Source: Liolophura sinensis (lineage: Eukaryota > Mollusca > Polyplacophora > Chitonida > Chitonidae). Taken from it: a stretch of DNA of 64,000 nucleotides. The notes below the pieces were generated by a model, which saw nothing but the letters and a program-made list of their open reading frames with translations, did not search any database and was not told the origin of the DNA. Positions 1-64,000 of the stretch are shown here, one piece after another. The position numbers and the translations under genes were made by a program. Location of the stretch: the NCBI RefSeq assembly GCF_032854445.1, contig NC_088298.1, positions 18,495,976 through 18,559,975 of the forward strand, in the 5' to 3' direction. Position 1 is the first letter of the stretch; each line of letters opens with the position of its first letter.

Positions 1-3000
1 ATCCACGTGCCCAGTGAAATGGCAACTGGTACATACGAGGTATGAGACCTTGTTTTGTGTTTATTTTAAAATCGACTGTTAAAGTGTTGGCGTAATGCGA
101 CTGTCAGGTCATTGGTCAACAAGGTTGCGTGTTAGAAACTAGCCCGGCTGGGTACCTCGCCTTCTACTATATGGTAGGACGCTAGATACGTGGAACTTTA
201 CTCTTGACGCTCTCATTTCCATCACCTATAAACCCGACCGTCCTGAAAAATATAATATACTAATATACCTCCAAAAACTTTAACACTAAAAGAAATAATG
301 AGCAAATTGTGCTCAGATTGACAGTCTATACACACCTGCCATCCTCGTCATGGAGGCGAGAAGGATTCCATTTCGCTAATAAAATAGGGGGGGGGGGCTG
401 GGTTGCGCTGTCTGTTCTTTTCAAAATTTGACAGCCCACATTTTCCAAGGACTAAGTCAAAATGATTAACATAATATTGGCCAGGCAGTTGAATTTGAAG
501 TTGAAATATTTACAAATGTACCCTCACGGATTATGAGTATTACAAGAAAGAGATGGGAGTGAACGATGATGGCAAACATATTCCGTGATGCAGGACTCAG
601 TCCGCGGTACACAAACCACTGCCTCCGCCCCAAAGCAGCCATTGTTCTGAGCCATGCTCCTGTTGGAATACATGTGATAATGTCCGTAACTGGACACCGG
701 AATGAGTCCAGTCTGAGAAGTTACATAGGGCTAGAGGCCGTCTGAAGAACAACGCCGCTCTTTGAGAAGTGTTTACACTTAACCGTTGTCCCCCTCCACC
801 CCACCCCCCAAGCCGATGGATGCCCGTGTAACTTGTCAACTTGTCAACCTTACCGTCATTCAGACACAGAGTGTGACCCGAATTGGGTAAAATTGTGTGA
901 CCCGAAAATGTAGGCCTGAATCTGCGGAAATTGTCTCCACAGTCATCAAATCCTTGGCAACGCTACCATCTCAGGAAGCACCTTCCATTTAAGCTTCAAC
1001 TGAATCTACAAGTTTTTCCTCGAGTTAAATCCTTCACTCTTGACAGTTTTTTTATTAGTTTGCCTAAAATCATCATTCCTTTGTCTTTGCAAAACTGCTA
1101 CGTTGAAATTTAGAGCTCGAATTGACATGGAAAGAAGCTGGTGGGAAATGTGGATTTATCACGTGTCTCACTCTGATTGGAAGATTTATTTTTCACCAAT
1201 TCCATTTATATCAGCTTACTCAAATCATGACAACACACCCTAAACCGCTACATATTAACAAAATTAGGAGAGAGAGCGGTTGTTTTCGGTGATATTTCCC
1301 CCTAATGGCTCTATTATTTCATAATGGTATTTTAGAATGCTTGCGGTCCCTCGTTCTCTAAACAGTGGACAACTGCCGTCTGCTGTGCATTGTCTTGGTA
1401 ATTTAAGCATGGCAAACTACGTTTTATTTCTTGACCATTTTAGCCATCAATGAATAAAATAAATAAGTGGAATTTCTGGCCAACATGGAAAAACATTCTG
1501 AGAATGCTGCTTGTCTGCTTGTGCAAAGATAAAAACACTGATGGTTTACTTTAATCTGGTGATGACGAATATGGTTTCATTTCTTTGATAGAGTGAATTG
1601 TCTGGTAAATTGCAATTGAAATGTGAAAGCTTAAAGCTACCTACAGCCAAAACCTGATTATGCTCTTACTTTGAGCTTATAACAGCGCAGCACAGATGAT
1701 ACACACAAAACATGGTGTGGTCTAAAATTAGCAAAAGGGTTTATTTCCCATATACTTTTTAACGTTTAAGGCTCCCTTTATGGTTCTTATGAAAAGGAGA
1801 ACGTAAATGTATGCAGTTTTCTGTGCAATTGCTCGTATTTTTCCAGCTTGACTAACCGCCACAAATATTGCTGTGTGCAGATACTGTCCTATTCTAAGTC
1901 AGAAGCTGAAGACTGTGAGAAGACCGCATAAGTCTAGGCAGTTCTAGTTTCTTTTCAAATCGTTGTGAAAAATCTCTAAAATTAAGCCAGTCTGCTTCGC
2001 AGTATTTCGTTAGTCTATTTTCGTTTAATGTCTCCTTTCACTCTTTCAGATGATGCTAGTATTCAGGGACCGTCGAATCCCTGCATCTTCCGATTACAAC
2101 ATCCTGCTAGCTAACAACAACGTCCCGGAGCATCAGGCGGGAATTAATAACCTGAGGCATAGCGTATTGATGGTATGTGTATAGGAGTACTCTCCCCTTG
2201 AGCACTATGTTTATTACATGTATTTGCAAGCCAGAATCGATTCATTTTCATCTACAGTTAGAAACAGTCTTAGCTGATATGAAATTGTGACGTGGGCATA
2301 TTTGAGCAATTATGCCTAACTGTGTATCAGATACAACCTTGTCTATAGGTTGTCACGTGTAGACTTAACTTTTTAAAATTGTTTTTACGTCTTGCAGAGG
2401 AGAGAATTTGTTTCATCAGTAAATCTTCGTTCGCTGTAAGCTAAATACGTTTGTGATCAAGCCCTAAAAGACGACTGCTTCTATACCAGTGAGGTCAAGA
2501 GTTCGATTCCAGCTCCGGCTTGTTTATCTGCGGCTTTAAATCAGAATAATTGCGGGGTGTTTTACGTCGTAGTCAAGAAGATTTCACCTATACGAAGGTG
2601 GTCAGCATTATGGTGGGAGGAAACCGGGCTGAGCCCTGGGGAAACCCACGACCAGTCGCAGGTTGTTGACAGACCGAGAGATGTATTGGTATCATTAACA
2701 CAGACATATTCACAATAGACAAACAATATCTTTGCTGCAACTTCTGGACGTCCACCAAATTAGTAAACCACGTCATACCCTGAATGGCCGAGTATTACGC
2801 TTCTTTTTCTATACATTATAGAAAAGTGAACTGAAAGAAATAAAGTAGTAATCCAGCGAAAGAACTTTTTTTAACGTGGACTTATTAAAAGGCACTAAAG
2901 TGTTAAGTTGGGCTTCACGGACCAATTAAGATTTCAGTGAGGGAACAATCTTCTACACACCATATTCCATATCAGCCTAATACGTTTATGTACACCACGT

Positions 3001-3366
3001 TAAACTTGACAGTAATTCGCGTAGTAATTTCTTCGAATCGTGAACCTTCATTCAAGCACGTTTGGTTTCACATCACTGGTATCCCCCAGTATAGGCAAAG
3101 CCCTTCACTTAAACAGTCATGCAAATTGCATTTTCAATAAGTCCAAACAATCAAAAATACAAAGAAGTAAAAAAAAAGTATTTGCGGGAAAATAGTTGAC
3201 GGGGTTTTAACAAAGACAAAATGGAATTATTAAACAGCTTTGACTTTTAACATTTCAGATCTCCGGCGGTCACCAGACAGCGTCTTCCACCTGCCCACAT
3301 CTGGTGAAATGGACGCCGCCGAATCCTTCCAAGTATAAACGAGTTGTCAGTCAAGTTCACGTGTGA
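1..3366 (+). CDS. 3' end of an unrecognised multi-exon gene (exons 1-39, 2050-2172, 3259-3366)
   Basis: Three exons are joined in one phase-0 frame. The first is cut by the window edge and ends TGTYE before a GTATGA donor. Exon 2050-2172 (41 codons) follows a CTCTTTCAG acceptor and ends before GTATGT; it reads MMLVFRDRRIP at its start. Exon 3259-3366 follows CATTTCAG and ends in a TGA stop after the residues VVSQVHV. The joined 89 residues have no membrane segment. The stretch around TYEMMLVFRDRRI faintly resembles the last strands of a filamin-type immunoglobulin repeat, but this is a weak inference and I do not assign a function. Exons lying upstream of the window are expected, and a missed exon between 40 and 2049 is possible. 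No polyadenylation signal is obvious just after the stop. Confidence 0.6.
2465..2678 (-). repeat. SINE fragment, 3' body in reverse orientation, next to a tRNA-like box B
   Basis: Bases 2556-2678 are the reverse complement of the SINE body seen in full at 3868-4135: the GGTGTTTTACG end, then CAGCATTATGGTGGGAGG, then the ACCCACGACC block. Just before it, about 2494-2512, lies a box-B-like GAGTTCGATTCC in plus orientation, which could be the remnant of another tRNA-derived head. Confidence 0.7.
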
Positions 3367-3540
3367 AGATGTTTAGCACGTGTACTTATTGACACACGCT
3401 CTCACGTGTAGACTATGTAAATGCTAGCAAAAAAATAGATCTGGACGTATGACTGCATTAAGCATTTTTTTTATCAAAAGCAGCTTGTCAGATCATTACA
3501 CAAATGTGCACATATGTGCTGCAAAGTAATGCATATCTTC

Positions 3541-3761
3541 TCTGGGGCCTCCGGCTGGCCGAGCTTGCCAGAGCCACGCAATGACCACGAAGCCTCTCAG
3601 CAATGCTTCCTTTCCTGCCGTACGTAGAACGGTCTGCAACAGCAATCTGCGGATGATCGTGACCTTCCCCCAGGGCTCTGTCCGGCTTCCTCCCATCATA
3701 ATGTTGGACGCCGTCGTACAGTTGAAATATTCTTAAGTATGGCGTAAAACAGCAATTGATT
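3541..3761 (+). repeat. Diverged SINE copy (tRNA-headed, conserved 3' body)
   Basis: It starts with GGGGCCTCC and carries the conserved body (ATCTGCGGATG, CATAATGTTGGACGCCGTCG, TGAAATATTCTTAAGTA). It is clearly older than the neighbouring copy at 3868: box A is rearranged and the box B region is missing. Confidence 0.8.
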
Positions 3762-3867
3762 ACATGACCTTGTTACGCGTAACATTCACAGATATCATGC
3801 ATTAAGCTTCTCGTGCAAGAAAAAGGCTCAGAGTAACAAAATATTACACTGTGCGTTTATATTACAT

Positions 3868-4135
3868 TGGGGGCCTCCGTGGCTCAGTCGGTTAGCGCGC
3901 TAGCGAAGCGTAATGCCCAGGAGCCTCTCACCAATGCGGTCGCTGTGAGTTCAAGTCCAGCTCATGCTGGCTTCCTCTCCGGCCGTAAGTGGGAAGGTCT
4001 GTCTACAACCTGCGGATGGTCGTGGGTTTCCCCCGGGCTGTGCCCGGTTTCCACCCACCATAATGCTGGCCGCCGTCGTATAAGTGAAATATTCTTGAGT
4101 ACGGCGTAAAACACCAATCAAATAAATAAATAAAT
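3868..4135 (+). repeat. Full-length tRNA-derived SINE
   Basis: The element has a pol III-type head with box A (GTGGCTCAGTCGGTTAGCG) and box B (GAGTTCAAGTCC), a conserved body that includes TGCTGGCCGCCGTCGTATAA, and an (AAAT)n tail. It is the best reference copy here for at least ten others (3541, 7971, 9480, 20543, 21741, 24210, 24449, 34922, 45161, 57785, 63788). The conserved 3' body in otherwise divergent copies suggests one of the widespread conserved-core animal SINE superfamilies; the family name is not assigned. Confidence 0.92.
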
Positions 4136-5516
4136 ATATTACACTGAAGGTGAAGAAACCGGATATGTCCATGTACTTGTAATAACAAACACTAGCGTCT
4201 GTTTAACAACATAACCTGAGGTGTTCAGAAGAGGCGCGGGAAATTATAGATCACACTTCATAGACGTTTTTGTTTCACGTGCTGGGTAACAATATGACTC
4301 AACTTATAACAATGAATTTTTACCAGGTCTCCTTTCCTGTTACACTTAAGCTTTCAGAGTTTTTCTCTAAATCTAACAAATATTTCTATCTGCTATGGCA
4401 GGATATTTGGCACTTTGCAGATGACTTCATTTTTTTTTTACGAACCGCAACCCTCAGTGGGTATGGGGTTCGCGCAACTGTCTAAACGTAAGGCTGATGG
4501 GGTTTTTTTCGGCCTATTTCAGGTGTCTGTCCTCTCAATGCGAGGCTCCATAGGATTGGGTTACATCCTAACTGCCTTTGTGACTACTGTTATATGGAGG
4601 AAACTGTATCTCATTACTTACTCCATTGCTTTAATTATACTAATAATAGATTCGTTTTACAGCAACGAGTAACTGCTCTGGGTGTGAAACGTCTTACTGT
4701 TGAAAGGTTACTAAGCCCTAATAACCACCGACTGAAAATTTTCCAGGCTGTTGAAGATTATATAATATCCACAGGGAGATCCTAATGTTTCGCACTGATT
4801 TGAATAAATAAGTATTATGTGTAAATCTCTCAGTTTTGTGTAAATCAGTCCCACTTAGGACTGGCACACGCCAACATTTTTAATAATAGCAATAATTTTT
4901 ACCAGGCCGTTGGCTCTTGACATGTTTGGTCAACCGGAAACACAATGTCGCGTGACTCGTACCCCAGGCATATATGATTAAAATGCAAAACATGGCTCGT
5001 TGACGTATGAGGACACAGACGCGCCCTCAGGTTACAGAAATAGCATGCGCCTGACTGGAGAAAACATGCGCCTGACTGGCTTGAAATTGTCTTTTGCTTA
5101 CTCTGTGATATTTTTGGTTGTGCAACAAATTAAAAAAATGAAAAGTTTTACTTGTTAAAAACATTCCCGTGGGAAATGTCACGAATCTATTTTTAAACAA
5201 TGTATTATATTTTTTTAGTTTCTACCATAGCCATTGTCTGGCCTACATTTTCCCATTTGTTTACGTTATAGCCAGCACTGTAGTTCAGTCCAAACGCTTT
5301 CGAGGCTTTGGTGTTTATGAATTTAGTGTCATTACAAATATGATATACATTCTGGAAATATTTTTTTGGTGATGTAAACATGTTTGCAATCAAATCATGG
5401 AGAATTTTCATTTACGTTAGTCTATAAATATCAGCGAGGAAGCTCGCAGTCATTCACCCAACTGCGCTTATGAGTGGCTATTTACCCAAGTCATTTGAGA
5501 GCAGTCATATTTACTG
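4136..5516. other. No gene recognised
   Basis: Only short overlapping open frames without domain signal or supported splice sites are present. A pair of related lines near 5045-5080 repeats CATGCGCCTGACTGG twice. Confidence 0.5.
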
Positions 5517-5843
5517 TCATTCACTGGTAAGGATTTTGCTGGGTTTGGAGATATTGGCTTTCACACCATTCGTCACTTGTACTCCATTTTCTATATAGAG
5601 CACTTTGTTAGATTGTGCTTTGCACTTGCTATATTTTGGAGACGTTATTTCGGAGCTTGTATCGCTCCTTGTCTCTTGGTACATTTCATCGCAGTTTATC
5701 CTGGGAGTGATTTTCCGAGGAAACAAACATGGACAGTTCGGCATCACGGACGCTGTCAACCCATCCGCCCTGAGAAGTGACTCATTCACAGGCCGTTGTG
5801 GAACAAAACCACACGTCGGACTGTCATCCATAGACTGAGGCAT
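5517..5843 (-). CDS. Ambiguous 108-codon open frame, possible first exon
   Basis: The minus-strand frame runs from an ATG at 5843 to a stop at 5517 and has a protein-like composition (MDDSPTCGFVPQRPVNESLL near its start, a Ser/Thr/Lys-rich second half). Upstream on the minus strand, 5880-5945, are two CCAAT-type sites (GATTGGCTGAC and CATTGG), which would fit a promoter. The plus strand of the same interval also stays open (5605-5838) and would encode a hydrophobic stretch followed by a polar tail, so the coding strand cannot be decided by eye. No homologue is recognised. It may be neither. Confidence 0.25.
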   Translation of the reverse strand: MPQSMDDSPTCGFVPQRPVNESLLRADGLTASVMPNCPCLFPRKITPRINCDEMYQETRSDTSSEITSPKYSKCKAQSNKVLYIENGVQVTNGVKANISKPSKILTSE

Positions 5844-6469
5844 TCATCTTTGAACATTTGGAATTGGATCGCCTATTTCCCTTTTACAATCCTCGTCCCC
5901 GCGTGGGGTGAAACCAATGAATCAAACAGTCAGCCAATCGGCGAGCAGACAAAATTTTGTATGACTGCATAATTGGCTATTTTCACGATTTTTGTGCCCA
6001 TGGGTTTGTGCTATGCAGTGTCGTAACACTAAATGTAAACAGTTTCCAAAATCGTTCTGTTACTGAGCTGAATTTTCAAAGCAAATCTGTCATTGAGAAG
6101 AATATTACCAAGTGGTCAAACAAAGTAACAACACAAAACAGTTCAGTTTAAACTAATGTATTGATGTATAATTAAGATATATTTATAATAAAATACTATT
6201 GACACATATGAAAAAGCAAAAAATCAAAAGAAAACACGTATACTGAACCAAAAACTCAATTTTACATCAGGGGGTAATAACTTGTACTGAAAATAGGTAG
6301 TACAATGTAGTTAATATGAGCGACTGCCATAACGGCAAGGTCTAACCTGACGTATCCGACCATTGCAGTTATAGTGAGTTAGACGTTATGGATGCAGTAC
6401 AGTCCTGTGGAAATGCGACCCTGCTCTTCGGCAAGGCCACGTGACCACAATTTCATGTTGCTGGGCACC

Positions 6470-6720
6470 AAAATATACTAGGCGATTCGAAAAGACACGC
6501 TTATAATCCGTGAAAGATAATCAACTCCCGTGCCACGCCTTACAAATGTCGAACGTGAACGTGCAGTTGGTATGCTCAAGGCTGGTTATTCTACTGTAGC
6601 TGTTGCAGGTGTCATGAGATGCTGCAGACGAATAGTACACAGCCTGAGGACACGTGTGCATTAAACGAGATTGGAATCCGATCGTACCCGTTTCGCATTT
6701 GTAGTATATACTATCGCTTA
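6470..6720 (+). mobile_element. Tc1/mariner-like transposase relic (N-terminal helix-turn-helix)
   Basis: From about 6541 the plus strand reads ERERAVGMLKAGYSTVAVAG, then a conserved-looking RRIVHSLRTRV segment ending in a TAA. The RAVGML.AG.S...VA pattern is the paired-like DNA-binding N-terminus of Tc1/mariner-type transposases. No catalytic DDE region follows, so the copy is truncated and inactive. Further residues (LESDRTRFAF) suggest decay in the next segment. Class placement rests on motif resemblance only. Confidence 0.6.
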
Positions 6721-7970
6721 TTTCTTTTAGCCAGTCGCCTATATTCAGCTATCCATAAAATCAGCCATACTCGCCACCGAAATTGCCTTTAGTCAGGCAC
6801 ACGCAACAACACAAGCTCTGCCCATTGATGTATTAAACGTCCATGTTATTATGAAGTTAGAATACTTTTTTCTAATTCATAATTTTAAACTCCATACGCT
6901 TAGTTTCGACACAAAGAACGCATCTCTTCGGGTGACGTAATAATTATTCAAAAACAAGTTGCATGCTGGGAAATGGGCGTGGAGTGTAATTTATATTACA
7001 ATGCCTGTACAAACAAGCGGTTAGAACAAACACAGCCTAAACTATTGTCTCTGCGAATAGACTACGTCGTTTTAAGATCGTAACATGCATTTCTAAATCC
7101 ATCCTGCCCGTGAGATCATATACCACAAGAGATAAGATCAAGTGCATGTAGTGAGGTTATATTATACTAAAACGTGCAAGGAATTTCAAATATTACGGTA
7201 TCAGAAACATGGTAAACTGTGAACTCGATAGCAGTTTAGGTGACTGGTGTTGCAGTACTTTAAAACATACTGAGCTCCGACAGATGTCCAGCATGCTACT
7301 GTTTTTGAAAAATCATGACGTAATATGAGAAGATGAGTCCTTGCCATAGAAACCGAACTTATGGAGTTTAATATTCTGAATTAGAAAAGGTGTTCTAAGT
7401 TCATTTTCTTTGGAAGAATATGAACTTCAAACATATCTATATGTATTGTGTGTGTGTGTTTTTTTATTTTTGATAGAGAGTGTGAGTGTAAAAAAATAAT
7501 TTCCTGGTAAGAAAAAGATGTCCTATGTAAAAAATGAGGACTATTGTGAAAAAAATTTTCGATTAATTAACTTTACTGACAAACAGCTTGATAAGTCTCT
7601 TTAGTATTCAAATGAAATTACATGGCACTAATAACCCACCATACATTTCTGACTTTAGTCAAAATTTAAATATCTGCGAAACAGTTTTTCGAGTACTGAA
7701 AGTTGAAAATTAGATACATTTGTCTTAAGATAACACTGAACAAAATTCTACTTTATAAAACCCCAAAATAAGGTTTAAGATTCAAATTTTGACTTAAGTC
7801 AGAAAATGGCTTTGTGGACATAGGTCCCAGCTCTTCGAACGCGTACAAAATTGTCTCTCATCAAGAAGTTAAAGATGACTTAATTAATTTTCAATGAACT
7901 TACCACACAAAAGCAATACAAACTTCAGATCTGCTTTGAGCACTTCCTGCTGCAAGCTGAGATTGATTCA
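6721..7970. other. Gene-less AT-rich stretch
   Basis: No splice-bounded frame or known repeat was seen. A (GT)n-like tract lies at 7447-7460. Confidence 0.45.
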
Positions 7971-8073
7971 TTTATTTAATTTAATGGTGTTTTACCTTGT
8001 ACTCAAAAATGTTTCACTTATATGACGGCGTTCAGTGTTATAGTGGGAGAGCGAGGAGAAATCCCACGACCAT
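7971..8073 (-). repeat. SINE 3' fragment, reverse orientation
   Basis: It reads TTTATTTAAT, then GGTGTTTTACC, CTTATATGACGGCG and finally CCCACGACCATG, matching the reverse complement of the SINE at 3868-4135 with moderate divergence. Confidence 0.7.
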
Positions 8074-8234
8074 GAAACTTGAGTAAGAAAACGCCAGTAT
8101 GATCTCAGTATAATTATATATAGGCTGTGCAAAAATGCCATTGAGCCATGCTTATTCATATATTCATGTTTCCTAAGCTATTGATAATTTTCCAATAAAA
8201 CGGGATAAAGCATCATGAGTACCATTGGAGGAGA

Positions 8235-9100
8235 TCAGATATATCTGTTAATATATACGAGAGAAATTGCGTTGAGCATGCAAGTAGGTAAAGAGTTACC
8301 TATACGGGTAGCAGAGCGAGAACATACTTGAGCAAGTTTTGAAATGGACGGGCAAAGATAACGAAACTTAGTTAGTTCAAAAAAGGCTTTTGCTGGTAAA
8401 TGGCTATCATACTTGATTAAGTTTATAATGAAGTCTCCTGAGATCATACATTTTTTGTTTGCGGGTATATTACGAAGGCATACGTCTAGTTTTTCATTAA
8501 AAAGACACACGCTTTTACCTGGAGGGCGATAAATAATTCCAACAACGTAGGGGACTGACGGAGCACCGATCTCCACAAACAAAAACTCACATGCACAATC
8601 TTCATCGATAAAAGAAAGATCTCATTGCGGATATTGCAAGACTCAAACGAGCTATTAACACAGAGTGCAACACCGCCTCCCTTCCGTTTATCTCGGCAGG
8701 CAGAATATAGTAGCCTGGCATGGAATATAATCATTCGGTTAATTGGCTAAGCCAACATTCCGAAAATCCAAGAACTGAAAAGTTAAGATAGAGAGTATGG
8801 ATAAAGCATGTAATTTCGTCATTACTTTGGCTAAACAACGGGCCTTTAAATGAAAGGTTGAAAATTGATTTTGATTGTCATAATCGAGGGTTTCTAGGTG
8901 TTGAGTGAAATTTTAGGGCTATAGTAGTTGGACAGGTGAGAGTCTATATTACCCCAGTAGGCAATTTCGTGTTCGTTATCATCAATATGTGTTTTAGATG
9001 CATCATAGGCACTTAGTTCAATTAAAATTGATGCGCATCTGGTCAATAATATCAATATATGATGGGACGGTGGGCGAGGCAATTGATGATGAAGCAAGCG
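8235..9100 (-). mobile_element. LINE (non-LTR retrotransposon) fragment: endonuclease region, frameshifted
   Basis: On the minus strand, about 8890-8740 reads FHLKARCLAK and a degraded FSVLGF-like segment, the start of an APE-type (exonuclease-endonuclease-phosphatase) domain. About 8735-8640 reads RKGGGVALCVNSS, and 8582-8380 reads VVGIIYRPPG and ISGDFIINLIKYDSH, which correspond to the GG(I/V)A, YRPP and GDFN signatures of jockey/CR1/RTE-like LINE endonucleases. The pieces lie in different frames and the GDFN asparagine is replaced (GDFI), so the enzyme is dead. No reverse transcriptase region follows within the fragment. Confidence 0.8.
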
Positions 9101-9479
9101 TTATGTAGGGAACATAACTTTCTCTAAACGTTACACGACAATGTGAGCGGGTTTAATTAACATAGAATAACATAGAATCGAAGGCACAAGGTCGTGGAGT
9201 GTGGGTGGATATATTGATAAGCTGGTGTGAGTTGAAAACCTTGCTTTTCCTTCTCGATCTTTTCATCTTTGAGCCGCGCCGTCGTACAAGCGGCCGACTT
9301 GACAAAGTCTAGGGTGGTAAATCTTTTGTTTTTATCGGATTTAAAGTCATTCTTACGTTTTCTCGCAAATCCCCCCAGTAGTATACTGTTTGTACAGGTT
9401 ATAATCTTTATATTTACGACCAGAAGGAGACTACCGGGCTTTGGTGGAATAATGCATAAAACCAGCTTGATTACCTAGT

Positions 9480-9722
9480 GGGACCTCCGTGGTTCGGTTG
9501 GTCAGCGCGCTAGCGCAGCGTAATGACCCAGGATTCTCTCCCCAATGCAGTCGCTGTGAGTTCGGAATTCCTCTGCGGCCATATGTGGGAAGGTCTGGTA
9601 GCAACCTGCGGATAGTTGTGGGTTTCCCCCTGGCTCTGCCCTGATTCCTCCCACCATAATGCTGGCCGCCGTCGTATAAGTGAAATATTCTGGAGTAAAA
9701 CACCAATCAAATAAATAAATAA
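9480..9722 (+). repeat. SINE, near full length, small internal deletion
   Basis: Head GACCTCCGTGG with box A-like GTTGGTCAGCGCGC, then the conserved body and an AAATAAATAAATAAA tail. Part of box B is deleted (GAGTTCGGAATTCC) and the tail-proximal segment lacks about ten bases (ATTCTGGAGTAAAAC). Confidence 0.88.
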
Positions 9723-11649
9723 ACTACCCTTAAGGTACCCTTTTTCAATATTATGTTACATTGAGATAATTAGTATATACAGGGGTAGCTATTTGAATCT
9801 GAAAATTGGTTTGTATGTCTGCCAGATTTTGTCCTCAACTGCTCGATCGATTTGGTGTTCACATTTGGTGAAATCTGGTGTTCAGTATCTAAGAAGTTGC
9901 AGGCAGCATTCTGGTGGGAGGAAACCAAGCATAGCAGGATAGTAACAGACATTCTCAGGTATGTCCATATATTACATGTCCGACAAACGAACTCATAGCA
10001 CCCACACTGATGAGATGCTCCTGAGTCATCGTAAATTAATCTATGATGACATTATACACAATTCAGAGTCTATATAATCTGTCAATATAACCTATCAAAA
10101 CTACCCTGGTCATAATTAAAAAAATTAAAATAAAAAATTACCCAAATGTGTGTAAAGACAGTGTGCATAGACTGAGTCGCTTGTATCATTCCATAAAAAG
10201 CTCTCCATAATGCTCTACATTGTGATAGATTTGTTATACCAGCGTGTTACGACGGTATACGACCTGTTATTTCGTCTCCAGGGTTAAATGTTTTGCTAGT
10301 CTTGTCAGTCTTGGCAGTACTGATCTTATCGACAACATGTCGTGCCTCGGGTAACCACGCGACACGCGGGTAACACTAATAGGCTATCTGATACCCTGCA
10401 GCCTGACGCGTTTTATACCGTTGACATTTTATGAAATCGCATTGACATCACTGCATTTGCGCATGTCAGACACACGACATAGATGCTGCTCAAACCCACC
10501 AACTGCTCTTCCTCCCTACTGTGTTTTTTTTTTTTTTTTTTGGCACGAAACGACCGTGGTACATCACGTTGGGTATTACTACACTAGTAATATCCACCAT
10601 TTAACGTAATAACATATTATTCCGAGTAATGTAATAAAATGAACGCAGTAAAAAAAATGGCCGACTGGTAATGTTACAAAACGGAACCACAGTTTTGTAA
10701 TAAGAATTTCCGTACAATATAATTATTACTTTTCTAGCGGGTAATGTAGTGAAATAAACTATTCCACGGTTGCGCGAATGCATAAGAGAATCTCCGGGTC
10801 TTCAAAATTTATTACGAAGAGGAAGAACAAACAGTGCTGGATCCACGGAATATCCACACCTTTGTTAAGTTACTTTCGCACATTGAAACGTACGGCTGAG
10901 TGCAGATAAGTGGTCGTATTCAACTAACAATACTTTTGTCATTTTACCGCCTGAAATAGCTTGGTTACAAGCCCAATAACAAAACACATAGTTGCCTTAG
11001 ACGTATAATTTTCCTGTCTCCGTCTGTCTTTACATTGCGGCGATATAACAACACCATGGGATTTTATTACATTACACGAAGGGTGTTTTGTTATTCGGTT
11101 CAATATCCTGTTTTACATGACCCTATGCCTGTCATGGCCAATGTTGAATTAAGGTAGACGTTTAAACAACAGACTCATCCTCAGGCTAGACAGTAATTTT
11201 CAGGTTATTTTCGCTTATTTACTCATGTCAGCCTCTTATGGTTTACGCCTACTGAGATGCCTGACATATTTGTTCTCGTGGAACCTTTGACCCGTCAACC
11301 TGATACGTATTGAAGCATCTAGTAAACAGATCTGCCAACGGGTATAAGAAAAAAAAAAAACATAAAAGGTGGAATTTTTCATCGTCCCATAAATGGGTCT
11401 AATTACCTACTTTTAAGCAAATGTACGCAAGTTCGGACCCTTGACACATTAACAAAACATCCATAAACAGTGGTTCATGTGAATTTATCAATACAAACAG
11501 GCAACTGAAAGTTACTGCTATCAGGCAATGCCGGTGATTGCGAAAGAGGTCGACTAGCCAATGTAGTTGTTGTTGCGTCACTAATTTTGATCATGCCTAT
11601 TTTTCCTCAGTGTGATCCCCATCCCCGTAATGATAATTTAATCTATCAC

Positions 11650-11935
11650 TGGAGTGCGCGGACCTATACATTGCTTTTTTTGTGAGTATCCCCTGGTACA
11701 TTTGTAAGGGGGTGGGTGGGTGGGTGGGGGTGGGGGGGGGGGGGGGGGTTATATCACACGATTTCGTGGATCTTTGCCTGCTTTTGTGTGAGTATCAACT
11801 CGTTTGCAAGAATAAGGTTTTCTATCATACGACTTCGCGGACCTATACCTGCTTTTATATGAGTATCACCTGGTACGTTTGTACGAAGGAATAAGGTTTT
11901 CTATCACACGATTTCGAGGAACTATACCAGTTTTT
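11650..11935. repeat. About 3.5 copies of an ~82-bp tandem repeat, interrupted by a G-rich run
   Basis: The phrases CGACTTCGCGGACCTATACC, TATGAGTATCACCTGGTAC and AATAAGGTTTTCTATCA recur about every 82 bases. The first and second units are separated by a G/T-G tract at 11,709-11,748 that is almost pure G. Confidence 0.75.
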
Positions 11936-12705
11936 CACCGTCCTGAATTTGTCAGTTCCGTCCGAAATATTTTGGTGTTTGCGTTAATTCCCTTTTCCAT
12001 GTATTTTAAGTTCTTTCGTTGTTCCCATTAGTGAGCTTTAATTAGAAAAACCTTGAGGCATCGTAAATCATTAGAAAACCTTGTAAGTTTCACATGGCAC
12101 TAACAGACCACCGTAGCAAATAACGTGGCATTCTACATTATTACGTTTATCACGTGTATATTTACGTCATAAATATACGTCACACATATTCACGAGGCGG
12201 GTGTATTCTATTTACATTCAATCGTTTCATCTAAGTTTACAGAACCTGGAGGTATATCTGATCGCATGTAGCTTGTATATCTGTCGTAAAAAAATCCGTT
12301 ATTTTAATGCTTCAATGACATTAAGTCGTCTGTCTAAATAAGAGCGGTAATGGCAGCTGGTTTTCACGCGTGGAAAGATGTCCATGGTAATAATAGTTGA
12401 ACACCATCTTGTTACCGTTTGCTGTTTTCTTTGATGGAGAAAGAATGTAGGTTAACTGTGCATCAAAACGCAATCCGTGCCATTGTGTCCATTGCTTTTA
12501 TCAGTATGAGGAAATGCATAATGAGATACGATTTGTAATTAATGTAGATTTTTCCTGTTCATAAAGTTTTATGTTGATTCTGTGTAGTAAGAGCAAAGTA
12601 TCGTTTTCGACAGGCTATTAAGTGATACAACTTTATCTGGTCTTGGTCAATAAAAGCATAAATGTAAAACTTGGCAAATTAGATACAGGCTGAGAGAATG
12701 GTCAG

Positions 12706-12812
12706 TGGTCTAGTTGTTTAGGGTTTCTTAACTATCATGAGATGCGGGTTTAAAGCCGGCTTTGGACAAACAATTTGTAGATTACTTATAAAAAGCGACG
12801 TTAAACCCTAAC
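12706..12812 (+). repeat. tRNA-related SINE head (type 2), copy in F1
   Basis: GTGGTCTAGTTGTTTAGGG resembles a tRNA box A, and GCGGGTTTAAAGCC a mutated box B, followed by AAGCGACGTTAAACCC. The paralogue at 26,228-26,340 keeps GGTTCAAAGCC. The sequence is tRNA-like, but no acceptor-stem pairing makes it a functional tRNA gene. Confidence 0.6.
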
Positions 12813-12865
12813 CTGTATCTGAATTGAGAACAACTTTCCAGCGTTTATTATGGCAGTAACTGGCG

Positions 12866-12985
12866 GGAATTCCCTTTAGCTCAGTTGGTACATGTGTAAC
12901 GCTGGGCTTCGGTTGTAAAGATCTGAGTTCGAATCCGAATGTTGCCAAAGTGTAAATCTATCACCCTCTACAGGTGTATATTTGT
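12866..12985 (+). repeat. tRNA-like sequence (SINE head, type 3), copy in F1
   Basis: TTTAGCTCAGTTGGTACATG is a clear box A and GAGTTCGAATCCGAATG a clear box B at tRNA-like spacing. The ends (TTCCCTT and TGTTGCC) do not pair as an acceptor stem and there is a long insertion in the anticodon arm, so I read it as a tRNA-derived SINE head or pseudo-tRNA. A copy lies at 26,762-26,850. Confidence 0.6.
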
Positions 12986-15120
12986 GTTCCGGTTTAATCA
13001 ATCAAACGGCAGTATTATGTGTGCACTGATGAAGAATAAAAATCAACGGATACAGGTGTACATGTAGTATTTGAGTGTTAAGTGATTGCCTGATAAATCA
13101 CAAGTATTTTGTAAACTAATAATGATTAATGTAAATTGTAAATTAATGACTTATAATCTAATAGACTATAGTGGGTTTTTTTTTTAAACTCCTTTGTATA
13201 ATATCAATATGGTTTCTCTGCAGTGCATTGACATCGTTTTTCGAAAGTATTTCGCGAATTTTAAAGCTTGCTCTCGATATAGATTCCCAGTTCACTTTAA
13301 ACATTCCTTATAAACACTAAACATACTCAGCAATGTTTTTCGTATACAATGGCGCTCAGTTTTTTGAGTGGAAAATGGACTTCTCGTGGTAAAGTACTCA
13401 ATTTTGGCATGTTAGTGCCGAACTTTTCCTCTTGGGACGTATAGATATTCACCTCATATTGGTGGAACAAAAGAGGTCATCATCGAATAATGGACTGCAC
13501 TAAGATTGTCGGAGTATTGTCACCAAGGCCTCCGCACTGGGTGGTTCACGTCAGTGTGACCAGTTGATTTTAATGTGTCATGGCATCACATTGGAACTGT
13601 TTATCCGCATGGAGAGTGTATACATATACATGGCTAATTCCTGTGGTTTTCCTGAGGAACGGGTAATTCCACAGTGAATTTTATTTATATAGGACGCGTA
13701 TGTAAACATGACAAGGGGCTATTGTCGCAACAATTTAATAGATAAAATTACAATTAGCCTGAATATTCTGATTATGATTTATGGAAGATATTGTGACTAG
13801 CCTAACGCCATGCAGCAGTACTCGAGAGAAATCCACTCGGTTAGGATCACTAAGAGTTCCGATGTGTATGGCGCGTGTGACGTGAGCACTTCATGGGTAC
13901 ACAGTGCTCGGTACAAATTAAAACTGTTGGCCTGAACGGAGGAATACAAGAAGTGTCAATTGGTCATCGTTCAGAACGGACTTACCAAGCAAAAGCCCAA
14001 CAAGGCCAATATTAGGCCTAACATTACCAATTTTAGGTAAGTTGTTTGGAAACTCTTGTTTATTCTGAATGAAGGGCTGCTGTTATGCCTATTACAATAT
14101 CTCCTTTAAGCTCCAGTCAGAAACTTAGAAAGTCTGCCAACATCACTTAAGTGTTTCTTTACATGGATGTGCTTAAACCATGACTCTAGGAGTTGTATTT
14201 TGCTGTTTTTTAACATTGAGGTGAAAAGTTAAAATCAAAATCTAATGACGGTATCACCCTGTGACCGTTTGCCAAATATCACAATGCTTCGGTTTTACTC
14301 TCCATGCTTTCGTCTTTTCTGTATAGATCTGCTCAAAGCGTTAGCGTCTACCTTGACAGCAGAAGTACATTATTGCATGTTACTCACGCTGTCTTAACAA
14401 CATGTAACATGTGCTTCCTATAGGTGGCAAATTGAGAGCAAATAAAAAATAAAGAATAATAATTGCTGGGAAACTGACGTGCCCTTTGGCTTGATTCTTC
14501 CCTGTTAGTCGGATTATGATACAATCTACGTCAAGATAACACATAATGAATTATGTACATTCTGTATTTAAATACATAAGGAAGAATGTCTTTAATATTC
14601 AGATTGATCAAAAATGAGAGAACTGTTTCACACCATGTCAGAGCTGCTTGCACAAAACCATCTGGTGAGTATATGTGTTCTTTAGATCAGAGTATGAAGA
14701 TATTGAATGCAATAGATACGTGTACATTTGAATTTACTCATCCTTTCGGTATAAGGAAAAGCCGTGTAGATGTTTGACGGGGTTTAATTAGGGGTTAATC
14801 CGTTGTAGTATCTCTTTGGGTTATTATTATTCTCACTAAAACTGTGGATCGTTTTTGTAGAAAACGGCTGAGCGGACGTCTAAGATACTGTGGGTTGTTT
14901 TAGGTAAGGATCTAAAGTTGTGCACCTTAACTTTTAAAAACGTTTGATCACGTCACTTTGTGGCCATGTTGGATTTTGCGGAAAACAGAAAAGAACTTAT
15001 TCTCCAGAACGGCTGATGCGATTGAGCTGAAATTAAAACAGCGGTTACTCAAAACGTAGACAATTTGTTCATTGGGACTTTCTCGGTTGAATAGTGTAGA
15101 AACTTAATATTGGGTGAAAA

Positions 15121-16765
15121 TCTCATGTGACCAAAAACCCATTGTTTGTTAATAATTTGTACACTTTTGAAAATTTTCACTGTGAGAAATAGTCTGTCTG
15201 ATGCAATTTTGGACGCTGATTCCGACAATGCAATTTTTGCAAAACCGGCAGTGACATCTTCAAAACCGGAAGTGGGTATTTCCTCTTAGCAAATGAAGCT
15301 ACAGACGTCTTCAGGTCTAGTATTATCTGAAGGCAAGGAGACAAACTTTTTACGTGTGCAAACCGGAAGTTGGAGATGCTAAGATAAAAAAAAACATTTT
15401 TTTTTATTTTTGTATTTTGAATAATTAAACAAAACTCGAGCCATTAAAATACCAAAGTAGAAATGAATAAAACTTAAATAGGTAGTGGACCTTGAATTGA
15501 ATTTGGAGAGTACGAATCTTCTGCCACCATACCCGATGACCATGTTGGGTTGATATGGAAACATTTTGGAATCAATTTTTCCAGAACCCCGTGTCGGAAT
15601 TGGCTTAATTTTTTGTTTATCTCTTTTATATAGTCTGCAACGACAGTGCAATACCAGGCATATCGATGGGACTTTTTAATTACCTGGACTGAAAAGGTTG
15701 TTTATCTTCCTTGTACACTCATTTATAACTTGTTTACACGAAATTAAACATTCCCAGACAATAGCACCATTCATTTATTATTATAAAACTAATTTTTATT
15801 ATTAATTATAATTATATATATATATATATTATTATTATTATTAATTATAATATTATTTAATTATTATTATTGATTATTGTTTATTAATTGTTAATTGTTA
15901 ATTAACTAGTCCATTATTCATTTATTACACAATTACATTGCAAATGGATAATCTCAAAGACGTCTAACTTGCGCCCACCGCTTCGATGGACGAATGTTTA
16001 GAACGTTCGCCTCGGTGTCTGGGGACCTGGATGCATGCTGTATTTAAAATGATTATTGATCTTCAACATACGTTAAATAAGGGTTATCGCTTAAGCTTGA
16101 AGTGTTTGGTCGCGGTCATATATACTGTATACCTGGTAAGAGGTACGTTATGGCTACATCCCTGAAGTCTATTTTGCCTCCTTACTAGGCGTGTAACCGA
16201 GGTCAAAGAGTTCAAGCAAATGGTGACAACCTACTTACATAATGACGCTATTGTTCGGTCGCGTACTTTATTTTCAAGGGGCAGCTCTTGTCACATACAC
16301 TTTACACCACTTTATTTTTACCCTCTAACCAAATGTGGATGTACAGAATACAAAGTATCAAGACTATAAACTAATTAAATCCCAATTTTGTCTTGTCATG
16401 TAAAAACAATGACGTTTTCAACTTTTTGAAATTTTTTAAAACCGGGAGTAATACGCGGTATATAACTGCCGTATACACTCGTGTATAACTTTTTTATGCG
16501 TTATAAATCACTTATCCTGACTGCTGTGGAGAGAAACTCAACAAGACACAAAATTTGTGCAAGTGTGTGTATTAATTTAAAAGGTATTGTTTCTGGCAAA
16601 TTTATTCACAAAGTGATCCTTGAAATCATATATTGTATTGATTTTTCGTAGCCAGAAGAAACCATGCCCGTCGATTGTACAGTGTGTGATCTGCCCTGTT
16701 TGAGAAACCAGCCCAGCCTGTGAGAGGGGAAATCTGTAATGTTAAAAAACTGTAGCCATTCACCA
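15121..16765. other. Gene-less stretch with AT simple repeat and tRNA-like fragment, 5' of TLR copy 1
   Basis: Bases 15,780-15,905 are an (ATT/TTAAT)n tract. At about 15,985-16,035, GCTTCGATGGACGAATGTTTAGA with GTTCGCCTCGG resembles the 5' half of a tRNA-derived SINE head. The rest, including the region just upstream of the TLR start, shows no recognisable promoter element. Confidence 0.5.
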
Positions 16766-19278
16766 TGTCTATGAGCTTCTCCACCGCCATTTTTGTCGTT
16801 CTTGTCTCGGTCTGCACATTGGGAGACTCGAATTGTCGTCGTGATGTCAACCGGACATTTTCTTGACTGTCGATTTGAAAATCTTACGTCTGTGCCGACT
16901 GAAAAGCTTTCTGTCGATCTCCGTGGAATTGATCTGAGTGATAACAACATTTTTCAGATTGAAAACGGGACATTTGAAGCCGCATCGAATCTGGAAACTC
17001 TGGATCTGTGCAACAACAAATTAGAGCATTTGTCGCCAGGGGCATTTCAGGGACCCGGAATCTACTTTTTTTGAATTTGTCAAGCAACCCACTTCTATTT
17101 GGGGTGATTGACCTCACCAACGCTTTTTGAACCACTCGTGAGTTTACAAGTGATACGAATCCAAAGATCTGCGACGTTCCCTCAATGGAAAGGGGTAGAC
17201 AACTCTTTTAGTCACCTGAAAGGCTTACCACGTTGTTTATAGATGTACCCGATAACTTCAAATTTGAAAATGGTTGGGGAAACGCTGTCTCAGTTATCCA
17301 GAATTTCCACATCCGAAGAGGACACAGACGCGTCCGTATACAGGGTCAGGCGTTATTGTAACTGGTTGACAATTGAAAAGGATGCGTTTGAAGGGCTAAG
17401 AAACGTTGCCGTCAGGAGTGGAACTGATAAACTGTGAAATTCATACTATTTTGAGCGGTGCGTTCGAGCCGTTGGGCTCCCTTGAAACTCTGGATCTTAG
17501 TTTAACGTTCAGCTGGGGCTACGCCCGGGCTGTTCTATCCCTGAAAGGCCTTGACACTATAAACATGGACGGCCATTAAGATTTCAATGGTTAACGGTGA
17601 TGTTGTCAGAAAAGACTACTTGTTGAAGATTGGCGACTTTAATTACACGCGTGAAATATGTGTGCGATCTGTGGGACCTTTCCCAGAACTACATTTTCTA
17701 TGAACACGGCAATCTAATCCCATAGAGTTTCGAATGGACTGCCTGGAAAGCCTCAACTTGTCGTACCACAGTTTTCATTTTACTCCCAAAAAGTTTATGT
17801 GGAGCTTACGGAATAGTTTACAGTTAAAAATTCTGGACTTTAGTAGAATCAAAGACGAGGATGCCCATGCCACTGGGGCTATCAGTGCCCTAAAAGTGCC
17901 ACCAAAGCCTATCCTACCGGACATTATTTTGCCACCAAACCTGTCTTGGTTCTCGGTTTCAGGATGTGAAGACTGGTTCCCTGCACCGGTTCTATTAAAT
18001 TTCGAATTCTCACGAAGCCTGCGGTATCTGGGCGCCGCGGACATTAATCTCGAGGAATGCTGGTTTGCCCCCGCTGCGGGATTTCCAAACGGATTGACTC
18101 ACCTCGATATTTCAGGGGCCAAATGCCGAAAAATGTCGGAGATTTACTTCGAAAATTTCGAAAAAATAAAAACACTAAAATTGTCCGATTGCCCATATCT
18201 GGAAGGGGTTTTCCGTTCCCAGAGTTCCCCATTTGACTTCCTGCCAGCCTTAGAAGAATTGGACATATCTCTGAACAAGTTAACGGATATAAATCCAAAG
18301 CTTTTCAGGAAAAACCTAAAGCTGACAGAAGTTAATTTGGCATATAATAAGCTACAGCGACTACCCAAGGTTTTGTCACATCTCAGTAACCTTGAACAGC
18401 TGGATTTAACTTTCAACGCTATTACTGATTTCCAATATGAGGAAATGAAACAGTTGGACACCTGGATATCGATGGCGAGGGATGGACAATCCTTTCAGCT
18501 CTTACTTACAGGTAATCCATTACAGTGCACATGTGAAATAGTCTTATTCATTCGATGGCTTTATCGTCAAAAGGCTCACATGGATAATGTGGACAAATAC
18601 GAGTGTCTCTTGTCCAACGGAACCTGGGTTTCCTTGAAGCTGTTCAAGCTGCACTTAGCTAATTTCGAAGTTACATGCATCAGTCATACTTATCTGATAA
18701 TCTCGGTGGTGAGCATTCTGACATCATTTGTCCTTATTTTGCTCTTCACCGCGATGTATCGTTACCGATTAAACCTCAGATACTGGCTGTATACTAAACT
18801 GATGCCCCCAGAAAACATGTTTGTTGACCAGGAGTACATCTACGACGCCTTTGTGGCTTATACTTCTGACGAGTACGAATGGGTCATCCGACAATTACGA
18901 CCAAAACTTGAATTGGTTGACAATCCGCTCCGGCTCTGTATTCACGACAGAGATTTCATTCCTGGAAAACCTATTCATGAAAACATTGTGGACAAAATGA
19001 AAGAGAGTCGAAAGATTTTGCTAATCATCAGTCCCGGATTTCTGGAATCTCGATTCGGTCCTCTGGAAATCGAGTACGCCGGCATGAAATGCCTGGAAGA
19101 AGGCAGAGAGGATGTCATACTGTGTGTGCTAATGGAAGATATTCCAGTTCGTCAAATGCCGAGAGCGTTGAGAAATCTCTGGCACAAGATTACATTCCTA
19201 AAGTGGAGCGCTGCTCCAGAGGTACAGATAATTTTCTGGAGAAACCTTAAAGCCGCTGTAAGCCTACCAGATCAATAA
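16766..19278 (+). pseudogene. Toll-like receptor copy 1, disrupted N-terminal half, intact LRR-LRRCT-TM-TIR half
   Basis: The ATG at 16,766 opens a signal-peptide-like MSMSFSTAIFVVLVSVCTLG, aligned with copy 2. A one-base insertion near 16,852-16,858 then leads to a TGA. Further indels (near 17,055, 17,120, 17,240, 17,275 and 17,420) and stops follow up to about 17,700, and LRR motifs such as LETLDLCNNKLEHL appear in shifting frames. From 17,734 to 19,278 there is an uninterrupted 514-codon frame: several LRRs (ALEELDISLNKLTDI), a cysteine-rich LRRCT at about residues 260-312 (NPLQCTCEI), a membrane segment at about 319-344, and a TIR domain at about 367-508. The TIR has box 1 YDAFVAYTS, box 2 RDFIPGKP and box 3 FW. 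TLRs sense microbial ligands and signal through TIR adaptors. The intact part lacks a signal peptide. It is probably a pseudogene, unless the indels are sequencing errors. An AATAAA overlaps the stop region. Confidence 0.9.
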
Positions 19279-20542
19279 ATTATATTTTCCTGTATTCGAT
19301 GTACTTCAACCAAGACCTCTTCTAACCACCAGTGACCCCTTCATTGCTTTCTTTTTGTAGTTATGTCTTCACCGGAACTTTATGCGTTCTACACAAATTG
19401 TATGAAGTCAATATTGAAAAATGAACAGTTTGTATTTGTATATAATGAGTTTGCTTTAGACTAATACATGTACCATCCAGCTGATAATGCATCTAACAGC
19501 TTAAGTGCACGTAAATCTAATATCAAAACAGTGTCAGTGGAGAGTTGGAAAAAAGAGCATGCTATAAATACAGTAATTATGTAACACTATAAACAAATAA
19601 AAACAATGAAAAAAAAAACAAATGTTTAAACTATTGTGAATTGCGTAAAGTTCGAGAGGGCTCGGCTTTTATGGTATTAAAAGAGCCGGTACGTAGCACA
19701 TTCTTTTCCAAGAGATTAAACTGGTATTTAGGGTGTTTCGCCACATAGGCATTAAGAAGTACCGGTTATCCAGTGTTCTACATGTATCAGCTTGGTGCAG
19801 CGTCCGGCATTTAGATACAGATGGAGAACATTTTGGTTGTGTGAATCACCGACATTAAGGAGGACTGAACCCCTCTTGTTAGGGGAGTTATAAATCTTTA
19901 AAATGCGCGTGTTGCGTTAAGACTGTGTACACATGTATGTATATTTACGTAAATATATTATTGTATGCTGCTATTTGTACTTATGTATTGTTTATATATG
20001 TACCTATATATACAGTATTTCGATTATTTGAGCACATTGTATTTAACGGGACCATTTGGAGGTTTTGTAATTTTGTTTTACTGATTGCTATAAACTCTCC
20101 TCGTGTATATATTTGGTTATAAAATCATGAGTATATCCTGAACTTGAATTTGAAAGAGGTTTTTCTGAATATTTATTGTAATGAGATAGTAACAGAAAGC
20201 AGTTATAAAGTATATTTTAATATTTTATATAAGTTGCCGTATAAATTAGTAAAAATATTCGCAAATTTGTGGACAGAACAATTCATCATTGTTTGACACA
20301 AGACAAAAATTATGTGTTAATTTATCAGCAGTCTGTTGTCTATATGATGGTAGAATGTTTTGTGTTAATATAACACACTATTCTGTCATATTCAACATAA
20401 TATCCCGTTAGTCTAATAGAATTCTTATGTTGAATGAATAGAATAGAGTGCTATATTTTAACAAAATAATCCGTTGCAATAAACAGACTTTTTGTTAAAT
20501 TTAGGAGATTTTTCTCATAGAAGGAAATATTTTAGACAGGAT
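19279..20542. other. Gene-less, AT-rich 3' flank of TLR copy 1
   Basis: There are AATAAA-type hexamers (one at 19,274 overlapping the TLR stop and another near 19,596) and AT-rich sequence. No other gene was seen. Confidence 0.5.
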
Positions 20543-20830
20543 CGTAGCACGGCGCAATGACCCAGGTGCCTCTCACCAATGGGGTCGCTGTGAGTTCAAG
20601 TCCAGCTCATGCTGGCTTCCTCTTTTGACCATTAATTTTTTGCATACCCATCGACTGAATTCAACTGTATCCACTAAATCATGATCAGTGCCATGAAAAT
20701 GGTTAATTCAACGTAAATTAATGGCTTGTCCATGCCCAATTCTTCCATAGCCATTAAACAATTAATGGTCATTTCGCCAACTAAAAAGCCAGTGGCACAG
20801 CCTGCGGATGGTCATCCGTTTCCCATGTGG
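20543..20830 (+). repeat. SINE head and mid-body fragment split by a MITE
   Basis: Bases 20,543-20,625 carry the CAATGACCCAGG.GCCTCTCACC head with box B GAGTTCAAGTCC and then GCTGGCTTCCTC. The SINE resumes at 20,797 with AGCCTGCGGATGGTC and ends by 20,830. The 146 bases between have terminal inverted repeats and are listed separately. Confidence 0.8.
20626..20771. mobile_element. Small MITE-like element with 12-bp terminal inverted repeats
   Basis: It starts TGACCATTAATT and ends with the exact reverse complement AATTAATGGTCA, with TTT on both outer sides, possibly a target duplication. It interrupts a SINE, which supports insertion. It has no coding capacity, and the interior is AT-rich with repeated CCATTAA/TTAATGG words. 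A related inverted sequence occurs near 46,190-46,290 in block D2. Confidence 0.7.
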
Positions 20831-21875
20831 CGGTATTCTTGTTACTGCCTCTATTGACGCTCACCACTGCATGGGATGTTAGAGCAAGGAAAGAGGATTA
20901 GTCGGCTCGGTATCAGTACAGTGTGACTGAGTGCTGTGTTATATCCTGTGTTTTCTGCAGGGTACTCCAGTGTAGGCAGCATGGACTCAAATATATATAC
21001 ATGCATACACCTAATCATTTTTTCATTAAAACAAACACATCTTTCCGTTTTCATTGATTCCGTTTTAATTTCGTATTTTATATACGTTCTTAGTTTTTTG
21101 GTAGTGCGCGTTAAAGACGTTTTGGGGATTTGGGGATTCGGCCTTGCCATTATTGACCCTGAACGTCGATTTTGGTCGAAGGCTAGAATGTCTGTTTCAA
21201 CACACAGAGAGAGTAAGCTTCATGAAACCGAAGTATCAGATGAAAATCATCTCTATCCCGGGGGCACCCACATGTGATAAATCCTTCTACTTAACGCCCC
21301 AGTGCAGCCAATGAATTAGAGCTTACGACTCCGCTGATTAGTGAGCGATCCCCCACGATGAACACATCATATGGCCTGCAATTAAGGGCCATAAAATACA
21401 ACAGAGGAATTTCGATTTCCCAAATTATCACCTTACGTACTGTATCATTTGACTTGTCAAAATGTTTTGATCACATTTACTTTAACATGGGAGTTTGAAA
21501 AAGTTTCACTGTAAAAACTGAAGATCTAAGCATTTGTGAGCTTGAAAAGATAGTATATAAATGAAAAAGTTGTTACTTGTGCCTCTGGGACACAGTGAGA
21601 CAGGTGAACGTTAAATTAATGTCAAGAAAGGCTGCATAACAATTTTCATAAGTCACTCGATATGGTAGAACTATGTTCACCTTTAACGAGAATAGAGAAA
21701 CTCGCCTATTATTATATTCAAGGTAAACTCTCAGAAGAAAAGCCGCCTGTACATGGGAAGGTCTCTCAGCAACCTGCGGATGTTCCTGGGTTTCCCCGAG
21801 CTCTCCACTGTTTCTTCCCACAATAATGCTGGCCACCTAGTTAGGAATAACGCCAAATAAATAAATAAATAAATA
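20640..21875 (+). repeat. Segmental duplication block D1 (inverted copy at 45.2-46.3 kb)
   Basis: Landmarks recur on the opposite strand at 45.2-46.3 kb: TAACAAGAATACC-type sequence, AAGGAAAGAGGATTAGT-like, the frame around FSLKQ.H.S.FID (21,010-21,120), GCAATTAAGGGCCATAAAATAC (21,379), and GTGAGACAGGTGAACGTTAAAT (21,596). Both copies end in a degenerate SINE. The short conserved frames inside read differently in the two copies, so I do not call a gene. Confidence 0.85.
21741..21875 (+). repeat. Degenerate SINE 3' half
   Basis: It reads CATGGGAAGGTCTCTCAGC, AACCTGCGGATG, ATAATGCTGGCC and an (AAAT)n tail. The part between GCTGGCC and the tail is shortened. The paralogous copy is at 45,161-45,302 on the minus strand. 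Confidence 0.8.
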
Positions 21876-22317
21876 ATGGTCGCTTTGTGTTCATTTGGGG
21901 TTTTTCTTTATTAAACGACAGCAATGGTGTATATTTGTACATACACATAACATGCTTTTCTGTGGGAAATATTATCGTAGACACACCTCCACCTCGACCC
22001 ACAGGAATTTGTACCCACTTACCGAGATATAGAACTTGTACTTAGCGTCCATTGTATACCATGGATTACCGGCCTCCTTGTGACATTTAAAGCATTGATG
22101 TGCACAGATGTTTTTATTTATCTCCTTTTACATATATATTATACACATATTTGTACATATTGTACTTTTACACCTCTATGACTGTCGATTATTTTTACAC
22201 CCCGATTATATTTTGTGCTCACTGAGCTGGGGCATATACATCTACCACATTTAACATAAAAGCACACAGACAATATTAAAAGAGGAACTTGTAACTTTCT
22301 CGCTTGGCGTTCAGCAT

Positions 22318-22551
22318 GAAGGGGACAGTGCAACGATTGGCTGACCCGTATCAGTATAATGGCTAGGGCGGCGCGGCTTACTTGCCTTCGGTAAGGTTTC
22401 TCAGTGAAGCAGCACTAGATAAAAGAGCAGTGGAAATCCGCCGTGCGAGAAGGTGGAACATTATATGCACTCGAAGGATTCCTTCGTCGTCATATGACTG
22501 AAAATTGATGACAACGACGTAAAACCCCAAGCACTCACTCACTCACTCACA
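22318..22551 (+). repeat. Second SINE-like family with an (ACTC)n tail
   Basis: It contains GACCCGTATCAGTATAATGG, CTTACTTGCCTTCGGTAAGG, CTAGATAAAAGAGC.GTGGAA, CCTTCGTCGTCATATGACTG and ends GCACTCACTCACTCACTCAC. Two further copies are at 24,753-24,972 (minus) and 59,676-59,908 (plus). No reading frame is conserved, so it is a non-autonomous interspersed repeat. Confidence 0.88.
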
Positions 22552-24209
22552 GTGTGGTAGTAGCGTTCTGAAACTAAACTACGCCTAATTGTGGACAGAA
22601 GTTTATCAAAGAAATAGAAAACAAACAAACAAAATAAAAAAAACTGGGTGTATCTGTAAAGTCAGCGAAAGTGTAAATTCTCGCCTACATTTCTGTGGTG
22701 ATAATTTTAATCAGTCAAGATGCTGAAGATGCATTTGTGTCACTAACGTCCAGAAGAGCGGGTGAAAATCCCTTCAGAATGGACATTGCTTAGAGGTATC
22801 AGTGTTATTAAATTGTTGAAACAACAATAATTTAAAATAAGTATTAGACGTAGCCGTTAACTATTACAGATTTGTGCATGTGTCACGTTCGGAAAATTAG
22901 TATGTTCAACGAATATGTTCCACTGAAATTGTAAATCTTCAGGCAAATCGTGCAAAAAGTTTGGAACGCGCAAGTATCCATTTGCTGTGTCAGTTTTGTT
23001 CTGAGATGCAGCCCTTACCACTTTTATCGTATACTCACGTACACATAGAGTATCATTTATTAGACGTTGTATATATTTATTTCTTTTTTTATTTAATAAT
23101 GTTTACTATATGAATATACATATACTTATTTCTTGTTTACATTTGATTCTGAAGCTTATAAAATAGCAGTTAACAGTTTTAAAGCTAATTTTGTTTTATC
23201 GCCATGGTGATAGGGGCAATATAGTTGATAAATTCCATACTCTTACGTGAATTAAATCAGTTAGACTGACAAAAGGCAGGAGATTTGTTGTCTGTTCTCT
23301 TTCCTGCAGTTATATACAGTATCTATTTACGTACTGAAGTCGTGAACATGTACCTTCCTGGTTTAAAACTGTCGGTGTTACACTCTAGGGATTACCTAAA
23401 TTCTTTGACATGGTAAATAACATGCCACCTTCGAATACGGAAAATCGCCTTGAAATGTTTTGCCCAAGAGCACAACTGCCGATCTGTTTAATTGTTCGTC
23501 CTTTTTACGACCTTGATGTACGTATGCAGAAGTAGAGCATCAGGTCACTTTCTCCGCTTGTGGGTTATTCTTATGGTTGGGTGAGGCGGGTGAAGAGGGG
23601 TGTAAATCCTAGGTTATTCCTATGGGTGGTGGCGGCGGGGTAGTCGAGTGGGAGAGTCGGGTGTGGCGGGTGCGTAAATGGGATGTTGGGATGGAGCGGG
23701 CTGAACTGACGTCAGGCCGTGTGATCGGGCGGACTGTCGGATGAGCGGGATCAGTCTTCAATTAGTCTTGAAGGACTTGCATCGCAGACCTGTGGGTAGA
23801 TTTGTTTACAATATGCTTAAATACGTGTCAGGTTGACGGATCAAAGGTTCCACAAGGACAAATATTTCAGGCGATCTCAGTAGGCGTAAACCATACCAGG
23901 ATGACATGAGAAAATATGCGGAAATAACCTGAATATTACTGTCTAGTCTGAGGATCAGTTTGTTGTTTTAACGTCTAGCTTAATTTAACATACGCCATGA
24001 CAGGCACAGGGTCATGTAAAACAGGATTTTGAACCAAGAGACGAAACACCCTTAGTGAAACGTAATAAAATTCCCTGCTGACTTTATGCCGCCGCAATGT
24101 AAGGACAGACGGGGACAGACAAAATAAACGTCTGAGGCAAGTATGTCAGTCTTGTTACTGGGCTTGTAACCAAGCTACTCCAGGCTGTAAAATGACAAAA
24201 GTATTGTAC

Positions 24210-24343
24210 TTATTTATTTATTTGATTGGTGTTTTACGCCGTACCCAAGAATATTTTACTTATACGACGGCGGCCAGCATTATGGTGGGAGCAAACCGGG
24301 CAGAGCACGGGGGGAACCCCACGAACCACGCAGGTTGCTGTTT
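24210..24343 (-). repeat. SINE 3' half, reverse orientation
   Basis: It reads TATTTATTTATTTGATTGG, GTTTTACGCCGTACCC, then CAGCATTATGGTGGGAGC up to GCAGGTTGCTG, where it stops at a TC-rich stretch. Together with the plus-strand fragment 100 bases downstream it looks like a locally inverted or doubly inserted SINE. Confidence 0.85.
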
Positions 24344-24448
24344 TTTCTTCTTCTTCGTTATCAATTTTCAAGAATCTCTCATGCATTGACATAACCATAG
24401 AATAATACCTGTAATTTATTTAACTAAATTCTTATTACAAAACTGTGT

Positions 24449-24654
24449 GCGGTCGCTGTGAGTTCAAGTCCAGCTCATGCTGGCTTCCTCTCCGGCCGTA
24501 AGTGGGAAGGTCTTCCAGCAACCTGCGGATGGCCGTGGGTTTCCCCCGGGCTGTGCCCGGTTTCCACCCACCATAATGTTGGCCGCCGTCGTATAGGTGA
24601 AATATTCTTGAGTACGGCGTAAAACATCAATCAAACAAAACAAACAAACAAAAC
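24449..24654 (+). repeat. SINE, 5'-truncated, plus orientation
   Basis: It starts within the head at GCGGTCGCTGTGAGTTCAAG (box B present, box A lost) and runs through the whole body to TCAATCAAACAAAACAAAC, so the tail is (AAAC)n instead of (AAAT)n. Confidence 0.88.
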
Positions 24655-24752
24655 TGTGGTTCCGATTTGTATCATAGCCAGTCGGCAATTTTTTATTTGT
24701 GTTCAGGGGTGATGTTACATTACTCTGAAAGTTTGTTATTACGTTAAACGGT

Positions 24753-24972
24753 GGAGTGAGTCAGTGAGTGCTTGGAGTTTAACATTGTATTTAACAATTT
24801 TTCAGTCATATAACGATGAAGGACTCCTTAGAATGTATGTAATGTGCCTCCTTGTTGTAGGACGGATTTCCACCGTTCTTTTCTCTAGTGCTGCTTCACT
24901 GATACGACTCACCGAAGGCAAGTAAGCAGCCCCGCCCGATCCATTATACTGATTTATACTGATACGTGTCAA
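24753..24972 (-). repeat. (ACTC)n-tailed SINE-like element, reverse orientation
   Basis: It reads GAGTGAGTCAGTGAGTGCTTGG, TTTTTCAGTCATATAACG, GGATTTCCACCGTTCTTTT and ACTGATACGTGTCAAC, the reverse complement of the copy at 22,318-22,551. Confidence 0.85.
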
Positions 24973-25744
24973 CAAACGGTGGATGTTACTAGTGTAGTAT
25001 TACCCAACACGGTGTAAAACGGTCGTTCCAGGAAAGAAAAAAAATAATTGGGGAGAACATTTGGTGGGTTTGAGCGGTATCTATATCATGTGTCTGACAT
25101 GCGCAAAAGCAGTGATGTAAATGCGACTTAATAAAACGTCAATGGTGTAAAACACGTCAAACTGCCCTGTTATCATGCAGGGGGTCAGATAGCCTACAAG
25201 TGTTACCCGCCTGTAGCGTGGTTACACGTCCTGCCATGTCGTCCAGAAGATCAGATGCCACAATACCGAAGCGACCAGTACAACATTTCACCCTGGAGAC
25301 GAACTCACGGGACACATACCCACGTAACACATTGGTATAGCGAATTTATCACAATGTAGAGCATTATGGAGAGCTTTTCATGGAAAAATATAGGTGCCTC
25401 AGTCACGCTGTGTTCACAAACATTTGGGTAAATTTTAACAATTATGACCAGGGTAGTTCGAAGGGTTGAGGACAGAAATACATATTGATTTTTAGATATA
25501 CTGATAAACTCAATGTAAAACAAATATTGAAAAAAAGTACAATAGTCTGAGGAATATAACACTTGAAATTAGATAATAAGTCTGGTTTATGCATTTTTCC
25601 ACCAACGCCCAATAGACCCGTCCATAAGTTAAACGCCTATGTCTCGTGATCGGGGTATCTAACGACCCAGATAATGTACACAATGACAGGCAGTGCGTTG
25701 GGTGTAATAAAAAGGAATCGAAGGGTGACAGAATTACATTTTGT

Positions 25745-28400
25745 CTTTTTATCTAAGTTTACACAACCTGGAGGTTATCTGATCGCATGTAGCTTGTATA
25801 TCTGTCGTAAAAAAAATCCGGTATTTTAACGTTTCAATGACATTAAGTCGTCTGTCTAAATAAGAGCGGTAAAGGCAGCTGGTTTTCACGCGCGGAAAGA
25901 TGTCCATGGTAATAAAAGTTGAACTCCATCTTGTTACCGTTTGCTGTTTTCTTTGATGGAGAAAGAATGTAGGTTAACTGTGCATCATAATGCAATCCGT
26001 GCCATTGTGTCCATTGCTTTTATCAGTATGAGGAAATGCATAATGAGATACGATTTGTAATTAATGTAGATTTTTCCTGTTCATAATGTTTTGTGTTAAT
26101 TCTGTGTTGTTATGCTACAAGAGCAAAGTATCGGTTTCGAGAGGCTATTAAAGAGATAAGACTTTATCTGGTCTTGGTCATTAAATGCATAAATGTAAAA
26201 ATTAGTAAATTAGATACAGGCTGAGAGAATGGTCAGTGGTCTAGTTGTTTAGGGTTTCTTAACTATCATGAGATGCGGGTTCAAAGCCGGCTTTGGACAA
26301 ACAATTGGTAGATTTCTTATAAAAAGCAACGTTAAATCCCTAACCAAGCAAACAGAAAACCTTAGTTTATTATCTAGCCGATTACCATGTGAATAACTTA
26401 GATCAAACACCAAATCGAATGGCGATAACCTATCATTGTCGCATTCATAACGTAAGAGTTGCTGCGTCAACTCAGAGGCGTAAAAATCGACTAGACAGTG
26501 CATAATTTCTACAGCACGCCTACATTATACGCGCAAGCTCATATTACATGCCACATGCAAGGTCACAATCTTTGTTCGTCTCACATACAATTAACTTGTC
26601 GCCCTTCCCCTCCTCAACCCACAATGACTCAGTGTAAACTTAAAGGATGGAGCTAATAGCGTAGGTATGTGGCGAAATTAAGTCGTGGCTTAACAGTTTT
26701 AATCATCGATGCTGTATCTGAAATGAGAACAACTTTCCAGTGTTTATTATGGCAGTAACTGGCGGGGAATTCCCTTTAGCTCAGTTGGTACATGTGCAAC
26801 GCCGGTTGTGAAGATCGGAGTTCGATTCCGAATGTTGCGAGAACGGGGTCATCAAGGCCTCCGCAAACAGTGAAACTGGGTAATTCACGTCAGTCTGACT
26901 AGTTGTTTTAAGTGCTTCATGGCATTACACTGGAATTGTTTATCTGCATGGAGAATATATACACATAAATCACTGATTCCTGTGGTTTTAGCGGGAAGGG
27001 TAATTCGACAATGAATTCTGTTCATATAGGACGCGTATATAAACATGACTAAGGGCCACTGTCGCAGCGTATAAATAAAATTACAGTTAGCCCGAATATT
27101 CTGATTATAACTTATGGAAGATATTGTGCTAGGCCGAACGCCTAGAAGTACTAGAGAGAAATCCACTTGTTCAGGACCACAAGGAGTTCCCAAGTGTATG
27201 ATGTGCGTGGAGTGAGCACTTCATGGGTATACAGTGCTCGGTACAAGTTAAAACTGATGGTCTGAACGGAAAAGGGCTGTCGATTATTTTGTTCGTGATG
27301 GTTCAGAACCGAATTACCAATCAAAAGGCCAACAAGGCCAATATTGGTGATTCTGATTCGGGGGGATTCTGATATGCCTCTTACCATATCTCCTGTAAGT
27401 TCCAGTCAGAAACTTAGATAGTCTGCTAACATCGCTGAAGTTTTTCTTTACATCGATGTTCTTAAACCATGGTTCTTGGAATTGTATTTAGCATTCATGT
27501 AAAAAGTTAAAATCCAAATCTAATTAAGGTGTGGCCGTGTGACCCTTAGACAAATATCCCACTGTCTTCGCTGCTCTGGTTTAACTCTCTATGCTTTCGT
27601 CTTTTTTGATTTGCTCGAAGCGTTAGCGTCTACCTTGACAGCAGAAGTACATTAATGCATGTTACGCACGCTGTTTTAACAACATTGCCCATCCTCCAAG
27701 TACTCCAATGCACAGCATTCGTGCATACAGCAACCGAAATGTCCAATTTGATGTATTTAGACTGAGTAGCTATGTATTCTGATAAAATGTGAAAGGGTCT
27801 GACCAAGATAATTAACCGGAAACTGAAGTGCCCTTTGACTTGATTCTTCCCTGTTCCTGGGGTTATGAAACAATCAACATCAACATAACACATGGTGAAT
27901 TATGTAAATTCTGCTGTACAGTCTTCCTTATATATTTAAATACATAAGGAAGAATGTTTTTAACAAACAGATCTATCGAAAATGACGGAAATGTGTCACA
28001 CCTTGTTAGAACTAGTTGAACAAAAGCATCTGGTAGATATATGTACATTTGACTGTGTTTGTTAGATCAGTGAATGAAGATATTGAATGCAGTAGGTACA
28101 TGTGCAATTTAATTTATTTATCCTTTCGGTATAAGGAAAAGACTGCAAGATGTTTGAAGGGGTTTAACTAGGGATTGAGCCGCTGTTGTATCTCTTCGAT
28201 TATTATTATTCTCACTAAAATTGTAGATCATTTTTGAAGAAAACGGCTGAGCTTATTCTCCAGAACGGCTGATGCGATTGAGCTGAAACTAAAACAACGG
28301 TTACTCAAAGCCTAGGCATGTACATTTGTTCATGAGAAATTTCTCGGTTGAACATTGTACAAGCTTAATATTGGGTGAAAATGTAATGTGAACAAAATAC
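25745..28400 (+). repeat. Segmental duplication block F2 (copy of F1)
   Basis: It is the direct copy of 12,220-15,120, in the same order. It includes the two tRNA-like SINE heads at 26,228-26,340 (GTGGTCTAGTTGTTTAGGG, box B GGTTCAAAGCC) and 26,762-26,850 (TTTAGCTCAGTTGGTACATG, box B GAGTTCGATTCC). A roughly 370-base segment at 26,345-26,710 has no counterpart in F1. Confidence 0.85.
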
Positions 28401-28509
28401 ATTAATAATTTATAAGCTGATAGACTATTGTGGGGTTTTTTACCTCCTTTTTTATAATATCAACAGTTTTTTCTGCAGTCCATTGACATCGTTTTCCGAA
28501 AGTGTTTCG

Positions 28510-29905
28510 TGAATTTTAAGTTGTTTGGAAACTCTTATTCATTCTAAATGGATGGCTGCTGTTATGCCTATTACAATATCTCCTTTAAGCTCTCGTCAGA
28601 AAGTTAGAAAGTCTGCCAACCATCACTGAAGTGTTTCTTTACATGGACGTTCTTAAACTATGACTTTAGGAGTTGTATTTTGCTGTTTTTTAATATTGAG
28701 GTGAAAAGTTAAAATCAAAATCTAATTAATGTATCACCCTGTGACCGTTTGCCAAATATCACACTGCTCCGGTTTTACTCTCAATGATTTCGTCTTCTCT
28801 GTATAAATCTGCGTGAAGAGTTAGCATTTACCTTGACAGCAGAAGTACATTATTGCATGTCACGCACGCTGTCTTAACAACATTGCCCATCGTTACTTAC
28901 TCCGATCCACAGGATTCGTGCACAACAGCAACGGAAACGTCCGATCTCAAATTTATAGATGACTGTGTAACTCTATGCTCTGATAAAATGGGAAAGGCTT
29001 CTTTATTTATTCAACGAGCATTGCTCACAGCCTAATGGCTACTACGGAGACCTCTTCATGCATCAATTAACAACACAATAGCTAACGAAGTACATACATA
29101 TAAATATGGGAATACATAGTTCAGATAACAGAATATAAGCTGAAATAAATCATTTATTGTTTACAATGTTAACATCGTTATTACCATTACCATGATCATA
29201 AAACCTTTCTGTATCATTGATAAACTTATGTGCACTTTGGAAAACCAGTTTATTATCTTTGTAATTTAGAGCTTTAGAGCCAAACGAAAATATTTACATA
29301 TATATCGTAAACATTGTGGAATAAAAACAGAATAATTTACTCTGGGTGAAATAATATGCGTGAGAGTATGTAGCATGTTCTTCCTATGGGTGACAAATTG
29401 AGAGCAAATAACAAAATAATGAATAATAATTGCTAGGAAAATGACGTGCCCTTTGGCTTGATTCTTCCCTATTAGTCGGATTATGATACAATCTACGTCA
29501 AGATAACACATAATGAATTATGTACATTCTGCTGTACACTCTTCCTTATGTATTTAAATACATAAGGAAGAATGTCTTTAATATTCAGATTGATAGAAAA
29601 TGACAGAACTGTTTCACACCAAAATTTGAGCAGTATCTATATCGTGTCAGATGCTACAAGACCGAAAAGACGATTTGGGTAAATATTAACAATTATGAGC
29701 AGGGTAATTCGAACGATTGAGGACAAAATCTGACAGAAATACACACTGAATTTTAGATTCATATATCTACACCTTGGTATACTGCTAAACTCAATGTGAA
29801 ATAATATTGAAAAAAAGTACACTAATCTGAGTAATATAACACATAAAATTACTAGATAATAAGGCTGGTTTATGCCTTTTCCACCAACGCCCGATAGTCT
29901 CCTTC
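28510..29905 (+). repeat. Third partial copy F3 plus a piece of block B
   Basis: 28,510-28,870 repeats the F segment at 14,040-14,400 (AGTTGTTTGGAAACTCTT, GTTATGCCTATTACAATATC, GACAGCAGAAGTACATTA). 29,380-29,620 repeats 14,410-14,630. 29,640-29,905 repeats 25,390-25,620 in direct orientation (AACAATTATGA.CAGGGTA, ATTGAAAAAAAGTACA). The join shows a secondary rearrangement of already duplicated blocks. Confidence 0.8.
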
Positions 29906-29906
29906 T

Positions 29907-29968
29907 GGTCCTAATTATAACAGGTCCTAATTATAACTGGTCCTAATTATAAGTGGTCCTAATTATAA
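29907..29968 (+). repeat. Four copies of a 16-bp tandem repeat
   Basis: GGTCCTAATTATAAC plus one variable base is repeated four times without indels. Confidence 0.9.
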
Positions 29969-29984
29969 CTTACATAAACAGTAT

Positions 29985-30480
29985 ATTACTGAGGGTTTTC
30001 CGAGAAACGTAAGAATGACTTTAAATCCACCGCAAAAAAAAAAAGATTTACAACCGACCGCCTGTACGACGGTGCGGCTCTGGGAGTGACGTCAAAGATA
30101 GCCGATCCATAGAGGTCAACGTTGAAGTTCCGATTAATGACACTGACACCTCTGTTCAGACTTCAGATTCCGAGTTTTCAGACTTTAACAGGTGTGCACT
30201 GTGCATCAGTTCTCAGGTCAGTTAATAATAATTTATAACTACTGCATGTCGCTAGCGTTGTGGAAATTCAACTGTATTCCTCTCGTACCTTTCAGCTGTA
30301 AAATGACGAGAGCAGATGCGGCTGTTTTGGGAGAGTACAATATCCTGCCGTCTTAAAACCAGTCTTAATTGAACTAACGACATGCATAATCCGCCACGTG
30401 ATGTAAACAAATCGTGAATCTCAACTTCACACCTCTCTAAAATAGTGACGAGAGTATACATGACGAAACACATCGTAAGA
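29985..30480. other. Repeat relic with a THAP-zinc-finger-like fragment on the minus strand
   Basis: On the minus strand, 30,345-30,255 reads SRICSRHFTAERYERNTVEF, which resembles the C-x2-HF end of a THAP (C2CH) zinc finger (…CSxHF…). The N-terminal Cys-x-Cys half is not seen, so this is a fragment, from either a transposase or a host gene. On the plus strand, 30,120-30,220 encodes SVQTSDSEFSDF, which recurs in a degraded form (VQTSDSKFSDF) on the minus strand at about 40,200-40,260. The adjoining GAATGACTTTAAATCCACC is also shared with blocks A and C. Confidence 0.4.
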
Positions 30481-32195
30481 GTGAGTTAAAGTCCAGTTTT
30501 TAAGGACATACAAGACATTTAAAATAAGTAATTCACAACATTACGTGACGCACAAACCTCGAGTTCACTGTTCAACATCTACAACAACAACGTCCCCATC
30601 CGATCGGTCAACAGAGCTGTAGCTCTACAAGTAGCGTGTGCATAAATTGTTCGTAATCTACCTAATAAATACGCTTATTATTTCGGTGAATCACTAGCTT
30701 ATCTAAGGCCTGCGTCTGAGGCCAGGTAGCAAAGGTTCTACCTGTACTCGACCACGTGATGATGCTCTTAGTTGTCTCAAACTTTATAACTTTATAATTA
30801 CAGAATGCGAATCAAGTCAAATGAACTGTTATTTACGTGGTAAGTTCACGCTTACGCATATGCAGATTACAAGTTCAGGGTTTTGTCACACCTGTACAAC
30901 TGTTAAGCACAAGCCTTGAGAATAGCATAATATTGCAGGAGAAGTTGTGCCAAAATTTACAGCCAGCACATGAGCCTATTGCCTTTCTCCATTCCTTAAT
31001 CACAAAGCGCAGGTCGAGGAAAGCGCCCGGATGAAGATCGTCAACGATAAGCTCAGAGAAGGCCTCAGGTCTTTCCGGTCAGTTCGATGCCAAGGTTTCT
31101 TGACACACACATATTCAATTATCTGGTAAATTTAATTTTTTGGTAAATTTAAGGTGTTAATACGCAAAGAATATGCAGTATGTATAGGCCGATGTTTAAG
31201 AAGTAATGAACTTACAGCATTTGCAGAGACAAAGCACACAGAGACAAAAAAAGGACTTTGTCACACCGACTGAGGATGGTTCCCCATGAACATACCCATC
31301 TGGTGTATTTTGTGTTAAGGTTTATTAAATCTTAAAACAATACAGGAATCTTCCACCTTTTAATTAGGCCCCCATATGCCCCCCCCCCCCCCCAAGGTTC
31401 ATTTAATAACATACTAAGGTGCTGAAATACAAGATATGATTGGGTAACCGTTTATTATATGAAATGTATTGAGTACAGCTGATCGCTTGCCTACGAAAAC
31501 CCTATTGACGGGGAACAGATAAAACGTTCATTTTGGTGAGCGCATGAACAACCTCATTGATGAATATTATTGTACTAAAATTAGTGGATGAACACACATC
31601 AATCAGTGCTGTAAATCACTTTTACCTAAGTAAAACACTTTTCCTCGGATAAAACACACGTGTTTTATTGTGCCAAGTGATTAAACATTGAAGTAAATAA
31701 AGTGCCATGGATGAAAACATTTTTTACCATAAACCTGTTTTACAGCCGATTATAATCATCGTTTTAAATTGAAAATTGTTTTATTTCACGACACAAAAGT
31801 GTCTTGCCCATTTACAGTTTATACAGCCAGTGGTTCAGGGTAGCGCACTACGTTAGTGGTTATGTTACTGGGTGGTAAAGTGAAGGGGGGCTAAATGTGG
31901 GCGTTACAGTTTAATTAAGAGGTGATTTTTCATGGTAGGTTAAGTGTTGAGGTTAATGGATACATAAATGGTGACGTAACTAGCTGGTTAAGTGATAACG
32001 ACACTGGATGATTAAGTGATGACGTTAACAGATGATTTAGTAATGACGTTACCGGATGGTTAAGTTGTGACGTAACGCGTTGCACTTACCAGGGGACTAA
32101 AACTTTACCTTGTAACAAGGGATTCCATTAAGAATGATTTAACCTAATAGATCTGGTACAACACCCATACATACAACTTACAGTCATAGGGTTCA
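30481..32195. other. Gene-less stretch
   Basis: A poly-C run lies at 31,379-31,394. Near 31,620-31,660 is an ACACACGTGTTTTA-type palindromic patch. Around 31,970-32,070 the words GATGATTAAGTGATGACGTT recur in a loose tandem array. No exon is supported. Confidence 0.45.
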
Positions 32196-32303
32196 TTCTT
32201 TTATTTATTTATTTATTTGTTTATTGTTTTAGCTATTTATTCGATTGAAGAATATTTCACCTACGACCATCGACAGGTTGCTGGAATAATGCTATGGGAA
32301 ATG
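32196..32303 (-). repeat. Highly degenerate SINE tail fragment
   Basis: A (TTTA)n tract is followed by GAAGAATATTTCACCTACGAC and CGACAGGTTGCTGG, matching two short parts of the reverse SINE body with the middle deleted. Confidence 0.6.
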
Positions 32304-32364
32304 AATTTTATACGTTATATTGTGCCTGACATTACGCTATAAACTTTTGATTGATTTATAATAG

Positions 32365-34059
32365 GATGTTTGTTTGGGGTCTGGGGCCTACATACGATTT
32401 CGTGACGGTCCACATCCAAGCGACCGGCTATAAAATAACGCATTTCGCTGAAAGTCTGCATTACAATTTAGGGATATTTACCAAGGTTTTATCACGGATT
32501 CGGGACGGCTGTCAAAACTTGATGGTGGTAAGTGTTCATTTTTTGTTCTTGCGCATGCCAATGCGGCACATCTATATGTACACAGTGTGTATTTGAAAAT
32601 CATAAACGCTTTGGTATTTATATGTTTATATATTTATATGCAAATAGTTACACATTCTTGTGATCGGGTAACAAGATATGCATGATTCCTTTGCAAGACG
32701 CAACAAGTTGTTTACATAACATGCCGCACTTCGTTTTACAAATATACAGTTGTATTAAAATGAATGCGAAAGATGTAAAAACCGACAGATCTTTTGTTCG
32801 TCTACTTGACCCTCTATTGCAACACAATTTGCAATAAAAACAATTTTCAATAATTGTAACAATGTGCAGTTTCCAGATTGGCTATTTGTAGCAACGGATT
32901 TGTATAAAAAAAAAATGCAGTAGAAAATTTATTTCAAACGTGACCATGACTAAATTTACAGATAGAATGATTGACAATATCAATAAAGCTCACTTTAACG
33001 TATCTCTTGTGGGAACTGCATTGTTTAAATTTCACGTTATTTGTGTTATATCACCGTCATATATAAGAAACGATTGTTGAACTTGGCGTTAAAATTCAGC
33101 CAGACAATCAAATCAAACTCTTGGCAATACACTTTATCTACCACAGAATTGTTAAGCAGTATAAACTCTTGGCCATGTACTCGATCTACCACAGAATGGT
33201 TAAGCGGTACAAAACTCTTGGTCATGTACCTGATCTACCACAGAATGGTTCAGCGGTACAGAATCTTGACCTTGTACCTGATCTACCACAGAATGGTTAA
33301 GCAGTACGAACTCTTGGTCATGTACCTGATCTACCACAGAATGGTTCAGCGGTACAAACTCTTTGCCATGTACCTGATCCACCACACAATGGTTAAGCGG
33401 TACAAACTCTTGATCATGTACCTGATCTACCACAGAATGGTTCAGCGGTACAGAATCTTGACCTTGTACCTGATCTACCACAGAATGGTTAAGCAGTACG
33501 AACTCTTGGTCATGTACCTGATCTACCACCAAATGGTTCAGCGGTACAGAATCTTGACCTTGTACCTGATCTACCACAGAATGGTTCAGCGGTACAGAAT
33601 CTTGACCTTGTACCTGATCTACCACAGAATGGTTCAGCGGTACAAACTCTTGGTCATGTACCTGATCTACCACAGAATGGTTCAGCGGTACAGAATCTTG
33701 ACCTTGTACCTGATCTACCACAGAATGGTTAAGCAGTACAAACTCTTGGCCATGTACCTGATCTACCACACAATGGTTGAGCAGCACAAACTCTTGGTCA
33801 TGTACCTGATCTATAACAGAAACTTTGGATTTCAACCTATGCATGTATTTACTACACACAAAGTTGCACTGCAAAATACATGTCTCATACTGATATCGGT
33901 AAATGTGCACATTCAGGTGATGTCGTAAATATCATAATAATATGTTTATTCGATTCACAGGTGCTTTTATTCGATTTAAATGAGGCAATACGAACAAATG
34001 ACGTGGCATTCGCCAGGCAGCTGATAAAGACAGGAGCCGGTGTCAACGCACAAGCAAAG
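32365..34059 (+). CDS. Ankyrin-repeat protein, two internal exons (32365-32527 and 33961-34059)
   Basis: Exon 33,961-34,059 is bounded by CGATTCACAG and a GTGTGT donor. It is exactly 99 bases (33 codons, phase 0-0), the length of one ankyrin repeat, and reads LNEAIRTNDVAFARQLIKTG then AGVNAQ. This matches the helix-turn-helix and G-A-x-V-N signature of ankyrin repeats, which act as protein-binding scaffolds. Exon 32,365-32,527 has a TTTATAATAG acceptor and a strong GTAAGT donor and ends in phase 0, so it joins the ankyrin exon in frame. It reads MFVWGLGPTYDFVTVHIQAT near its start and matches no family I recognise. The flanking exons were not found and may lie outside. The intron holds a 48-bp minisatellite. 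The ankyrin call is firmer than the upstream exon. Confidence 0.6.
33117..33820. repeat. 48-bp minisatellite, about 14.6 copies, open on both strands
   Basis: The unit contains GTACCTGATCTACCACAGAA, then TGGTT(C/A)AGC(G/A)GTAC, and comes in two variants that partly alternate (TCTTGACCTTG and CTCTTGG(T/C)CATG). Because 48 is divisible by three, frames stay open on both strands: plus 33,041-33,928 (LYLIYHRMVQRYRILT repeats) and minus 33,200-33,910 (DQVHDQEFVPLNHSVV repeats). One unit near the start carries a single extra base. It lies within the intron of the ankyrin gene, and I see no splice support for translating it. Confidence 0.92.
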
Positions 34060-34119
34060 GTGTGTCTGCAAGCGCGGGCTTGTGTGTTTATGTTGGTTTT
34101 TGTTTTATAATTGCAACTT

Positions 34120-34921
34120 AAATTCGAACTAGCAGCGGGTTAGGTATTTGAATAACTAGTAACTAACCAGCATCGGGTTAGTAAATCGAATAAACAATAG
34201 CTAACACAGCAGCGGGTTAGTCATTCGAACTAGCAGCAGGTTAATTATTCGAATAACTGATTTCGAATTATTAACCAAATGCTGGGTTAATAAAACAACT
34301 AACCGCTGCAAGTTCGAAAAAACAAACCCACTGTAGTGTTAGTTATTAGTTACTTGAAAAACTGATTTTAACTAATCGACAGCTGGGTTGGTTATTGGTT
34401 ATTCAAATAACTGACTCGCTGCTGTTTTGTTATCAGTTATTCGAATAATTAACCCACTGCTGTGTTTGTTATTAGTTATTCAAGAAAAAACTGATTTTGA
34501 ATAACTAATTGGTTGCTGGGTTAGGTATTGGTAATTCGAACAACTAGCCAGCTGCTAGTTAGTTATTGGCTATTGGAATAACTAACCCGCTGCTGTGTTA
34601 CCTATTAGTTATTTAAATAACTAATCTCGAATAACTTACATGCTGCTATGTTTGCTATTACTTATTCAGATAACTGAGTTATTGGTCATTCGAATTAATA
34701 ACTGATTTCGAATTACTAACCTACAGCTGGGTAATAAAAATAACTACCCACTGCTAGTTCGAAAAACTAACCCATTGTTGGGTTAGTTAATAGTTATTCT
34801 AATAACTGAATTGAACTAATCGACAATTGGGTTACTTATTTCTTTTTCAAATAACTCACCCGCTGCTGGTTAGTTATCAGTTATTCGAATATTAACCGAC
34901 AACTGTGTTTGTTATTAATTA
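34120..34921. repeat. Degenerate palindrome-rich repeat (TTATTCGAATAACTAACC family)
   Basis: About 800 bases are built from variants of GTTAGTTATTCGAATAACT and GCTGCTGGGTTA in both orientations. The core TTATTCGAATAA is self-complementary, so the array can form many hairpins. It ends exactly where the next SINE begins. Confidence 0.85.
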
Positions 34922-35164
34922 CCGCGCTAGCGCAGCACCATGACCCAGGAGCCTCTCACCAATGCGGTCGCGGTGAGTTCAAGTCCAGCTCATGCTAGCT
35001 TCCTCTCCGGCCGTCAGTCGGAAGGTCTGTCAGCAGCATGCGGATGGTCGTGGGTTTCCACCCGGCTCTACCCGGTTTCCACCCACCATAATGCTGGCCG
35101 CCGTCGTATAAGTGAAAAATTCTTGAGTACGGCGTAAAACACCAATCAAATAAATAAATAAAAT
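34922..35164 (+). repeat. SINE, near full length (box A region shortened)
   Basis: It begins CGCGCTAGCGCAGC, has box B GAGTTCAAGTCC, the conserved body (GCTGGCCGCCGTCGTATAA) and an AAATAAATAAATAAA tail. Confidence 0.9.
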
Positions 35165-35229
35165 TATTTAGTTGAGTAATATGTGAATGATTCTGTTGAA
35201 TTATTCCACATCAAAAATCCAGAATGAGT

Positions 35230-36128
35230 GTAATTATAGGTGTAAAGTACACATAAAGAAGTAATATATTTGACAAAATATATAACGAATACAAAGAAAA
35301 TGAAAAGCCGATTTGTAAAAGAGCAACAATATTTACACATAAAAAATAAAATTAACCATATGGTTGTGTAGGACTTTCTACGTGTCACACAAGGTACACA
35401 TAAAAAAGTAATATGTTTGACAAAATACATAACGAATACAAAGAAAATGAAAAGCCGATTTGTAAAAGAGCAACAATATTTACACATAAAAAATAAAATT
35501 AACCATATGGTTGTGTAGGACTTTCTACGTGTCACACCAGGTACACATAAAAAAGTAATATGTTTGACAAAATACATAACGAATACAAAGAAAATGAAAA
35601 GCCGATTTGTAAAAGAGCAACAATATTTACACCCAAAACTGAAATTAACCATATGGTTGTGTAGGACTTTCTACGTGTCACACAAGGTACACATAAAAAA
35701 GTAATATGTTTGACAAAATACATAACGAATACAAAGAAAATGAAAAGCCGATTTGTAAAAGAGCAACAATATTTACACCCAAAACTGAAATTAACCATAT
35801 GGTTGTGTAGGACTTTCTAAGTGTCACACAAGGTACACATAAAGAAGTGATATATTTGACAAAATACATAACGAATACAAAGAAAATGAAAAGCCGATTT
35901 GTAAAAGAGCAACAATATTTACACCCAAAACTAAAATTAACCATATGGTTGTGTAGGACTTTCTACGTGTCACACAAGGTACACATAAAGAAGTGATATA
36001 TTTGACAAAATACATAACGAATACAAAGAAAATGAAAAGCCGATTTGTAAAAGAGCAACAATATTTACACCCAAAACTAAAATTAACCATATGGTTGTGT
36101 AGGACTTTCTAAGTGTCACACAAGGTAA
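35230..36128. repeat. 146-bp tandem satellite, about six copies
   Basis: The unit runs GTGTCACACAAGGTACACAT, then ACGAATACAAAGAAAATG, GCCGATTTGTAAAAGAGC, and AACCATATGGTTGTGTAGG. Copies repeat every 146 bases with very few differences (for example ACACATAAAAAA versus ACACCCAAAACT), so the array is young. Minus-strand frames within it merely follow the repeat. CCATATGG is a palindrome in each unit. Confidence 0.95.
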
Positions 36129-36537
36129 TCGGATGTAATTAACATGAAAACATAAAGTCGAAGGCACATAGTCTGTGCAGTGTGGGTGGATATAGTGATA
36201 AGCTGTTGTGAGTTAAAAAACGTGCACGTGCTGTGGCTACGACATGGGGCTCACGAGAAGTATCATTACACAGTTCATAAAGGGTCAGACCAGTTTTCAC
36301 TGTACATAATCTTTCAGTAAGAACTTGTGGAAGTGCATTGTGTACATTACATATATAAAATTATTTGCCCTTATAAAACATTGTATCAAACTTCATGGAT
36401 TTCACCCGCAATAAGAATAGATTCCTTAAACTTTTCAGACAAAAACAAAACATCCCACAGCCAGAAAAAAACACGATACGGCATGAATGTATCGCAGCAT
36501 TGAAATGCATAGAATTGATAAAGACATCGTTTATTCT

Positions 36538-39063
36538 TTAAACTGGGTTTATAGCAGGCCTTAGATTTCTCCAGAAAATTAACTGTGCATCCGGATTATC
36601 GCTCCATTTCAGAAAGGTGATCTTGTGCCAGAGATTTCTCAGTGCTCTCGGCATTTGGCGAACTGGAATTTCCTCCATTAGAACGCACAGTATGGTGTCA
36701 TCTCTGCCTTCCTCTAGACACTTCATGCCGGCGTACTCGATTTCCAGAGGGACCGAATCGAGATTCCAGAAATCCGGACTGATGATTAGCAAAATCTTTC
36801 GACTCTCCTTCATTTTATCGACGATATTTTCATGAATCGGTTTCCCAGGGATGAAATCTCTGTCGTGAATACAGAGCCGGGCCGGATCGTCCACTAATTC
36901 AAGTCTTGGTCGCAATTGCTGGATGATCCATTCGTACTCGTCAGACGTATAGGCCACAAACGCGTCGTAGATATAATCGTGGTCAACAAACATATTCTCA
37001 GGAGGCATGAGTTTGGTATACAGCCAGTATCTAAGGTTTAATCGGTAACGATATATCGCCGTAAAGACCAAAATCAGCACAAATGAAGTCAGAATAATTT
37101 ACCACCGAGATAATGAGGTAAGTATGGCTAATGCATTTTACTTCAAAGTCAGCTAAGTAGATCTGAAAGATTTTCAAGGAAACCAGGTTCCGTTGGACAA
37201 GAGACACTCGTATTTGTCCACATTGTCCAAGTGAGTCTTTTGATGATAAAGCCATCGAATAAATATGACAGTTTCACAAGTGCATTGTAATGGATTTCCT
37301 GTCAGTAAAATCTGAAAATGATGTCCATCCCTCGCCATCCACGAGTTCAATTGCCTCATTTCCTCAGAGCGAAAGCTAGAAATGGAATTGAAAGATAAAT
37401 CTAGCTTACGAAGTCCCCGTTAGCTGTGCCAAGGCACCTGGAAGATGTTGTAGCTTATTGTTTGATAAATTAACTTCCGTCAATCGCGGTGGTTTTCCTT
37501 GAATAGCTTTGGGTTTAAATCCGATATTTTGTTGTGAGATAGATCTACTTCTTCCAAGGCAGACAGGAAGCCAAAAGGACTTGACTGCGATCGCAACACC
37601 CCTTCTATATACGAACAACCGGACAATTTTAGTGTGGTGATTTTTTCAAGATTTTTGAAGTAAGTAGGCGGCATTTTTTCGGCATTTGGCCCCTGAAATA
37701 TCGAGGTGAGTCAATCCGTTTGGAAATCCGCAGCGGGGGCAAACCAGCATTCCTCGAGATTAATGTCCGCGGCCACAAAATACCGTAAGCTTTGTGAAAA
37801 TCGGAAATTAAATTGAACCGGTGCAGGGAACCAGTCTTCACATCCTGCAACAGAGATCCACGACAGGTTTGGTGGCAAAGTAATATACGGTAGATTAAGC
37901 TTTGTAGGCAATTGTGACGCTGGGTAGCGCTAATGGCACTCGGTTTACCGCACGGGGATTTTACTGAAGTCCAGGACTTCTAACTTTGGGCTATTTCTGA
38001 AGCTCCAGATCAGCCCTCTTGAATAAAATGAAAGCCATGGTACGACATGTTGAGGCTTTCCAGGCAGTCCATTCGAAACTCTACAGGATTAGACTTGCCG
38101 TGTTCATAGAAGATGTCGTTCTGGGAAAGGTCCACAGATCGCACACATATTTCACTTACGTACTTAAAATCCCCAGGTCTTCAACATATTGTCTTTTCTA
38201 ACGCTGTTAACCAATGATGCATATCTAGCGTTAACCGCTGACATCTTTATGGCCGTCATGTTTATGGGTTCTAGGCCTTTCAGAGACAGAAGTGCCCTTC
38301 GTAGCCCTAGTCTAACGTTAAAACTGAGATCCAGCTTTTGCAATGAGCGCAAAGGTTCGAACGCTCCGGTCTGAATAAAAGCAATTTCACAGTTGACCAA
38401 GTGCAACTCCGTGATGGACACATTTCGGAGCGCTTCAAACGCATTTTTCTCAATTGTCTTCCACCGGCAAACACGGCTACTCCTAAACGAAGGCGCACTT
38501 GTTTCCTCTTCGGATGTGGAAATTCGGGACAATTTACTCAGCGCTCCCCACCTATTCAAAAATTTAAAATTATCAGGAAAATCGAGGAACAGATCCGAGA
38601 GATTCTTCAACGTGCTGAATGAACGATCTATATCTTTCCACAACGTGTGCCCTGCATTTCGTTGGAGCCGTATTACCTTTAAACTCTCGAGAGGTTCGAA
38701 CAGCGTTGTTGTTAATTCTCTGGCGTTAAACATAAGTGGATTGCTGGACAAGTTTAAGGTAAGAAGACTCACAAGTCCCTGAAACGCCCCTGACCCCAGG
38801 TACTCTAGTCTGTTGTTACAGAGATCTAGAGTTTGCAACTCGGATAGGGCCGCAAAGGTCCCATTTTCAACCTTAGCAATGCTGTTGTCACTTAAATCAA
38901 TTTCACGCAAGCCAACAGAAAGGTTTTCTCTCGGTACAGATATCAGTTCTCCAATTCGACAGTTAAGAAAACGTCGGTTTTTCTCAAGACGACACACCGA
39001 ATGTGCCAAAGTGCAGACCGAAGCCAGAATAACAAATATGGCTGTTGAGGATCTGACCAACAT
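36538..39063 (-). pseudogene. Toll-like receptor copy 2, intact N-terminal half, frameshifted C-terminal half
   Basis: The ATG at 39,063 opens a 299-codon frame: signal peptide (STAIFVILASVCTLAHS), a short N-terminal cap and LRRs (LQTLDLCNNRLEYL, LQKLDLSFNVRL), ending at a stop at 38,164 after a one-base insertion. Homology to copy 1 then continues in shifting frames (37,911-37,711; 37,674-37,480; 37,359-37,174) with indels near 38,025, 37,950, 37,730, 37,680, 37,490 and 37,105, several in G or A runs. A final 180-codon frame, 37,080-36,538, holds part of the membrane segment and a TIR domain (YDAFVAYTS, RDFIPGKP, FW). Inside the TIR, two opposite one-base indels alter about nine residues. 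AATAAA lies about 8 bases after the stop. Tail-to-tail with copy 1, 17 kb away. Confidence 0.9.
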
Positions 39064-40284
39064 GGCGATTGTCCACGGTATCTAAATATCGCACCTTCAC
39101 ACTGCCCACGGATGAACAGACCAGATTTCGGCACACAATGCACAACCCACGCTGAGGGCTTCTCGAGGCTGGAACAAAGTGATACATCAAGTCATATTAA
39201 ATATTAACTACAAAAGAATCCAGCCGGATAATGTATAGCAAGATAAAAGCGGAATAAGAAGCTTACACTGTGCCCAGTGTTTATGACCATGCATGTTACA
39301 AATGCATCACGTTACACAACTAGTGCTAAAAGGGCAGAAATGGAACCAATTAGTAAATTGATTAATGTCCACATTTATTGTTTATCCACTTTTAGCTACA
39401 CCTGTATATATTGTTTGCCTGAAGGGAAAAGAAACATCGAAACAGGGCGCATTAACCAGCAGTAACATGTCTCTTACAATAACTGGAAAATGAGGCTGGT
39501 TTTCTGCCAACACTCGGTAATATTCGCCGGGTGTTACAATGAAGTCCAGCCTTGACGAAGAGCCAGCGATTCGCCGTTTAGATCAGTGTTAATAAAGCTA
39601 CAAGAGTGACAACAAGCATACCGTTAGACCTCCACGAAATGGTTTGCTGCTCTTTGCACAGTTGTTAAAACATGTGGTCAAAGAGTCACGGAGTTAGTTG
39701 TTTCAAGTTCCTAGACGATTTGGCCTTTTAAAAGGCTTAGATTTACAAGAGGTGCTACGGCAGGAATACAGCTGAATTTCCACAACGGTTGCGACACACA
39801 GTAGCTATAAATTATTATGAACTGACCTGAAAACTGATAGATTTATACTAAATCTGTGTACACTGACGCCAACGTCCCCGTCGTACATGCACTTACATTG
39901 TACGCGAATATATGCCTCTAGTGTTAAACGTTGATTTGGAAATGGATCTTGCGATTATCGACTTGGAACGCCCTTTACGGACTACGAATGGTATGCGAAT
40001 ATCGGACATAACGCTTATATCTATAGCCATAGGCTATTTGGAATGCCGAAAATAACATATACCGGTCGTTGTAATGGAATATAGGTGTGAATTTAGAATC
40101 GCTCGGTAAATGGAATGATATTTATTGTGAAATGGACAGAGGGAAAGAATGGTAAATAAATATTAACTCTTCAGATAAACACACAAAATGTACAGTGTAA
40201 CACCGGGTAAAGTCTGAAAACTTGGAATCTGATGTCTGAACCAGAGGTCGCAGTGTCATATATCGGAACTTCAATGTCGACATA
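39064..40284. other. 5' flank of TLR copy 2, with short inverted-duplicate segment E
   Basis: Bases 39,920-40,035 (GTTAAACGTTGATTTGGAAA, TTGCGATTATCGACTTGGAA, GGTATGCGAATATCGGAC) recur inverted at 46,615-46,740. Near 39,740-39,800, GGAATACAGCTGAATTTCC resembles sequence near 30,270. The rest shows no gene. Confidence 0.6.
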
Positions 40285-43200
40285 GTGTAGGGCAGTAAAT
40301 CTTTTGTTTTTGGTGGATTTAAAGTCATTCTTACGTTTCTCGGAAGTCCCCCCAAGTAATGTACTGTTTATGCAGGAAAAATGCATAAAACCGGCTTTAC
40401 TATCTAGTAACTATAATTGTCCATATTACTTAGATTAATGTACTCCTTTTCAATGTTATTTTACATTGAGTTTGTCATTATATTACAATGGTAGCTATTT
40501 ACATCTGAAACTTAGTATGTGTGTCTGTCAGATTTTATCCTCAACTGTTTAATCGATTTGGTGTTCACATTTATGTGAAATCCGGTGTTCAGTATCTAAA
40601 CAGTTACGGAGAGCATTTTGGTGGGAGGAAACCGGGTATAGCAGGTTGTTGGCAGGCATTCTCAGGTATGTCAATACAGGATGCGTAAGCGACAAATGAA
40701 CTCATAGCACCCACACTGACGAGATGCTCCTGAGTCATCGTAAATTAATGATGACACCACAAACCATTCAGAGTTTATATAATCTGGAAACCTATCAGAA
40801 CTACCCTGGTCATAATTATTCAAATTTACCCGAATGTTTGTGAACACAGCGTGCATAGACTGAGGCGCCTGTATCATTCGGTGTATAGTTCTCCTCAATG
40901 CTCTACGTTGTGATAAATTCGTTAAAGCAGCGTGTTATGGGTATACACCCTGTTATTTCGTCTCCAGGGTGAAATATTCTTTTCGGTCTTGTGGTATTAC
41001 TGATCTGATCGACGAAATGTCTGTTTGACGTGTTTTATACCATTGACGTTTAATGAAATCGCATTACCATCACTGCATTTGCGCATGTTAGACACACGAC
41101 ATAGACATTGCTCAAACCGCCGAACTCCCACCCACAACCCCTCACCCCCCACCCCCACCCCACACACTTTTTTATTTTTTCGTTTTTGCACGAAAAGACA
41201 GTGTTGGGTAATATTACACTAGTAACATCCCACCATTTAAAGTAATAACATATTATTCCGAGAAATGTAATGAAATGAACGCAATAAGAGAATTTTCGAC
41301 CGGAAATGTAACGAAACGGGTCCGCAGTTTTGTAATAAAAATTTCCGTATATTGTAATTATTAATTTTCTGGCGGGTAATGTAGTGAAATAAATTACAGG
41401 TATTATTCTATGGCTGTGCTAATGCATGAGAGATTCTTTAAAATTTACTACCAAGAGGAATAGAAAATAGTGCTCGATCAACGGAAAATCCACACCTTTG
41501 TAAAGTTACTTTTGCACATTGAAACGTACGGCTGAGCGCAGATAAGTGGTCGTTTTAAACTTGCAATACTTTTGTCATTTTACCGCCTGGAGTAGCTTGG
41601 TTACAAGCGGAGTGAAAAGACTAACATAGTTGTCTGAGACGTTTAATTTATCTGTATCTATCTTAACGACATAACATCATCAGGGGATTTTATTACGTTA
41701 CAGGAAGAGTTTTTCGTTAATCAGTTCAAAATCCTGTTTTACATGACCCTGTGCCTGTCATGGTGTATGATAAATTAAAGCTAGACGTTAAAACAACAGA
41801 CTGATCCTCAGGCCAGACAGTAATGTTCAAGTTATTTCCGCACATTTTCTCATATTATCCTGTTTAGGCTTACGCCTACTGAGATCGCCTGAAATATTTG
41901 TCCTCGGGGAAACCTTGACCCGTCAACCTGACAGGTATTTAAGCATCTTGAAAACAGATCTGCCCAGATGTATAAACAAAAATTAAAATTTTGAATTTTA
42001 AATAATTTCGTAACTATGTTCCTGCCAGCAATGTTGATATTTGGCATTATGCTTCGTAGTATCCCTTGCTTAACTTTACATCTGCAAGTGTCTATCATTT
42101 AGTGTCCCATAAATGGATGTACTTACTTCTTTTTTAAGCAAATGCATGCAGGTTCGGATCCAGTTAATTCCTTGACGGTGATGATGTGAATTTATCAATA
42201 CAATATTTTGATCATGCCATTTTTTTCTCAGTATAATCCTCTACCCACGCCACGATAACTTTAAGCAAGTCGATGTGTAGGTAGTTGTTCTGGCGCTAAC
42301 AATTTTACCTCAACCGTGAAATGAAGTTATTACATAAACTGCCATACTTGTCACTACAGTAACTTTGCAATGCCAGTATTTGTTGTTTTCATCTCCTATC
42401 AGTATCAGTACTTAAGATTGCCTTTAAAAAGTGAATCCGATGGGGCCGTAAATCATGCATGTACAAACTCTTAAGGCACTCAGAACAGTCTGCGATGCAA
42501 GTCCTTTCAGATTGATTGAACAGGACGTTTCAACTGGCGTTTGTCTGAATTACACCACCACCATCTGTCACGGTGAAGGACATCTCGTCACCGAAGCAAA
42601 CTGACACCACAGCCCAACCGAAGACCCCTTTGTCCATTCCCGCTCATCCCACAGTCCACACTATCACACGCCCCGACGTCAGTTCATCCCGCTCCATCCC
42701 AACATCCCAATCACTCCATTTACGCACCCCACGCACCCGACACCACACCCTACTCCCCCGCCGCCGCCGCCAACCATAAGAATAACCCAGGATTTACTTC
42801 CCCCTTCTCCTCCCGCATCGCCCACCCATAGGAATAGCCCGCCAGCGGAGAAATTGACCTGATACTCTACTTCTGTATAAGTACATAAAAGTCGTTAAAA
42901 GTAAGAACAATTGAAAGGGAGAACAGATTGGCAGAAGTGCCCTTCGGTACAACATTTCAAGCTGATTTTCGTATTCGAAGGTATTATTTAAAAAACATAA
43001 AGGGCGGACATTTGAATTAACTAACGTCTAAGCTACTAGGCAAAACTTTTTATTTTATGTTGAATGAAACTAACAAATACAGGAAAGAGAACAAAGACAG
43101 CAGATGTCCGGCCTATTGTCAGTCTAAGTCAGTTACGGTTTTGCTCACGTAAGTCACCATCACCATGGCTTTAAGCAAAAGTAGCTTTAAAAATGTTGCA

Positions 43201-43730
43201 ATGTTAATTGTTATTTAACAAGTGTCAGAATCAAATGAAAACAAGAAATAAGTATACATGTATGTATATTTAGATAGTAGTCAATTACATAAAAATAAGA
43301 AATAAACACATATACTGACCAATATGTATTTCTTAAAAACCAGAAATATGTAATTATTCTTATATGTATAGTTCTCTTCTGTTCAACACAAGTGACGTAA
43401 AGTAAATGACACTGTATGTGTACATGAGTTTATCATAAAAGTGGTATGGGTTGGAGCCCAGAACAAACTGTTACAGCATATGGATACTTGCGTGTTCCAA
43501 ACTTGTTTGCATGATTTGCCTTATGATTTACAATTCTAGCGGAACATTCGTTGAAGTCACTCATTTTCCGAAAGTGCCACATGTACAAGTATCTAATAGT
43601 TTACTGCTACTTCTAATACTCATTTCAAATTATTGTTGTTTCAACAATTTAAGAACACTTTTAACTGTAAGAAATACCCATTCTGAAAGGATTTTCCACT
43701 CTAAACGACGCTCATTCCGAATGGATTTTT
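40285..43730 (+). repeat. Segmental duplication block C
   Basis: The left 2 kb is a direct copy of A, and the whole block is an inverted copy of B. At the right end it includes the C-rich tract at 42,620-42,760 and AATTATTGTTGTTTCAACAA (43,628), whose inverted partner is at 22,815. No protein-coding gene is supported. Embedded C-rich runs occur at 41,128-41,165. Confidence 0.85.
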
Positions 43731-44200
43731 TCTCTGATCAACGAACGGATTTTCACTAATTAATGCTCTTTCTGAATGGATTTTCACCATAATCAACGAT
43801 TCTTTAGGCGAATATGCGCTCATTCTGAATGCATTGTCAACCTGATCAATAAAATTTGTAAATCGATTTTTACTCTAATCAACACTCTTTCTAAATCGAT
43901 AATCACGATAATCGACGCACTGCCTGAATGGATTTTTACTTCAGTCTTAACGTCCATTTTAAATGCATTTTTACCATAATCAACACTCTTTTTGAATGGA
44001 TTATCACTGTAATCTGAACGCCCTTCCTGGATAGATTTCCACTTTCAACTCTCTTTCTGGTGGGATTTTTCTGTCTAATCAGTGCCTTTTCTAAATTGAT
44101 TTTCACTTTAACCTGAACGCCATTCCTGGTTGGATTTTCACTCTAATTAACGCCCATTCTGAATTGGCTTTCGTTCTAATCAACGCCCTTTCCTGATATT
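43668..44200. repeat. Degenerate ~38-40-bp minisatellite
   Basis: The words TTCTGAATGGATTTTCAC, CTCTAATCAACGC and CTTTC recur roughly every 40 bases, with many substitutions and indels. It overlaps the end of block C. The same words occur in much shorter form in B near 22,760-22,795, so the array expanded in C after duplication. Confidence 0.8.
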
Positions 44201-45160
44201 GTTATGGACTAAATGCCATGTTTCATGTTTTTAGCATGGGTTCGACACCTTTTATCAATACATTCTCAGATAGCTCAGCTGATCCCAGTGCCAAGATTAA
44301 GAGTCTGTGCTGCACTGAGACCAGTCTTAGGCCTAACTCGTTGGGGAGTTCAGCTGATCCAGCGTTCGAAATGTGTTTATGGATGACATCTTTTCCGCAT
44401 ATTTTCGACCACTGACGGGAAGAAAGGGGCCTAAAATAGACCCCTTTCTAAAATAGTCCATAAAATAGAGGGACTATTCACAAACATATAATATGCGTCG
44501 AAAAAAAATTTTTTTTTAATTTTCCTTGAATATATACTCTTCGGTTTATGATACTTTTCTTGTATCCTTCAACTTGTCACCACTATGTACATCTAAACAC
44601 TTCAAAATGCCATTTAAATCACATTCCATGCTAATGTAGGATACACATACCTTTGTCTCCTTCAGTTGTTTGCACACCCGTTCTGCTCGAGGTCAATGAC
44701 ACAAATACATTTTCAGCAACGTGACTAATTAAGTTATCACCGCAGAGAAATTAGGCTGAGCCTTTTAGCTTTTACTGACTTTACGGACACACCCGTTTTT
44801 TATTTCTTTTGTTTTTCTTGAATCAAATTCTGTCTACACTTAGGCGTTAAATGCTTTTGATGTTGTAGATGTATATGGCCCAGCTCAGTGTGCATAGAGG
44901 ACAAATAGACATTTATCGAGGCGTGAAAGAGGTTGTTTAAGAAAAGGACATAGCCAAAGGTGAAAAAGAAAATTATCTATGTAAAAAATATATATAAAAA
45001 AAACAAGGAATCGGGAATTTTGTTGTATCCAATTGACGTTAAGTCCAAGTTCCATACCTCGGAAGGCGGGTACAAATTTCCATTGGTAGAAGTGGTGGTA
45101 TGTCTACGATATTTTCCACAGTAAAGCATGTTACGTGTAAACATCCAGAATGACCACAAA
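44201..45160. other. Gene-less stretch
   Basis: No gene was seen. A short repeat AGTTCAGCTGATCC / AGCTCAGCTGATCC (44,272 and 44,347) is present. Confidence 0.45.
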
Positions 45161-45167
45161 TCAGTCT

Positions 45168-45198
<31 letters not shown>

Positions 45199-46740
45199 TA
45201 CATTTATTTATTTATTTGTTTGGCGTTACTCCGAACCAGGTGGCCAGAATTATGGTGAGAGGAAACAGGTTAGAACTCGGGGAAACCCAGGAACATAGAG
45301 GTGAGTTTCTATATTCTCGTTAAAGGTGAACATATTTCTACCGTATCAAGTGACTATTGTGCAGCCTTTCTTGGCATTAATTTAACGTTCACCTGTCTCA
45401 CTGTGTCCCAGAGGCACAGGTAACATATTTTTTTAATTTATATACTATCTTGTCAACCTCCAAATGCCAAGATCTTCAGTTTTCACGGTGAAACTTTTTC
45501 AAACGCCTATGTTAAAGTAAATGTGATCAAAGCATTTCGCCAAGTCAGGTAATACAGTACGACTTTTTGACGTTAAGTGATATTGTAGGAAATCGAAATT
45601 TCTCTGTTGTATTTTATGGCCCTTAATTGCAGGCCCCAGGATGTATTCGTCGAGGGGGATCGCTCTCTGTATAGGGAAGTCGTAAGTTCTAATCCAATTA
45701 CTTATGGCTGCACCGGGGCGTTAAGTAGAACTTATCAGATGTAGGTGGCCCCGGGATGGCGATGTTGTTCTTCTGATACTCCGGTTTCATAAAGCTTACT
45801 CTATTTCTGTGTTGAAATATGTAATCGGAAGGCCGATTCCCAAAACGCCTTTAACATGCAATACCAAGGAACTAAGAACGTATATAAAGTACGAAATTAG
45901 AACGGCATCAATGAAAATGGAAAAATGTCTTTGTTTTAATGATAAATAGTACGGCGTATGCATGCATATATGCTTGAGTCCATGCCGCCTTCGCTGAAGG
46001 ATCCTACAGAAAATATAGGATATACCATCCCACCCAGTCACACTGCACTGACAGCGGGCCAACTGATACTCTTCCCTTGCTCTAACATCTGGTGCAGTGG
46101 TGAGCGTCAACCGAGGCAATAACAAGAATACCATTACGGGGAAAAGCATGACCATCCGCAGTGTGTGCCAGTGACTGTTTTGTTGGCAACATGACCACTA
46201 ATTGTTTAATGGCTTTGAAAGAATTGGGCATTTAATAGCCCATTAATTTACGTTGAATTAGCCATTAAAAACCACTAATTAGGGACAAGTATATCCCTCA
46301 CTCATGGACATTAATATAAAATTATTGTCATTAGTAATGAATAAATGACCATGAAAATAAGTACAGGCCTTGAATACTAACATGAGTTCTGAATGAAGAG
46401 CTTACTGCTCGCCATGGAAATGTACATACAATACATTAATAAATCACATTGCAAATATTATCAACATTTCTCAGGTCTGTAATTATACATTCAACAAACG
46501 CTAACTAACAGCTTCCCCTTAAAATGTTTTAAGGAGAAACTGTTATCTAGCTAGTCTAAAAGTTAAGAGTCCAACAGCCGAATCTAAATATATTGTACTT
46601 GAATTCTCAGCCATATCTTTAGGTATAAGCATTATGTCCGACATTCGCATACCATTCGTAGAGCGAAAAGGGCGTTCCAAGTCAATAATCGCAAGGTCCA
46701 TTTCCAAAACAACGTTTAACACTAGCTCCCAAAAACAAAG
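45161..46740 (-). repeat. Segmental duplication blocks D2 and E2 (inverted copies of 20.6-21.9 kb and 39.9 kb)
   Basis: D2 (45,161-46,300) begins with a (TTTA)n tract and a reverse degenerate SINE, then carries GTTCACCTGTCTCACTG, GGCCCTTAATTGCAGGCC, and the minus-strand frame SLKQRHFSIFIDAVLISYF, all inverted relative to D1. E2 (46,615-46,740) is the inverse of 39,920-40,035. Between them lies sequence with no assignment. Confidence 0.8.
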
Positions 46741-47319
46741 GTATGTAAGAAATTATAAAAATAGGAAATAAAGCCGGTAACACACAAGAGAGAAGCGGTC
46801 ATCAGTTTTCAATGTTGCCGGTCAGACTGTGGATATTCCAGGCATGAATTCCATATCAAAGTTCAAATTCGTAGTCCATGAATGAGTTCCCGGGGTCAAA
46901 TAACAATTAAACAAGGTATCTCAGTCGCGCTTTCATTGCAACTGTTCATAAAGGCATCATGCAGATGTAATGACCATGGCCGCCTTTACGGCCCCTAGCC
47001 CCAGGTTAAGCGGTATTAGTTCGAAAATTACAAGCGTTACAGACCTTAACCGAACAGATTTTGATTCAAAAGTAACGGACGATTAGGTCTTTCCTGTTAA
47101 TATGTAAGGGTCTCATGCTACAAGAGGCGCCATCTTTGATGTTACACATGACATGCCGGTCTGCATGAAAGCTGTCTACAAGAAAAACTGTTACACTCGG
47201 CGACAAAGGGCCATCTATGCTGTTAAATACCATGTACGTGATAGATATATACATAAGGATAACAGCGCCATCTATGTGGTTGATCACAATGCAGAATCCA
47301 TACCTGCCAATGAGAGTGT
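46741..47319. other. Gene-less stretch
   Basis: No supported gene. GCGCCATCT occurs at 47,127 and 47,263 with similar flanks, a short duplicated motif. Confidence 0.4.
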
Positions 47320-48400
47320 GTTATACTCAATGTAAAATTTGAGAAACTTAGAAAGAAGGCGTTTGATGGAGTATCCTTGACAAACTAGTTTTTGAACTAA
47401 CAACTTTTGACGCAGATTCTTGTCATCACAATTTACGCAAGATCTAACAAAAGGCTACAAGACGAGATAAGTATACGGCATATGCAGGAACCTTTGGTAT
47501 TTTGCTATCAAAATAAGGGTAATTTAAATATCAAAATTGAAATTTTCCCTTTTGTCGTAAAGTCGGAGAAAGGAGACCTTGTTCGTCTTTGTACAGATAT
47601 AGATCCAAATAAGATGTACCATCACGAGTGTCTGTTGTCTCCTTTAAATCCAATGAAGGCGGATAGACTTCCTTCACAGGTATGGGTCTGCCAAAAGAGG
47701 CGCACAATTGGTACCCATTTGAATAGCTATGCACTGTTGGTAAATGGTATCCCCGAATTTCACATAGATGTTATTAATGAGAAATTCAAGTAATTCAATA
47801 AATAATGTAACATCCCATAAGTGGTAACTTTGATAAATGGAAGAACTAAAGAAAGCCTTATTGCTTCTGACGTTAATGTAACGGTGACCTGTTTTAGTAA
47901 AGACAATTAACGACGATATTCTTTCCATAAGGCCATTGTGGGAAATTGTAGTATAGACAGTAGAGAAATCCCATGTGGATACGTCTTCGTATGGTATGAG
48001 CATCAAGTTCTTCTGTAAGACGTTTAGAGTTGTTAAGAATCCACATGCAGTTGACACCTGGTTTTTTGTTATGGCACAACAATACTTATTCTACAATGGC
48101 TTTATTTCTTGTACCGCTCTCGTAAGTAGAGTTGACAACAGTTTGGTGGCACAACCTTTAAGAAAGGTTTTGTGTTCATTAAATAGTTTTTTCAAAGTAC
48201 ATGTAGTAGCAGAATCGTTGGATGTTGTTGTACATAGCTCCTGAACAAGTATTTGATAATAATAATTCTTGCAAATAAAGATGATATTTTTAGGAGCCAT
48301 GTCTGCTACAGAGATGACAACTATGAAGGTTAGCGAGTGTTTCTTGCACAGTGGGATCCTTCTGGAACTGTTTAACTTTAGGTAGAGCATCAATGTCTAT
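47320..48400 (-). mobile_element. Decayed reverse-transcriptase element
   Basis: On the minus strand, homology runs through shifting frames: 48,393-48,091 (an RT N-terminal region ending LLSTLLTRAVQE), 48,082-47,990 (GVNCMWILNNSKRLTEEL), 48,000-47,674 (DFSTVYTTISHNGL, FLINNIYVKFGDTIYQQ, MGTNCAPLLAD), 47,620-47,531 (SYLDLYLY) and 47,500-47,440 (PAYAVYLSRLV). This order matches a widespread animal retroelement reverse transcriptase whose intact members have a PMGTNCAPL motif. At least three frameshifts and several stops show it is inactive. The antisense 128-codon plus frame at 47,407-47,793 is a shadow. I do not assign it to a named clade (a Penelope-like origin is possible). Confidence 0.8.
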
Positions 48401-50192
48401 ACGGTGTGTAGCATGACTGTCGGTGACAGTTTTCGATATAATGATGAGAACATCCAATGCAAAGAAAAATTAGATGGATATGTTTAAAAACCAGCGAAAA
48501 TTACACAAACGTCAGTTGAAACCCCAACACCATAATAGTTTAATGTATATAATTTAGTTTAAGGTTCTGCTCGTTTGAAAATTGATGCAGTGTTTTTGTT
48601 CACTTGAGGGTTCACTTAGCCAAAGATAAAGTAGATAACAAAATGTACCTGGAAAGATTTGTACTTCCTGTGCTACCTTCGGAAAGTATTTGGACGTACA
48701 AAGCTTAACCGTTCCTGCATACCCCAGCCGTACAGTAGGTGGTCCTTAAATATATTTATAAATGTTGCTATCAGCACAGACGCTGTGAGGTAAGAAGGCG
48801 GGGGTGGAGCGTTTATCATCCTGTGCCTTGTAGAGAACCAATTCTATCACACTAAATCGTGTAAACAAGTGTGCCAGTGTCAGAAACAGGGTTTAGAATG
48901 AAGTTGATAGCAGTTTAGGTAAATGGTGTCTCTCTCCGTGAAAACGTAGTGAACCACATTGGAACATCCAGTATGCCAATGGTTCTTAAATTGAAAAATG
49001 ATTATGATATCCACCAAGCACGAGTTCTTGGTGTTGAAACCAAGATTAAGTGTTTTAACATTGTGAGTGAGAAAAAGTAATCTAACTGAATATTCCGTAC
49101 AATAATATAGAAATCCATCAATGAATGTGTAGAGCTTGTGGTGTTACGTGTCACTACTAAAATAATATTGATAGTGAGTACGACTTATTTTACAGACAGC
49201 TGTTTTTAAGCAAAAAGATAAAAGAAAAATATAATATCAGCATGGTTTAAGCAGAATTACAAAAAACTTTAGTGATATTAGAAGTCTTTAGCTTGAAGTT
49301 ACAAGTACAAACTTATAACTTGTAAGTTGGAACTAGAACAGATAAGTTATTACTAGACTGAAGTTACAAGTTTGTAGTTGTAACTTCTAACTAAAGATCT
49401 ATATTAATTACCATTTGGATACCTTGAATACTGTGTTCTCCCCACATACAACAAATATTAACACAAAACAAGGAAAACAGAACTGGTTTCTGGGATATGT
49501 AGTCCACCAGCGGGATACTGGTTTATGCAGGCATACTGCGTGAAAGACTGCAGCACTTTATAATTAAAGCTCTGAAAGATTCAAACTGATATTATACAAA
49601 GTAGCATGTTATTATACACGAAAAGGTATATAAGTATATAAGTTACATGTTTATAGCCTCAGAAGGTAATCTTTTGACAGATTTGTCTAAAGATCATTCT
49701 AAGTCATACTAAGTGCTCTGAATTTTATTGTCTAGAAATGTTTAGATCACATGTTAAATTTTGCTCTCCGGAACTAGTTTCCAAATTAAAATTGGTGAAA
49801 CTGACACTCAAAACGCGTCATACACGTGGTACGTTCATCCTTATCGCCAGACCTTTGCCATTTAGCTTGGTATAAGAACACCTACCAATGTCACAAAACA
49901 CATCTAGAACTTCTATGAAAAAGGTCCGTGGCTCAGTATACAGTCGTAACAAAAGGTAAATGAAAACTCCCTAAATGAAAAATTTATTGTAACAATACAT
50001 GAGTTTCCATCCATATGTGAGCCACAATCACAATGAAACAATCACTCTGAGAGTAGTAACAAGTTCAGTAGGATAGAAAGTAACATAATACAATGACAGC
50101 TTAATATTCCTGATGAACCTGCTTTCTAAGAAACTAAATAAAAAATTAAATCAAAGATAAATTAAACTAAAAGGTATTGGCGACAAATATTC
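48401..50192. other. Gene-less stretch with a small hairpin
   Basis: GAAGTTACAA and TTGTAACTTC form a perfect 10-bp inverted repeat with an 8-base loop at 49,360-49,387, and related words lie just upstream. No gene was seen. Confidence 0.45.
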
Positions 50193-50655
50193 GGCCTGAT
50201 GCTTTACTGGTGGCAGCACTTTGACAGCGTGGACTCATCCTGTTACAAGAAGACACAACATATTTGTAGTGTTTCATATATGGTGTCTGCGGCCTGATGC
50301 TTCAGTGGCGGCAGTTTGACAGCGTGGACTCATCCTGTTACAAGAAGACACAACATATTTGTAGTGTTTCATATATGGTGTCTGCGGCCTGATGCTTTAG
50401 TGGCGGCGGCACTTTGACAGCGTGGACTCATCCTGTTACAAGAAGACACAACATATTTGTAGTGTTTCATATATGGTGTCTGCGGCCTGATGCTTTAGTG
50501 GCGCCAGCACTTTGACAGCATGGACTCATCCTGTTACAAGAAGACACAACATATTTGTAGTGTTTCATATATGGTGTCTGCGGCCTGATGCTTTAGTGGC
50601 GGCGGCACTTTGACAGCGTGGAGTCATCCTGTTACAAGAAGACACAACACATGTG
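50193..50655. repeat. 98-bp tandem repeat, about 4.6 copies
   Basis: GGCCTGATGCTTTAGTGGCG, TTTGACAGCGTGGACTCATC and TTTGTAGTGTTTCATATATG recur at 98-base spacing (one unit is 95 bases). Units are nearly identical, so this is recent amplification. It is followed by a CATCGTCATATCACTGAAAAA scrap of the (ACTC)n-tailed SINE. Confidence 0.93.
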
Positions 50656-53600
50656 TACACACCTAAAGACACCTCATCGTCATATCACTGAAAAAGTACA
50701 GTAACAATAACTTGTTAAGTGCGAGGTTAATCACCAAGCATTCATTTATTCACATCACTATCTTAATAAGAATTTCCCCTATTTGTCTACTGTACATTTT
50801 GTACATAGCTATTACTGTAAAATCATTTTTGAACTATCTTAGGATCTTTCTAATCAGTTTCAAACATTTTATTGGCTCTAAATATAAACAAAATGAGCAA
50901 AATCTGATTTTAAAAACCGACCTTAGAAAATGTTTGACATTTCTGCAGTTCTTGGCAGGGAAGATGTGAAAAAAAAGTCTTAATGAAGACATTTGGCTCT
51001 TTCCTTTCATTTGAACCACACATTATTTTGGACATCATGTACACTTAATAAGAGGATTTGAGTTCAAACTCTTTTCCTCCTGAAGTCTAAAAAGTCTTGC
51101 TATATCATGTGACTTGTCAAAAGAGCATTCAGTTTTAGTGGACATGAACGGAATAACTGTATTATCGTGTTTAGAAACCACATGTGACACCTCTTTGCTT
51201 CGGGGTCTTCTTTTCCTAACGGTCCAGATCCTAAATTTTCTCCATAGTACGTCTACTTTCAATGAGCCCTCTCCTCAGACGCCCATATTAATGCACATGT
51301 AATCAAAATAATCTATTTACTGTTTTCACTCCTGTAATGGTACATGTACCATATGACTTTTTGTTTTACCTTCCGCCGCAAGCCTTGAGTCAGCGAGGTC
51401 GTATGTTCGAAACCACCTTTCTCTGCCTCATCTGCTGCATGGCTAAAATTAGAAGTTTTTATCATTTATTTAGGAGTTGCAATGATTTTAGCTCATGGAG
51501 TTGACCACCGTTGCGTGAGTAAGATGTCCGACGAAGGACAGTGGTTTATTCCGACCACTCCCGTTTCCTTCTGAACCTATTCCAGGCATACGGTCTATCA
51601 TGTAACTTCAGTTCTGCCGTACATGTCGTTGGGAATTACGAATACTTTTATAATACATAGTTGATAGAAAGGAAAATTGTCATTGGTTTACTAGGCTTAT
51701 AATAATTCTCTTTCAATTTGTCGGGATTAGTTCACAGGGGCAGTACATGCAAACTTACAGCCGGTTCCTCTTGCTGATTTCAGGTTTATCGTTAGTATTC
51801 CTTCAAGAGTGCAGGGCGTTTTGGGTTGCGTTGATGTTTATCGATTTATCAATCTCGTCCAGGTAGATTTGACAAGAACGCCATCATTATTACGCACTGG
51901 TTCGTCGAGGCCTAAAACATTGTTTTCAACCCATTCCTATACCTTGTCTAAACAGCCCAAATAACAAATAACCCGTGACTAACTCCACTTTCAGCTGTAT
52001 ATACCCAAGTGTCACACATGAATGGCAGATGACGAACAGGAAACCCTGGACGTGACTTCTGCAAACACATCTGACTTGTGGACAGCACGTCATATCGTAC
52101 ATGTCACTCCTGCAAACTTGCCCATCGTGACTTGTGGATAGCCTTTTTTTTAGTAAAGGTGATTTCTACGGCCTGCCGTGTGGTACATGTGACTTCTGAA
52201 AATATATCGATACTTGTAGAAAGCCTTGATGTCGCGTAATGATGTCGCGAGATAGGACGCGTAATAACTTATGTTATCACACATATGATTTGTAATGTCA
52301 ATATTTCGACCAGTATGGCATGTGGGAAATAAAAAAGTGACATGTAGAAAGCAGCATTGAGAATAACATTTGTTTTTTAATATTTAAAAATAGAATTTGT
52401 CTCAGAATCAAAATTTATATTTTTCAATATATTTAAATCTGTAGAAAATAAATTATTTTTAGAAAAACTTCAGTTATTATATTGAGCTTTACATACACGC
52501 GTCAAGGCGATGACACACTACTGTGTTCTGGCATTTGTAGGACGTCATGTTATTCTGTTAAGGCGGAAAAAACCAAATACTTTGCATGTATTTATAATTT
52601 ATTTGCACAAAACATGGATGTCCTTCTAGATAAACGTACATGTATATAGATTTGCTTATTATTTAACGTTTCTTAATATTCTGTCCTCGGACACGGAATT
52701 TTCTTGATTCCTAAGATTATCTCTTTCTCGGCTACAGTATGTGGTGAATTTTATTTTGTTGTGTGGTCTTACGTGAAGTTCCAGGAGACCATTTGCTTTG
52801 TTACACGTTAGCGAGTTTCGGTTTCCCCCACCTATAAAACCGAAGTTCTTGAGAAATACGTAAAACAAGAAAGAAATGTATCAATAAAGACAAATTCTAT
52901 CATTATTTTAATGTTTACTGGTAAAAGAGCATACACCTACTTCAAGGTCGTTTTGTCGACCACCCTCTTATCATTTCGGTTGTGGAGAGATAGTGGAGAG
53001 AGCTGAAGATTATCACTAAAATTCAGCATATTTGCACCAGGTGAAGAAACGACAGATATTCACAGCCCACCAGAGATCATTGTTCACAAAAAAAATTCAT
53101 CCCTGCGCATGTGTCGCCATAGATAATACTAATCGCTTTGAGTGATTCTCTGCTTATCGTAGAAAATGCAAGGGAGCTAGCCCTTGTTATCAGAAAAACA
53201 TCGAAGCCATCGACTAATTCCAGATAAAGCTTCCGTAAAATGGTGTCGAAATACACCAGAGGCTTTTCTCGTAGACAGGAGTTCGTGGCGTACAACACAA
53301 AAAAATATCAGCCATTTTTGACTTTAAGTGTGAAAGGGTACGTGGTGTAGAAAGGTACGTGTGATAGGTCTTTGGAAGAGTAATAATCCCAGATTTCCGA
53401 ACAATAATGACAACAAGGAATTACAGCTGTCGACTGTATTTTTACTTGGGTAAGTGGTCATATTTTTCATTGACATCCCGTCGGAGGGAGTTATGTTGCC
53501 GACAGTGACTGGGCTTTTTAGCTAGCCCATTGTCAAAGTTTTTTATCCATATTTACATACCTTTCATCTGTTTGATTGATGTTTAACGCCAGATTCGCTG

Positions 53601-54676
53601 AAGTTTCATTTAAACCATGAATAGCCATCATTTTTGCGGTTGAAAAAGTTGGAGTGCTAAAAGCGAACCAATGGCCCTTGGGAAGTAACTTGTGAATTTT
53701 CTACACATTTTTACCTGTAGATCGAGCTAATTATGTTGTGAGCAAAAACCACTCTATATGCGACAAATTATTTTTGCCATTTTTGCCCAGTACGACAAAG
53801 AAAGCTCATGAAGATTGTGTCCAACATGTGGCGTCTGAATGATAAGCCTGTAAATTACCCAGTCACGACCCACCAGTATTAAAATTTAAGCATGCAGTGC
53901 TTAAATAAAAATTGTTTTCAAAGCTTTTTCGACAAGAGTGTTTTTGGGTATATCTGATATAAATTAAAATTAAGTCTCTTTTACTAGAATGAGAGAGAAA
54001 ACTATTTACGTTTTTTTGGATTTGTAGCCAAATTCCGTAATGCTTAAATTAAATCATTCCTTTCCGCCCACTTTCTCTAAAAACAGCTTCCCTCCACGTG
54101 CTCGCATTTTCTCTCCTTTTGCCTATCCACTACTCTTCCTTCCACAAATTTCTTACCCCGCCCCCAACTCCTTTTCTCCAAAAACTAACATCCCTCTTTC
54201 TCAAATTTTACACATTATAACTTGGACTTTATTTCACTATACTAACATACTGTCTCCTCTGGTGTGTTGTAGGTCTCATCGTTCTACTGACGTCACTTTC
54301 ATGTGGGTAATTTAGATATATTAGAGGGTTGTGGTTACACCGACACTCCCCAACCACATAATTAATCTGAGTTTTGGTCATCAAGCACACCTAGCTTTTT
54401 CGAAAAGAGCCACACTTTATTAGAGGAAGTGCGAATAAAGTTTTTTGGTTTTTCAAGTTACTTTTTAATAATCTGACTTTCTAAGAAGCTGTACAAGCCA
54501 ACATGCTCATAAAAAGTGGGTTTGCAATTTCACACAACTGAAGTGAGAGCCCATAACTATGCAAACAGAAGGAAAGGATTTGTCCTGCAGTATAAAAATT
54601 GATACCAAATCGTGACTAAGGTTCCCTCCCCCCCTCCACCCCCTCTACCAACGTCTTTCTATGTTTTAATTCGTAG
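50656..54676. other. Gene-less or unassigned stretch upstream of the LU-SRCR gene
   Basis: Only short isolated frames occur. One at 53,077-53,298 (minus, reading PLVYFDTILRKLYLELVDGF in part) is protein-like but has no recognisable family or clear splice sites. Upstream exons, including the signal peptide of the LU-SRCR gene, could be hidden here or in unseen introns. Confidence 0.4.
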
Positions 54677-54844
54677 TTCTTTTAACGCCATATTTAACAA
54701 TTTGTCGATCATGCAATGGCGGGCAGCCAACAGCTCTAAAGCGGAATATCGTATTTACGTGGAAGAAAAATCTAGAACTTGTTATGGGCGATTATCATTA
54801 TTCTAACATGGATATAACAAGAAATGACGATGGCAGGAATGCAC
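54677..54844 (+). CDS. Candidate extra upstream exon of the LU-SRCR gene
   Basis: The interval follows a long pyrimidine tract (54,624-54,676, ending AATTCGTAG) and ends at a consensus GTAAGT donor. It is 168 bases and stays open only in the frame that makes it phase 1 to phase 1, the same phase as the domain boundaries of the downstream gene. It would join the first LU exon in frame. The peptide (LTICRSCNGGQPTALKRN, then IVFTWKKNLELVMGDYHYSN) has no family I can name. It could be a partial extracellular domain or chance. Confidence 0.4.
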
Positions 54845-55031
54845 GTAAGTAAAACAAAAAAAATGCATCCCTTAGTCATTTGCGAAATCGTTACTTCACG
54901 AACTTACAATAAAACACGCACTGAGGGAATCTGGCACGAGGCGGTATTTCTCCGGTTGCGTGGGACCCTTTGTGAACAATCACACTGCCGTGGCTACTCT
55001 GAGTTTACTTTGATCGATTTGGCGCTTACAG

Positions 55032-58000
55032 ATGTTGCATCAGCTGATATCTTCGGTCCAAAATGTCTCAGTTGTGAAGGAGTGGGGAGTCCATCAGACT
55101 GCCTGTATACAAAACGATGCTGGGCACACGAGGTGAATTTTCTTCTTATTTTAAAAGCCGGAATATTTTACAATTTCTTTTCACCTTTCCTTATCACACG
55201 CGTAGTTTAGTGTCAATCATTTTCTATTCACCTGGCAATGATTTGGGGAGACATGGTCTCCCGGGAAGTAAACATGCTATACAATTCTCTATCTGAATTA
55301 TCGTCATCCACTTCGTTCTATTTCCTGCATACATCCTGACAGCGATGCTTCACGGAACATCTGACCAATTCCAGCGGAGCCACTTGGTACAACTTCGGCT
55401 GTAAAATACAAGAGGTAACAATACTTTTTTTTTATTTCATTGGTGTTATATGTTGTACTGTAGAACCTGTGACTTAACCTTTACGGCCAGCATTATATTA
55501 GCAAAAAAAGAAAGAAAAAAAGGGGACAGAGCCCGGTGGGGCTCAAAGACCATCCAAAGGCTACTTGAAGACGTTTCTACATAAGATCGGATGAGAACTG
55601 ATAAAGTTTAGATAGACAACGTATAAATTAAACGGTACATTGGCAGGCATAACTCTTAGCATCTTAGGAGCATGCATTACCGTTAAAACTGAGGAGTAGA
55701 GAAAGAAATAGGGGCAAAACATGACCGTGTTAATTCTTTGCATGTAATATTTATATTGTACAATAATTAAATAAAAAAAACACAAACTCAAACATTTTAT
55801 CAAGCACAGGTTCATGTTATTTCTTATTTCTTTTTAAAAAAATCCATGTGACGTCATGAAGCCCCAACTATATAGAAATGGTTCCATAAACGTACCATTG
55901 AAGACAAATATTTTGATGGACCTAATACTTTTTAAAACAGTATTAAATGTTTTAAATGTAAATGAAGATATATTAGATACTGCTAAAACAGATGTAACTG
56001 TTGTCTTGTCCATGAATACGTGACCTTTGTTTTACTTTATTCGTTTTCTCATTACTTGTGGGTTTGTTATCTTTTCCATGATTAAGTACCCTTTTTGACA
56101 CAGTTGCATTTATTTATTTCCATTTCTGTGTTTGCTTCACTTTGTCTGTCGACAGGAATGTAGCCTGCTGGAATCTTTCAGCGAGAGAAGACGAGGTTTT
56201 GAACCAACAGTGACACTGTGTGAGCGATGTTGTACAGGTGATGCCTGTAACACCCATCTCTGTTCAACAACAACAGGTGAACTGTTTCCACCCAGATTAC
56301 TTTAATTTTTTATACCTGATTTCAATATACCCGAAGTCAACATTACCAGTCTCGCACAACCTAAGAGAAATTAACATAAGTAGGCTTTAATACTTACCTT
56401 TTCCAATATTTGCGAAAACACTTAAGACAATCTTTACATAGGTTAATGGTTAAAATCTAGACATGTGCCAGAAAAGCGACGGTTACCTAGCAAGTGCCTG
56501 GTAGTAAACTGGTTGATGACTCAAAACTATTCAGCAACATTTGCTTGTCCAAGTTTTCAACATCTCCTGAAGAGAACACTTACCAACCTAGAAGTTTTGT
56601 GCAAATCATAGAATGGCAATAAAACTTTAATAAGGAAATAAAGCATACCTTAATGCAACACATTGAAGTAATTGTGTGTTAAAAGAGGAGAGCCTGGAGT
56701 AACCAAACAACTCCATTTCGTCAGATATCTTACAACCCTGTTGACTTAAAGGTGCAACCAACAACAGCGTGACATATAATTTCATCTCAGTTGAATTGCG
56801 ATAGCTTATCTACTCGGCCGCAAAGTCTCCAATTTAAAATCAACATCCTGTAATGTATTGAAGGAAGAAGTGGTAGAGTACACATTTTACCTATTCGTTC
56901 CCGAGGAGTTGAATTAGAAAGCATAACGAGGACAATCCTACACAGTACATTGACACTAGCATTTTCTTTAAAAGGGATGGTTTACACAAACAAAAGCCAT
57001 GATGTTGCTTTCTAAAAAAAGGAGAAAAAGCGCCCTACGTCCCAGTCTCAATTTTAAAGAGGTTTCTGAAATTCTAAGAAACTTCGTTTGTCACTAAAAA
57101 TGTTTATACTACCATTTTATCATTTGTAGTCATTTGCGACTCTCTTTTTCTTCCCGTGTCTGGTCAAGTAAGTTGTATTTTTCTCTTCAATCCATAGGTC
57201 CACAATCCCTTTCCTGTTTTTCTTGTGACGACACGGACGATTCCAACGCCTGTCATGTGGTCAAACATTGCAGGCCACACGAGGTGGGTTGGTATCAGCG
57301 AGCATTCTGAAACATCTAGCCTCGGATGCATGGCCTATCCCGTACAAATAGAGTTCCGCACGGGTTATTCCCTAGTCTCATATGCTCGTATTTGGTAGGC
57401 TTTCACTCAGGGACAAATGTCAGAAAGCTATTTCTTTAAAATGATTTAATGTACGCGCAACTATTTGGGAAAGGATTTTAGACCAATTTCCAGATGACCT
57501 TTTTCACGTTCCATTATTGACTTTCTACTCCTCTCGTGGATAATAAATAGTTTTGTGAACGCCGTAAATTTGTTAATATAACAAATGAATAGCAAAATTT
57601 AAAAAAAACAAAAGCGTTTAAATTCGAAACTGAATAAATGTATAAATTAATAATTATTATTGCAATAATTAAAAGCAAAATAAATTATTTGAATAAGTAT
57701 ATAAACTATATAAATATAAACAAAAATAATTCAATAAACAAAATGATATACAAATAATGCAAGTATATGAAACTATTTCAGGTCAGCCAGCTCATGCTGG
57801 CTTCCTCTCCGGCTGTACGTGGGAAGGTCTGCCAGCAGCCTGCGAATGGTCGTGGGTTTCCCCCGGTTTCTCTGCCCGGTTTCCCCCCACCATAATGCTC
57901 AAGAATAAGTGAAATACTCTTGAGTACGGCGTAAAACACCAGTCAAATACATAAATAAATATTTCAGGTGTGTTACGCTGAGTCGGTGATTGAAGATAGT

Positions 58001-61000
58001 CCAGTGCCCAGGCACACTTTGGGTTGCGTGTCACAGTCGGTGAGTGCATATACTAGGGGCCATTTTCTGGTTGGCAAAAGGTGTGTAATTTGACCTTTTG
58101 ATCACTGAGAAGTCCTCATCAAATCCCATCCCAGGGTTGTATACATGTACACTCTTAACAAAATAATCCAGAAACAAAACGTTCATGATATATTTAAAGT
58201 GTGATGCTAGATACAGATGAGGTTTTCCCGTCTTTGTAAAATCCTTATAGTTGTCTGACAGAATAATAATGATACACTGCTATTCTTAACAAAAGCGAAA
58301 TGTTCAATACATGAGATTTATATTTAAATTTATGAAAACCCTTGATTTTTAATTATAGTTTTTCGTTCAGTATTTACCCATGTTCTTCACATAAGAATAA
58401 CCATAAAAACAAGAAGAGACTTGTACCCAACACTTGTCTTGTGATCGACGTGTGGTTGATTTTTTTTTTCTTTCTGTTCAAGTTTTGTCACCTGCTTACG
58501 GGAAATATCATTGGTCGTCGAACAGGTGATACACGTGAAAAGAGAAAAACTCACCTGTGTCAAAAATGCTGTCAGATATCAGGATGTAACAGTGACATTT
58601 GTTTCTCACAGAAGGTATAATAGGTTTTCCATTTTAATGAGAAAAAAAATACAGTTAAACCTTCTCTATTTACTCCTAGAACTTTGGTTTGCCATGTCCC
58701 TTCACAGGACCTCTGTATTACATATACAGACATTTACCGTTTTGAGTACCAAGGCGATAAGAACCCGTACATCTGAACCCTTAAATGTTCCAATGAACAT
58801 TTTGCTGGGGTTTCCTCTTGTAATAGGGCAGTCTTAATGCCGAATGTGTTTGTTTGTCAAATGTGATGACAGTACTGTATTTTGAATAATTCATTCTTTT
58901 TAATTATCATGTATGCTGTATCCTTTGATGCTGTTTCCATGTGATTGTATATTAAACGTGATGAGAATACAGCATTTTGAGCAATTCTGGATGAGTGACG
59001 TTTAATACATTGCAACTAATATCACTGTGAACTATTTACCTAATTCTGCTTAATTCATGGTGCCAGAGAGCGTCTTATTTGCGACTATTTAAGCATTTAT
59101 ATGAATAGTTCACAATAATATAAATAAGACGTCCCACAGAAACAAAACCACAGCGGTGGACACAGTGTGATAGCTGGTCACACGTAATGGGTGAAATACA
59201 GCCTCATGTCAGCTTACCTTATTCAGGCATTTATTCTATTTATGTAAGTGCCTAATTACACGCCCCCTAGCACCATGATTTGAGCTGAATTAGGTAAAAA
59301 ATGCAGTGATGTTAATTGCATTTCATTAGACGTCTCTTGTCTAGAATTACATCTAACATACAGTAACATTACAACAATTCAATAGGACCAGGCCTCGGGA
59401 ATGGCTATGCCACCAGCATAATTCTGTCTTATGCAGGAATACAATATAATTAAGACGTACGGCATAGAGAGAAAAAATCGACAAGTGACCTAAGTTTAGT
59501 GGTTACGTGTGCTCATTTGGGAGATACTTCACCATCGTCCTGTACTCTTTCATATCGAATCGACCGCGATAGCAAAGTTGGTTTTGCGTCTGCTTCGGGA
59601 GAGGTAGATTCAGAATCAACCATGGGTCCAGTCACACCTAAGATCTTAAAAGGGGGTGATTCGACTTCCTCGCTTGAAGGAGATAGTGCAACGACTGGTT
59701 GACCCGTATCAGTATAATGACTCGGGCGGGGCGGATTACTTGCCTTCGTTAAGTCGTCTCAGTGAGGTAGCTCTAGATAAAAGAGCGGTGGAAATCCGTC
59801 CTGCAACAAGGAGGCACATTACATGCGCTGTAAGGATTCCTTCGTCGTCATATGACTGAAAAATCGTTAAGTACGACGTTAATCCCCAATCCCTCACTCA
59901 CTCACTCTTTCATATCGACATGTTTATGTTGTTGCTTCACATGGTTAGCCACACCAAATACACCAGAAGTAAGGACAAATCTCCTCACAGTATGTTCACG
60001 ATGGACTCAGATGTGTACCCCTTATCGTTTTCTATCGAGGCTCTGAAATGCTTTAATTACAATTGTGGGACAGACAAGGTGATGGTTCATTTCTAGAAGA
60101 GTGATATTTGCGTTAAGATTGCTTGGGAGTCTTAAAGATAATAACAGATAGGAGATGTTGTGGTTTTGGTTCGTCTTACATGAACCTATTTGGATATTGA
60201 CTAGTTTCCAAGAATATCCTTGTCGGTGGGTTTTTTTATGTGTGGTATTTAACACATTGGAATTTAATCAACCCATCCATCAATCACTTTTGTATGAAAC
60301 ATGTAAAACATTAATCGTTTTCATTTATCTGTAACTCAAATTATACATCATATTCAATTCGTGTTTCGTTTTATTTTTTCTGTTTTAGCCAATTTCCCAA
60401 GGAACGCAAGCGACGGAAGGATTCCAATCAACTGCAGTTACATCTGTAACGAATGAAGTCCCCTTAACATGTAAATTGACATTTTGTTAAAACAAACAAC
60501 CTACTAGTGGAAACATAAATGTCATGTTGATAAAAGTGTCATGTTGTATCAAGGTGTCATGTTGATAAATGTGTCATGCTGATAAAGGTGTCATGCTGAT
60601 GAAGGTTTCATTCTGATAAACGTTTCATGTTGATAAAGGCGTCGTGTTGATGATAGCGTCATATTGATGAAGGAATGACAATAACAAAAGTGTCATCCTG
60701 GTAAAGGTAACATGTTGATAAAGGTATAATGTTGATGAAGGCGTCACGTTAATGAAAGCATCTTGTTGATGTAGCTGTTACGCTGAAAAAGGCGCCATTT
60801 TGATGTAGGATTTATGTTGATGAAGGCGTCATGTTGATACAGACATCATGTTGATAAAGGCCTTATGTTGAAGAAAGTGTCATTCTGATGTAGGCATGTT
60901 GATAAAGGCGCCATGTTGGTGTAGGCATGATGTTGACAAAGGCGTCATGTTGATGAAGGCGTCATGTTGATGTAGGCGTCATGCTAATGTATGCAATATG

Positions 61001-63269
61001 TTGATGAAGACGTCGTGTTGATGTAGGCATTTTGCTGATGAAATCGTCATTTTGGTGAAGTTGTCTTGCTGTTGTGCGCATTATGCTGATAAAGGCGTCA
61101 TGTTGATGAAGGAATCATGTTTTGTAGGCGTCATGCTGATATTGACATTGTGTTGATTAAGGCGTCATGTTGATGTGGGCATAATGTTCATGAAGACATC
61201 ATGTTTTGTTGATTAAAGAGGCATGCTGGCGAAGGCGCCATGTTGATGAAGGCGCCATGTTGATGAAGGTGTCATGTTGATGTAGGCGTAATATTGACGT
61301 AAGCATTATGTTGATGAAGGTGTCATGCTGATGTTGGCATTGTGTTAATGAAGGCGTCATGTTGATGTAGGCAACACGTAGAGGTAAGCGCCATGTTGAT
61401 GAAGGCGCCATGTTGATGAAGACGTTATGTTGATGAAGGCTTCATATTAATAAAGGCATCATGTTGATAAAGGCGTGACCTTGATGTAGGCATTTTTTTA
61501 ATGTAATCGTCATGTTAATGTAGGCGTCATGTTAATGTAGGCGTCATGTTAATGTAGGTGTCATATTGATAAAGGCTTCATCTTGATGGAGGCGTCATGC
61601 TGATGAAGGCGTCATGTTGATAACGGTGTCATGTAGAGCATTATTGACATTTATTTACAATTAAAAGACGAAAACTACGTTACCAGTGATATATACACAT
61701 GTGATACAAGGCCGTTATGTCTAACGAACGACAAAAAATTAGTTTTATTTTGTTTCCCACGACTTTGTAAGATGTGTAAAATATTTAATGACATTAACAT
61801 TTTGTTATAATCTATTGATAATAGAAATTCATTTCATCTTTATACGATTGATTAGGGTGCAGCATTACGTCAGTAATTTTTTCATGCATAACGGAAGACG
61901 CCATTTTTCAATGTATGCACACGTACAACTATTTCATTGTGTCTAAACTTTCATCAACATGGTAGTTCTTTTGAAAGTTAGTTACATTAGTATTTTTGTA
62001 TTCGTCAGTAAATAATCATTGTCGAACTAGGCGATACATTTATGTTTTGATCAATATTGTGATAATTGGTGTCTTTTGCATTATGGTCTGCTGAGACCAA
62101 GGCATAAGAGATACAATATTCCCCACGTAAAATAAAGGAAGTACTTCCTTTCTACACCATCAGCTGGCTACAAAAGTTAAAGAAATGTCAATAATGTGGA
62201 CGTCGGCTTAATTCTACGAGGAGTGTTGAAGTGGGCCCGTAAAATGCAGTCGTCAAAAGGGATTGTTTGAGGAGTATGACCGTATGACCCAACAGATTTG
62301 GTGAAACTTGACCTTCATTAAAACTTGCAATGTGCGGAGTACGGAAGTGTGTCCGAACGTTGCGAACGCTGTTAAAATCATGATGAGAGAAGGGAGGGAA
62401 AAAGTCTATACACAAAGGTCTACCGTACACGAAGTATGGTGCCCTTTGCAAAAATGAATACTGATGTATGCCTTGGTATTCCAGCATATAACTGATGTAT
62501 TTTGTATTCCATATTTCTTTGTACATCCACCCCGACAGACATTCGTCTGGTTGGCATGAATTACTCGATGGCCGGAAGACTTGAGGTGTACCATAACTCT
62601 CAATGGGGCACGGTCTGTGACGACTTTTTCCACGCAGCAGCTGTTAGAGTGGCCTGTCGCCAGCTTGGCTTTTCTGGGTACGTACGCTGGGTAAATATTT
62701 GATTAATTGCGTTTAGTGCAGGGATTCATTAGTTTTCCAAACTTTATCACCAAATACCAAAAAAAAGTAATCGATAAACTGTTCGCAAAAGAACAGGTTT
62801 TCCTCTCAGAGAAAGTTCTCCTCTACGCTATAAACTTTTTCCCGGGGTCTAAAGTTTTCTCTGTGGGAACAACGCTTTCTACGCGGGATTAACGTCTATT
62901 CCGCCGGTTTAGCTTTTTCTCTGCAAGATTAACGTTTTCTGGGCCGGGTTTACGTTTTCTCTGCGGCCTTCACATTTTTTCCGCGGATAATGTCAAAACA
63001 ATGTCAAAACCTTGTTCTGAGCTTTCGTGGTTTGTACGTCACGAATGTCAATTAAATACAAAATAAATAAATCATTTACTAGTATCTTCTCTTACCTGTC
63101 AGTCAGGAGGGATCTGTCATCGGGACCACACTTCCTGGTTCCGGGCACATCTGGTTGGATGACGTGACCTGTAATGGAGACGAGTCGTCCTTATTCTCTT
63201 GTTGGCATACTAATTGGGGCCAAACCGACTGCCGTCATGCAGAAGACGTCTACATTAGTTGTGGCTTCG
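55032..63269 (+). CDS. Extracellular protein with two Ly6/uPAR (three-finger) domains and an SRCR domain, partial
   Basis: Nine exons join in frame. LU domain 1: 55,032-55,132 (CLSCEGVG), 55,343-55,414 (24 codons, RCFTEHLT to FGCKIQE), 56,156-56,276 (ending CCTGDACN). LU domain 2: 57,198-57,283 (LSCFSCDD), 57,968-58,039 (24 codons, VCYAES to LGCVSQS), 58,483-58,614 (ending CCQISGCN). CC-x4-CN-like ends are the three-finger hallmark. Linker: 60,389-60,470 (Ser/Thr-rich). SRCR: 62,539-62,677 (GRLEVYHNSQWGTVCDDFF, VACRQLGFSG) and 63,103-63,269 (IWLDDVTCNG to DVYISCGFG), with six cysteines over two exons, as in group A SRCR domains. Phases are 1 at domain 1's start and end, 0 inside each LU domain, 1 around SRCR and 2 inside it. 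Such domains bind ligands at the cell surface, so a receptor or secreted recognition role is inferred. The signal peptide and the 3' end are not found. Confidence 0.85.
55431..55560 (-). repeat. Degenerate SINE in an LU-SRCR intron
   Basis: TTTCATTGGTGTTATATGTTG, ACGGCCAGCATTAT and GGGGACAGAGCCCGG match the reverse SINE body, with an A-rich insertion in the middle. Confidence 0.65.
57785..57962 (+). repeat. 5'-truncated SINE abutting the splice acceptor of an LU exon
   Basis: It starts CCAGCTCATGCTGGCTTCC and runs to GTACGGCGTAAAACACCAG and an AAATACATAAATAAAT tail, with a local deletion (ATAATGCTCAAGAATAAG). The tail ends about five bases before the AG of exon 57,968-58,039. Confidence 0.9.
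58615..59675. other. Intron sequence without features
   Basis: Intron between LU domain 2 and the linker exon. No further exon was recognised. Confidence 0.5.
59676..59908 (+). repeat. (ACTC)n-tailed SINE-like element in an LU-SRCR intron
   Basis: GGAGATAGTGCAACGACTGG, GACCCGTATCAGTATAATG, GATAAAAGAGCGGTGGAAAT, CCTTCGTCGTCATATGACTG and CTCACTCACTCACTC match the copies at 22,318 and 24,753. Confidence 0.9.
60516..61635. repeat. Long degenerate 18-bp minisatellite in the linker-SRCR intron
   Basis: About 60 units of GGCGTCATGTTGATGAAG and variants (TGATGTA, TGATAAA, GCGCCATG). Substitutions are frequent but spacing is well kept. On the minus strand a local frame gives a HQHDTF/INMAPS repeat, without other coding support. 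Confidence 0.92.
62790..62985. repeat. About 27-bp degenerate tandem repeat inside the SRCR intron
   Basis: Variants of TTTTCTCTGCGGGATTAACG recur six to eight times between the two SRCR exons. Confidence 0.8.
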
Positions 63270-63650
63270 GTAAGTTAGGGTTACAACTGAAGCCTCGACG
63301 AAGACGCCTTCATCAGTTGTGGCTTCGGTAGTTAAGGTTAAAACTGAAGCCACGACGAAGACGCCTTCATCAGTTTTGAAATGCCTAACTTGGGGGTACG
63401 ACTGTAACGACGACGTAGACATCTCAGTTAGTTGTGTCTTCGGCAAGTTGGCGTTACGACTGTAGTTACGACGCAGAAACCTTCATTGGTTGTGGCTTCG
63501 GTAACTTGGGATTGCGACCGTATGGAAACGAAGATGGCTGTATCAAGTGTGCTCACGATGAACTTGGGTTACGACTGCAGTGACAAAGATCTTTTCATCA
63601 GCTACGGATTTGGTTAGGTGGGGTTGCGACTGTAGTTGAAGAAGTCTTTT
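63245..63650 (+). repeat. About 57-bp tandem array derived from the 3' end of the second SRCR exon and its donor
   Basis: The first unit is the true exon end (GAAGACGTCTACATTAGTTG, GGCTTCGGTAAGTTAGGG). About six further degenerate units follow, with GACGCCTTCATCAGTTGTGG, CTTCGGTA and a CGACTGTAGTTACGACG linker. Several retain GGTAAG/GGTAAC-like donor sites. Confidence 0.88.
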
Positions 63651-63787
63651 GTGTACCAACCGTCAAAAACAAGGACGTTCCAGGTCAGACTACGATTAAC
63701 AAAAACCAAAGAACTAAGAAAGTATATACTAATAGGAGAAGCAATCAGAATTTTGAAATGATGTTGGAAAGACGTACGGTATATTTT

Positions 63788-64000
63788 ATTTGTTTATTTA
63801 TTTGATAGGTGTTTCTAGCCGCACTCAAGAATATTTCACATATACAACTGCGGTCAGCATTATGGTAGAAGGAAACCGGGCAGAGCCCGGGGGAAACCCA
63901 CGACCATTCGCAGGTTGCTGACAGAGCTTCCCACTTACGGCCAGAGAGGTGGACAGCATGAGCTGGACCTCACAGCCACAGCATTGGTGAGAGGCTCTTG
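63788..64000 (-). repeat. SINE, reverse orientation, cut by the window edge
   Basis: It begins TTTATTTATTTGATAGGTG and continues through the whole body in reverse (CAGCATTATGGTAGAAGG, CCCACGACCATTCGCAGG) to the head at AGAGGCTCTTG, where the window ends. Confidence 0.9.

Follow-up and report, generated by a model that had tools for sequence, protein, structure and literature searches.

Gene g1, whose first coding exons lie near one end of the window (the whole 64-kb stretch of DNA analysed), joins two LU domains to an array of SRCR domains, and is, on our preferred reading, a member of a tandem family of secreted mosaic genes that arose from a two-LU gene and whose products may act as soluble bridges (opsonins or agglutinins). 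To this combined reading we assign a probability of about 45%. Nine copies have been found on the scaffold, named g1 to g5 (cluster A) and gC1 to gC4, located in two clusters, and in all nine the LU-LU-SRCR order is kept on a single strand. We observe the exon chain with its phases, the signal-like start, the recurrence in nine copies, and the stop codon and AATAAA following the last SRCR domain.

The nine exons from LU1 to SRCR1 described in the earlier note have been confirmed at their positions in the window, with GT-AG borders and compatible phases, and when joined yield 324 residues free of stops. The gene is nevertheless longer than described there at both sides, as its start lies further upstream, in two additional coding exons (Table 1), and its end is found beyond the window, at approximately C4:18566265 (window-equivalent 70.29 kb). 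Exon 1, running from ATG to the donor and joining in frame, is conserved in g2 and g5, with the donor TGG|GTAAGT identical, and all five cluster A genes conserve the exon 2 block upstream of LU1 together with its acceptor and donor. The signal-like frame at 51747 (MQTYSRFLLL...), considered as a candidate first exon, was dropped, its donors being unfit for phase 1 and a counterpart being absent near the other copies examined. Beyond the window g1 continues with two further SRCR domains, the final one of which carries a frameshift. Cysteine motifs occur 2, 2, and 1 times in the 53-64 kb region, whereas 200 dinucleotide-shuffled sequences contain on average 0.015, 0, and 0 of them.

Table 1. Coding exons of g1 within the window.
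Exon	Position	Strand	Phase	Content
Coding exon 1	53407..53449	+		MTTRNYSCRLYFYL and first base of Gly codon; signal peptide start
Coding exon 2	54273..54302	+		signal peptide hydrophobic core (..GLIVLLTSLS..); joins in frame
LU1 exon a	55032..55132	+	1 in, 0 out	C1-C4
LU1 exon b	55343..55414	+	0-0	24 codons, C5-C6; 72 nt in 9/9 copies
LU1 exon c	56156..56276	+	0 in, 1 out	C7-C12
LU2 exon a	57198..57283	+	1 in, 0 out	C1-C4
LU2 exon b	57968..58039	+	0-0	24 codons, C5-C6; 72 nt in 9/9 copies
LU2 exon c	58483..58614	+	0 in, 0 out	C7-C12; AG|GT donor in 9/9 copies
Linker exon	60389..60470	+	0 in, 1 out	27 codons, 9 Ser/Thr
SRCR1 first exon	62539..62677	+	1 in, 2 out	
SRCR1 second exon	63103..63269	+	2 in, 1 out	six Cys in domain

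Both LU domains of g1 indeed share a three-exon structure with middle exons of 24 codons and internal introns in phase 0, as had been noted from the sequence. LU1 and SRCR agree with the view of the gene as a chain of symmetric exon modules; LU2 does not, because the intron downstream of it is in phase 0 and not in phase 1. All 18 LU modules of the fusion genes have the 24-codon middle exon, and three exons have been identified in 17 of the 18 (the first exon of gC1 LU1 lies outside the examined DNA, and that of gC3 LU1 is broken). Each LU exon seems to correspond to one finger, given the finger borders that we assume. Cysteine spacing, 2,8,5,5,17,5,(15-27),2,0,4,4, is the same in 19/19 modules, varying in finger III only, and the CxxC ... 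CCxxxxCN framework is also present in all of them; this count leaves out LU1 of gC1, located partly outside the examined DNA, and the broken LU1 of gC3. LU domains are typically coded by two exons with one internal intron, a typical and not a defining feature (PMC6600238), and the modules studied here, with three exons each, depart from it.

A Pfam search with the joined g1 peptide supports the domain assignments in part: SRCR (PF00530) is matched at 2.6e-26 and UPAR_LY6 (PF00021) at 6.4e-8 over two stretches, LU1 taken alone passes the curated cut-off of 24.8 with 25.7 bits, and LU2 alone, with 21.5 bits (E 3.2e-4), falls below it. PF00021 matches ten of eleven LU modules at E<=1. At the 0.001 threshold the LU domains of full-length g2 are not listed, those of g3 score just below the curated cut-off, and no domain besides SRCR and LU is identified in either protein, the SRCR model matching three stretches in each. 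As the Pfam LU model misses the LU domains of full g2 at this threshold, annotation may hide the family. A genome-wide search with UPAR_LY6 gave nothing at 0.001, probably because the exons are short; protein searches did find the loci.

The SRCR domain in the window is a pair of exons with six cysteines, flanked by phase-1 introns and interrupted by a phase-2 intron, which confirms its earlier description. Two-exon coding is seen in all mapped SRCR domains (21 in the nine copies, two of them frameshifted), and coding by two exons is the definition of group A SRCR (PMC3100851). Of 17 domains, a set without the third SRCR of g2, the fifth of g5, and the two frameshifted domains (third SRCR of g1 and of g5), 15 show six cysteines; the other two, the third SRCR of g3 and that of g4, have six in the full proteins, as does the third of g2. 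What we take to be the acidic pair of SRCR metal sites is complete in 6/17 domains, which counts against our preferred reading. The DMBT1-type motif VEVLxxxxW, found in two of the seventeen, is too near the family consensus to be given weight.

Three copies, g2, g3, and g4, are unbroken, with predicted proteins of 566, 546, and 546 residues composed of a signal segment, two LU domains, a linker, and three SRCR domains, their reading frames remaining open across 14, 13, and 13 GT-AG introns, respectively. The number of SRCR domains in the family is one, three, or five, all of group A type. As the third SRCR is frameshifted in g1 and g5, and the first LU exon is broken in gC3, some copies may be dead. 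In cluster A the dN/dS ratio calculated for LU1, LU2, SRCR1, and SRCR2 combined, the domains to which this analysis was restricted, is 0.20 to 0.34 in 5/5 pairs. These values, well below 1, give no indication of an excess of amino-acid changes and thus little support for an arms race, a point against the preferred reading. LU2 has the lowest ratio in three of the five pairs, and the LU end is not more constrained throughout.

Splicing of LU2 to the linker and on to SRCR in a single model with repeated exon modules, as proposed in the earlier note, is predicted from the exon borders, and the linker after the LU pair is Ser/Thr-rich, as was claimed, in g1, and also in g2 and g5; in g3/g4 it has 2 Ser/Thr of 12. 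The linker exon is homologous in 5/5 cluster A genes, with the same acceptor context, and near-identical between g3 and g4. In g1 to g4 the reading frame, continued past the LU2 donor, meets a stop after one or two codons (one codon in g1), and in g3 and g4 an AATAAA follows 22 nt past the donor. Hence one might suppose two adjacent genes duplicated together, one a secreted two-LU gene that terminates at LU2, the other an independent SRCR gene, all the more as a two-LU gene with a stop directly after LU2 exists elsewhere in the genome. We consider this highly improbable: the AG|GT donor occupies an identical codon in all nine copies although the following bases differ, the conserved linker exon, which has no ATG, connects LU2 to SRCR in phase in every cluster A gene, and a search for a conserved start exon between LU2 and SRCR in the diverged pairs (g1-g3, g1-g5, g3-g5) found none, while recovering the first exon upstream of LU1; a strong match in that interval came up once, in the pair g1-g2 alone, whose introns resemble each other anyway. 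The same stops, seen in four of nine copies, and the same AATAAA may instead mean that each gene has two products, a short secreted LU-LU form ending at a poly(A) site in the post-LU2 intron and a spliced LU-LU-SRCR form; after 84 other modelled exons AATAAA is found within 60 nt just three times, always at terminal exons. Against it, 7/9 copies, including g1, have no AATAAA within 400 nt, and g3 and g4, being near-identical, constitute one case, so we regard this as unlikely.

The family products are predicted to be secreted, and the earlier suggestion of a receptor is not supported. The last SRCR framework cysteine is followed in all nine copies by a stop codon at a distance of 2 to 15 residues, and AATAAA lies 1 to 53 nt from that stop. 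In the three intact proteins, g2, g3, and g4, no stretch past the signal peptide looks membrane-like, the highest hydropathy over 19 residues being 1.19, 0.92, and 0.92, respectively. A membrane exon was sought after SRCR1 and after the last SRCR, and none was found before the stop. The transmembrane or GPI segment of a membrane scavenger receptor was thus not found, and the sequences show a signal-like start without an anchor, as in a secreted opsonin or agglutinin. Judged from sequence, the eight copies whose start was covered (g1-g5, gC2-gC4) have signal-like first exons. Points against the preferred reading are a modest hydropathy (1.62) for the signal segment of g2, the less firm ends in cluster B, and, in g3 and g4, an AATAAA that overlaps the stop, with the next one at +129. 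A membrane or GPI-anchored receptor agrees with the membrane attachment of many SRCR and LU proteins, with hydrophobic frames further downstream of some copies, and with the less firm cluster B ends, where tails of 11 to 15 residues contain extra cysteines and weak donors at the tail start could splice on. The downstream hydrophobic frames, however, are located beyond the stop and AATAAA, several of them being simple repeats, and given the nine ends and the three intact proteins an anchored product seems very improbable.

As for its function, a soluble bridging role in pattern recognition is suggested by analogy with known proteins: DMBT1, a multi-SRCR saliva protein agglutinating bacteria (PMC3100851), a starfish SRCR protein working as an opsonin (PMC13409769), and an apple-snail lectin with two Ig domains and SRCR (PMC9178244). 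The SRCR array would bind a repetitive ligand, such as a microbial or other polyanionic surface, with avidity rising with the number of domains; the linker would serve as a spacer, and the LU pair, with its cysteine spacing invariant except in finger III, would dock on a host protein partner, so that in haemolymph or mucus the product might serve as an opsonin or agglutinin. A possible but somewhat unlikely alternative is an extracellular or biomineral matrix protein of mantle, girdle, or radula epithelium, in which the SRCR array would bind polysaccharide or mineral and the LU pair would crosslink. In fly larvae, a Ly6 protein anchored in the membrane is responsible for organising chitin (PMC8914287), and predicted secretion, as well as purifying selection instead of rapid change, would suit such a protein; on the other hand, no repetitive or silk-like stretch is seen by eye in the g2, g3, and g4 proteins. 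Distinctly unlikely, in our opinion, is a broader scheme in which the joining of LU to SRCR founded a secreted bridging-receptor family replacing, in chitons, the Ig-SRCR and Ig-fibrinogen lectins of snails, with the terminal LU exon made internal, both short LU-LU and long products still made, and the similarity of LU exons among paralogues maintained by a process confined to these exons.

Returning to the preferred reading, the probable origin of the fusion is an older two-LU gene whose last exon acquired a splice donor. A gene at C4:16.98 Mb, having 72-nt middle exons and 12 cysteines per LU, stops directly after LU2, and its LU1 and LU2 each group with the corresponding module of the fusion genes (split support 1.000; the trees leave out the third SRCR of g1, g5, and g2, the fifth SRCR of g5, and LU1 of gC3 and gC1). 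The LU2-linker intron in phase 0 and the stops just past the LU2 donor in g1 to g4 also point to a terminal-exon origin. The final exon of an ancestral secreted LU-LU gene would have gained a donor approximately at the old stop codon, and the transcript would then have read into a neighbouring SRCR gene. No SRCR match is observed in approximately 5 kb downstream of the C4:16.98 Mb gene, and SRCR exons were not found in 50 kb searched at the other LU loci (C11, C6, C4:16.98, C13), with one exception, a weak opposite-strand match (E 0.017) at the C11 locus. At two of these loci other downstream exons were searched for by eye, and none were found.

According to a 2019 review, the LU domain is probably not a truly mobile module. 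The tandem family predicted here, in which LU pairs are fused to SRCR arrays, clearly runs counter to this. The route to the fusion can be seen, namely the loss of the terminal exon's stop and a phase-0 donor, and the combination of LU and SRCR would not be expected from a standard review. The family also puts forward a specific candidate for recognition proteins that chitons secrete.

Like the earlier note, which knew of no well-described family combining LU and SRCR, we have found no such protein described in the literature searched, and papers naming both domains place them, in the passages concerned, in different proteins. The closest solved structure to the LU modules by sequence profile is LYPD6 (6gbi, E 9.4e-4), with which they share, in the alignment, an extra cysteine two residues before the CC pair. 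The CxxC start and the CCxxxxCN end, tandem LU domains, and gene clusters are common to Ly6/uPAR proteins and the chiton genes, but the chiton LU has twelve cysteines, not the usual ten, and three exons instead of two (PMC6600238), and, unlike the Ly6/uPAR proteins compared, is joined to a foreign domain. DMBT1/salivary agglutinin and CD5L are described as also carrying an SRCR array in a soluble product, but they lack the LU pair in front, and DMBT1 belongs to group B (PMC3100851), whereas the chiton SRCR domains, with six cysteines and two exons, are of group A type. The apple-snail lectin (PMC9178244), compared by description only, likewise combines two small beta domains with SRCR in one molluscan protein, having Ig where the chiton family has LU. 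In the scaly-foot snail, also a mollusc, a DMBT1-like cluster is made up of tandem SRCR paralogues that differ in how many SRCR domains they have, as in the chiton family, although LU is unmentioned in the description consulted (PMC7142155). Finally, the two-LU gene at C4:16.98 Mb shares the three-exon LU modules with the fusion genes, but ends after LU2.

All nine exons of the LU-LU-linker-SRCR gene proposed by the earlier note (g1, partly inside the window; LU, Ly6/uPAR three-finger domain of three exons, a, b and c; SRCR, scavenger-receptor domain) are present, with AG and GT borders and fitting phases, and the joined product is 324 residues long without a stop. In this peptide Pfam profiles detect SRCR (2.6e-26) and UPAR_LY6 (6.4e-8, two stretches); taken alone, LU1 scores above the Pfam cut-off and LU2 below it. 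The cysteine motifs are far over expectation (counts 2, 2 and 1 against means of 0.015, 0 and 0 in 200 shuffles). Two further exons, overlooked previously, were found by comparing copies (Table); joined to LU1 they read MTTRNYSCRLYFYLGLIVLLTSLSYVASA-DIFGPKC, with a signal peptide predicted by eye in the N-terminal stretch. Judging by sequence, the signal peptide of g3 and g4 is coded within one exon, and gC2, gC3 and gC4 use another one. SRCR2 and SRCR3 of g1 sit downstream, outside the window, the first exon of SRCR3 being frameshifted in this assembly; the stop follows the final SRCR cysteine by six residues, and AATAAA is found at +43.

Nine copies, in clusters A (g1 to g5) and B (gC1 to gC4) of contig C4, on which the window spans 18495976-18559975, were identified by searching the genome (609 Mb, 632 contigs) with the LU2 peptide and mapping exons on fetched DNA. 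All have the order LU1-LU2-SRCR on a single strand. For gC1, the stretch mapped does not reach the opening LU1 exon, and a match consistent with that exon is listed in the Table. The number of SRCR domains is three in g1 to g4, five in g5 and one in each cluster B copy. The middle LU exon of 24 codons, already described for g1, holds throughout the family, being 72 nt long in 18 of 18 modules. The same length is seen elsewhere, in each LU module of the gene at C4:16.98 Mb and in LU1 of the C11 locus. Unbroken proteins of 566, 546 and 546 residues are predicted for g2, g3 and g4 (14, 13 and 13 GT-AG introns, respectively, no inner stop), and the g5 frame is open across the first 13 exons. The frame breaks in g1, g5 and gC3 could be either true decay or errors of the assembly, which was built from 14X HiFi coverage (PMC11068029).

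Coordinates of the copies and associated features (window positions, or contig and position)
Feature	Location	Strand	Details
g1 to g5 (cluster A)	C4:18.55-18.76 Mb	+	exon mapping
gC1 to gC4 (cluster B)	C4:22.97-23.045 Mb	-	exon mapping
g1 exon	window 53407-53449		43 nt, carries ATG; conserved in g2 and g5
g1 exon	window 54273-54302		30 nt; within block upstream of LU1, conserved in g1 to g5
g1 last LU2 exon	window 58483-58614		R-X-[KR]-R
g1 linker exon	window 60389-60470		between LU2 and SRCR1
gC1 first LU1 exon, match	C4:23045407-23045532		
Inverted partial copy	C4:18591885-18594231	-	cluster A interior; LU1 and first LU2 exon
Lone LU1c exon	C4:18569623	+	inside cluster A
g1 frame break	C4:18565010-18565142		first exon of third SRCR
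g5 frame break	C4:18743600-18743738		first exon of third SRCR
gC3 frame break	C4:23005698-23005768		first LU exon
g1 SRCR1-end repeat	window 63242-63509		tandem 57-58-bp copies
g2 SRCR1-end repeat	C4:18584081-18584283		tandem 57-58-bp copies
Minisatellite	window 60521-61634		linker-SRCR1 intron; ~65 degenerate 17-bp units
Tandem repeat	window 50192-50657		98-bp unit, 4.8 copies
Other loci with same LU exon type	C4:16.98, C11:4.67, C6:56.95, C13:4.6 Mb		among the matches listed
SRCR expansion sites	C13:28.99-29.12 Mb, C8:3.80-3.82 Mb, C2:7.65 and 15.0 Mb, C3, others		

The sequences make it much more likely that the LU and SRCR parts belong to one gene than that a gene ending with LU2 is followed by a separate SRCR gene. 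The LU2 exon ends with an AG/GT donor in all nine copies, and in g1 to g5 it is followed by a linker exon that starts with CCAA, has a shared acceptor context and converts phase 0 to phase 1, as the join requires. Two genes would agree with the stop met on reading through the LU2 donor (one or two codons on for g1 to g4, eight for g5 and 13 to 21 for the cluster B copies), and with the linker exon having been mapped in cluster A copies only. The method by which the first exon was located ahead of LU1 revealed, between LU2 and SRCR, no start exon common to diverged copies; the sole match there is between the close copies g1 and g2.

The single gene would end soon after its last SRCR: the stop is 2 to 15 residues past the last framework cysteine, and AATAAA 1 to 53 nt from the stop-codon start, in 9/9 copies (in g3 and g4 the nearest AATAAA overlaps the stop, the next one being at +129). 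The four cluster B tails, of 11 to 15 residues, contain extra Cys, and onward splicing through weak donors is conceivable for them. The best 19-residue hydropathy in g2, g3 and g4 is 1.62, 2.19 and 2.19 within the first 40 residues and 1.19, 0.92 and 0.92 after them, so no membrane segment is predicted past residue 40. The tandem repeats in g1 and g2 copy the 3' end of the SRCR1 exon including its splice donor, possibly providing decoy or alternative donors; none were found in g3.

Nei-Gojobori dN/dS in cluster A (LU1, LU2, SRCR1, SRCR2) is 0.34 for g1-g2, 0.22 for g3-g4, 0.20 for g1-g3, 0.26 for g1-g5 and 0.27 for g3-g5; in cluster B (LU1, LU2, SRCR) it is 0.48 to 0.66 (three pairs, few changes), and the g1-gC4 comparison is saturated. 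LU2 has the lowest value among domains in g1-g2 (0.06), g1-g3 (0.11) and g1-g5 (0.17), but not in g3-g4 (0.55, three changes) or g3-g5 (0.28, with SRCR1 and SRCR2 below that), so that dN/dS does not consistently mark LU as the end under stronger constraint. In the g1-g3 pair, synonymous change affects 13 of 66 LU1 sites versus 49 of 73 in SRCR2 (Fisher p 2.4e-8); for the other, non-independent, pairs p is 1.4e-6 (g2-g3), 3e-3 (g1-g5), 2e-3 (g3-g5) and 0.09 (g2-g5). LU1 silent divergence is far below that of SRCR2 for g1 or g2 against g3, and the contrast is weaker with g5 (in g1, window 55032-63269); introns barely align, non-exon DNA of g1 and g3 matching in short stretches only, many of them probably repeats. 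The contrast might be caused by exon-limited conversion or by selection acting at silent positions. The SRCR1 domains of g1 and g3 may not be true counterparts, as the tree does not pair them.

In the tree, LU1 and LU2 modules split with support 1.000, and those of the C4:16.98-Mb two-LU gene each join their own side. This gene has a stop right after LU2, and the DNA fetched downstream of it showed no SRCR. At the C11, C6 and C13 loci, the fetched DNA contains no SRCR save one weak opposite-strand match, and none is within 400 kb among the matches listed. The single SRCR of cluster B and the final SRCR of g3 and g4 form one group (support 0.984) in an unrooted tree where the g3 and g4 domains are shortened and the final SRCR of g1, g2 and g5 left out. 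The simplest story, its direction inferred, is that the LU-LU gene came first: a secreted LU-LU ancestor would have gained a splice donor near its stop, its transcript would have read through into an SRCR gene, and the SRCR array would later have grown in cluster A. SRCR domains are strongly expanded in this chiton, with at least 158 matches (150 of 501 first-look candidates scored).

The LU domain of this family has 12 cysteines, whose spacing is fixed in 19/19 modules except for finger III (15 to 27 residues), and in a comparison of the LU profile with solved structures LYPD6 ranks first (E 9.4e-4). Finger III contains a dibasic [KR]R in all 19 modules, and in the LU2 domains of all nine fusion genes it has the furin-like form R-X-[KR]-R. 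SRCR arrays bind repetitive ligands. An example is salivary DMBT1, which agglutinates bacteria (PMC3100851), and the usual binding targets of LU domains are described as proteins (PMC6600238). From these analogies, the LU cysteine pattern and the LYPD6 match, we propose that the predicted product would be a soluble bridge, with the SRCR end binding a ligand and the LU end, a protein partner. The main rival to such a bridge is a matrix role, suggested by the SRCR cluster reported for the scaly-foot snail (PMC7142155).

Both LU and SRCR domains are known; what is new to us is that they are combined, and that LU is coded in three exons. The main text of an SRCR survey covering 1747 proteins from 29 metazoans, with 123 domains reported within them, does not mention Ly6, uPAR or PF00021 (PMC10855680), and excerpts of five other papers mention both LU and SRCR, but for different proteins (PMC13409769, PMC6337849, PMC8914287, PMC10376093, PMC7930007). 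The nearest analogue found is an apple-snail lectin, described as having two Ig domains and an SRCR (PMC9178244).
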